A DNA stretch of 42,066 nucleotides from Deltaproteobacteria bacterium (GTDB lineage: Bacteria; Desulfobacterota; Binatia; DP-6), in assembly GCA_005879585.1 (NCBI GenBank), contig VBKG01000339.1, positions 1 through 42,066 on the forward strand. Direction: 5' to 3'. Below are positions 1 through 42,066 of this stretch, piece by piece (the first letter of the stretch is position 1; the number at the start of each line of letters is the position of its first letter). Made by a program: the position numbers and the translations under genes. The notes under the pieces are model-generated. The model was given only the letters and a program-made list of their open reading frames with translations, made no database searches and was not told where the DNA came from.

Positions 1-60
1 CTTCCGGCGGGCCACGGGCGGTAGGCGAGGGGTGGATCTGGCCGGAAGGAGGCTTCACGC
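1..60 (+). promoter_or_regulatory. 5' leader and ribosome binding site of the Cys-rich protein gene
   Basis: CTTCCGGC (1-8) is the exact reverse complement of GCCGGAAG (41-48), so the leader can fold back. The 3' arm runs into the Shine-Dalgarno sequence GAAGGAGG (45-52), which sits 8 nt before the ATG at 61. Pairing could reduce access to the ribosome binding site. The promoter lies outside the window, so the full leader cannot be judged. Confidence 0.4.
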
Positions 61-516
61 ATGAGGTATCTCGCAGGCGGGCTTCTCGCGATGTCACTCG
101 TGTTCGGTACGGCGCGGTGGGCGAACGCCGCGTGCGATCTCACGCAGGCGCAGCTCGATGCGGCACGTGCGGCGGCCGATGCGGCGTGCGACGCGGAAGA
201 CCCGCCCAGGGGCTGCACCACGGCGACCAGTCACGGGCAGTACGTGTCGTGCTTCGTGCACCAGGTGAATGCAAACCCCGCGGTGCCTCCGGAGTGCCGC
301 GGCGCCATCAAGAGGTGTGCGGCGCGCTCGATCTGCGGCAAGCAGGCCAGGGGCTTCGTCACCTGCTGCAAGACGAGCTCGAGCGGGACGACGAAGTGCA
401 GCATCAAGAGCAGCGCGCCGGGATGCACCGACCACGCGCCGGCGGGCGGCAGCGCCTGCGTGGGGACGCACCCGAGCTGCTGCGACGCATGCACGGATAC
501 CGGCTGCGCTCCGTGA
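61..516 (+). CDS. Secreted cysteine-rich protein, function unknown
   Basis: The 151-residue protein starts with a clear Sec signal peptide: MRYLAGG, a hydrophobic core to about residue 20, and a likely signal peptidase I site after ANA (residues 22-24). The mature part has 16 cysteines, including two CC pairs, and segments such as CRGAIKRCAARSICGK and FVTCCKTSS. This is the look of a disulfide-rich extracytoplasmic protein. I recognise no enzyme motif. Similar short Cys-rich secreted proteins with a CRGxxxRCAARSxCGK-type core are, from memory, repeated in uncultured deltaproteobacteria-like genomes; this is inference and needs a search. The gene stands alone: a good SD precedes it and a strong terminator follows within 20 nt. 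Confidence 0.75.
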   Translation: MRYLAGGLLAMSLVFGTARWANAACDLTQAQLDAARAAADAACDAEDPPRGCTTATSHGQYVSCFVHQVNANPAVPPECRGAIKRCAARSICGKQARGFVTCCKTSSSGTTKCSIKSSAPGCTDHAPAGGSACVGTHPSCCDACTDTGCAP

Positions 517-529
517 GCAGCTGGTGAGC

Positions 530-588
530 GACCGGTCGCCTGCCGCCACCGGCAGGTGACCGGTCGGGTTTGCACCCGACGGGTTTTT
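530..588 (+). terminator. Double-hairpin intrinsic terminator
   Basis: GACCGGTCGCCTGCCG (530-545) pairs with CGGCAGGTGACCGGTC (550-565) over 16 positions with one G-U pair and a CCAC loop. A second hairpin, TCGGGT-TTGC-ACCCGA (564-579), overlaps the end of the first and is followed by CGGG and five T (584-588). The arrangement fits Rho-independent termination of the Cys-rich gene. It ends 44 nt before the mtnP start, so it also isolates the downstream operon from read-through. Confidence 0.8.
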
Positions 589-631
589 CCCTACCATGTG
601 CCCCCCGCGGTCCCGGCCGCGACGCGTCCAC

Positions 632-1492
632 ATGGCGGAACCCACCCTCGGCGTCATCGGCGGCAGCGGCCTCTACGACCTCCCGGGTCTCGACGCCGTC
701 GAGCGAGTGCGTCTCGAGACGCCCTTCGGCGAGCCGTCGGACGAGTTCGTGATCGGGCGCCTCGGCGGTACCCGGCTCGTCTTCCTGCCCCGCCACGGGC
801 GCGGCCATCGCCTGCTGCCGTCGGAGCTGCCGTTCTGCGCCAACCTCTACGGGATGAAGAAGCTCGGCGCGGACTGGGTCGTCGCGGTGAGTGCGGTGGG
901 AAGCCTGCGCGAGGAGATCGCCCCCGGCCACGTCGTCGTGCCCGACCAGTTCATCGACCGCACGCGTGGCCGGCGGAGCACGTTCTTCGGCGGCGGCGTC
1001 GTCGCGCACGTGCAGTTCGCCGACCCGCTCTGTCCGGCGCTGTCGCGCGCGCTCGCCGCGGCCGCGCGCGCGGAGAAAGCGACGGTCCACGAGCGCGGCG
1101 TGTACGTCTGCATGGAGGGCCCACACTTCTCGACCCGCGCCGAGTCGCACCTCTACCGGAGCTGGGGTGCGCACGTGATCGGGATGACGAACCTCCAGGA
1201 AGCCAAGCTCGCACGTGAGGCGGAGATCTGCTTTGCCACACTCGCGCTCGCGACCGACTACGATTGCTGGAACACCGCGCATGCCGACGTACAGATCGAG
1301 GACGTGCTGCGCGTGCTGCAGGCGAACGTCGACCTCGCGCGGCGGACGGTCGTCCGCGTCGCGGCGGCGTTGCCGGCGCGCACGGGCTGCCCGTGTCCCG
1401 ATGCGCTGCGCCACGCCATCATCACCGACCGTGCCGCCATCCCTCCGGCCGTGCGCGCGGCGCTCGCGCCGATCGCGGGGCGCTGGCTGTGA
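632..1492 (+). CDS. mtnP: S-methyl-5'-thioadenosine phosphorylase
   Basis: This 286-residue enzyme phosphorolyses methylthioadenosine, the by-product of polyamine and homoserine-lactone type reactions, to adenine and methylthioribose-1-phosphate. It shows the family N-terminus LGVIGGSGLY, the HVVVPDQFIDRT segment, the GVYVCMEGPHFSTRAES substrate region, and MTNLQEAKLAREAE followed by ATDYDCWN. The Asp in TDYD fits 6-aminopurine (MTA) rather than 6-oxopurine specificity. I chose ATG 632; an upstream ATG at 596 only adds a basic 12-residue stretch. The stop overlaps the GTG of the next gene (GTGA), so the two are translationally coupled. An adenine phosphoribosyltransferase at 25959 could recycle the released adenine. 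Confidence 0.92.
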   Translation: MAEPTLGVIGGSGLYDLPGLDAVERVRLETPFGEPSDEFVIGRLGGTRLVFLPRHGRGHRLLPSELPFCANLYGMKKLGADWVVAVSAVGSLREEIAPGHVVVPDQFIDRTRGRRSTFFGGGVVAHVQFADPLCPALSRALAAAARAEKATVHERGVYVCMEGPHFSTRAESHLYRSWGAHVIGMTNLQEAKLAREAEICFATLALATDYDCWNTAHADVQIEDVLRVLQANVDLARRTVVRVAAALPARTGCPCPDALRHAIITDRAAIPPAVRAALAPIAGRWL

Positions 1493-2391
1493 GTGCGGTC
1501 GCCGTCGTCGGCTCGGTCGCGTTCGACGACATCGAGACGCCAGCGGGGCGGGCCGCGCACGTGCTCGGCGGCTCTGCGACGCACTTCGCCGTCGCCGCCA
1601 GCTACTTCTGCCCCGTGCACCTGATCGCAGTCGTCGGTGACGACTTTCCGGCCGACGAGCGCGAGTACCTCGCGTCACGCGGCATCGACCTCTCCGGGCT
1701 CGAGGTCCGGCCGGGACGTACGTTTCGCTGGTCGGGACGGTATCACGAGGACCTCAACGTGCGGGACACGCTGGCGCTCGAGCTGAACGTGTTCGCCGAC
1801 TTCCGTCCGGACGTCGCCGCCGCCGTCCGCCGTGCGCCGTACGTCTTCCTCGCCAACATCGATCCCGCGCTCCAGCAGGGCGTGCTCGACCAGTTCGAGC
1901 GGCCGGTCCTCGTCGCCTGCGACACGATGAACCACTGGATCGCGAGCGCGCGCGAGCCGCTCGAGGCGCTGCTGCCCCGCATCGACCTGCTGGTGGTGAA
2001 CGACGAGGAGGCGCGCCTCCTGTCGGGCGAGCGCAACGTCGCGCGCGCCGCGCGCCGCATCCTCGATCGTGGCCCGCGAACGGTGCTGATCAAGCGCGGC
2101 GAGTACGGCGCGATCCTCTTCTCGCCCGAGTCCGTGTTCGCCGTGCCCGCCTTCCCGCTCGAGGACGTCTTCGACCCCACCGGCGCCGGCGACGCCTTCG
2201 CCGGGGGAATGGTCGGGCATCTCGCCGCCACCGGCGATCGGACCGACGCCGGGCTCCGGCGGGCGATCGTCTACGGTAGCGTGCTCGCCTCGTACATCGT
2301 CGAGGACTTCGGTGGACGCCGTCTCCGCACGCTCACGCGCGACGACATCGAGCGGCGGTACCGACAGTTCGTCGCGCTGACGGAGTTTTGA
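1489..2391 (+). CDS. PfkB-family sugar/nucleoside kinase
   Basis: A 300-residue ribokinase-like kinase starting at GTG 1489, inside the mtnP stop. The N-terminal VVGSVAFDDIETPAG and GGSATHFAVAAS segments form the substrate-binding side. LLVVNDEEARLL and the C-terminal signature DVFDPTGAGDAFAGG carry the anion hole and the catalytic Asp of the PfkB family. The phosphate acceptor cannot be told from sequence. Coupling to mtnP suggests a salvage substrate such as adenosine or a ribose derivative, but this is inference. The long ATG-started reading of this frame from 1264 would run inside mtnP and is not credible. The stop again overlaps the next gene (TTGA). Confidence 0.88.
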   Translation: MSAVAVVGSVAFDDIETPAGRAAHVLGGSATHFAVAASYFCPVHLIAVVGDDFPADEREYLASRGIDLSGLEVRPGRTFRWSGRYHEDLNVRDTLALELNVFADFRPDVAAAVRRAPYVFLANIDPALQQGVLDQFERPVLVACDTMNHWIASAREPLEALLPRIDLLVVNDEEARLLSGERNVARAARRILDRGPRTVLIKRGEYGAILFSPESVFAVPAFPLEDVFDPTGAGDAFAGGMVGHLAATGDRTDAGLRRAIVYGSVLASYIVEDFGGRRLRTLTRDDIERRYRQFVALTEF

Positions 2392-3380
2392 GCCCGCCGT
2401 CGCCCGCGCTCTCGGTGGTCATCCCGCTCTACAACGAGGGGGACAACCTCGAGCCGCTCATCGCCGAGCTCGGTCCGGTGCTGGACTCGCTCGGGCGGTC
2501 GGCGGAGATCGTGGCCATCGACGACGGCAGCACCGACGGCAGCTTCGAGCGCCTGGCGGCGCTCGTCGCGCGCGAGCCGCGGCTCCGCGTGGTGCGGCTG
2601 GCGCGCAACTACGGCCAGACCGCCGCGCTCGCGGCCGGTATCGAGCACGCGCGCGGCGGCATCATCATCTCGATGGATGCCGACCTGCAGAACGACCCGC
2701 GCGACATCCCGCGCCTCCTCGCGGCGTTCCAGGGCGACGTCGACGTCGTGAACGGCTGGCGGACGCCGCGGCGCGACCCGTGGCTGCGGCGCCGTGTGCC
2801 GTCGGCGCTGGCGAACCGGCTGATCTCGCTCGTGACCGGCACGGCGTTGCACGACTACGGCTGCACGTTGCGCGCGATGCGGGCGTCCGTGGCACGCGAG
2901 CTCCAGCTCTACGGCGAGCTTCACCGCTTCATTCCCGCGCTCGCCGCCGACCTCGGCGCGCGCCTCGTCGAGATCCCGGTGCATCACCGCCCGCGGCGGG
3001 CCGGGCGCTCGAAGTACGGCCTGTCGCGCACGCTGCGGGTGCTGCTCGATCTTCTCACGGTCAAGTTTCTGTCCGGGTTCTCGACGCGGCCGATCCAGCT
3101 CTTCGGCCTTTTTGGCGTCGTGTGTGCCGGCACGGGACTCTTGCTGACCGCCGAGCTCGGTTTCGAACGCCTCGTGCTCGGCGTGCGGCTCGCCAACCGT
3201 CCCGTCGTGCTGCTCGCGATCCTGATGGTCGTCGTCGGGATCCAGTTCGTGTCGATCGGGCTCCTCGGCGAGATGCTCGTGCGCACGTACCACGAGTCGC
3301 AGGCAAAGCCGATCTATCGCGTGCGCGAGGTCGTTGAATTGACTTCCCAGGAGGGCGTCGGTATGCGTGACCGTCCATGA
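2388..3380 (+). CDS. GT2 glycosyltransferase, DPM1/GtrB-like, membrane-anchored
   Basis: The 330-residue protein has an N-terminal GT-A domain: SVVIPLYNEGDNL, AIDDGSTDGS and ISMDADLQNDP, where Asp97 and Asp99 are the metal-binding pair. Two hydrophobic segments follow near residues 235-260 and 275-298. This is the layout of polyprenyl-phosphate glucosyl- or mannosyltransferases (DPM1, GtrB, ArnC), which load a sugar from a nucleotide donor onto undecaprenyl phosphate at the inner membrane. The best start is TTG 2388, overlapping the preceding stop; GTG 2415 would trim nine residues. It is followed by three sugar-nucleotide genes, so it probably uses a product of that pathway, perhaps a glucuronic acid or pentose donor; the donor is inference. 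Confidence 0.88.
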   Translation: MSPPSPALSVVIPLYNEGDNLEPLIAELGPVLDSLGRSAEIVAIDDGSTDGSFERLAALVAREPRLRVVRLARNYGQTAALAAGIEHARGGIIISMDADLQNDPRDIPRLLAAFQGDVDVVNGWRTPRRDPWLRRRVPSALANRLISLVTGTALHDYGCTLRAMRASVARELQLYGELHRFIPALAADLGARLVEIPVHHRPRRAGRSKYGLSRTLRVLLDLLTVKFLSGFSTRPIQLFGLFGVVCAGTGLLLTAELGFERLVLGVRLANRPVVLLAILMVVVGIQFVSIGLLGEMLVRTYHESQAKPIYRVREVVELTSQEGVGMRDRP

Positions 3381-4693
3381 AGCTCTGCGTCGTCGGCACC
3401 GGATACGTCGGGCTGGTGGCCGGCACGTGCTTCGCCGAGGGCGGCAACGACGTCATCTGCATCGACAACGTCGCCGAAAAGATCGAGGCGCTCCGCCGCG
3501 GCGTCGTCCCGATCTACGAGCCGGGTCTGGCAGAGCTGATCCGCCGAAACGTCAGCGAAGGACGCCTGTCGTTCTCCACCGACCTCGCGGACGCCGTGCG
3601 GCGGAGCATCGTGTGCTTCATCGCGGTCGGCACGCCGAGCGGCGAGGACGGCAGCGCCGACCTTCGCAACGTGATGGACGTGGCGCGCGAGATCGGCCGC
3701 ACGATGAACGGCTACCGCGTGGTCGTCGCCAAGAGCACCGTGCCGGTCGGCACCTCCGCGCGCATCCGTGAGGCGGTCGCCTCGGCCACCACGCAGCCGT
3801 TCGACGTCGTCTCCAACCCCGAGTTCCTGAAGGAAGGGGCCGCGATCGACGACTTCATGAAGCCCGATCGCGTCGTCATCGGCAGCACGAGCGCGCGCGC
3901 GATCGACATCATGCGCGAGCTCTACCAGCCCTTCGTGCGCACGGGCAACCCGATTCTCACCATGGACAACGCGAGCGCAGAGATGACCAAGTACGCCGCC
4001 AACGCGCTCCTTGCGACCCGCATCTCGTTCATGAACGAGATCGCGAATCTCTGCGAGCGCGTCGGTGCCGACGTCGACCAGGTGCGACGCGGCATCAGCT
4101 ATGACCGCCGGATCGGCCATCATTTCCTCTTCCCCGGCGTGGGCTACGGCGGCTCCTGTTTCCCGAAGGACGTGAAGGCCGTCATCCAGACGGCACACGA
4201 GCAGGGCATGCCGTTTCCGTTGCTGGCCGCCGTCGAGGAGGTGAATCACGAGCAGAAGCGGCGCCTGGTCGACAAGGTCGTCACCCACTTCGGGGCCGAG
4301 CTCCGCGGCCGCCGGTTCGCCGTGTGGGGGCTCGCGTTCAAGCCCCGCACCGACGACATGCGCGAGGCGCCGTCGCTGACGGTCGTCGAGGGCCTCCTCA
4401 CGCGCGGCGCGGTCGTCGCCGTGCACGACCCCGAGGCACTCGGCGAGGCGCGAAAGCACTTCGGCGACCGCGTGTCCTATCACCGCGTGAACTACGAGGC
4501 GCTGAAGGACGCCGATGCGCTCCTCATCGTGACCGAATGGAACGAGTTCCGCCGTCCCGATTTCGCGCGCATGAAGCAGCTCTTGCGCCAGGCGGTCATC
4601 TTCGACGGACGGAACCTCTACGAGCCCGAGGTCATGCGCGAGCACGGCTTCACGTACTTCCCGATCGGTCGCGCGTCAGTCCGCGCCACTTGA
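3377..4693 (+). CDS. ugd: UDP-glucose 6-dehydrogenase
   Basis: The 438-residue protein oxidises UDP-glucose to UDP-glucuronate with two NAD+. It opens with the Rossmann motif [13 protein letters not shown] (residues 4-16), has the [10 protein letters not shown] segment (147-156), and carries the catalytic cysteine at 261 in YGGSCFPKD. The C-terminal UDP-binding domain has [16 protein letters not shown]. Length is typical of the family. The ATG overlaps the glycosyltransferase stop (ATGA). It sits directly upstream of a UDP-glucuronate decarboxylase, so its product is probably passed on to UDP-xylose. Confidence 0.95.
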
Positions 4694-4699
4694 GCAGGC

Positions 4700-5641
4700 A
4701 TGGCGCGCATCCTCATCACCGGCGGCGCCGGCTTCATCGGCTCGCATCTCTGCGAACGGTTCCTCGAGGATGGCGACGACGTCATCTGCATGGACAACTT
4801 CCGGACGAGCACGCCCGACAACATCGCGCACCTCTTCGCCAACCGGCGCTTCATGTTCATCGAGCAGGACGTCACGACGTACATCTACGTGAAGGGTCCG
4901 GTCGACGCGATTCTTCACTTCGCCTCGCCGGCGAGTCCCGTCGACTACCAGGAGCTGCCGATTCCGACGTTGAAGGTCGGATCGCTCGGCACGCACAAGG
5001 CGCTCGGCCTCGCCAAGGAGAAAAACGCACGCTTCCTGCTGGCCTCCACCTCCGAGGTGTACGGCGACCCGCTCGTCCACCCGCAGAACGAGGAGTACTG
5101 GGGCAACGTCAACCCGATCGGGCCGCGTGGCGTGTACGACGAGGCCAAGCGTTTCGCCGAGGCGCTCACCATGGCGTATCACCGCGCGCACGGCGTCGAG
5201 ACCCGCATCGTCCGCATCTTCAACACGCACGGGCCCCGCATGCGGCTGAACGACGGCCGCGTCGTGCCGAACTTCGTCTCGCAGGTGCTCGGCGGCGAGC
5301 CGGTGACGGTGTACGGCGACGGCTCGCAGACGCGGAGCTTCTGCTACGTCGCGGACCTCGTCGAGGGGATCGTCCGCCTGCTGCGCTCCGACTACACGGG
5401 TCCGGTGAACTGCGGGAACCCGCAGGAGGTCACGATCCTCGAATTCGCCCGGACGATCATCCGGCTCGCCGGCAGCAAGAGCGCCGTCGTGTTCCGGCCG
5501 CTGCCCGAGGACGACCCGAAGGTCCGGCAGCCCGACATCACCCGGGCGCGGAAGCTGCTCGGCTGGGAGCCCCGCATCGGCCTGGAGGACGGGCTCCGGC
5601 GGACGATCCAATTCTTCCGCGACAAGCTGCAGCCCGCATGA
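4700..5641 (+). CDS. UDP-glucuronate decarboxylase (UDP-xylose synthase type)
   Basis: A 313-residue extended short-chain dehydrogenase. [13 protein letters not shown] binds NAD+; Tyr146 and Lys150 in GVYDEAKRF are the catalytic pair, with TSEVYGDP supplying the Ser/Thr. The strings [40 protein letters not shown] and [13 protein letters not shown] are characteristic of UDP-glucuronate decarboxylases rather than of GalE or RmlB. The reaction gives UDP-xylose and CO2. It starts 6 nt after ugd, which supplies the substrate, and its stop overlaps the next epimerase (ATGA). Confidence 0.92.
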
Positions 5642-6567
5642 AGGTCCTCGTGACGGGCGGGGCGGGCTTCATCGGCTCGCACGTCGTCGACGCGTGTGTG
5701 GCCGCCAGCCACGACGTCGTCGTGGTGGATGACCTGTCGACCGGCAAGCGAGAGAACCTGAACCCGCGCGCGCGCTTTCACCAGCTCGACATCGCCGATG
5801 CCCGGACGGCTGACCTCATCCGCGACGAGAAGCCCGACGTGGTGAACCACCACGCGGCGCAGATGGACGTGAGACGCTCCGTTGCCGACCCGCTCTTCGA
5901 CGCCCGCGTCAACGTCCTCGGCACGATCCACCTCCTCGAAGCGGCGCGGCAGGCGGGGGTGCGGCGTCTCGTCTTCGTCTCCTCCGGCGGCGCCGTCTAT
6001 GGCGAGCAGGAGACGTTTCCCGCCGCCGAGACGCACCCGACGAACCCGGTGAGCCCCTACGGCGTCAGCAAGCGGTCCGGCGAGCTCTACGCGTTCTTCT
6101 ACCAGGCCGAGCACCGGCTCCCGTTCATCGCGCTTCGCTACGCGAACGTGTACGGACCGCGCCAGGACCCGCATGGCGAGGCGGGCGTGGTCGCCATCTT
6201 CACGGGCCGGATGCTGCGCGACGAGCCGGTCGTCGTGAACGGCGATGGCTGCCAGACGCGTGACTACGTCTACGTGGGCGACGTCGCGCGCGCCAATCTC
6301 GCGGCGCTCGAATCCACGGCCACCGGGCCGTTCAACATCGGCACCGGCATCGAGACCGACGTGAACACGCTCGCGAAGCTGCTTCTCGCCGCGGCGGGCG
6401 GCCGCTCGGAGGTGCGCCATGGTCCGCTCAAGGCGGGCGAGCAGCGGCGGAGCGTCATCGACTGCCGGCGGGCGGCGGAGCGCCTTGGATGGCGGCCGGA
6501 GGTACCGCTCGCCGCGGGACTCGAGCGTACCGTCGAGTGGTTCCGCGAGCGGGCCAGAGCGGGATGA
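5638..6567 (+). CDS. NAD-dependent sugar-nucleotide epimerase (GalE-like)
   Basis: The 309-residue protein is an extended [16 protein letters not shown], the catalytic YGVSK (Tyr141, Lys145), [25 protein letters not shown] and [13 protein letters not shown]. These match the UDP-glucose 4-epimerase-like branch. Because it is translationally coupled to the UDP-xylose synthase, a UDP-xylose or UDP-glucuronate 4-epimerase role (giving UDP-arabinose or UDP-galacturonate) is as plausible as GalE; sequence alone does not decide. It starts at ATG 5638 inside the preceding stop codon and is easily hidden in a longer open frame running back to 4324. Confidence 0.88.
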
Positions 6568-6724
6568 TGACGGGCCGCGCGCGGCGTCGCGCGGCCGTGC
6601 TGCCGGCGGTCGTCCTGGTGGCCTGCGCGGGTCGCCAGGCGGTGAACCGCCCGTCGACGTGCTCGAGGCCGACTTCGCGCGCTTCTTCGCCGCGTCGCTT
6701 GCGGAACGCGACCCCCGCCCGTAG
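6564..6724 (+). pseudogene. Short frameshifted lipoprotein-like remnant
   Basis: From ATG 6564 (overlapping the epimerase stop) the frame encodes a basic start, a hydrophobic stretch and a lipobox-like LVACAG, the typical start of an outer-membrane lipoprotein. It then turns into Arg- and Ser-rich noise. In another frame (positions congruent to 2 modulo 3) the stretch ending at TAG 6724 reads [19 protein letters not shown] followed by [11 protein letters not shown], which looks like a natural helix. A one-base indel near 6630-6645 would join the two parts. The result would be only about 50 residues, so this could be a decayed stub or a sequencing error. It ends 5 nt before lepA. Confidence 0.4.
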
Positions 6725-6729
6725 ATTCC

Positions 6730-8535
<1,806 letters not shown>

Positions 8536-8562
8536 AGAGACGCTCGTCTATCATGGCACGGA

Positions 8563-9231
8563 ATGGCTAACCTCGAGCCCCGGGGCGCCGCCGCAGAGGC
8601 CGTGTCGCGACCCGTCCCGAGGCCCAAGTCGACGGCGCGTGAGTACGCGGAGGCGCTGGGCGTCGCCCTCCTGCTCGCGCTCCTCATCCGCATGTTCGTC
8701 GTGCAGGCTTTCAAGATCCCTTCGGGGTCGATGCTGCCGACGTTGCAGATCGGCGACCACATCCTGGTGAACAAGTTCGTCTACGGCGCGCGGATCGAGA
8801 TCCCGCTGACGCAGGTCTCGCTCGGACAGCTGCCCGGGCTGCACGAGCCGCACCCCGGCGACGTGATCGTCTTCATCTGGCCGAAGGACCGCTCGAAGGA
8901 CTTCATCAAGCGTGTCATCGCCGTCGGCGGCCAGACGGTCGAGGTGAGGAGCAAGCAGGTCTACATCAACGGGAAGCCATGGGACGACCCGCACGCCACC
9001 TTCGCGCCCCCGCGCGGGGTGTCCGGCAGCGGGGAGAACTACGGCCCGTACAGCGTGCCGGCCGGCACCGTCTTCGTGATGGGCGACAACCGCGACCAGA
9101 GCTACGACTCGCGCTTCTGGGGGCCGGTCTCACTCTCCGACATCAAGGGCCAGGCGCTCATCATCTACTGGTCCTGGGACGGCCCCGACCGCTGGGTTCG
9201 CTGGGATCGCCTCGGTCGTCTGGTCTACTAG
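8563..9231 (+). CDS. lepB: Signal peptidase I
   Basis: This 222-residue membrane serine protease removes Sec and Tat signal peptides. A single N-terminal transmembrane helix (about residues 30-50) leads into the catalytic Ser56 in KIPSGSMLPT. The catalytic Lys116 lies in FIKRVIAVGG, and box E, VMGDNRDQSYDSRFWG, is complete. It would mature secreted proteins such as the Cys-rich protein at 61-516. The start ATG 8563 is 27 nt after lepA. The stop is followed within 5 nt by the first hairpin of the large palindromic element. Confidence 0.95.
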   Translation: MANLEPRGAAAEAVSRPVPRPKSTAREYAEALGVALLLALLIRMFVVQAFKIPSGSMLPTLQIGDHILVNKFVYGARIEIPLTQVSLGQLPGLHEPHPGDVIVFIWPKDRSKDFIKRVIAVGGQTVEVRSKQVYINGKPWDDPHATFAPPRGVSGSGENYGPYSVPAGTVFVMGDNRDQSYDSRFWGPVSLSDIKGQALIIYWSWDGPDRWVRWDRLGRLVY

Positions 9232-9235
9232 GACG

Positions 9236-9559
9236 CCGACCCGAGATACATCTCGGGTCGGGACCGGACGCGAGAGTGGAACGCTCGGTGACCCGCGCGC
9301 GCCGCATGTCGCGGCCGGCGAAAGCCGGCGCGACAGACGAGGTACGCCCGCCCCGCCGACGCCTCTGTGCGAGGCCTGTCCAGCACGCCGAAGGCGGGCG
9401 GCTTCACCGCTGCGGCGGCATCCGCCGATCGAGCGATGCGCGCCGGGCGCGTACCCCGCATGCCGCGCTGGCTTCGCCAGCCGCGGCACGGCAGTCGCGC
9501 GTGGTACTGTCCCTTCACGCTCGCGTCTGGCTCCGACCCGAGACATGAGTCTCGGGTCG
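9236..9559. repeat. Nested palindromic element (BIME/REP-like) between convergent genes
   Basis: Two arms of about 115 bp, 9236-9350 and about 9446-9559, are imperfect inverted copies of each other (about three quarters of positions agree by eye). Each arm holds the same two hairpins. The first is an 11-bp stem around CCGACCCGAGA (9236-9246 with 9251-9261) and CGACCCGAGAC (9534-9544 with 9549-9559). The second is TGTCGCG...CGCGACA in the left arm and TGCCGCG...CGCGGCA in the right, with changes that keep pairing. The middle holds further hairpins, e.g. GCCTC-TGTGC-GAGGC (9361-9375) and CGGCGG-CAT-CCGCCG (9413-9427). The outer hairpins lie 4 nt from each flanking stop codon and probably also terminate transcription. 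No credible coding sequence is inside. Confidence 0.8.
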
Positions 9560-9563
9560 CGCT

Positions 9564-10352
9564 CTATCGCGCGAGTAGCTCGGACAGCGCTGCGTTGAAG
9601 GTGTCGGGCTCCTCGAGGAACGGGGCATGGGCGCTGTCCTCGAAGACCGTGAGGCGCGCGCCGCGGATGCCCTTGGCGAGCACCTCGCCGCCGGCGAGCG
9701 GGAGCAGCCCGTCGTGGCGCCCGTGGAGCACCGCCGTCGGAACGTCGAGCGTTCGCAGATGCGGACGGAGGTCGGCGTCGAGCACGCCCTCGAGACACGC
9801 TGCGGCGACGTGCGGCGGGGTTTTCTGCATCTGCCCGACCGCCCAGGCATGGAGCGGCGAGGTGGCGCCGGCCTTGAAGAAGTCCGCGGCCAGCTGCCGC
9901 ACGAAGGCGCGAAAGTCCTTGGCGATGACCGCGCGCATCTCCGCCGCCCGCTCCGGCGCCGCGTTCGGGTTCTTCCCGTCGCTGAGCCCGCCCGGCGTCG
10001 TGCACACGAGCCCGAGCGCGCTCACGCGCTCGCCGAGGCGCCGCGCGAGCTCGAGGACGACAAGGCCGCCCATCGACCAGCCGACGAGCCCCAGCCGTGG
10101 CACGCCGAGCGCGCGCACGAGGTGCTCGAGGTCGCCCGCCATCGCGCCGATCGTGTAGCCGGTCCGTGGATGCGACGACTCGCCGTGGCCACGCAGGTCG
10201 ACGGTGACGAGCGTGAAGCGGTCGCGGAGCGCCTGGACCTGCCGATCCCAGAACGTCCGGTTGCAGGTCCAGCCATGGACCAGGAGGACGAGCGGGCCCG
10301 TGCCCACCCGGTCATAGCGGAGCGAGACGCCGGCGTGCGAGAGAAATGGCAC
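9564..10352 (-). CDS. Alpha/beta hydrolase
   Basis: The 262-residue protein is an alpha/beta-fold hydrolase of the BioH/PcaD/3-oxoadipate-lactonase type. LLVHGWTCN forms the oxyanion hole. The nucleophile is Ser93 in GWSMGG, the acid is Asp214 in GRHDGLLP and the base is His242 in DSAHAPFLEEP. The substrate cannot be predicted. Translation starts at GTG (complement of 10350-10352). It is divergent from the methyltransferase at 10442 (89 nt apart) and convergent with lepB across the palindromic element. No operon partner is visible. Confidence 0.88.
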   Translation of the reverse strand: MPFLSHAGVSLRYDRVGTGPLVLLVHGWTCNRTFWDRQVQALRDRFTLVTVDLRGHGESSHPRTGYTIGAMAGDLEHLVRALGVPRLGLVGWSMGGLVVLELARRLGERVSALGLVCTTPGGLSDGKNPNAAPERAAEMRAVIAKDFRAFVRQLAADFFKAGATSPLHAWAVGQMQKTPPHVAAACLEGVLDADLRPHLRTLDVPTAVLHGRHDGLLPLAGGEVLAKGIRGARLTVFEDSAHAPFLEEPDTFNAALSELLAR

Positions 10353-10441
10353 CCGGCGCTCGTACCGTGGGCTTCCCGACCGCGCAACATGGGCTGGCCG
10401 ATTCCCGTATCGGCCGCCGGGTGCTAAGCAGACCCTGAGCG

Positions 10442-11278
10442 ATGGGCAGCGAGCACGACCGCATCCGGGACGAATGGGAAGCCGTGGCCGGCGGCTGGCG
10501 GCGCTGGGAGCCGCTCTTCCAGTCGTTCACCTGGCCGGTCGCGCTGCGGATGGTGGCGGTCGCCCAGATCGGCGCCGGACAGCGCGTGCTCGACGTGGGC
10601 TGCGGGATCGGCGATCCGACGCTCCAGGTGGCCGTGCTGGTCGGTCCGCACGGCCACGTGCTCGGCATCGACCTGGTCGAGGAGATGCTGGCGACGGGCC
10701 GCGAGCGGGCGGCGGCGCTCGGCCTCGCGCACGTCGAGTTCCGCGCCGCCGACATCGCGACGCTCGATGTGCCCCCGGCGAGCTTCGATGCGGTGCTGGC
10801 ACGCTGGAGCCTCATCTACATCGAGGATGTGTCCAAGGCTCTCGGACGGCTTCGCCGGGCGGTGCATGACGGCGGCCGGATCGCCGTGACGGCCTGGGCG
10901 CCCCCGGAGGCCAACCCGTGGATCGCGATCCCGATGGAAGAGCTGGCCCGCGTGCTGCCGGTCTCGCCGCCGGATTCGACCACGCCCGGGCTCTTCTATC
11001 TGTCCGCCGACGGTGCGCTCGCGGACGCGCTTCGCGCCGCGGGCTTCCGCAACGTCGCGCAGGAGCGTGTCCAGCTCTCGCAGTTCGCGCGTGAAGCGAC
11101 CGAGTTCTGGGCGATGCTCGCCGACATGGCGGGGCCGCTGGCACCGATCGTCGCGGGGCTCGCCGGGCCCGAGCGCCGGCGCCTGCTCGACGCGGTCGCG
11201 GAGCGGATCGAGCGGTTCCGGAGCGGCGACGTCCTGCGCATCCCGGCGCAGGCGCAGCTCGCGTGGGGGGAGCTCTAG
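10442..11278 (+). CDS. Class I SAM-dependent methyltransferase
   Basis: The 278-residue protein has the SAM-binding motif VLDVGCGIGDPTLQ (about residues 49-62), an acidic loop GIDLVEEML, and motif II/III segments ADIATLDVPPASFDAV and LRRAVHDGGRIAVTAW. This resembles the UbiE/methyltransf_11 group that methylates small lipophilic molecules. The C-terminal 90 residues are helical and may form a substrate lid. No neighbouring pathway identifies the substrate. The gene is monocistronic, followed by a hairpin-rich gap and a convergent thiolase-like gene. Confidence 0.85.
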   Translation: MGSEHDRIRDEWEAVAGGWRRWEPLFQSFTWPVALRMVAVAQIGAGQRVLDVGCGIGDPTLQVAVLVGPHGHVLGIDLVEEMLATGRERAAALGLAHVEFRAADIATLDVPPASFDAVLARWSLIYIEDVSKALGRLRRAVHDGGRIAVTAWAPPEANPWIAIPMEELARVLPVSPPDSTTPGLFYLSADGALADALRAAGFRNVAQERVQLSQFAREATEFWAMLADMAGPLAPIVAGLAGPERRRLLDAVAERIERFRSGDVLRIPAQAQLAWGEL

Positions 11279-11283
11279 TCTAC

Positions 11284-11412
11284 GCGAGGGGTTCCACCCC
11301 TCGCCCCGCCGGGCTAAGCCCGGCGTCCTCACTCCCCGCTTCGCTCGGCCGCGCGCTTCGCGCGCGGAGAATCTTGGGTCGCGCTCCGCCGACATCGCCG
11401 TCCTACGACGGC
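11284..11412. terminator. Array of perfect hairpins in a convergent gap
   Basis: The 124-nt space between the methyltransferase and the thiolase-like gene carries three consecutive perfect 8-bp hairpins with tiny loops: GCGAGGGG-TTCCA-CCCCTCGC (11284-11304), CGCCGGGC-TAA-GCCCGGCG (11307-11325) and CCGCGCGC-TTC-GCGCGCGG (11349-11367). A fourth, GCCGTC-CTAC-GACGGC (11397-11412), covers the stop codon of the minus-strand gene. None has a T-run. They would fold on either transcript and probably act as a bidirectional 3' boundary. Confidence 0.55.
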
Positions 11413-12923
11413 ACGAAGACGTTCAACCCGTGCTCGTGCCGAACCGTGCCGGTGCGGCCCACCTGCTCCTCCCGCTCCATCGCCTCGAGGAGGCCGACGT
11501 CGCGCGGCAAAACGGCGATGAACCGCTCGCCGCCCGCCAGCCGCCCGATGGCCGTGCCGTGGTCCGGCGCTCCGTCGCGCCCGTGCATGACCGTGTAGGC
11601 CTCGACGCTCGCGCGACCCGTGGCCTCCGGGATGACGACGGGATGCGGCTCCGCCTCGACCCAGGCCTGCAGCGCCGCACCGCCGGCGCGCTGCCACCCG
11701 CGCGGCGGTGGCGAGGCGCCGTAGATGCCGAGCGCATGCTTCGTGAGATGCCAGCCGTTGGCGTGCACGAGGCCGAACCCGTCCTGCGCCACGCGCAACC
11801 GCGCGACGAGCGCCGCGATTGCGTGCGTCGTGTAGTTGTTCCCCGGGCCGCCGAACCACGGCAGACCTCCGGTCACCGTGAGCGCGCGCGCGTCGTCGGC
11901 GGCGATCCCGAGCATCGCAGCGGTGAGGCGCGGCGCGATCGGAAAGCAGCTGTAGAGGTCGAGGTGCTCCACGCGGTCGATCGTCAGATCGGCTGCTTCC
12001 AGGAGCTCGGCGCCCGCGCGGCGGACGCCGGGGAGGCTGTGATAGTCGACGCGGTCGAGCAGGTACCACCGCTCGGTGACGTCGACACCAGCCCACGGAT
12101 AGATCCAGCGATCCTCGGGGACACCGAGGCTCCGTCCGGTGGAATCCGCGGCGAGCAGCAACGCGGCGCCCTGGTTCACGTCGAGGATCGAGTTCATGAA
12201 CTTCGGATACGGAAAGCCGATCATCCGGTTCTCAGGGGTCACGGTCGCGAGCTCGGCGGCGCTCTTGCCGTCGCGGAACCACGCGTATGGATTCTCGGCG
12301 GCGAGCGCGGCACAGCGCGCCGCGAAGGCGCCGAGCTCGCGGCGATGCGCCTCGAGGTCGAGACCCCGAGCCGCGCGAAATGCGTTCTCGAACAGCGGAT
12401 ACGTCGCGATCGGTTGCGCTGCGCCGTGGCGGATCTCGAGCTCGCTCGAGCCGGGCCGGCCGTCGCCCCAGCGCGGCGCGTCCTCCGCGCGCGGCGGCGT
12501 CCACGGGATCCGCCGCCCGGCGCGGCCGAGTGCGCGCGCCGTGTGCCAGGCCTCGGCACCGGCGACGACCGCCAGTGCGACGCGGCCCGCCGCGATCTCG
12601 TCCGCGAGGTGGTTGACGAGGGCCTGCGGCGTGTTGCCGCCGAGCGTCGTGTTGAGACGCCGCGCGCCCGGGCAGCCGAGGCGCTCGGCGAGAAGGCCCG
12701 CCGCGTCGCCGTAGTCGTGGCCGACGACGGTCGGCACCGCGACGGTGTCGACCGCCGCCAGGAGCCGCACGCCGCCGCCCGCATCCTCCGCCGCGCGACG
12801 CGCCGCCTCCTCCATCAGGAGGAGTGGCTCCTTGCCCGCCGTGGGATCCTCGGGACGATCGATCGTCTGCCCGCCGCCGATCAGGACGGGCTGGATGCGC
12901 CGGCGCTCGGCTGGCATGGGCAT
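11403..12923 (-). CDS. Thiolase-like protein (acetyl-CoA acetyltransferase family, TLP1 type)
   Basis: From ATG at 12921-12923 the protein has 506 residues. It has the thiolase fold hallmarks in weak form: VAVVAGAEAWHTAR (thiolases have GGAESM), MNSILDVNQGAAL, HLDLYSCFPIAPRL and GGLPWFGGPGNNYTTHAI. The position that normally holds the nucleophilic Cys reads LNTTLGGNTPQAL, with no Cys. The canonical GHP and CxG motifs are also changed. An extra C-terminal domain of about 100 residues fits the thiolase-like 'type 1 additional C-terminal domain' proteins found near fatty-acid and sterol catabolism genes. Classical thiolysis is therefore doubtful. It is divergent from a nitronate monooxygenase, 57 nt away. 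Confidence 0.8.
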   Translation of the reverse strand: MPMPAERRRIQPVLIGGGQTIDRPEDPTAGKEPLLLMEEAARRAAEDAGGGVRLLAAVDTVAVPTVVGHDYGDAAGLLAERLGCPGARRLNTTLGGNTPQALVNHLADEIAAGRVALAVVAGAEAWHTARALGRAGRRIPWTPPRAEDAPRWGDGRPGSSELEIRHGAAQPIATYPLFENAFRAARGLDLEAHRRELGAFAARCAALAAENPYAWFRDGKSAAELATVTPENRMIGFPYPKFMNSILDVNQGAALLLAADSTGRSLGVPEDRWIYPWAGVDVTERWYLLDRVDYHSLPGVRRAGAELLEAADLTIDRVEHLDLYSCFPIAPRLTAAMLGIAADDARALTVTGGLPWFGGPGNNYTTHAIAALVARLRVAQDGFGLVHANGWHLTKHALGIYGASPPPRGWQRAGGAALQAWVEAEPHPVVIPEATGRASVEAYTVMHGRDGAPDHGTAIGRLAGGERFIAVLPRDVGLLEAMEREEQVGRTGTVRHEHGLNVFVPS

Positions 12924-12980
12924 GTGACGCGTGCTACCCGTAGCGCTCTCCCATGGGCGCGCGAACCCTGTCAAGGTGAA

Positions 12981-14006
12981 ATGGCCGCCCGGACGCTCCG
13001 CACACCGATCTGCGACCTCTTCGGCATCGACGTCCCGGTGATCCTCGCCGGCATGGGCGGCGTGTCGATGGCGCCGCTCGTGGCGGCCGTCTCGAACGCC
13101 GGCGGCCTCGGGGTGATGGGCGCGGCGAACCTCTCGCCCGACGACCTGCGGGAGGAGATCCGGAAGACGAAGGCCCTGACGAAGAAGCCGTTCGCCGTCG
13201 ACCTGCTCGCGCCGCTGCCGCAGATGATCGTGCCCTACTTGCCCATCCTCTACGACGAGGGCGTCAAGATCTTCGTCGCCGGCCTCGCGATCCCAGAGAA
13301 GCACGTGGCGGAGATGCACGGACACGGCATCACGATCATGGTGATGACCGGGAAGGTGAAGCATGCGGTACGGGCCGAGGCGGCGGGCGCCGACGTCGTC
13401 GCCGCGCAGGGCACCGAGGCAGGCGGGCACACGGGCGAGATCGGGACGCTCGCGCTCGTGCCGCAGGTCGTCGATGCGGTGAAGATCCCGGTGGTCGCCG
13501 CGGGCGGCATCGTCGACGGCCGCGGCGTCGTCGCGGCGCTCGCGCTCGGAGCCCAGGGCGCGGTCATCGGCACGCGTTTCATCGCCACGCCCGAGGCCAC
13601 GGCCGCGCGCAGCTATCGCGAAGCGCTCGTGCGCGCCGAGCAGGACGAGACGATCCGCACGCGGTGCTACTCGGGCAAGCCGCTCCGCTCGCTCAAGAAC
13701 CGGTACATCGCGGAGTACGAGGCCGATCCGGGCAAGATCCGGCCGTTCCCCGAGCAGCTCATGATCTCGTCCCAGCGACGGGTGATGGCGTACTGGGAAG
13801 CCGAGGCGGACCCGGAGCGGACTCGCGCAGGCCGAAGGCGTGCTCGGCTCGCTGCCCGGCTGACGCGTCGCCCAGGGGCTCGCGATCGTCTTGGCCGGCG
13901 ACGTCGCCACCCCGGGATGCGCGCTGAGCCAGTCGAAGACCGACGGGACGTACTGCCTGACGCTCGACAGCAAGTCGCCGGACCGAGTCGACCATCAGTC
14001 GCGTGA
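12981..14006 (+). CDS. Nitronate monooxygenase-like FMN enzyme with aberrant C-terminus
   Basis: Residues 1 to about 280 form a complete-looking TIM-barrel FMN enzyme of the 2-nitropropane dioxygenase/NMO group: PVILAGMGGVSMAPLVAAVSNAGGLG, the GADVVAAQGTEAGGHTG phosphate/FMN segment, PVVAAGGIVDGRGVVAALALGAQGAVIGTRF. Related proteins also serve as enoyl-ACP reductases, so the substrate is uncertain. After WEAEADPER (about 13794-13820) the frame becomes a 60-residue Arg-rich tail unlike the family, which normally ends with a PAGQ-type helix and about 35 more residues. I think the native 3' end has been lost. The start is ATG 12981; an open frame extends far upstream but is antisense to the thiolase-like gene. 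Confidence 0.8.
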   Translation: MAARTLRTPICDLFGIDVPVILAGMGGVSMAPLVAAVSNAGGLGVMGAANLSPDDLREEIRKTKALTKKPFAVDLLAPLPQMIVPYLPILYDEGVKIFVAGLAIPEKHVAEMHGHGITIMVMTGKVKHAVRAEAAGADVVAAQGTEAGGHTGEIGTLALVPQVVDAVKIPVVAAGGIVDGRGVVAALALGAQGAVIGTRFIATPEATAARSYREALVRAEQDETIRTRCYSGKPLRSLKNRYIAEYEADPGKIRPFPEQLMISSQRRVMAYWEAEADPERTRAGRRRARLAARLTRRPGARDRLGRRRRHPGMRAEPVEDRRDVLPDARQQVAGPSRPSVA

Positions 14007-14052
14007 GGCGCCGCGGGGAGCGCCGCAGCTGATCGTCGACGTCGCCCCCTGA
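13864..14052 (+). pseudogene. 3' remnant of a DNRLRE/CBM96-like secreted protein gene
   Basis: In the frame starting at 13864 (one frame off the nitronate monooxygenase) the sequence reads AIVLAGDVATPGCALSQSK, then TDGTYCLTLDSKSPDRVD, then HQSREAPRGAPQLIVDVAP and TGA (14050-14052). The YC-x-L-D-S...SREA...PQLIVxV pattern resembles the C-terminal end of DNRLRE-type adhesive domains of secreted proteins. There is no start codon in context, and a stop (13861-13863) lies just upstream in the same frame. I read it as a leftover 3' end joined to the damaged monooxygenase gene. The family assignment is from memory. Confidence 0.45.
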
Positions 14053-14065
14053 GCGGGGCCGGCGC

Positions 14066-15187
14066 TCAGCGGGATGCCGCGCGGCGGTCGCGCGACTCCG
14101 CGTCGCCGGCGGGCGTGGCGAGCGCCGCGGGCGGCCGGTACTGCTCGCGGTAGATCTCGACGAACGAGAAGAGGATCGCGAGGATCACCGGTCCGAGGAA
14201 CACGCCGACGAACCCGTAGACCTGAAGGCCGCCGAGGATCGCGAAGAGCAGGAAGAACGTCGGCAGCTTGGCGCGGCCGCCGATGAAGAGCGGCTTGATC
14301 CAGTTGTCGGCGGTGCTCACCACGAGCACCCCCCAGATCGCGAGCCCCGTCGCGCGCGCGAGGTGGCCGTTCACGGCCAGGTAGACCGCCGTTCCGCTCC
14401 ACACGAATGCGGGCCCGGCGAGGGGCAGGAACGAGGCGAGCGCGGTCAGGAACCCGAGGAAGACGCTGAAGGAGAGCCCGCCGATCAGCCAGTAGCCGAG
14501 CCCGGCGAGCACGCCCTGCGTGGCGGCGGTGACGACCATGCTCTGCACGACGGCGGTGAGCGTGGTGTACAGCCGGGCGAAGACCGCCTCCTTGTGCGCC
14601 GGTTCCATCGGGAGCAGCTCGCGTAACCGCGCCGCCATCACCTCGCCGTCGCGGAAGAAGAAGAACAACGCGACGAGCATCAGGATGAAGTTCACGACCG
14701 AGACGAGCAGGTTCCGCGCGAGGCTCGTCGCCTGTCCGACGATCTGCTCCGAGAGCCAGTTCATCGCGCGCAGGAGCAGATCGGAGAGCTCGATCGAGAA
14801 CTGCTCGAACGCCGGGGCGACGCGCATCCAGACGCCGCCCAGCCGCGAGGCGCGCAGCTGGTCGACGAGGCGCACGACCTCGCCCTGGCGGACCGCCTCC
14901 TGCACGCGGAGATAGGCGCCCGTCGCCTCGCGCACGAGCAGGGAGCCGAGGAAGATCGAGGGCAGGATCACGGCCACCGTCACCGCGAGGACGAGCGACA
15001 GCGCGGCGATCGACCGGCGTCCGCGAAAGACGCGGCCGAGCCACGCCGTCAGCGGGTAGAAGGTGAGCGCCAGGATCGCCGCCCAGACGAGCGGCACGAA
15101 GAACGCCGAGAGGAAGAGGTACAGCTGGTAGAGCAGCAAGAAGAAGACGGCGAAGAAGAAAGCCGCGAAGAGTTGCTCCCGCGACAC
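14066..15187 (-). CDS. AI-2E family transporter / putative permease
   Basis: The 373-residue membrane protein has about eight hydrophobic segments: a pair at residues 7-60, one at 65-90, then after a soluble stretch (100-150) four to five more ending near 350. The motifs SVVNFILMLVALFFFFRDGE, LAGLGYWLIGGLSFSVFLGF and FVGVFLGPVILAI are typical of the AI-2E/PerM family, whose members export autoinducer-2 or act as Na+/H+ antiporters. The actual substrate is not predictable. It starts at GTG (complement of 15185-15187) and is divergent from the tRNA-Val promoter. Confidence 0.88.
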   Translation of the reverse strand: MSREQLFAAFFFAVFFLLLYQLYLFLSAFFVPLVWAAILALTFYPLTAWLGRVFRGRRSIAALSLVLAVTVAVILPSIFLGSLLVREATGAYLRVQEAVRQGEVVRLVDQLRASRLGGVWMRVAPAFEQFSIELSDLLLRAMNWLSEQIVGQATSLARNLLVSVVNFILMLVALFFFFRDGEVMAARLRELLPMEPAHKEAVFARLYTTLTAVVQSMVVTAATQGVLAGLGYWLIGGLSFSVFLGFLTALASFLPLAGPAFVWSGTAVYLAVNGHLARATGLAIWGVLVVSTADNWIKPLFIGGRAKLPTFFLLFAILGGLQVYGFVGVFLGPVILAILFSFVEIYREQYRPPAALATPAGDAESRDRRAASR

Positions 15188-15253
15188 GGGCTAGTCACTG
15201 TAGCGGCCGGCGCGCACCATCACAAGCGGCATGACGGGCGGTGTCCAATTGCC

Positions 15254-15282
15254 TTGACACCGCGGGAGCGGGTTGGTACCAA
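15254..15282 (+). promoter_or_regulatory. Sigma70-type promoter for tRNA-Val (and possibly thrS operon)
   Basis: A perfect TTGACA (15254-15259) is followed after exactly 17 nt by TACCAA (15277-15282), a weak -10. Initiation would fall a few nt before the tRNA start at 15306. A perfect -35 is rare by chance in such GC-rich DNA. The same promoter could drive thrS and the downstream translation genes after tRNA processing. Confidence 0.65.
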
Positions 15283-15305
15283 AACCGCTTTGGGTCGATG
15301 CGCAC

Positions 15306-15380
15306 AGGCACGTAGCTCAGTGGGAGAGCGCTTCCTTGACACGGAAGAGGCCGGCGGTTCAATCCCGCCCGTGCCTACCA
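15306..15380 (+). tRNA. tRNA-Val (anticodon GAC)
   Basis: The 75-nt sequence folds as a canonical cloverleaf. The acceptor is AGGCACG with CGTGCCT, the D arm contains TAGCTCAGTGGGAGAGC, and the anticodon stem CTTCC/GGAAG encloses loop TTGACAC with anticodon GAC (15338-15340). The T arm is GGCGG-TTCAATC-CCGCC. The discriminator A and a genomically encoded CCA follow (15377-15380). It lies 77 nt upstream of thrS and probably shares its promoter. Confidence 0.96.
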
Positions 15381-15457
15381 TCCAGCCTGACCGCCGTCCG
15401 GCCGTCCCTTCGGGTCCCGTGTCCCCTCGCTCCCGCCGTGAGCTCCGCTTCCGATAG

Positions 15458-17401
15458 ATGACGGAGATCAGCGTCACATTCGAAGACGGCGCCGTGGAGC
15501 GCGTGCCGGCGGGTACCGAGGCCGGCGAAGCCATCCGGCGGCATGCCGAGCGCGACGGCGCCGGCCGCCGGCGAGCCGCGCGGCCGGTCGCCGCTCGCCT
15601 CGATGCCGACGGCTCCACGGTCGTCGACCTGACGCGTCCGCTCGTGCGGGACTGCCGGCTCACCCCGGTGGCCGCCGACTCGCGCGACGGTCTCGACGTC
15701 GTCCGCCATTCGGCCGCGCATCTCATGGCCCAGGCGGTGAAGCGGCTCTTCCCCGAGACCCAGATCACGATCGGCCCCGTAATCGAGAACGGCTTCTACT
15801 ACGACTTCAAACGGCCCGACGGGTTCGCGAGCGAGGACCTGCCACGCATCGAGGAGATGATGCGGGCGATCGTCGCGGAGGATCTGCCCGTCCGTCGCGA
15901 GGAGGTGCCTCGCGACGAGGCGGTGCGCCGTTTCCGGGAGATGGGCGAGCACTACAAGGTCGAGATCATCGAGGGCATCCCCGAGGACACCGTCTCGCTC
16001 TACCACCAGGGCGAGTTCGTGGACCTCTGCCGCGGCCCGCACGTGCCGTCGACCGGGTGCATCCCGGCCTTCCGTCTGACGTCCGTCGCCGGCGCCTACT
16101 GGCGTGGTGACGCCCGCAACGAGCAGCTCCAGCGCATCTATGGCACGGCGTGGGCCAGCGAGCAGGAGCTCGAGGCGTACCTCAAGCGCCTCGAGGAGGC
16201 GAAGCAGCGCGATCACCGTCGCCTGGGTCAGGTGCTCGACCTCTTCTCGCTGCACCCGATCTCGCCGGGCTCGCCCTTCTTCCACCCGAAGGGCGCCGTC
16301 GTCTACAACACGCTCGTCGAGTACATCCGGGGACTCTACGCGCGCTACGGGTACACCGAGGTCATCACGCCGCTCGTCTACAAGACCGAGCTCTGGAAGA
16401 CGTCCGGCCACTACGACGCCTTCCGGGACGACATGTTCCTCATGACGATCGAAGACGACGAGTACGGCGTGAAGCCCATGAACTGCCCGGGCCACTGCTA
16501 CCTCTTCGCGACCCGCAAGCATTCCTACCGCGACCTCCCGGTCCGCTATGCGGACTTCAGCCGCCTGCATCGCTTCGAGCCCTCGGGCACGCTGGCCGGC
16601 CTCGTCCGCGTCCGCTCGATGGCGCAGGACGACGCCCACATCTACTGCACCCCGCAGCAGCTCGACGACGAGCTCGAGCGGTTCATCGCCATGACGCGCG
16701 AGGTGTATGGGGCCTTCGGCTTCGACCGCGTCGAGGTCACGTTGCAGACGCGCCCCGAGAAGTTCCTCGGCCGGCTCGAGCTGTGGAACGCGGCGGAGGC
16801 GGCTCTGCGGCGCGCGCTCGAGCAGGCGGGCTACGCGGTCACGGTCCTCGAAGGGCAGGGTGCCTTCTACGGACCCAAGATCGGCTTCGACTTTCGCGAC
16901 GTGCTCGAGCGGTCCTGGACGCTCGCCACGGTGCAGATCGACTGCGCGATGCCGGAGCGCTTCGGACTCCGGTACGTCACCGCCGAAGGCACGGAAGCGA
17001 CGCCGGTCATGCTCCACCGCGCCGTGCTCGGCTCGCTCGAGCGGTTCATCGCGATCCTGGTCGAGCACACGGCCGGGAGGCTGCCGCTCTGGCTCGCCCC
17101 CGTCCAGGTGCGCGTGTTGCCGGTGAGCGAGAAGGCGGCGGCGTACGCCACCCGCGTCGCCGAGGCGTGCACGGCGTCGGGCCTCCGCGCGGAGGCGGAC
17201 CTGCGCAACGAGAAGCTCGGCTACAAGGTACGCGAAGCGCAGGTCGAGAAGGTGCCCGTCATCGCCGTCGTCGGCGAGCGCGAAGCTGCGGCCAACACCG
17301 TGGCGCCGCGCGGCGACGGCGCCCCGCAGGCTGCGGTGCCCCTCGAGGCGTTCGTCGCGCGTGTCGCCGGAGAGGCCCGCCGGCCAGGAGGTGTCGCATA
17401 A
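15458..17401 (+). CDS. thrS: Threonyl-tRNA synthetase
   Basis: The 647-residue class II synthetase charges tRNA-Thr. Residues 1-65 are a TGS domain. The editing domain has HSAAH (His84, His88) and the LCRGPHVPSTG region. The catalytic core has Cys343 in MNCPGHC as a zinc ligand, motif 2 around RLHRFEPSG, and QIDCAMPERF with LHRAVLGSLERF (motif 3). The C-terminal anticodon domain ends with VREAQVEKVPVIAVVGERE. Length is normal. Its stop codon TAA overlaps the ATA codon that appears to start infC, so infC translation is probably coupled to thrS. Confidence 0.96.
   Translation: MTEISVTFEDGAVERVPAGTEAGEAIRRHAERDGAGRRRAARPVAARLDADGSTVVDLTRPLVRDCRLTPVAADSRDGLDVVRHSAAHLMAQAVKRLFPETQITIGPVIENGFYYDFKRPDGFASEDLPRIEEMMRAIVAEDLPVRREEVPRDEAVRRFREMGEHYKVEIIEGIPEDTVSLYHQGEFVDLCRGPHVPSTGCIPAFRLTSVAGAYWRGDARNEQLQRIYGTAWASEQELEAYLKRLEEAKQRDHRRLGQVLDLFSLHPISPGSPFFHPKGAVVYNTLVEYIRGLYARYGYTEVITPLVYKTELWKTSGHYDAFRDDMFLMTIEDDEYGVKPMNCPGHCYLFATRKHSYRDLPVRYADFSRLHRFEPSGTLAGLVRVRSMAQDDAHIYCTPQQLDDELERFIAMTREVYGAFGFDRVEVTLQTRPEKFLGRLELWNAAEAALRRALEQAGYAVTVLEGQGAFYGPKIGFDFRDVLERSWTLATVQIDCAMPERFGLRYVTAEGTEATPVMLHRAVLGSLERFIAILVEHTAGRLPLWLAPVQVRVLPVSEKAAAYATRVAEACTASGLRAEADLRNEKLGYKVREAQVEKVPVIAVVGEREAAANTVAPRGDGAPQAAVPLEAFVARVAGEARRPGGVA
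17386..17391 (+). promoter_or_regulatory. Shine-Dalgarno sequence that fixes the infC start
   Basis: AGGAGG lies inside the 3' end of thrS, 6 nt before ATA 17398. It is the only good ribosome binding site near the infC N-terminus, and no ATG, GTG or TTG lies at a suitable distance. The placement supports translation from ATA. Confidence 0.7.
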
Positions 17402-17913
17402 CTAAGGTCGAAGAGAAGACGCGAATCAACCACAACATCCGCGCCCGCGAGGTCCGCGTGATCGACGCCGACGGCGCGCAGCTCGGGGTCATGTTGACGT
17501 CCGACGCGCTGCGCATCGCGCAGCAGAAGGAGCTCGACCTGGTCGAGGTCGCGGCCAGTGCCAATCCGCCGGTGTGCCGCATCATGGACTACGGCAAGTA
17601 CCGGTACGCGCAGAAGAAGAAGGCGCAGGAATCGCGCAAGAAGTCGGCCGCGTCCCTGCTGAAGGAAGTGAAGGTCGGCTCCCAGACCAGTGGCCACGAC
17701 GTCAACTTCAAGGTCGGCCACATCCGGACCTTTCTCGGCGAGGGACATCGTGTCAAAGTGACCGTCTTCTTCCGTGGCCGGTCGATCACCCATCCCGAGC
17801 TCGGCAAGGCCATGCTCGACAGAATCGCCGAGAAGGTGTCCGACGTCGCGGTGATCGATCAGCACGCGCGGATGGAAGGCCGGAGCATGTCGATGATGCT
17901 GGTGTCCAAGTGA
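17398..17913 (+). CDS. infC: Translation initiation factor IF-3, with ATA start codon
   Basis: From ATA 17398 the frame encodes 171 residues: (M)TKVEEKTRINHNIRAREVRVID, ASANPPVCRIMDYGKYRYAQKKK, the linker, then VKVTVFFRGRSITHPELGKAML and a C-terminal domain ending MSMMLVSK. IF-3 binds the 30S subunit and rejects non-canonical start codons. The KTRIN motif normally lies within a few residues of the IF-3 N-terminus, which places the start here; the first in-frame GTG (17458) would remove about 20 conserved residues. E. coli infC uses AUU for autoregulation, and ATA would be rejected in the same way. The start overlaps the thrS stop (ATAA). rpmI follows after 12 nt. Confidence 0.93.
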   Translation: MTKVEEKTRINHNIRAREVRVIDADGAQLGVMLTSDALRIAQQKELDLVEVAASANPPVCRIMDYGKYRYAQKKKAQESRKKSAASLLKEVKVGSQTSGHDVNFKVGHIRTFLGEGHRVKVTVFFRGRSITHPELGKAMLDRIAEKVSDVAVIDQHARMEGRSMSMMLVSK

Positions 17914-17925
17914 GGGACTGACCCG

Positions 17926-18123
17926 ATGCCGAAGATGAAGACCCGCCGTGGCGCCGCCAAGCGCTTCAAGCTGACCGCCACCGGCAAGGTGAAGCGGCGG
18001 CGTGGCTACCTGCGCCACATCCTGTCGAGCAAGACGCGGAAGCAGAAGCGACGCCTCGGCAAGGCGGCGCTCGTCGACAAGACCAACGAGAAGGCGATCA
18101 AGCGCCTCCTGCCCTATCTGTAG
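17926..18123 (+). CDS. rpmI: 50S ribosomal protein L35
   Basis: The 65-residue, very basic protein starts [20 protein letters not shown] and contains [21 protein letters not shown], the usual L35 signature. It is a component of the large subunit. It lies in the standard infC-rpmI-rplT order, 12 nt after infC and 14 nt before rplT. In many bacteria L20 regulates this segment by binding the mRNA; I did not identify a pseudoknot here. Confidence 0.96.
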
Positions 18124-18137
18124 AGAGGAGCTGCCGG

Positions 18138-18509
18138 ATGCCACGCGCCAAGGGCGGCCCGAAGACGCGCCGCCGTCACAAGAAGACGATGAAGCTCGCG
18201 AAGGGCTTCGTCGGCGGCCGGCGAAAGACCTACCGCCAGGCCCGCGAGACCGTGGAGCGGGGGCTCACCTACGCCTACCGCGACCGCAAGCAGCGGAAGC
18301 GCGACTTCCGGTCGCTCTGGATCGTGCGGATCAACGCGGCCGCCCGCGCCAACGGCATGTCGTACAGCCGGCTCGTCACGGGGCTCCGCACGGCGGGCGT
18401 CGAGGTGGACCGCAAGATGCTCGCCGTGCTCGCCGTCGACGATCCGCAGGCGTTCGGGGAGATCGCCGCCCTGGCCCGCGCTCACGTGGGCGCACCGGCG
18501 GCGCCGTAG
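18138..18509 (+). CDS. rplT: 50S ribosomal protein L20
   Basis: The 123-residue protein has the L20 features [67 protein letters not shown] and a helical C-terminus. It is an early-binding protein needed for 50S assembly. GAGGAG (18124-18129) is the ribosome binding site. The stop codon is only 2 nt before the proposed TTG start of pheS. Confidence 0.96.
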
Positions 18510-18511
18510 AG

Positions 18512-19558
18512 TTGGAGGAGGAGCTCGCACGGCTCCGCGAGGCGGCGCTCGCGGAGATCGCCGCCTGCGGGACCGAGGCGGAGCTCGAAGCGGTCCGCGT
18601 CCGGTACCTCGGCCGGAAGGGGTCGCTGACGGAGGCTGTCCGCGGCCTCGGTCGCGTCCCGCCCGCGGAGCGGCCGGCGCTCGGCGCGCTCGTCAACCAG
18701 GCGAAAGAGGCCGTCGAGGCGGCGGTGGCGGTCGCTGGCGAGCGGCTCGCGGCCGCGCGGCTGGCCGAGAGCCTCGCGCACGACCGGATCGACGTCACGC
18801 TTCCCGGCCGCCGCCGTCCGCGCGGCCATGCGCATCCGCTCCGCCTCGTCGAGGACGAGATCGTCGACGTGTTCGTCGGCATGGGGTTCCAGGTGGCCGA
18901 GGGACCGGAGGTCGAGGACGACTACCACAACTTCGCGGCGCTGAACTTCGGGGCGGACCATCCCGCGCGCGACGCGCAGGACACGCTGTTTCTCGCCGAT
19001 GGTCCGGATCTCCTGCTCCGCACACACACGTCGCCGGTGCAGATCCGGTACATGCGCGCGACGCAGCCGCCACTCCGCGTCGTCGTGCCGGGCACCGTCT
19101 ACCGGCGCGATGACCTCGACCCGACCCACTCGCCGATGTTCCAGCAGGTCGAGGGCTTCATGGTCGACGAACGGGTCAGCTTTGCGGACCTGAAGGGCGT
19201 GCTCGTCCACTTTCTCCGGCGGCTCTTCGGGGCCGAGACGGGCGTCCGGTTCCGGCCGAGCTTCTTCCCGTTCACCGAACCGTCGGCCGAGGTCGACATC
19301 GCCTGTGTCCGCTGTGCCGCGGCGGGCGCGGCCGATCCCGCGTGCCGCGTCTGCCGGGGCCGACAATGGCTCGAGATCCTGGGCGCGGGCATGATCCACC
19401 CGAACGTGCTGCGCGCGGTCGGCTACGATCCCGAGACGGTGCAGGGCTTCGCATTCGGCCTCGGAACCGACCGCATCGCCATCCTCCGATACGGCATCGA
19501 GGACCTCCGGCTGTTCTACGAGAACGACCTGCGGTTCCTCGCGCAGTTTCCGTCCTAG
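18512..19558 (+). CDS. pheS: Phenylalanyl-tRNA synthetase alpha subunit
   Basis: From TTG 18512 the protein has 348 residues. An N-terminal coiled coil (EEELARLREAALAEIAAC onwards, about 1-85) binds tRNA. The catalytic core has HPLRLVEDEIVDVFVGMGF, LLRTHTSPVQIRYM (motif 2 region), VYRRDDLDPTHSPMFQQVEGFMVD and FFPFTEPSAEVDI. A small Cys cluster, CVRC and CRVC (within ACVRCAAAGAADPACRVC), precedes WLEILGAGMIHPNVL; such cysteines are common in this position and may bind a metal. The TTG is chosen because no ATG or GTG is available between the rplT stop and the conserved helix. It is followed by pheT. Confidence 0.94.
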   Translation: MEEELARLREAALAEIAACGTEAELEAVRVRYLGRKGSLTEAVRGLGRVPPAERPALGALVNQAKEAVEAAVAVAGERLAAARLAESLAHDRIDVTLPGRRRPRGHAHPLRLVEDEIVDVFVGMGFQVAEGPEVEDDYHNFAALNFGADHPARDAQDTLFLADGPDLLLRTHTSPVQIRYMRATQPPLRVVVPGTVYRRDDLDPTHSPMFQQVEGFMVDERVSFADLKGVLVHFLRRLFGAETGVRFRPSFFPFTEPSAEVDIACVRCAAAGAADPACRVCRGRQWLEILGAGMIHPNVLRAVGYDPETVQGFAFGLGTDRIAILRYGIEDLRLFYENDLRFLAQFPS

Positions 19559-19569
19559 GCGAGGCGCTT

Positions 19570-21984
19570 GTGCGCGTGCCGCTCTCCTGGCTTGCGGAGT
19601 TCGTCACGTGGAGCGCTTCGCCGCAGGCGCTCGCCGAGCGCCTGACGCTTGCGGGGTTCCCCGTCGAAGGACTCGAGGACGTCGGCCGCCTCGACGCGCG
19701 GATCCGCGTCGCACGGTTGATCGCCGTCGAGCCGCATCCACACGCAGAACGGCTGTCGGTGTGCCGCCTGGACGTGGGCGAGGGGGCGCCGACGGCGGTG
19801 GTGTCCGGTGCCCCGGAGCTGGCCGCGGGACAGCGCGTGCCGGTGGCGCTGGCGGGCGCGCGGCTCCCGGACGGCCGGGAGATGCGCACGACGGCGTTCG
19901 CCGGCGTCGAGTCCGCCGGCATGCTCTGCTCCGAGGCGGAGCTCGAGCTCGGTGACGACGCGAGCCGGGTGCTCGTCCTGCCGGACGACGCCGAGCCCGG
20001 CACGCCGCTCGTCGATATCGCCGGGATCGCGGACACGGTCCTCGAGCTCGAGGTGACGTCCAACCGCGGCGACTGTCTCTCGGTCCTGGGCATCGCCCGC
20101 GAGGTCGCGGCGGCGAGCGGCGTGCCGCTCCGGCATCCGCGGCCGCGGCCGCGCGAGACGGGCGCGCCCGCCGCGGAGGACGTCCGCGTACGCATCGAGG
20201 CGCCCGACGGCTGCCCGCGCTACTGCGCGCGCGTCGTCCGCGGCGTCACCGTGCAGCCCTCGCCGCTCTGGCTGCGGCTCCGCCTCCGCCGCGCCGGCAT
20301 GCGGCCGGTGAACGTCGTCGTCGACGCCACGAATCATGTCATGCTCGAGCGCGGGCAGCCGCTGCACGCCTTCGACCTCGAGCGGCTCGCGGAGGGGGTG
20401 ATCGTCGTCCGTCGCGCGGCGAGCGGCGAGCGGCTCGTGACGCTCGACGGCACCGAGCGGACGCTCGATCCCGCGGACCTCGTGATCGCCGACGGCCGTG
20501 GCCCCGTGGCACTGGCCGGCATCATGGGGGGCGAGCAGTCCGAAGTGACGGCAGGCACGCGCGTCCTGCTGCTCGAGAGTGCCTTCTTCGCGCCGGCCAT
20601 CGTCCGGCGGACCGCGCGGCGGACCGGCATCGGGTCCGAGGCCGCATACCGCTTCGAGCGGCGCGTCGACCCGGCCATGGTCCCCGAAGCGCTCGACTGC
20701 GCGGCCGCGCTGATCGGACGCCTCGCGGGCGGCCGCGCCGCTCCGGGGATCGTCGAGGAGCCCGCGGGCGGCTGGACGCCCGAGATGCCTGCGATCCGCC
20801 TCCGTCCTCGCCGGGTGGCGGCATTGCTCGGCGTCGACATGCCGCGTGGCGAGATCCGCCGGCGGCTGCGGGCGCTCGGCGCCGAGTGCCGCTCCGATGC
20901 CGGTGCATTCGTCGTGACGCCGCCCTCGCACCGCGGCGATCTCGAGCGCGAAGAGGATCTGGTCGAGGAAGTGGCGCGCCTCGGCGGCTACGACGCGATC
21001 CCGGTGCGCCTGCCGGAGATGCCGCTCACCAGCGGCGAGGACAGCCGAACGCGTCTGACCGCTCGGCGGCTCCGGCGGCTCCTCATCGCGGAGGGCCTGG
21101 CCGAGATGGTGACCCTCGCGTTCACCGACGCAGCGACGAACGGGCGGCTTCCTGGCTTCGTCGGACGGGCGCTTGCGCCCCTCGCGGTCCGGAACCCCCT
21201 CTCGTCGGAGACCGGCGAGCTCCGTCGGTCGCCGCTCGCGGGCCTCGTCCGCGCCACGGCCACCAATGTCGCGCTCGGGGCCGACTTCGTGGGTGCCTTC
21301 GAGATCGGCAAGGGCTACGGCGTGGACGCGCAGGGCGTTCGCCAGGAACCGCGCGCGCTCGCCGCCGTGCTGTGCGGCGCATGGCCGTCGCGCGGCGTCG
21401 AACGCATCGGGCCGACGGTCGATTTCGCGGACCTGAAGGGCATCGTCGAGAACGTCCTCGCTGGACTCGGCCTCCAGGAGGATGCCGCGCGGTGGCGGCC
21501 GATCGGCGAGGAGGCGTTCCTGCATCCCGGCAAGGCTGCCGTGATCGAGGTCGCCGGTACGGCCATCGGCGTGGCCGGGTCCCTGCATCCAAAAATCGCG
21601 CAGGCCTGCGATCTTGCAGAGGAAGTGTGGGTCTGCGAGCTTGACTTCGAAATTCTCGCCGACTATGGTTCGCGCCGCGTCGAGCTGCGGCCCGTACCCC
21701 GATTTCCTGCCGTCACGCGCGACATCGCAGTTATCGTTGACGAGGCGTTCCCGGCCGCTGCCATCCTCGAGGAGATTCGTTCGTTGGCTGATGCGCGCAT
21801 CGAGGCGGTCCGACTGTTCGACTGCTACCGCGGTGCGCCCGTCCCCACGGGCAAGAAAAGCCTCGCATACTCGATCGCGTATCGGGCGGCGGACCGGACG
21901 CTGACCGACGACGAGGTGGGCGTCGTGCATGCCGGCGTGCTCGAGCGGCTGCGGGAGCGCTTCTCCTTCGACCTGAGGGCGTGA
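19570..21984 (+). CDS. pheT: Phenylalanyl-tRNA synthetase beta subunit
   Basis: The 804-residue subunit completes the alpha2-beta2 enzyme. It begins RVPLSWLAEFV, followed by an EMAP/OB-type tRNA-binding domain (HPHAERLSVCRLDVG), the B3/B4 editing domain with EVTSNRGDCLSVLGIARE and VVDATNHVMLERGQPLHAFD, B5 (TPPSHRGDLEREEDLVEEVARLGGYD), the inactive synthetase-like core, and the C-terminal anticodon-binding FDX-ACB domain (RFPAVTRDIAVIVD to RERFSFDLRA). GTG 19570 fits best, with GAGG at 19561-19564. It follows pheS by 11 nt and is followed by ihfA after 10 nt. Confidence 0.95.
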   Translation: MRVPLSWLAEFVTWSASPQALAERLTLAGFPVEGLEDVGRLDARIRVARLIAVEPHPHAERLSVCRLDVGEGAPTAVVSGAPELAAGQRVPVALAGARLPDGREMRTTAFAGVESAGMLCSEAELELGDDASRVLVLPDDAEPGTPLVDIAGIADTVLELEVTSNRGDCLSVLGIAREVAAASGVPLRHPRPRPRETGAPAAEDVRVRIEAPDGCPRYCARVVRGVTVQPSPLWLRLRLRRAGMRPVNVVVDATNHVMLERGQPLHAFDLERLAEGVIVVRRAASGERLVTLDGTERTLDPADLVIADGRGPVALAGIMGGEQSEVTAGTRVLLLESAFFAPAIVRRTARRTGIGSEAAYRFERRVDPAMVPEALDCAAALIGRLAGGRAAPGIVEEPAGGWTPEMPAIRLRPRRVAALLGVDMPRGEIRRRLRALGAECRSDAGAFVVTPPSHRGDLEREEDLVEEVARLGGYDAIPVRLPEMPLTSGEDSRTRLTARRLRRLLIAEGLAEMVTLAFTDAATNGRLPGFVGRALAPLAVRNPLSSETGELRRSPLAGLVRATATNVALGADFVGAFEIGKGYGVDAQGVRQEPRALAAVLCGAWPSRGVERIGPTVDFADLKGIVENVLAGLGLQEDAARWRPIGEEAFLHPGKAAVIEVAGTAIGVAGSLHPKIAQACDLAEEVWVCELDFEILADYGSRRVELRPVPRFPAVTRDIAVIVDEAFPAAAILEEIRSLADARIEAVRLFDCYRGAPVPTGKKSLAYSIAYRAADRTLTDDEVGVVHAGVLERLRERFSFDLRA

Positions 21985-21994
21985 GACGGCCTCC

Positions 21995-22309
21995 ATGACG
22001 ATGACGAAGGCCGACATCGTCGAGCGCATCTACGAGAAGGTCGGCTTCTCCAAGAAGGAGGCGACCGAGGTCGTGGAGGCCATCTTCGAGCTCCTGAAGG
22101 AGCGTCTCGAGCAGGGCGAGAAGGTCAAGGTCTCCGGCTTCGGCAACTTCGTCGTGAACGAGAAGCGCCCGCGGAAGGGGCGCAATCCGCAGACCGGGCA
22201 GGAGATCGTCATCTCCGGCCGCCGCGTGCTCACCTTCAAGGCGAGCCAGGTCCTCAAGAAGACGATGAACGGCGGCAGCCCGCCGTCCGCCACCGGGAGC
22301 GCCACATGA
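21995..22309 (+). CDS. ihfA: Integration host factor subunit alpha
   Basis: The 104-residue HU/IHF-family protein bends DNA as a heterodimer with IHF-beta. It has TKADIVERIYEKVGFSKKEA, VKVSGFGNFVVNEKRPRKGRNPQTG (the DNA-inserting beta arm with the RNPQTG tip) and ISGRRVLTFKASQVLKK. Its place right after pheT is the classic location of ihfA (himA) in Proteobacteria, which supports alpha rather than HU. An in-frame ATG at 22001 is an alternative start. The stop overlaps the MerR gene (ATGA). IHF commonly assists sigma54 promoters; one candidate lies nearby at 23394. Confidence 0.92.
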   Translation: MTMTKADIVERIYEKVGFSKKEATEVVEAIFELLKERLEQGEKVKVSGFGNFVVNEKRPRKGRNPQTGQEIVISGRRVLTFKASQVLKKTMNGGSPPSATGSAT

Positions 22310-22650
22310 GCGGCACGCCACTGCCCGACAAGCTCTACTTCAAGATCGGCGAGGTCGCGAAGCTGATCGGCGTGAAGCCCTACGTCGTCCGCTACTGGGA
22401 GACGGAGTTCAGCGTCCTCCGCCCCGGCAAGACCGGCGCCCGCCACCGCCTCTACCGCCGCAAGGACGTCGAGCTCCTGGTCGAGATCCGCCGCCTCCTC
22501 TACGTGGAGCGCTACACGATCGAAGGCGCCAAACGCCGCCTCCGCGAGCTCAACACCCACCCTCCGACGCCCCCCCCAATCGAAGACACGCTCACCATCC
22601 CGGCCGTCCGTGACGAGCTGGTAGCCCTCTACCGGATGCTGGAAGAGTAG
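22306..22650 (+). CDS. MerR-family transcriptional regulator
   Basis: The 114-residue protein has an N-terminal winged helix-turn-helix: YFKIGEVAKLIGVKPYVVRYWETEFSVLRPGK followed by RLYRRKDVELLVEIRRLLYVERYTIEGAKRRL. This is the short MerR type routinely found downstream of ihfA. There is no C-terminal ligand domain, only about 30 residues with a Pro-rich segment (HPPTPPPIEDT), so the inducer, if any, is unknown. It is translationally coupled to ihfA by a 4-nt overlap. Confidence 0.92.
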   Translation: MSGTPLPDKLYFKIGEVAKLIGVKPYVVRYWETEFSVLRPGKTGARHRLYRRKDVELLVEIRRLLYVERYTIEGAKRRLRELNTHPPTPPPIEDTLTIPAVRDELVALYRMLEE

Positions 22651-22701
22651 CTCCCCGGATAAGAGAGGGTCCGCCGTCGCACTAACCGCGACCTCGGGTG
22701 T

Positions 22702-22857
22702 GGTCCGGCGCGGCAAGGCGGGACGGGGCGCCGCCGAGGCGAGCCCGCAGGTCCCGCACGCGCGAGCAGCTGCGGGGGGACGCCGCTTTTACGAGGCGTG
22801 CGTGGACCGAGGACCGCGAGCCGCGGCGGCGCCCTGTCCCGCCACCCCGCTACGGCC
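22702..22857. repeat. Long imperfect palindrome (rod-like hairpin) in a convergent gap
   Basis: GGCGGGACGGGGCGCCGCCG and following bases (22717-22744) pair with 22816-22843, about 24 of 28 positions. Inside, GGTCCCGCACGC (22750-22761) pairs with GCGTGCGTGGACC (22796-22808) with one bulge. Outside, GGTCCGGCGCGG (22702-22713) can pair with CCGCTACGGCC (about 22847-22857). The whole would fold into a rod of about 155 nt. It fills most of the 206-nt space between merR and a convergent gene. There is no T-run after it on either strand. It may be a bidirectional terminator, a repeat element or a structured RNA; sequence alone does not decide. Confidence 0.55.
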
Positions 22858-23354
22858 TAGCGAACCCCACTCGTACGCTTCGTGCGCAGGTGGAGACGAT
22901 AGACTTTCTTGTTCTGCGGCGCCGTCCCGTCCTCGACCGCTGTGAGCCGCTTCGCCTTCCACGCGAGCAGCGCGCCGCGGAGCGACTCCGGGTTGATGCC
23001 GAGCGTCTCGCAAACGTTCTGGAAGGAGAAGGGCCACTCGTAGTCGACCGTACGGATCCACTGCTCGGCCTGCTGCGAGAGGAGCCGCGGGTTGGAGCGC
23101 GGGTTCCGGAGATGCTCCTGGAAGCACCGGATGCCGTCCTCGAGCACGGCGAGCATGAGCGCCTTCTCGCCGGAGATGTAGCTGTCGCGCCGGGCACCGT
23201 CGAAGAACTGCTCTGGGAGGATGATGTCGGGCGTGAAGAGGTCGGCCAGGGCGTCGGGGTCGCGGCTCGGCCGGTAGCTGTCCGGCGAGGGCAACGCCTC
23301 GGGGTTCGTCCGCTTCAACTCGATCGCTGTGTCGCTCGCGTAAGTGTTCGCCAT
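22857..23354 (-). CDS. Conserved hypothetical protein
   Basis: From ATG (complement of 23352-23354) the protein has 165 residues. It has a charged N-terminus, then SGEKALMLAVLEDGIRCFQEHL (61-82), AEQWIRTVDYEWPFSFQNVCETLGINP (96-122) and LRGALLAWKAKRL. The segment ending SFQNVCETLGINPESLRGAL has the look of a helix-turn-helix, and the C-terminus is basic (LHLRTKRTSGVR), so DNA binding is possible. I have the impression that the WPFSFxNVCExLGI string recurs in uncharacterised proteins of related bacteria, but I cannot verify it. GGAGG lies 9 nt before the ATG. A longer frame reaching 23513 is less likely because its added 53 residues are low in conservation and cross the sigma54-like promoter. 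Confidence 0.7.
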   Translation of the reverse strand: MANTYASDTAIELKRTNPEALPSPDSYRPSRDPDALADLFTPDIILPEQFFDGARRDSYISGEKALMLAVLEDGIRCFQEHLRNPRSNPRLLSQQAEQWIRTVDYEWPFSFQNVCETLGINPESLRGALLAWKAKRLTAVEDGTAPQNKKVYRLHLRTKRTSGVR

Positions 23355-23393
23355 GCCAAGCGGCCTCCGACCCGCCTCAGGCGTGCGAAGCGA

Positions 23394-23409
23394 TGCAACG
23401 GTTGCGCCA
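23394..23409 (-). promoter_or_regulatory. Sigma54 (RpoN)-type promoter of the hypothetical gene
   Basis: On the minus strand the sequence is TGGCGCAACCGTTGCA. It matches the -24/-12 consensus TGGCAC-N5-TTGCA at all positions but one, with correct spacing between GG and GC. Transcription would begin near 23383 and leave a leader of about 30 nt before the ATG at 23354. The core also forms a small inverted repeat (GCAAC-C-GTTGC), so chance or an operator role cannot be excluded. No enhancer-binding protein gene is in the window. Confidence 0.5.
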
Positions 23410-23590
23410 GCGTGCGACGACGCCCATGCGGGCTTTCGCGCGCACAGGCGTGTCGGCCATGACCCGCCGGCCGGCCAATTTGACACCCTGAACCACGATT
23501 CCGGGTGCGTCAAAAAGCTGGCAAGCTAGGCAAGACGGCTGAGTCGCAGACGGAGACCGGCGGACGAGTCAGGACGTTGACGCGACGATC

Positions 23591-23619
23591 TTGACTCCCC
23601 GGCGGGCGGCTCCTAAAGA
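23591..23619 (+). promoter_or_regulatory. Sigma70-type promoter for tRNA-Pro / surE operon
   Basis: TTGACT (23591-23596), a 17-nt spacer and TAAAGA (23614-23619) form a good promoter about 50 nt before tRNA-Pro. The rest of the 23410-23590 spacer shows no gene or clear structure to me. Confidence 0.6.
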
Positions 23620-23668
23620 AGGGACCGCGCCGAGGGCAGGTAGGGCCTGGGCGTCGTCTTCTTGCCGC

Positions 23669-23742
23669 CGGGGCGTGGCGCAGCCAGGTAGCGCACTCGC
23701 TTGGGGTGCGAGTGGTCGGCCGTTCAAATCGGCTCGCCCCGA
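23669..23742 (+). tRNA. tRNA-Pro (anticodon GGG)
   Basis: The 74-nt sequence folds as a cloverleaf. The acceptor is CGGGGCG with CGCCCCG, the D arm contains TGGCGCAGCCAGGTAGCGCA, and the anticodon stem CTCGC/GCGAG has loop TTGGGGT and anticodon GGG (23703-23705). The T arm is GGCCG-TTCAAAT-CGGCT. The discriminator is A, and the following bases are CTC, so CCA is not encoded, unlike the tRNA-Val in this window. surE starts 90 nt downstream. Confidence 0.95.
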
Positions 23743-23759
23743 CTCTCCTTCGCGTCGCG

Positions 23760-23785
23760 GCGCGGGGCGGGTTTCCGCCCCGCGC
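23760..23785 (+). terminator. Strong hairpin between tRNA-Pro and surE
   Basis: GCGCGGGGCGG (23760-23770) and CCGCCCCGCGC (23775-23785) form a perfect 11-bp stem with loop GTTT. There is no T-run after it, so it may define the tRNA 3' end or attenuate read-through into surE rather than act as a full intrinsic terminator. Confidence 0.5.
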
Positions 23786-23831
23786 GCGGCTTGCAGCGCC
23801 GGCACCTTGGTGGCACCCTGCGCGCACTTGC

Positions 23832-24596
23832 ATGGGGTCGTCGCCGCTCATCCTGGTCTGCAACGATGACGGCGTGCACTCCGAGGGACTCGCGGCGCTC
23901 GCCGCCGCCGTCCAGCCGCTCGGTGACGTCGTCGTCGTAGCGCCCGACCGGGAGCGCAGTGCGGTGAGTCACTCGCTCACCTTGCACCGTCCGCTCCGCG
24001 TCGAGGAGGTGGGCGCGGGCCGCCACGCCGTCAACGGCACACCCACGGACTGCGTGAACCTCGCCATCAACGGCATCCTCGGCCGGCGCCCATCGCTCGT
24101 CCTCTCGGGCATCAACAAAGGCGCGAACCTCGGTGACGACGTGACGTACTCGGGCACGGTGTCGGCGGCGATGGAAGGGACGCTCCTCGGCGTGCCCTCG
24201 GTCGCCGTCTCCGCGGTCGGCCGCGGCAGCTTCCGGTTCGACGCCGCGGCGGCGTTCTCCGCGCGGCTCGCGGCCTGGGTGCTCGAGCGGAGCCTCCCGC
24301 CCGATACCCTGCTCAACGTGAACGTGCCCGCGCCGCGCGACGGGCAGCCGATCCGCGGCTTCGCGCTGACGCGCATGGGCCGACGACGCTACGGCGACGC
24401 GATCGTCGAGAAGGTGGATCCGCGCGGCAAGAAGTACTACTGGATCGGTGGGGAGGAGCTCGAGTTCGTCCAGGAGGAGGGCACGGACTTCCACGCGGTG
24501 AGCCAGGGGTTCATCTCGGTGACGCCCATCCACCTGGACCTGACCAACTACAAGTCGTTCGACGCGTTGAAGGCGCTCGACTTCGCGTGGCCGTGA
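23832..24596 (+). CDS. surE: 5'/3'-nucleotidase SurE
   Basis: The 254-residue protein is a metal-dependent nucleoside-monophosphate and short polyphosphate phosphatase linked to stress survival. It has the metal-binding LVCNDDGVHSEGL (Asp12, Asp13), VVAPDRERSAVSHSLTL, NGTPTDCVNLA and SGINKGANLGDDVTYSGTVSAAMEG. ATG 23832 starts the conserved N-terminus; the open frame upstream runs into tRNA-Pro. The stop is 1 nt before pcm. surE-pcm-nlpD is a classic order in Proteobacteria. Confidence 0.95.
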   Translation: MGSSPLILVCNDDGVHSEGLAALAAAVQPLGDVVVVAPDRERSAVSHSLTLHRPLRVEEVGAGRHAVNGTPTDCVNLAINGILGRRPSLVLSGINKGANLGDDVTYSGTVSAAMEGTLLGVPSVAVSAVGRGSFRFDAAAAFSARLAAWVLERSLPPDTLLNVNVPAPRDGQPIRGFALTRMGRRRYGDAIVEKVDPRGKKYYWIGGEELEFVQEEGTDFHAVSQGFISVTPIHLDLTNYKSFDALKALDFAWP

Positions 24597-24597
24597 G

Positions 24598-25254
24598 ATG
24601 AGCGACACGTTCGATGAAGATCGCGAACGCATGGTCGCCGCCCAGCTCGCCGCCCGCGGCATCGCGGACGGTCGCGTGCTCGAAGCGATGCGCCGCGTCC
24701 CGCGCCACCTCTTCGTCGACCCGACGCTCCGCGCGCAGGCGTACGAGGACACGCCGCTGCCCATCGGGGCACGGCAGACGATCTCGCAGCCGTACATGGT
24801 GGCGCTGATGAGCGAGGCGCTGGAGCTCGCGGACGGTGGCGACCACGTGCTCGAGGTGGGCACGGGCTCGGGCTACCAGACCGCCGTGCTGGCAGAGCTC
24901 GGCGCCCGCGTGCTGTCGCTCGAACGCATCCCGGAGCTCGCCGACCGTGCCCGCGCGCTCCTCGGCGAGCTCGGCTACCTCGACCGTGTGACGCTCGAGC
25001 TCGCCGACGGCACGCTCGGCTGGCCGGCCGCGGCGCCCTACGACGCGATCATCGTGACCGCCGCGGCGCCGCAGATCCCGCGCCCGCTGATCGAGCAGCT
25101 CGGTCCCGGGGGACGCCTCGTCCTGCCGATGGGCGAGGAGGAGCTCCAGGGCCTGGTGCGGATCCGGCGCGGTCCCGACGGCATCGCCGAGGAATATCTC
25201 GGTGAATGCCGCTTCGTGAAGCTTCGCGGCAGCTACGGGTGGGAGGAGCCCTAG
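24598..25254 (+). CDS. pcm: Protein-L-isoaspartate O-methyltransferase
   Basis: The 218-residue SAM enzyme repairs isoaspartyl residues in aged proteins. It has MVAAQLAARGI, VPRHLFVDP, the motif PIGARQTISQPYMVALM that is specific for PCMT, and the SAM site HVLEVGTGSGYQTAVLAEL. The later segment YDAIIVTAAAPQIPRPLIEQLGPGGRLVLPMG is also typical. Start ATG 24598 directly follows surE, and the next gene begins 3 nt after its stop. Confidence 0.95.
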   Translation: MSDTFDEDRERMVAAQLAARGIADGRVLEAMRRVPRHLFVDPTLRAQAYEDTPLPIGARQTISQPYMVALMSEALELADGGDHVLEVGTGSGYQTAVLAELGARVLSLERIPELADRARALLGELGYLDRVTLELADGTLGWPAAAPYDAIIVTAAAPQIPRPLIEQLGPGGRLVLPMGEEELQGLVRIRRGPDGIAEEYLGECRFVKLRGSYGWEEP

Positions 25255-25257
25255 CGG

Positions 25258-25962
25258 GTGCGTGGCGGCGTGGCCGTCGTGGCGGCGGTGGCGATGGCGG
25301 CCTGTGGCGGTGGACCCGCCGGGCTTCGCCACCGCGTCGAGCGCGGCGAGACGCTCTACCGCATCGGCAAGGCCTACGGCGTCTCCGACCGCGAGCTGGC
25401 GCGGGTGAACGGCATTCGCCAGCCCGAGCGGATCGAGGTCGGGCAGGTCCTCGTGATCCCGCACGCGACCCGGCGTTTGCCGGTCCAGGTGATCACCCCG
25501 GAGCAGGTCCGGCCCGACCGTCCCGCGGCGCGGGAGCTGCCGGCGGGCCCGGAGGCCTTCGTCTGGCCCGTGGAGGGGGGCGTCGTCACCTCCGACTTCG
25601 GCCCGCGTGGGGCGACCCATCACGATGGCATCGACATCGGGTGTCCGGTCGGCACGCCGGTGCACGCCGCCCGGGCCGGCCGCGTCCTCTACAGCGACCG
25701 GCTGCGCGGCTACGGGAACCTGATCATCATGGAGCACGGGGACGGATACGCGACGGTGTATGCCCACAACCGGGAAAATCATGCCCACACCGGCGACGTC
25801 GTCCGCCGGGGCGACGTGATCGCCTCGGTCGGGGAGAGCGGGAAAACTTCCGGTGCGAACCTTCACTTCGAGGTGCGCAAGGACAACATCGCCCGCAATC
25901 CAGTCTTCTTCCTGCCGGTGGTGCCAGCCCGTCGGATCGATGTGGTAGAGAAGGCCCCATGA
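25258..25962 (+). CDS. nlpD: LysM-M23 lipoprotein, NlpD-like
   Basis: The 234-residue protein starts at GTG 25258 with a lipoprotein signal (VAMAAC, Cys16). A LysM peptidoglycan-binding domain follows at residues 25-69 (HRVERGETLYRIGKAYGV to VGQVLVIP). The C-terminal M23/LytM domain keeps HDGID (His122, Asp126) and VYAHN (His170), but the HxH motif reads NLH: Asn201 replaces the catalytic base and His203 remains. E. coli NlpD is also degenerate and works as an activator of cell-wall amidases at division; the GYGNLIIMEH segment is close to NlpD. Context (surE-pcm-nlpD) agrees. In E. coli rpoS follows; here apt does, overlapping the stop (ATGA). Confidence 0.87.
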   Translation: MRGGVAVVAAVAMAACGGGPAGLRHRVERGETLYRIGKAYGVSDRELARVNGIRQPERIEVGQVLVIPHATRRLPVQVITPEQVRPDRPAARELPAGPEAFVWPVEGGVVTSDFGPRGATHHDGIDIGCPVGTPVHAARAGRVLYSDRLRGYGNLIIMEHGDGYATVYAHNRENHAHTGDVVRRGDVIASVGESGKTSGANLHFEVRKDNIARNPVFFLPVVPARRIDVVEKAP

Positions 25963-26480
25963 TGGACCTCCAGCGCTACATCCGTGACATCCGCGACTTT
26001 CCGAAGCCCGGCATCGTGTTCAGGGACATCACGCCGCTGCTCGCCGACAGCGTCGCGTTCCGAGCCACCGTCGACCGGTTCGTCGAGCAGTACCGGGGGC
26101 GGGCCGACGTCGTCCTCGGCATCGAGTCGCGTGGCTTCATCATCGGCGCCGCCGTGGCATACGGGCTCGGGACCGGCCTCGCGCTCGTCCGCAAGCCCGG
26201 GAAGCTGCCGCACCAGACCTACGCCGCCCGCTACGAGCTCGAGTACGGCACGGACGCGCTCGAGATCCACCACGACGCCATCGGCGACCGTCACCGCGTG
26301 CTCGTCATCGACGACCTGCTCGCGACGGGAGGCACCGCCTCGGCCGCGGTGGAGCTCGTCGCGCGCTGCGGCGGCCAGGTGGTCGGCTGCGCGTTCGTGA
26401 TCGAGCTCGCGTTCCTGAAGGGCCGCGCCCGTCTCGACGGCCACGAGGTGTTCTCGCTCATCCGCTACGACCGCCCCTGA
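25959..26480 (+). CDS. apt: Adenine phosphoribosyltransferase
   Basis: The 173-residue enzyme makes AMP from adenine and PRPP. It has IRDFPKPGIVFRDITPLL, VLGIESRGFIIGAAVAYGLG, the KLPHQTYAARYELEYGTD flexible loop, and the PRPP motif VLVIDDLLATGGTASAAVEL. Start codons ATG 25959 and ATG 25962 are both in frame; the first overlaps the nlpD stop. It would salvage the adenine released by the mtnP product at 632-1492. A CDF transporter gene follows after 12 nt. Confidence 0.95.
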   Translation: MMDLQRYIRDIRDFPKPGIVFRDITPLLADSVAFRATVDRFVEQYRGRADVVLGIESRGFIIGAAVAYGLGTGLALVRKPGKLPHQTYAARYELEYGTDALEIHHDAIGDRHRVLVIDDLLATGGTASAAVELVARCGGQVVGCAFVIELAFLKGRARLDGHEVFSLIRYDRP

Positions 26481-26492
26481 GGATGGCGCGGC

Positions 26493-27371
26493 ATGGAGGA
26501 GCGGAACACCGCCCGCGAGCTCGGCGCGCTGCGCACGGCGCTGTTCGCCAGCTCGCTCCTGTGCGTCGGGGAGCTCGCGGGCGGGTACGCAACGAACAGC
26601 CTGGCGCTGATCACGGACGCGGCGCACGTGTTCACCGACGTCGCCGCGCTGGCGCTGACGCTCTTTGCGCTCTGGATCTGCAGCCGCCCCGCGAGTGAGA
26701 GCAAGACGTTCGGCTACCACCGCGCCGAGATCCTCGCGGCGCTCGTGAACGGCGTCGTCCTCTGGCTGGTGATCGCGTTCATCGCCGCCGAGGCATGGCG
26801 CCGCCTCCATGATCCTCCCGTGGTCGCAGAGCGCGGAATGGTCGCGGTCGCGGGCGCCGCCCTGGCGGTGAACGCGTTCGTGGCGCTTCGCTTGCGCGAG
26901 CACCAGGACCGGAGCCTCAACTTGCGTGGCGCTTACCTGCACGTGCTCTCCGACCTGCTGGGCTCGGTGGGTGCGCTGGCCGCTGCGCTCGTCATCCTAC
27001 TCACGCACTGGTATGCGGCCGATGCGCTCGCGAGCGTCGTGATCGCGGTCCTGATCCTCGTGAGCTCGTGGAACCTCGTGCGCGAAGCGGTGGACGTGCT
27101 GATGGAGGCCGTGCCGGCGCACGTCGACGTCGAGGTGTTGCAGCAGGCGCTCGAGCGCGTACCCGGCACCGGCGAGGTGCACGACCTGCACGTCTGGACC
27201 CTCACCACCGGTCGCTACGCGCTCTCGGCGCACGCCGTGGTCACCGGCGCCGTCGACGACGACTTCCTGCTCGCGCGCATGGCGGAGATCTGCGCACGGG
27301 AGTTCAAGATCGACCACGTCACCATCCAGATCGAGCACGAGAGCCGCCGCGCCGCCGAGCCGGCGCACTGA
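26493..27371 (+). CDS. Cation diffusion facilitator (zinc-efflux type)
   Basis: The 292-residue protein has six predicted transmembrane helices and a soluble C-terminal domain. The zinc sites of the family are present: His45 and Asp49 in DAAHVFTD (TM2) and His150 and Asp154 in HVLSD (TM5). The GYHRAEILAALVNG segment and the C-terminal VHDLHVWTLTTGRYALSAHAVV are typical of the CzcD/ZitB branch, which exchanges Zn2+ or Cd2+ for protons across the inner membrane. It lacks a long His-rich loop. Metal preference is inferred. Confidence 0.92.
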   Translation: MEERNTARELGALRTALFASSLLCVGELAGGYATNSLALITDAAHVFTDVAALALTLFALWICSRPASESKTFGYHRAEILAALVNGVVLWLVIAFIAAEAWRRLHDPPVVAERGMVAVAGAALAVNAFVALRLREHQDRSLNLRGAYLHVLSDLLGSVGALAAALVILLTHWYAADALASVVIAVLILVSSWNLVREAVDVLMEAVPAHVDVEVLQQALERVPGTGEVHDLHVWTLTTGRYALSAHAVVTGAVDDDFLLARMAEICAREFKIDHVTIQIEHESRRAAEPAH

Positions 27372-27385
27372 AGGGGGGAGCGGCC

Positions 27386-27796
27386 ATGGCGACCTTCGAG
27401 TACCTGGTCCTGGTGGTCCGCGACCTGGAGCGTGCGCTCGGGCTGTACGAGCGTGGCCTCGGCTTCGCGCGCGTGGACGGCATCAGCAACGTCCCGGCGA
27501 TCGGCGCCCGCCGCATCTTCCTGCGCGCGGAGAACTGTCTCCTCGAGCTGCTCGAGCCTCACGACGAGACGAAGCCGCCGGGGGCGTTCCTGTCGGCGCG
27601 GGGCGAGGGGATCTTCGCCCTCGGTCTCCGCACCGCGGACATGGAAGAGACACTCGCCCAGCTTCGCCGCGCCGGCATCGCCGCCGCCGGTCCGACCGGC
27701 GACGCCGGCGAGGGCGAGTACTGGTACCTGCGTCCGACCGACGCGCACGGCGTCCTCGTCGAGCTCGGCACGCCCGGCGCCCCGCCGGCGATCTGA
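27386..27796 (+). CDS. VOC-superfamily protein (glyoxalase/epimerase-like)
   Basis: The 136-residue protein has two beta-alpha-beta-beta-beta halves: FEYLVLVVRDLERALGLYERGLGF and GIFALGLRTADMEETLAQLRRAGI, ending YLRPTDAHGVLVELGTP. The pattern resembles methylmalonyl-CoA epimerase and glyoxalase I relatives, but the usual first metal ligand (His near the start, as in DHIGI) is replaced by Tyr-Leu, so catalytic function is uncertain. The start ATG 27386 has a strong GGGGGGAG site, 14 nt after the CDF gene. The stop overlaps the next ATG. Confidence 0.8.
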   Translation: MATFEYLVLVVRDLERALGLYERGLGFARVDGISNVPAIGARRIFLRAENCLLELLEPHDETKPPGAFLSARGEGIFALGLRTADMEETLAQLRRAGIAAAGPTGDAGEGEYWYLRPTDAHGVLVELGTPGAPPAI

Positions 27797-28434
27797 TGCG
27801 GCGTGCCGCCGCGCTCTTCTACGACGGCGACACGCAGCGCGACTTCTTCGAGCCGGACGGCGCCCTGTGCGTGCCCGGCGCGACTCGCATCGTCCCGAAC
27901 CTCGCCCGGCTGACGCGACTGGCGCGGACGGGCACGCCCCGCATCCGTGTGATCGGCACCGTCTGCCGTCACTTCCCCGGCGATCCCGAGCTCGCGCCGA
28001 ATGGCGGCCCGTACCCACCGCACTGCATGGACGGCACGCCGGGCCAGCGAAAGATCGACGCGACGGCGCCGGCGGCCCCGCGTTGGATCGAGAACCGGAC
28101 GTACACAGCCGCCGAGCTCGACGCGCTCCTCGGCGGTGACGAGGTCTTCATCGAGAAGCAGGACGTGGACCCGCTGGTCGGCAACCCCAACACGGCGGCG
28201 GTGCTGCCGCGCCTCCTCGCGGGCGTGGAGGACGTGGTGATCTACGGGGTCGTGACGGAGATCTGCATCGACCATGCGGTGCGGGCCCTGCTGGGGCGCG
28301 GCCCCCGACTGCATGTCGTCCGCGATGCGATCGCGGCGCTCGACGAGGCGCGCGGGCTCGAGTGCCAGGAGCGGTGGAGGGCCGCGGGGGTGGAGCTCGT
28401 CACGACCGAGGCGATCGAGCGCGCACTCGGGTGA
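27796..28434 (+). CDS. Isochorismatase-family cysteine hydrolase
   Basis: The 212-residue protein has the cysteine hydrolase layout: Asp12 in FYDGDTQRDFF, Lys121 in FIEKQDVDP, and Cys157 in GVVTEICIDHAV preceded by the cis-peptide-type VVTE. An HFPGDPEL...HCMDGTPG segment (59-82) matches the metal- or substrate-binding region of nicotinamidase-like members. Nicotinamide, pyrazinamide or another amide are possible substrates. It is coupled to the VOC gene by an overlapping stop/start. The 158 nt after it hold no confident feature. Confidence 0.83.
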   Translation: MRRAAALFYDGDTQRDFFEPDGALCVPGATRIVPNLARLTRLARTGTPRIRVIGTVCRHFPGDPELAPNGGPYPPHCMDGTPGQRKIDATAPAAPRWIENRTYTAAELDALLGGDEVFIEKQDVDPLVGNPNTAAVLPRLLAGVEDVVIYGVVTEICIDHAVRALLGRGPRLHVVRDAIAALDEARGLECQERWRAAGVELVTTEAIERALG

Positions 28435-28592
28435 CCCGGCGTGTCGCCGCGCCGTCTCGTACTTCGCGTCGCACCCGCGTTGTCGCGCTTGATGCAATCT
28501 TCCTCGCAGCTTCGTTGATCTGTTCAAGCGTCTCCCACGGATTCAGCCTTCGCGCCCCTTGCCTTTCGACTCAACGCTGATAGGGGAGCACC

Positions 28593-30005
28593 ATGGCCGA
28601 AACCCGCATCGAGCGTGACAGCATGGGCGAGATGACCGTGCCCGCGAACGCCTACTACGGCGCGCAGACGGCGCGTGCGGTCGAGAACTTCCCGATTTCC
28701 GGGCTGCGCTTTCCGCGGAGTTTTCTGCGTGCGCTCGGGACCATCAAGGCGGCGTGCGCGCGCGTCAACGCCGGGCTCGGGCTCCTCGATGCCAGGCTCG
28801 CCGACGCGATCGAGCGCGCCGCCGGGGAGGTCGCCGACGGACGGCTCGACGGGGAATTCGTGGTCGACGTGTTCCAGACCGGCTCGGGCACCTCGACCAA
28901 CATGAATGCGAACGAGGTGATCGCCAACCGTGCCGTCGAGCTTCTCGGCGGCCGCCGGGGCGACAAGGCGCTGGTGCACCCGAACGACCACGTCAACATG
29001 GGTCAGAGCACGAACGACGTCTTTCCGACGGCGATCCACGTGGCGGCGTACGCCGAGATCGTGCGCGACGTCCTGCCCGCCCTCGCGGAGCTCGCCGACG
29101 CCTTCGACGATCGAGCCAAGGCATTTCACGACGTCGTCAAGGCGGGGCGGACGCACCTCCAGGATGCCGTGCCGATGACGCTCGGCCAGGAGTTCGGGGG
29201 TTACGCGAGCGTCGTGCGGCACGGCATCGCGCGGCTGCGCGCCGCGCTGCCGCACCTCGCCGAGCTGCCGATCGGCGGGACGGCGCTCGGGACCGGGATC
29301 AACGCACCGGAGGGGTTCGGGGAGCGCGTGACCGGGGAGCTCGCGCGCGTCACGGGCCTGCCGTTCGTCCCGGCGCCCGACCGCTTCGAGGCGATGCAGA
29401 ACCGCGACGCGGCGGTCGAGACCTCGGGTGCGCTCCGCACGCTCGCCGTCGGTCTCATGAAGATCGCCAACGATCTCCGGCTGCTCGCGTCGGGCAGCCG
29501 CACGGGCCTCAACGAGATCGAGCTCCCTGCCACGCAGCCCGGGTCGAGCATCATGCCCGGGAAGGTGAACCCGGTGATCCCCGAGGCGGTGAACCAGGTC
29601 GCGGCGCTGGTGATCGGTCACGACGCGACGATCGCGGTCGCGGGGATGAACGGCAACCTCGACCTGAACGTCATGATGCCCGTCATCGCGCATGCGCTAC
29701 TCGAGCAGATCGCGGTCACGGCCGCGTCTGCGCGCGTGTTCGCGCGGAAGTGCGTGTGCGGGATCACGGCCAACGTCGAGCGCTGCCGCCAGTATGCGGA
29801 GCTCACCGGACAGCTGGTCACCGCGATCGCGCCGGTCGTCGGCTACGACCGCGCGGCGGAGCTGTTCAAGAAGGCCATGGCGCGCGACGTGCCCATCCGG
29901 CAGATCCTCGAGGAGGAGCGCGTTCTGCCGCGCGAGGAGATCGACCGGCTCCTCGATCTGCCCCGGCTCGCGCGGGGCGGGCGCGCGACGGCGCCACGCC
30001 GATGA
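28593..30005 (+). CDS. fumC: Fumarate hydratase class II
   Basis: The 470-residue enzyme interconverts fumarate and malate in the TCA cycle. It has [70 protein letters not shown], and the superfamily signature [15 protein letters not shown]. Length and motifs match FumC rather than aspartase or argininosuccinate lyase. A GGGGAG site lies just before ATG 28593. The stop overlaps the sppA start (ATGA). Confidence 0.95.
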
Positions 30006-30979
30006 AGCGAATCTTCGCGCTCGCCGTTCTGGCCCTCGGGACGACCGGCTGCTTCGTCGTCGTCGGGAATCCGATCGGCATGCTGCAGCACGCGCGGCCG
30101 CTCGAGGAAACGACGGTCGAGGGCGAGGGGCACGACAAAGTGCTCCTCGTCGACATCTCCGGTCCGATCACGGAGCTGCCGACGCGGCATGCCTTCGGGC
30201 TGATCGAGGAGGAGTCGACGGTCGCCCGGGTCCAGTCCGAGCTCAAGAAGGCGGCGAAGGACGGCCGCGTCCGGGCGCTCGTGCTGCGCATCAACAGCCC
30301 CGGCGGGGGCGTCACGGCGAGCGACGAGCTGTACACCGAGATCGTACGCTTCAAGCGCGAGAACCATGTGCCCGTCGTCGCCGCGCTCGGCGACCTCGCG
30401 GCCTCGGGCGGCTACTACGTCGCCTGCGCGGCCGATCAGGTCGTGGCCCATCCGACCACCGTGACGGGGTCGATCGGTGTGATCCTGGTCAACCTGAACC
30501 TCGAGGGGCTGCTCGCGAAGATCGGGGTGCGCAACGAGACCTTCAAGGCCGGCGAACACAAGGACCTGCTCTCGCCCTTGCGCGGCGCCACGCCGGAAGA
30601 GCGGCGGATCGTGCAAGCCATCCTCGACTCGCTCCACGCCCGGTTCGTCGCCGTCGTCCGGGAGTCCCGCCCGCAGCTCGACGCCGGGCGCATCGGCGAG
30701 CTGACCGACGGTCGCATCTTCGACGCGTCGCAGGCGCTGTCCGCGGGACTCGTCGACCGCATCGGCGAGCTGCGCGACGCGGTCGAGCTGGCGAGGAAGG
30801 CGGCCGGCGTCGAGCGCGCCCGCGTCGTGATGTACCGGCGGGCGGACGAGCAGCGAGAGAACCTCTACTCGAGGACCGGTGGCGCGCCGCAGGTGAACGT
30901 GCTGCCGATCGACCTCGGCGCGCTCGGGGTGGGCGGGCCGCGGTTCATGTATCTGTGGGCTCCGGGCATCGTCCAGTAG
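30002..30979 (+). CDS. sppA: Signal peptide peptidase SppA (S49), lipoprotein form
   Basis: The 325-residue protein begins [17 protein letters not shown], with a lipobox ending at Cys17, so it may be a membrane-anchored lipoprotein instead of having the usual transmembrane helix. The S49 core has [17 protein letters not shown], the nucleophile Ser135 in [23 protein letters not shown], and the catalytic Lys187 in [12 protein letters not shown]. This is the short, single-domain form that degrades cleaved signal peptides. A C-terminal extension (about 280-325) has no motif I know. It is coupled to fumC with no obvious functional link. Confidence 0.9.
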
Positions 30980-31047
30980 ACCCGCCGAGGCCAGCGCGCT
31001 GGACGAGTCGGCGAACTTCCGGTAGGCACGGAGCGAATATGAGTAGC

Positions 31048-31083
31048 GACGGCCAACGCCGTCCTGTCGAGCGGTAGCCGCTC
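31048..31083 (+). promoter_or_regulatory. Tandem hairpins in the mgtE leader
   Basis: Two perfect 6-bp hairpins lie in the 236-nt space before mgtE: GACGGC-CAAC-GCCGTC (31048-31063) and GAGCGG-TAG-CCGCTC (31069-31083). mgtE leaders in other bacteria often contain an M-box riboswitch, but I cannot match its conserved core here. They may end the fumC-sppA transcript or belong to a leader control element. Confidence 0.3.
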
Positions 31084-31215
31084 CGGCCCACCTCGGATCA
31101 TCCGCCGGCCGGGAGCGGAAGGAGGTCCGAGCGTGGCGCACTCCACATTTTCGGCCAGGCCATCCGTCCGCGGAACCCCGTGCAGCCGTGCGGTCCACCC
31201 TGGGGGACCGGCGTC

Positions 31216-32553
31216 ATGAGCGCCGCCGGTGTCGCCGAGGCGCGCGAGCGCAGCGTGCTCGTCGCGGAGCTCGTCGAGGCCTGGCCCGTCCTCTCTCCCG
31301 AGGAGAAGGTCGAGGGTCTCCGCGTCCTGCCGCACGCCGAGGCCGAGGACTTCCTGCTCGCGCTGCCTGCGCGCGACCAGTCCGAGATCATCCTCCACAT
31401 GTCGCCGGGCGACCGCCGCTCCTGGATCCGGCTGCTCCCGCCCGACGACGCGGCCGACGTGATCCAGGAGTCGCCCGAGGAGGAGCGCGACGGGCTCCTC
31501 GCGCTGCTCGACGAGCCGACGCGCAAGGAGGTCGCGGCGCTCCTCGCGTACAAGGAGGACGAAGCGGGCGGGCTCATGAACCCGCGCTACGCGCGGCTCC
31601 GGCCCGAGATGAGCGTCGACGAGGCGATCACGTACCTGCGCCGCCAGGCGCGCGAGCGCCTCGAGACGATCTACTACGTCTATGTGCTCGACGCGGAGCA
31701 ACGGCTGATCGGCGTGATCACGTTTCGCGAGCTCTTCTCGGCGGCACCGGACAAGACGGTCCGCGACATCATGCACACCGACGTCGTCACCGCGCACGAG
31801 TCGATGGACCAGGAGGCGCTCTCCCGCCTCTTCGCCGAGCACGACTTCCTCGCGATCCCGGTGCTCGACGACGAGCGGCACGTGAAGGGCATCGTCACCG
31901 TGGACGACATCGTCGACGTCGTTCAGGAGGAGGCGACGGAGGACATCCAGAAGTTCGGCGGTATGGAGGCCCTCGACGCGCCGTATCTGGAGGCGGGCTT
32001 CTGGAGCATGGTCAGGAAGCGGGCGGGCTGGCTCTCGGCACTCTTCATCGGTGAGATGCTGACCGCGACCGCCATGGGGCGCTTCGAAGGCGAGATCGCG
32101 CGGGCCGTCGTCCTGGCACTGTTCGTGCCCCTCATCATCAGCAGCGGCGGGAACTCGGGGTCGCAGGCTTCGACGCTCGTCGTGCGCGCCCTCGCGCTAC
32201 AGCAGCTGCGGCTCCGCGATTGGTGGCGCGTCGTGCGCCGCGAGGTGAGCGCCGGGCTGGCCCTCGGCACGGTGCTCGCGGCGATCGGCTTCGCGCGCAT
32301 CCTGCTCTGGCAGGGCTTGTTCCACCCGTACGGGGAGCACTACCTGCTGGTCGCGCTCACGGTCTCGTCGAGCCTGATCGGCGTCGTCACCTGGGGGACG
32401 CTCGCGGGGTCGATGCTGCCCCTCCTGCTCCGCCGCCTCGGCTTCGACCCGGCGAGCGCGTCGGCGCCCTTCGTCGCGACGCTCGTAGACGTGAGCGGCA
32501 TCGTCATCTACTTCTCGATGGCGAGCCTCTTTCTCGGCGGGACCCTGCTGTAG
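31216..32553 (+). CDS. mgtE: Magnesium transporter MgtE
   Basis: From ATG 31216 the protein has 445 residues. Residues 1-125 form the superhelical MgtE N domain (LPARDQSEIILHMSPGDRRSWIRLLPPDDAADVIQ), followed by two CBS domains (AGGLMNPRYARLRPEMSV and VRDIMHTDVVTAHESM to GIVTVDDIVDVV) and the plug helix. Five transmembrane helices follow, with the pore signature PLIISSGGNSGSQASTLVVRALAL. The N and CBS domains sense cytosolic Mg2+ and close the pore. An upstream in-frame GTG at 31180 would add 12 residues. The gene ends 6 nt from a convergent GST gene. Confidence 0.94.
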   Translation: MSAAGVAEARERSVLVAELVEAWPVLSPEEKVEGLRVLPHAEAEDFLLALPARDQSEIILHMSPGDRRSWIRLLPPDDAADVIQESPEEERDGLLALLDEPTRKEVAALLAYKEDEAGGLMNPRYARLRPEMSVDEAITYLRRQARERLETIYYVYVLDAEQRLIGVITFRELFSAAPDKTVRDIMHTDVVTAHESMDQEALSRLFAEHDFLAIPVLDDERHVKGIVTVDDIVDVVQEEATEDIQKFGGMEALDAPYLEAGFWSMVRKRAGWLSALFIGEMLTATAMGRFEGEIARAVVLALFVPLIISSGGNSGSQASTLVVRALALQQLRLRDWWRVVRREVSAGLALGTVLAAIGFARILLWQGLFHPYGEHYLLVALTVSSSLIGVVTWGTLAGSMLPLLLRRLGFDPASASAPFVATLVDVSGIVIYFSMASLFLGGTLL

Positions 32554-32559
32554 GCGGAC

Positions 32560-33309
32560 TCAGACTTCCATGATGCCCCGGCGCGGGGTCGCCGTCCCGA
32601 CGGTGTCGGCGGTGAGCGGCGCGCCGAGCGCGGCGAGGGCTTCGCGGTGTCGGGCGAGCGGCGTGCGCATCATCTCGTCCTCGAAGGGCCGGAGCCGCTC
32701 GAACGGCGCCGTCGCGAGGGTCCGATCGACCAGCGCGGCGGTCCTCGGCCACCGCATGGCGTCGATCGTGAAGCGTGCGAAGGCGGCATTCCGGAGAAAG
32801 CAGGCGATGGCGATGTCGGCGATCGAAAGGTCGCGGAAGAGGAAGCCCTCGGCCGGCGCAGCCGCCTCGAGGTAGCCGAGGACCTGCGGCACGTCCTCGG
32901 CGAGCGTGCGCGCGACGAGGGCTCGGTCCGTCTCCTCGCCCCAGACGAACCGCCGGATGACCAGCTGGTTGAAGAGCCGCCAGATGAAGACGTCGCCCAT
33001 GCGCGTGTCGGCGAACTCCTCGAGCCAGCGCGCGCGAGCCCGATCCGCGACGTCGCGCGGATAGACGGCCGGCTGTGGATGCCGGTCTTCGAGATACTGG
33101 CAGATCACGGTGGAGTCGGCGAGCGTCACGCCGTCGTCGACGAGGACCGGGACGCGCCGGAGCGGGCTCAGCGTCGAGAAGCGGTCGCCGCCCATGAACG
33201 GCACGATCGGATCGATCTCGTACGGCACGCCCTTCAGGTGCAGGCAGACGAGTACCTTGCGCACGTAGGGTGAGAGGTAGCTGCCGATGATCCGTACGCG
33301 ATCGGGCAT
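32560..33309 (-). CDS. Glutathione S-transferase-like protein
   Basis: The 249-residue protein starts at ATG (complement of 33307-33309). The thioredoxin-like N-terminus has IIGSYLSPYVRKVLVCLHLKGVPYE, RRVPVLVDDG (cis-Pro) and LADSTVICQYLEDR, the glutathione gamma-glutamyl site. The all-helical C-terminal domain includes FLFRDLSIADIAIACFLRNA with the N-capping LSIADIAI motif. The substrate is unknown. It is divergent from the MOSC gene (77 nt). Confidence 0.9.
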   Translation of the reverse strand: MPDRVRIIGSYLSPYVRKVLVCLHLKGVPYEIDPIVPFMGGDRFSTLSPLRRVPVLVDDGVTLADSTVICQYLEDRHPQPAVYPRDVADRARARWLEEFADTRMGDVFIWRLFNQLVIRRFVWGEETDRALVARTLAEDVPQVLGYLEAAAPAEGFLFRDLSIADIAIACFLRNAAFARFTIDAMRWPRTAALVDRTLATAPFERLRPFEDEMMRTPLARHREALAALGAPLTADTVGTATPRRGIMEV

Positions 33310-33386
33310 GGTGGGCGACCGTAGCACGGAGGTCGGACGGCGGCACAACTTGCCGCGGCTCGCCGTGCAGACTACAAGCCGGACCC

Positions 33387-34247
33387 GTGAGCCTCGGCCG
33401 CGTCGTCGAGATCTGGCGGTACCCAGTGAAGTCGATGGGCGGCGAGCAGCTCCGGACGTGTGACCTCGGGGACCTCGGCATCCCCGGCGACCGCGGCTGG
33501 GCGATCCGTGACGAGGCGGCGGGCGAGATCCGCGGCGCGAAGAAGCTTCCGGCACTCTTGCTGGCGGCTGCGCGATACGTCGAGGAGCCGGCCGCCGACC
33601 GCATCCCGGCCGCGGAGATCGTCTTTCCCGACGGCCTCCGCATGCGGACGGATGCGCCCGACGTCGCGGCAAGGCTCAGCGAGCTCGTCGGCCGTCGCGT
33701 CACGCTCTGGCCCCGCCGTCCGCCGGACGACCGCGCGCACTACCGGCGCGCGCTGCCCGACAATCCCGATTTCGAGACCGAGCTCCGTGGCATCTTCGGC
33801 CGGCTCCCCGACGAGCCGCTCCCCGACCTCGCGGTGTTCCCGCAGGAGCTCTTCGAGTACACGTCGCCGCTCGGCACGTACTTCGACGCGCTCCCGATCC
33901 ATCTGCTCACCACCGCGAGCCTGCGCGCGCTCGGCCGTGAGAACCCGGCCGCCGCCTTCGACCCGCGGCGCTTCCGCCCGAACTTCCTGATCGAGCCGGC
34001 AAGCGAGACGGACGCGCTCGTGGAGGTTGCGTGGTGCGGCGAGGCGCTGCGGCTCGGCGGGGCGACGGTGAAGGTGGAGATGGGTACACCGCGCTGCTCG
34101 ATGACGACGCAGCCACAGGGCGATCTCCCGAAGGACCCTGGTGTGCTCCGCACGATCGTCCGTCACGCCGACCAGAACGTCGGGGTGTACGCGAGCGTCC
34201 TCCGGCCCGGCCGCGTGGGCGTGGGCGACGCCGTCGAGCGCGCCTGA
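33387..34247 (+). CDS. MOSC domain protein
   Basis: The 286-residue protein starts at GTG 33387. It has an N-terminal MOSC beta-barrel domain (VVEIWRYPVKSMGGEQL, GDRGWAIRD) and a C-terminal MOSC domain with RRFRPNFLIE and the conserved Cys in MGTPRCSMTTQPQGDLPKD. MOSC proteins carry sulfur or molybdenum cofactor intermediates, as in YiiM, YcbX and mARC, which reduce N-hydroxylated compounds. With no fused ferredoxin domain, an external electron donor would be needed. The partner is not apparent nearby. Confidence 0.88.
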   Translation: MSLGRVVEIWRYPVKSMGGEQLRTCDLGDLGIPGDRGWAIRDEAAGEIRGAKKLPALLLAAARYVEEPAADRIPAAEIVFPDGLRMRTDAPDVAARLSELVGRRVTLWPRRPPDDRAHYRRALPDNPDFETELRGIFGRLPDEPLPDLAVFPQELFEYTSPLGTYFDALPIHLLTTASLRALGRENPAAAFDPRRFRPNFLIEPASETDALVEVAWCGEALRLGGATVKVEMGTPRCSMTTQPQGDLPKDPGVLRTIVRHADQNVGVYASVLRPGRVGVGDAVERA

Positions 34248-34289
34248 ACCCCGCTACCTTCAGGTCGACGGAGGGGACACAGTGCCGCC

Positions 34290-35258
34290 ATGCGGTACCA
34301 CTACAGCCGGGAGGAGATCCTCGCCGATCATCCGTACGAGCGGCCGCTCGTGCTGGACGGTGTCCCGTGCCACGGGGGATTCGTCGACGGCCGCTACGTC
34401 TCGCCGCGCACGCGGTGGCGCGCGCCGGCGATCGCGGCGTGGCAGGCGCGCCTGCCGGCGGGTGAGCTCGAGGCGGTGCTCGGGCCGATCGACGCCGCGG
34501 TCCCGCCCCACTTCCCGAGCGCGGCGCAGACCCGGCTGCTCGTCCGACACGGCGTCACCGTGCCGCTCGTCCGCCTGCTGTCGCTGATCGCGATCGTCGA
34601 GGGGTTCGGCGGCGACGTGCTGCGGCTCGTCGCGCTGCCGCCGCTCGGCGAGCGCGTGACCGACGACATCGACGGCACCGCGCTCGCGCACCTCGGTCCG
34701 CTCTTCGAAGCGCATGCGCGCGACGAGGCGGGACACCGCAAGATGTGGGAGCTCGCGCGCGACATCGCGCTCGACCGGCCCGCCGTCCCGAAGGACCTCG
34801 CCTCCGGCGTGAGCCCGCCGGCGACGCCGCGGCTCTTCCCGGAGATCGCCGCCGACCTGGAAGCGCTCGTCCTCCGCATGCTCGGCGTGCTCGTCATCGA
34901 GGTGTTCGCGGTAGCGGCGTTTCGCTGGGCGAAGGAGGTGCTCGGCGACGCCACGCTCTTCCGCCGATACGAGGAGGCGCGGACGCTGATCGGCTACATC
35001 CAGCAGGACGAGTCACCGCACATGGGCTATCTCGCGACGGCGCTCGCCGAGCTCCGCTGCCGGAGCCTCGCCGGCGTGTCGGGCGGCACCATCCCTGGCC
35101 GCGACGTCGTCGACCGCGGCCGCGACCTGATCGTCGGCTTCCAGGCGGGGCCGCGCCACCGGGCGAACGTCGACTTCCGCACGCAGGTCGTCGAACGCTG
35201 CCTCGCCGATCACCCGCGTGGCGCGTCGCTGCTGGCAGAGTTCCGCGCGCTCGGCTGA
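34290..35258 (+). CDS. Ferritin-like diiron protein, function unknown
   Basis: The 322-residue, mostly helical protein shows the spacing of a carboxylate-bridged diiron site: Glu104 (IVEGFGGD), Glu146-x-x-His149 (RDEAGHRKM), Glu204 (LVIEVFAVAAF) and Glu241-x-x-His244 (QQDESPHMGYL). This E...ExxH...E...ExxH pattern is shared by ferritin-like oxidases and oxygenases such as AurF-type N-oxygenases, and by several uncharacterised families. I do not recognise the exact family. The N-terminal 90 residues (RYHYSREEILADHPYERPL) are not part of the bundle. A GGAGGGG site lies 13 nt before ATG 34290, rather far. It ends 2 nt from a convergent oxidoreductase gene. Confidence 0.72.
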   Translation: MRYHYSREEILADHPYERPLVLDGVPCHGGFVDGRYVSPRTRWRAPAIAAWQARLPAGELEAVLGPIDAAVPPHFPSAAQTRLLVRHGVTVPLVRLLSLIAIVEGFGGDVLRLVALPPLGERVTDDIDGTALAHLGPLFEAHARDEAGHRKMWELARDIALDRPAVPKDLASGVSPPATPRLFPEIAADLEALVLRMLGVLVIEVFAVAAFRWAKEVLGDATLFRRYEEARTLIGYIQQDESPHMGYLATALAELRCRSLAGVSGGTIPGRDVVDRGRDLIVGFQAGPRHRANVDFRTQVVERCLADHPRGASLLAEFRALG

Positions 35259-35260
35259 TA

Positions 35261-36235
35261 TCAGCGGGGGAGGAGCAGGACCTTGCCGGTGGTCGCGCGC
35301 CCCTCGAGCGCGCGGTGCGCCGCGGCAGCCTCCGCGAGCGGGAAGCGCGCCCCGACGCGGACGCGGAGCCGTCCCGCGGCGACGGCGTCGAGCACCGCTC
35401 CCGCGCGCAGCTCGAGCTCGGCACGGTCCGCCGTGTAGTGCGTGAGCGACGGGCGCGTCACGAACAGCGAGCCGCCCAGGTTCAGCCGCTGGAGGTCGAA
35501 GGGCGGGACCGGGCCGCTCGACTGGCCGAAGAGCACGAGGAGCCCCCGCGGCCGGAGCGCCGCGAGGCTGCCGTCGAACGTCGTGACACCGACCGAGTCG
35601 TAGACGACGTCGACGCCCCGCCCCGCGGTGAGCCGCCGCGTCTCGGCGACGAAGTCGCGCTCGGTGTAGCGGACGACGTCGTCCGCGCCGGCCTCGTGCG
35701 CGAGCGCCTCCTTCTCGGCGGTCGAGCACGTGCCGATGACCCGCGCGCCGGCCGCCTTCAGCATCTGCACGAGCAGCAGGCCGACGCCGCCCGCCGCCGC
35801 GTGTACGAGCGCGACGTCGCCGGGGCGTGTGGTACGCGTCCCGTTAACGAGGTAGTGCGCCGTCATGCCCTGGAGCATCACGGCCGCCGCCACGTCGAGC
35901 GGGACGTCGCGCGGCACGCGCACGACGCGGTCCGCCGGCGCGACCACCGTCTCGGCGTACGAGCCCGGGACCGACGCCCACGCGACGTGATCGCCGGCCG
36001 CGAGGCCGGTGACGCCATCGCCGACCGATTCCACGACACCCGCGCCCTCGAGGCCCATGACGAACGGCAGCGGCGCTGGGTAGAGGCCGGTCCGGAAGTA
36101 GACGTCGATGAAGTTGACGCCGGCGGCATGCACCCGGACGCGAACCGCGCCCGCAGGCGGTGCCCCGGGGTCATGCTCCTCGAGCGCGAGGACTTCCGGA
36201 CCGCCGGTCGATCGGATGACGACGGCGCGGGGCAT
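35261..36235 (-). CDS. Quinone oxidoreductase, zinc-free MDR family
   Basis: The 324-residue protein belongs to the medium-chain dehydrogenase/reductase superfamily. It has the GroES-like domain with VHAAGVNFIDVYFRTGLYP and GLEGAGVVESVGDGV, and the NADPH site VHAAAGGVGLLLVQMLKAAGARVIGTCST. The FDLQRLNLGGSLFVTRPSL segment is typical of QorA-type zeta-crystallin-like quinone reductases. Zinc ligands are absent. It is divergent from the peroxiredoxin gene (100 nt), so both may respond to oxidative or electrophile stress; that link is inference. Confidence 0.92.
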   Translation of the reverse strand: MPRAVVIRSTGGPEVLALEEHDPGAPPAGAVRVRVHAAGVNFIDVYFRTGLYPAPLPFVMGLEGAGVVESVGDGVTGLAAGDHVAWASVPGSYAETVVAPADRVVRVPRDVPLDVAAAVMLQGMTAHYLVNGTRTTRPGDVALVHAAAGGVGLLLVQMLKAAGARVIGTCSTAEKEALAHEAGADDVVRYTERDFVAETRRLTAGRGVDVVYDSVGVTTFDGSLAALRPRGLLVLFGQSSGPVPPFDLQRLNLGGSLFVTRPSLTHYTADRAELELRAGAVLDAVAAGRLRVRVGARFPLAEAAAAHRALEGRATTGKVLLLPR

Positions 36236-36335
36236 GCGGCGGTCGTCGCACGGTCATGGTCGGCTGTCCAGTCCATGCCGCCGCCCCCGGTGCGCGGTGG
36301 ACCGGCGGTGCCGAAGTGTGGCAGGGCTCCAGCGC

Positions 36336-36827
36336 ATGGGCCTGCTCGACATCTTCTCCGCTGCCCCGACGGTCCGGACGGGTGACCCGGCGCCGGACTT
36401 CACGCTTCCCGATCGCGATGGTCGTAGCGTGCGGCTCGGTGACTATCGCGGCAAGCAGCCGGTCGTTCTCTACTTCTACCCGAAGGACGACACGCCCGGC
36501 TGCACGAAGGAGGCGTGCGCCTTCCGCGACGACTACGAGGCGTTCCAGGAGGTGGGCGCCGAGGTCATCGGCGTCAGCTCCGATGCCGCGGAGTCGCACG
36601 GGAAGTTCGCATCCAAGTACCGTCTACCGTTCGTGCTCCTCAGCGACCGCGACGGCGACGTGCGCCGGCGCTACGGGGTGCCGGCGACGCTCGGTCTGCT
36701 GCCGGGGCGCGTGACCTTCGTCATCGATCGGCAGGGCACCGTGCGCCACGTCTTCAACTCGCAGCTCCGGGCGACGCAGCACGTGAAGGAGGCCATGGCC
36801 GCGCTGCGCGAGCTGTCGACGGGCTGA
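36336..36827 (+). CDS. bcp: Peroxiredoxin, BCP (PrxQ) type
   Basis: The 163-residue thiol peroxidase has APDFTLPDRDGRSVRLGDYRG and VLYFYPKDDTPGCTKEACAFRDDY, where the peroxidatic and resolving cysteines are five residues apart (CTKEAC), as in atypical 2-Cys BCP/PrxQ proteins. The segment GVSSDAAESHGKFASKYRLPFVLLSD and the Arg in PGRVTFVIDRQG complete the family pattern. ATG 36336 is the best start; the open frame upstream is non-coding noise. It reduces hydroperoxides with thioredoxin. Confidence 0.93.
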   Translation: MGLLDIFSAAPTVRTGDPAPDFTLPDRDGRSVRLGDYRGKQPVVLYFYPKDDTPGCTKEACAFRDDYEAFQEVGAEVIGVSSDAAESHGKFASKYRLPFVLLSDRDGDVRRRYGVPATLGLLPGRVTFVIDRQGTVRHVFNSQLRATQHVKEAMAALRELSTG

Positions 36828-36900
36828 TCGTGTCGGCCCCGCCGTATCGTCGGGAGGACGCGGCGGGCAAGGACGTGTCACGTGCCGACACCGTTCAACG

Positions 36901-36985
36901 TACCTGTTTTCGGGACGCCGAACCCACAAAAACGAGTGAGAGGAGTGGGATTATAATTCGTAGAGTCACTTGACACGGCGTCAGG
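36901..36985 (+). promoter_or_regulatory. AT-rich island with promoter-like boxes
   Basis: This stretch is clearly more AT-rich than its surroundings. It holds a perfect TATAAT (36952-36957), though without a matching -35 17 nt upstream, and a perfect TTGACA (36970-36975), whose best downstream -10 candidate, TAGCTA, is only 15 nt away. Transcription toward the small ORFs and pyrR is possible. The remaining bases of 36828-37019 show nothing else I can support. Confidence 0.35.
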
Positions 36986-37019
36986 AGAGCTAGCTAAGTG
37001 TCGATGCGAGACACACGCG

Positions 37020-37223
37020 ATGGCTCGATACACCCTCGACACGTTGGCGCGCGCCGCCGTCTTTCGCGATGCCGGGTTGAAGATCCTCGACGCGCTCACC
37101 GCGCGACGTGCCGCGGTCGGGCCGAAGCGCCTCCCCGCGATCGACCCCCGCGGGCCGCCGTCCCAATCATCCACTGCGGGCAGTACGCCGATCGTCGCGG
37201 CAACCCGAACACGACGGCAATGA
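37020..37223 (+). CDS. Small hypothetical ORF
   Basis: The 67-codon frame MARYTLDTLARAAVFRDAGL, then KILDALTARRAAVGPKRLPA and onward, lies between bcp and pyrR. The first 32 residues look amphipathic and protein-like; the rest is Ser-, Thr- and Arg-rich and could be noise. Its TGA overlaps the ATG of the next tiny ORF (ATGA), the same coupling seen in real genes here. There is no clear ribosome binding site. I regard it as possible but unproven. Confidence 0.3.
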   Translation: MARYTLDTLARAAVFRDAGLKILDALTARRAAVGPKRLPAIDPRGPPSQSSTAGSTPIVAATRTRRQ

Positions 37224-37297
37224 TGGGACTCCTCGGCATCATCCTCTTGGTGCTGCTCGCCATCATCGTCGCGTGGCTCCGGAACCGGAGCCTCTGA
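37220..37297 (+). CDS. Putative 25-residue single-pass membrane peptide
   Basis: ATG 37220 opens a 25-codon frame: MMGLLGIILLVLLAIIVAWLRNRSL. Residues 3-19 form an ideal transmembrane helix followed by a positively charged tail, so the N-terminus would face out. Such a clean hydrophobic run is unusual for random GC-rich DNA. It overlaps the preceding ORF by 4 nt. No ribosome binding site is evident, so expression may depend on coupling. No family is recognised. Confidence 0.4.
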   Translation: MMGLLGIILLVLLAIIVAWLRNRSL

Positions 37298-37308
37298 GCG
37301 ACTCAACC

Positions 37309-37337
37309 TTGACAGCGCCGCCACGGCCGCGTAGGTA
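37309..37337 (+). promoter_or_regulatory. Candidate promoter upstream of pyrR
   Basis: TTGACA (37309-37314), a 17-nt spacer and TAGGTA (37332-37337) resemble the arrangement at tRNA-Val (perfect -35, weak -10). A transcript from here would have a leader of about 120 nt before pyrR, including the hairpin over its ribosome binding site. Confidence 0.4.
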
Positions 37338-37372
37338 GGGCCGACTCCCGAACACGGTCCGGCACCTTTTAA

Positions 37373-38005
<633 letters not shown>

Positions 38006-38016
38006 GGAGGGTGAGC

Positions 38017-39018
38017 ATGGCGTTCACGCAGCGGCACCTGCTCGGGCTCGAGGGAGTCCCGGCCGCGGAGATCACGAGCATCCTCGACACCGCGGCCTCC
38101 TTCAAGGAGATCTCGGAGCGCGACATCAAGAAGGTGCCGGCGCTCCGGGGGAAGACCGTCATCAACCTCTTCTACGAGTCGAGCACCCGGACCCGCACCT
38201 CGTTCGAGATCGCCGCCAAGCGGCTCTCCGCCGACACGGTGAACATCTCGGCGTCGACCTCGAGCGCGAGCAAGGGCGAGACGCTGGCCGACACCGCGCG
38301 GAACCTCGAGGCCATGCGGCCGGACGCGATCGTCGTCCGTCATCCGGCCTCCGGCGCGTGCCATCTGCTTGCGCGGCACGTCTCGTGCCCGATCCTCAAC
38401 GCGGGCGACGGCTGCCACGAGCACCCGACGCAGGCCCTCCTCGACCTGCTGACGATTCGCGAGCACCTGGGCCGCCTCGAAGGGCTCACGGTCGCGATCG
38501 TCGGCGACATCCTGCACAGCCGCGTGGCGCGCTCGAACCTGCACGCGCTCCGGGCGCTCGGGTCGACGGTGCGCCTCGTGGGGCCGCCGACGCTCGTCCC
38601 GCGCGACCTCGCCGCCTTCGGGGCCGAGCTCCACACCGAGCTCGCCGCGGGCGTCCGTGACGCCGACGTCGTGATGATGCTCCGCATCCAGCGCGAGCGG
38701 CAGGGCGCCAACTTCTTCCCGACGCTCGACGAGTACTCGCAGTACTTCTGCCTGACCGAGGAGGCCGTGCGGCTCGCGAAGCCGCAGGTCATCATCCTCC
38801 ATCCGGGACCGCTGAACCGCGGCCTCGAGATCGCGAGCGCGGTCGCCGACGGTCCGTACTCGGTGATCATGGACCAGGTGACGAACGGCGTCGCCGTGCG
38901 GATGGCGCTCCTCTATCTGCTCGTGGCGCGCAGCAAGGGCGAGGAGTCAGGCGAGACCGCCGCGGAGATGATCGGCGATGCGGAGCCGGTCCGGCGTCGT
39001 ACCGGAGGGCGCGCGTGA
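38017..39018 (+). CDS. pyrB: Aspartate carbamoyltransferase catalytic subunit
   Basis: The 333-residue enzyme condenses carbamoyl phosphate and aspartate. It has the phosphate loop ESSTRTRTSFEIAAKRL, NISASTSSASKGETLADTARNL, the HPTQALLDLLTI motif and a C-terminal HPGPLNRGLEIA. I chose ATG 38017 because AGGAGG (38005-38010) lies 6 nt upstream; GTG 38002 would add five residues. No pyrI regulatory subunit is present, so it is probably the class that works with dihydroorotase or alone. Its stop overlaps the pyrC start (GTGA). Confidence 0.95.
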   Translation: MAFTQRHLLGLEGVPAAEITSILDTAASFKEISERDIKKVPALRGKTVINLFYESSTRTRTSFEIAAKRLSADTVNISASTSSASKGETLADTARNLEAMRPDAIVVRHPASGACHLLARHVSCPILNAGDGCHEHPTQALLDLLTIREHLGRLEGLTVAIVGDILHSRVARSNLHALRALGSTVRLVGPPTLVPRDLAAFGAELHTELAAGVRDADVVMMLRIQRERQGANFFPTLDEYSQYFCLTEEAVRLAKPQVIILHPGPLNRGLEIASAVADGPYSVIMDQVTNGVAVRMALLYLLVARSKGEESGETAAEMIGDAEPVRRRTGGRA

Positions 39019-40337
39019 GCCAGCGGGTCGTGATCGCCGGCGGCACGGTCGTCGACCCGGTCGCCGGCAAGGCAGCGCCCGGCGACGTGCTGATCGAGAA
39101 CGACCAGCTCGTGGGCGTGTTTAGTCCGGGGGCAGGCGGCGCCGAGAGCGACACGGTCATGGATGCCAGCGGGCTCCTCGTGCTTCCCGGTCTGGTCGAC
39201 ATGCACGTGCACCTCCGCGAGCCGGGCTACGAATACAAAGAGACGATCGCGACCGGCGTGGCGGCCGCGCTCGCGGGCGGCTTCACCTCGCTGGCGTGCA
39301 TGGCCAACACCGACCCGGTGAACGACAGCGCGGCGGTGACGCAGTTCATCCTGGAGCGGGCGCGGGTGGCGGGCGGAGCGCGCGTCTACCCGATCGGTGC
39401 GCTGTCGGCCGGCATGAAGGGCGAGCGGCTCGCCGAGATCGGGGAGATGTACCGGGCGGGCATCGTGGCCGTGTCCGACGACGGCCGTCCCGTCATGGAC
39501 GCCGGTCTCATGCGGCGGGCGCTCGAGTACACGTCGATGTTCGGCCTGCCGATCATCGTGCACGAGGAGGACGGGCACCTCGCCGCCGGCGGGGTCATGA
39601 ACGAGGGTGTGACCGCGCTGCGTCTCGGCCTGCACGGCATCCCGGCCGCCGCCGAGGAGGTGATGATGGCGCGCGACATCGCGCTCACGGACCTGACCGG
39701 CGGCCGTCTGCACGTCGCGCACGTGAGCACGGCCGGCTCGGTCGCCCTGCTGCGCGACGCGAAGGCCCGCGGGCTCGCGGTCACCGCCGAGGTGACGCCG
39801 CATCATCTCTTCCTCACCGAGGAGGCGGTGGCGGGCTACGGCACGAACGCCAAGATGGCGCCGCCGCTGCGAAACGCGCGTGACGTCGAGGCGCTGCGCG
39901 CGGCGCTCGCCGACGGGACGATCGACGCGCTCGCCACCGACCACGCGCCCCATCACCACGACGAGAAGGAGGTCGAGTTCGAGAATGCCGCCAACGGCGT
40001 CGTCGGGCTCGAGACGGCGCTGCCGCTGGCGCTCCGGCTCGTTGCCGACGGTGTCCTCGACCTGCCGGCGCTGGTCGCGCGGATGACCGTCGGGCCGGCC
40101 CGGATCCTCGGCCTCCCGGCGGGAACACTGTCGCCCGGCGCGCCCGCCGATCTGACGCTCGTCGATCCCGAGCGGCGCTGGCGCGTCGAGGCGCGCACCT
40201 TCCGCTCGAAGGGCCGTAACACGCCCTTCGAGGGCTGGGAGATGGCCGGCCGCGCCGTCGCCGTGCTGGTGGGCGGGCGCCTCGTCTACGACGACCGGCC
40301 GGGCACCGCCGCGGCGCTCCGGAGCGCCGCCTCGTGA
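39015..40337 (+). CDS. pyrC: Dihydroorotase
   Basis: The 440-residue amidohydrolase (class I, PyrC/AllB-like) starts at GTG 39015. Metal ligands are visible in [10 protein letters not shown] (His64, His66), [30 protein letters not shown] and the [12 protein letters not shown] segment. All look intact, so it should be an active dihydroorotase closing carbamoyl aspartate to dihydroorotate, and not the inactive pseudo-DHOase that some ATCases carry. It is coupled to both pyrB and carA by overlapping stops. Confidence 0.94.
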
Positions 40338-41479
40338 GCGGCGCGCGCACGGCGCTGCTCGCCCTGGCCGACGGTACGGTGTTTCGCGGCCGCGCCTTCG
40401 GCGCGGAGGCCGAGGCCGTGGGCGAGCTCGTCTTCAACACCAGCATGACCGGGTACCAGGAGATCCTGACCGACCCGTCGTACGAGGGGCAGCTCGTGGC
40501 GATGACGTACCCGGAGATCGGCAACGTCGGCGTGAACCGCGAGGACGTCGAGTCGCGCCGGCCGTACGTGCGTGGCTTCGTCGTGCGCGAGTACCGTGAG
40601 GCGCCCTCGTCGTGGCGGGCCGAGGAACGGCTCGGCGCGTACCTCGCGGGGCACGGGATCCCCGCGATCGAGGGCATCGACACGCGCGCCCTCGTGCGTC
40701 ACATCCGCGACGTCGGCGCGCAGGAGGCGGTGCTGTCGAGCGTCGACCTGGACCCCAAGCGGCTCGTCCGGAAGGCGAAGGAGTCGCCGGGACTCGTCGG
40801 CCGCGACCTCGTGAAGGAGGTCACGTGCGCCGAGCCGTACGACTGGAACGAGGGGCCGTGGCGTCTCGGCCGTGGCTACACGAGGGCGGAGGAAGCCGCC
40901 GCCGGGCGCGGCCGCGAGCCACAGTTCGTCGTCGCGTACGACTTCGGCATCAAGTTCAACATCCTCCGGAACCTGATCGGCGCCGGCTGCCGCGTCCGCG
41001 TCGTCCCGGCGACGACGCCGGCGCGCGACGTGCTGGGCCTGCATCCCGACGGCGTCTTCCTCTCGAACGGCCCCGGTGACCCGGACGCCGTCGGCGGCGT
41101 CCGCGAGATCGTCGCCGAGCTCCTCGGTCGCGTCCCCGTCTTCGGCATCTGTCTGGGACACCAGATCATGGGTCTCGCGCTCGGCGGGCGCACCTTCAAG
41201 CTCAAGTTCGGGCACCACGGCGGCAACCAGCCGGTCAAGGACCTCACGACCGGCAAGGTCGAGATCACGGCGCAGAACCACGGCTTCGCGGTCGACGCCG
41301 AGTCGCTCGGCGGCCGCGCCGAGGTGACGCACCTGAACCTGAACGACCACACCGTCGAGGGCCTGACCGTGAAGGGACAGCCGACGTTCTCGGTGCAGTA
41401 CCATCCCGAGGCGTCGCCCGGGCCGCACGACGCGCGGTATCTGTTCGGGCGCTTCGTCGAGGTGATGGCGCGCCGCTGA
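40334..41479 (+). CDS. carA: Carbamoyl-phosphate synthase small subunit
   Basis: The 381-residue glutaminase subunit starts at GTG 40334, overlapping the pyrC stop. The N-terminal domain has [20 protein letters not shown]. The class I amidotransferase domain has the nucleophile Cys273 in [16 protein letters not shown] and the His/Glu pair in [13 protein letters not shown]. It delivers ammonia from glutamine to CarB. carB follows after 3 nt. Confidence 0.96.
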
Positions 41480-41482
41480 GCG

Positions 41483-42066
<584 letters not shown>

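Follow-up and report, generated by a model that had tools for sequence, protein, structure and literature searches.

A palindromic repeat at CT^AG junctions of convergent genes in uncultured soil bacteria resembles a mobile head-to-head REP dimer

The intergenic palindrome analyzed here is one copy of an element that is dispersed and near-identical within its genome, that sits typically at CT^AG, and whose insertion sites are found empty in relatives. We propose a non-autonomous mobile palindrome, working in the manner of a head-to-head REP dimer (BIME-like), and assign this reading a probability of about 0.55. The window, meaning the whole stretch of DNA that was analyzed, covers positions 1 to 42,066 of contig VBKG01000339.1 and belongs to the genome of an uncultured soil bacterium, the host of the repeat (G000; draft MAG, 5.28 Mb, 625 contigs). 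This genome was compared with six relatives from the same GTDB family (G001 to G006). In the window, the palindrome lies between two converging genes, a lepB-like and an alpha/beta-hydrolase-like gene as judged from their sequences, and the features of the locus are as follows.

8563–9231, plus strand: predicted lepB-like signal peptidase I gene, 222 aa, ending ...LVY-TAG
9230–9565, no strand: whole repeat, AGGACG...CGCTCT, inserted between CT and A(G); delimited from the flanks of 40 own-genome places, 222 ends in six genomes, and empty sites
9230–9235, plus strand: left terminus AGGACG, whose AG completes the lepB stop T^AG; consensus edge AGGA
9236–9261, plus strand: left-arm hairpin 1, 12-bp stem CCGACCCGAGAT/ATCTCGGGTCGG; direct reading, with 7 of 12 pairs covarying in the set of 56 arms
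9270–9278, plus strand: conserved linker motif GCGAGAGTG between the left-arm hairpins; kept in the arm alignment
9307–9335, plus strand: left-arm hairpin 2, TGTCGCG.CCGGC gaaa GCCGG.CGCGACA; reading, arm alignment and covariation
9336–9460, no strand: centre of the element, joining the two arms; differs in sequence and length from genome to genome and is missing from several copies through deletion
9461–9488, minus strand: right-arm hairpin 2, TGCCGCG CTGGC ttcg GCCAG CGCGGCA; reading, arm alignment and covariation
9534–9559, minus strand: right-arm hairpin 1, CGACCCGAGAC/GTCTCGGGTCG; reading and covariation
9560–9565, minus strand: right terminus CGCTCT (consensus CGCTCCT), which completes the hydrolase stop T^AG; flank comparison
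9564–10352, minus strand: predicted alpha/beta-hydrolase-like gene, 262 aa, ending ...LAR-TAG

The initial annotation had placed the palindrome at 9236–9559 (324 bp) and described it as fitting exactly between two convergent stop codons. The 4-nt gap on each side is there (the lepB stop TAG occupies 9229–9231, and the hydrolase stop TAG, on the minus strand, 9564–9566), but the flanks of the copies share CTAGGAG...CTCCTAG. Thus, the repeat is longer, spanning ~9230–9565 (336 bp), and it overlaps and completes both stops (T^AG). Elsewhere in G000 its edges read AGGA[G/C] on the left and CT(C)CT on the right, and the family consensus of the whole element is AGGAGG...CGCTCCT. Lengths range from 218 to 408 in G000 and are mostly 291 in G001 and G002. 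The arms, each of about 115 bp, are indeed inverted imperfect copies of each other, with 72% identity between the element and its own reverse complement overall and 75–76% over the outer 111–116 nt, and both hairpins are present in each arm of the 9236–9559 sequence. An arm comprises ~100 nt, running from the terminal hairpin 1 through a linker with GCGAGAGTG to hairpin 2. AGGAG abuts or nearly abuts the hairpin 1 stem and is overlapped by CTAG, not by GTAG in most copies; some copies from G005 have NTAG right next to the stem. Hairpin 1, a 26-nt unit, is a short stable palindrome in the ~20–50 nt range of REPs, and an inverted partner hairpin lies within 750 nt at 138 of 176 ends, with the tags outside, as in a REP dimer.

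A genome-wide search bore out the expectation that the element is repeated, locating it in ~40 places in G000, 21 of them full length at 96–100% identity. Several have lost central sequence or survive as a single arm, and the exact end pattern occurs in G000 in element copies only. Copies lie at or near the ends of contigs C123, C202, C458 and C226; the repeat therefore probably breaks the assembly, and the copy numbers are lower bounds. In G001, two head-to-tail elements abut at one CTAG (GCGCTCCTAGTAGGCC; locus L089, C90, 62500–65200), which suggests insertion at the end of a pre-existing copy.

Five of the six family relatives carry the element (G001, G002, G004, G005 and G006, but not G003), with arms that are 73–84% alike. 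A covariance model of the arm found matches in six of the seven family genomes, G000 included, and in none of 138 other sampled genomes of the class. When 84,980 species were searched, a set from which records very near the window's genome were possibly excluded, exact-pattern matches came nearly all from soil MAGs labeled 'Deltaproteobacteria bacterium', mostly DP_26 and also DP_23. The exact end pattern was also seen on a short actinobacterial contig from the same soil sample series (L185; VAYC01000340.1, Actinobacteria AC_48), possibly through binning contamination or transfer. Members of the related subfamilies are alike inside one genome and diverged from one genome to the next. Median nearest-neighbour arm identity is 0.99–1.00 in G000, G001 and G002 and 0.89 in G005, indicating that the G005 copies are older or more diverse.

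Many orthologous junctions are empty in relatives, and comparing them with the occupied ones shows that the element entered between convergent genes, as a rule at CT^AG, and left the last codon of either protein unchanged. On both sides of an occupied junction a TAG stop overlaps the element end, and most of the junctions used are places where convergent genes overlap or abut at their ends. At L007, the junction in G001 reads GCCTAGCC / GCCTAGCCACC, where CTAG is the stop common to two convergent genes, and joining the occupied flanks through one CTAG restores the same frame for both. The occupied flanks of L039 join to TACTAGAGG, and G001 has TACTGAAGG; those of L021 join to CAGCTAAACCACC, and G002 has CAGCTACACGAC, from which we take the outermost base to belong to the flank. 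The L003 junction in G002 is TTAG. The lepB/hydrolase junction itself is empty in G001 and G006. In G001 it reads TAC TGA GGC CTA, with the last residue of both proteins as in the window, and in G004 the two genes abut at CTAG. The lepB stop is directly followed by an element or arm in three species, G000 (9230–9565), G002 (L121) and G005 (L126), and the nearest sequences of each of these arms are copies within its own genome. This could stem from repeated insertion or from one old insertion that conversion has since homogenised.

The flank letters allow two readings: either AGGAG...CTCCT went into CT^AG and duplicated nothing, or the element is GGAG...CTCC and the TA was duplicated. Among the 134 ends with exact AGGA, 115 are preceded by CT. 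Ends with exact GGA have TA before them in 121 cases; nine others keep the A and lose the T, and none keeps the T and loses the A (9/9 one-base departures, sign test p = 0.004). These nine ends favour insertion at CT^AG without target duplication, with the element supplying the AG of both stops. Of the 14 pairs that have TA at both ends, 13 give CTAG on reconstruction.

Copies stand in a regular position relative to stop codons, as the locus in the window had led one to expect. With flanking-gene direction called by a codon-usage model, classified genes run inward at 41 of 48 ends in G000, 28 of 34 in G001, 16 of 22 in G002 (85 of 104 for genus g1 in total) and 40 of 41 in G005. Across six genomes, 109 of 128 scorable inward genes stop 3–16 nt before hairpin 1. 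The G005 share is 35 of 40; there the edge sequence is often lost, and a stop (TAG, TGA or TAA) mostly still lies 4–13 nt from hairpin 1. Solo arms likewise keep hairpin 1 beside a stop codon. Background figures for placement come from two samples: 434 kb of G000, made up of large contigs of which many were known to bear copies, and 400 kb of G005. In the G000 sample, 57 of 392 neighbouring pairs (14.5%) are convergent, compared with 14 convergent, 7 tandem and 0 divergent among its 21 element sites (p ~1e-7), a count from which eight further matches inside called genes, single fuzzy hairpins and one double, had been discarded as chance.

The target sequence may explain part of this placement. 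CTAG is strongly depleted across the window, with 8 occurrences observed against ~30 expected from trinucleotides. It occurs 115 times in the 434 kb of G000, where 49 are stop codons and 18 lie inside called genes, and 62 times in the 400 kb of G005, where 33 are stops and 10 are intragenic. Since CTAG is often a stop and seldom intragenic, a CTAG-type target alone leads to stop codons. Element sites are in addition more often convergent than element-free CTAG stops (convergent to other, 14:7 versus 6:23, p = 0.0015), which points to further filtering or preference, although TAG stops that arise through the insertion itself weaken the comparison.

The arms also have a conserved fold. The folding energy of 9236–9559 is 8.5 s.d. 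below that of dinucleotide shuffles, none of which equals it. TGTCGCG (9307–9313) pairs with CGCGACA (9329–9335), and TGCCGCG (9461–9467) with CGCGGCA (9482–9488). These differences between the arms, and CCGGC against CTGGC with their partners, had been singled out at the outset as preserving pairing; they are present and form part of a wider covariation pattern in an alignment of 56 non-redundant arms (109 columns, scored on the two-hairpin structure). Standard pairs fill 98.9% of cells. Double-sided compensatory changes affect 10 pairs and 84 cells, against shuffle means of 5.8 and 18.7, and 0 of 500 shuffles reached either value; when the structure was slid along the alignment, pairing fell to 29–42% in every version. 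Hairpin 1 occurs as CGACCC/GGGTCG, CGGCCC/GGGCCG, CGCCCC/GGGGCG and CGAGCC/GGCTCG, and one hairpin 2 pair varies as C-G, T-A and G-C. The linker motifs and the hairpin 2 core are strongly conserved across genomes. Against Rfam 15, two tRNAs alone scored above the gathering threshold in the window, and the element had no match. We rejected an intrinsic terminator on direct reading, as no T run follows either hairpin.

Candidate mobilisers are encoded elsewhere in these genomes. We found RAYT-like Y1 genes, which were also searched by Pfam Y1_Tnp, in six of the seven family genomes (nine in G000, eight in G001, two in G002, one each in G003, G004 and G006, none in G005). Their best NCBIfam model is NF047646, at 24–47 bits, with every protein below its curated cut-off of 80. 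Seven loci in G000 and G001 (L062, L063, L066, L067, L074, L079 and L081) hold diverged RAYT-like Y1 paralogues of ~220 aa that are 54–72% identical. The Y1/RAYT-like loci examined have no arm nearby, only background matches to the element ends, and no hairpin of their own common to them. The initial annotation had suggested looking for a RAYT gene; those present are RAYT-like, and none of those examined carries the arm. No transposase was found beside two solo arms in G001 or around other solo arms.

Taken together, our model for the proposed REP-dimer-like palindrome is the following. By the edge statistics, the element would start with AG and end with CT, completing both stops and leaving both proteins unchanged. 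An enzyme that recognises the hairpins may move the element in single-stranded form by cleaving after CT at each edge, and the best candidates for this enzyme would be the RAYT-like Y1 (HUH) transposases. Insertions would be tolerated where no protein is broken and no gene is cut off from its promoter, so that old copies would survive almost only beside gene 3' ends, where the hairpins may also serve as 3'-end structures on mRNAs. In support, all three genomes with near-identical copies contain RAYT-like genes (9, 8 and 2), and CT is the cleavage dinucleotide of E. coli TnpA-REP (PMC8266576), in agreement with element edges at CT^. Against it, duplication of a TA target would yield identical flanking letters, a strand-specific CT target alone would not require CT on both strands, and arms and RAYT-like genes do not coincide throughout: dozens of arms are found in G005, which has no RAYT-like gene and whose copies look old, and G003 has one such gene and no element.

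Several other explanations bear on the same observations. An origin of the repeat in misassembly or chimerism of the MAG can practically be dismissed: the draft is fragmented and some of its contigs (C123, C202, C458) end in the repeat, but copies also lie inside long contigs with differing flanks, other species have diverged subfamilies in their assemblies, and the empty sites at orthologous junctions give clean alignments. We consider it rather unlikely that the element is a classical MITE of an IS630/Tc1-mariner-like (or IS5-like) DDE transposon, in which the arms would be long terminal inverted repeats and a DDE transposase encoded at one time would act in trans, targeting and duplicating the TA in CTAG. 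The flanks read equally well as a TA duplication around GGAG...CTCC, with the 13 of 14 pairs that reconstruct to CTAG, IS630 reportedly prefers the TA in CTAG (Tenzen and Ohtsubo 1991, as cited in PMC2170065), and DDE_3 genes are present in G000 and G002. Among the seven family genomes, however, DDE_3 occurs in these two and G003 only, being absent from G001, G004, G005 and G006, and DDE_Tnp_1 is absent from G001, G004 and G005. As G001 (100% completeness) has more than 25 near-identical and thus recent copies and no match to either family, TA-duplicating DDE families are poor candidates there and RAYT-like enzymes better ones. Nor does any DDE_3 (IS630-type) locus carry the element ends, all matches being at background level. 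In the nine one-base departures it is always the T that is lost, and ordinary terminal repeats need no covarying internal hairpins.

Placement could instead follow from function, the arm being a 3'-end module selected after stop codons as a barrier to ribosomes, exonucleases or converging polymerases, with the paired form serving two convergent genes. This explanation, which is compatible with a mobile palindrome, strikes us as unlikely as the source of the placement, though worth weighing. Hairpins remain next to stops in G005, where the edges are mostly lost, and in solo arms, pairing is nearly complete, and the lepB stop carries an arm in three species. Yet most convergent pairs lack the element (43 of 57 in the 434 kb of G000, 47 of 49 in the 400 kb of G005), G001 or G002 is empty at most alignable orthologous junctions, the missing U-tract means that the hairpins are not standard intrinsic terminators, and the frequency of stops among CTAGs predicts stop adjacency from the target alone. 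A bolder idea, which we find distinctly improbable, is a lineage-specific mobile punctuation element, whose mobiliser would seek out stops, preferably a convergent overlap at CTAG, and which would complete both stops and add two-hairpin 3' ends that the host keeps and maintains. A last alternative concerns the covariation alone: the compensatory changes in the hairpins may reflect quasipalindrome correction by template switching during replication, not structural selection. Such switching creates and mends stems in a single step (PMC8794818; PMC7202029), and an excess of the kind seen here, 84 double-sided changes beside very few one-sided or G-U cells, is what it would leave. We regard it as a real possibility short of an even chance, given that the linkers and the hairpin 2 core are conserved too, so that the arm is not merely self-correcting, and that the 115-bp outer palindrome stays uncorrected (72–76%). 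Thus, the earlier view that structure and not just sequence is kept stands as a pattern, whereas selection maintaining the arm structure is plausible but unproven, because the scarcity of one-sided and G-U cells is expected from template switching as well.

The element offers a clear natural case of a repeat spreading in a gene-dense genome without protein damage. CTAG is often a stop and rare inside genes here, the element ends rebuild the stops, and the empty sites of sister species make the insertion readable. With the diverged G005 copies, one can ask if it is function or replication error that preserves 3'-end hairpins.

MITEs of the IS630/Tc1-mariner group (e.g. Correia-type) are short and non-coding, with inverted ends, a CTAG/TA-type target and many near-identical copies. 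The element shares all of these features. It differs from IS630 MITEs in having no parent transposon with the same ends, in its nested covarying hairpins, in flanks that lean to CT^AG without duplication, and in that G001 lacks the DDE families tested. With GTAG-type REP dimers and BIMEs (PMC3733652; PMC8266576) it has the architecture in common: a tag outside the hairpin, two inverted units, and an intergenic position. GTAG-tagged REPs form head-to-head dimers mostly within 20 bp of the 3' ends of convergent genes, their GTAG termini often supply the TAG stop to flanking ORFs, and some of their spacers hold further stem-loops (PMC3733652); our element is also found at convergent 3' ends and also supplies TAG stops. 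In contrast, its tag is CT^AGGAG and not GTAG, its unit is an arm of ~100 nt with two hairpins and conserved linkers and not a single REP of 20–40 nt, and it is ~220–410 bp long, with tens of copies and no RAYT gene carrying the unit. For these reasons we call it REP-dimer-like and not REP. The first description as two inverted REP-type units (BIME-like) thus holds for the architecture, with a GGAG/TAG-type tag outside the hairpin, but not for membership of a RAYT-linked family. In Anabaena variabilis, GTAG-15 dimers, whose sequence seems otherwise unrelated, lie in long palindromes of the form TATAGGA...TCCTATA (PMC3733652), and our element is likewise a pair of hairpins within a larger TAGGA...TCCTA palindrome.
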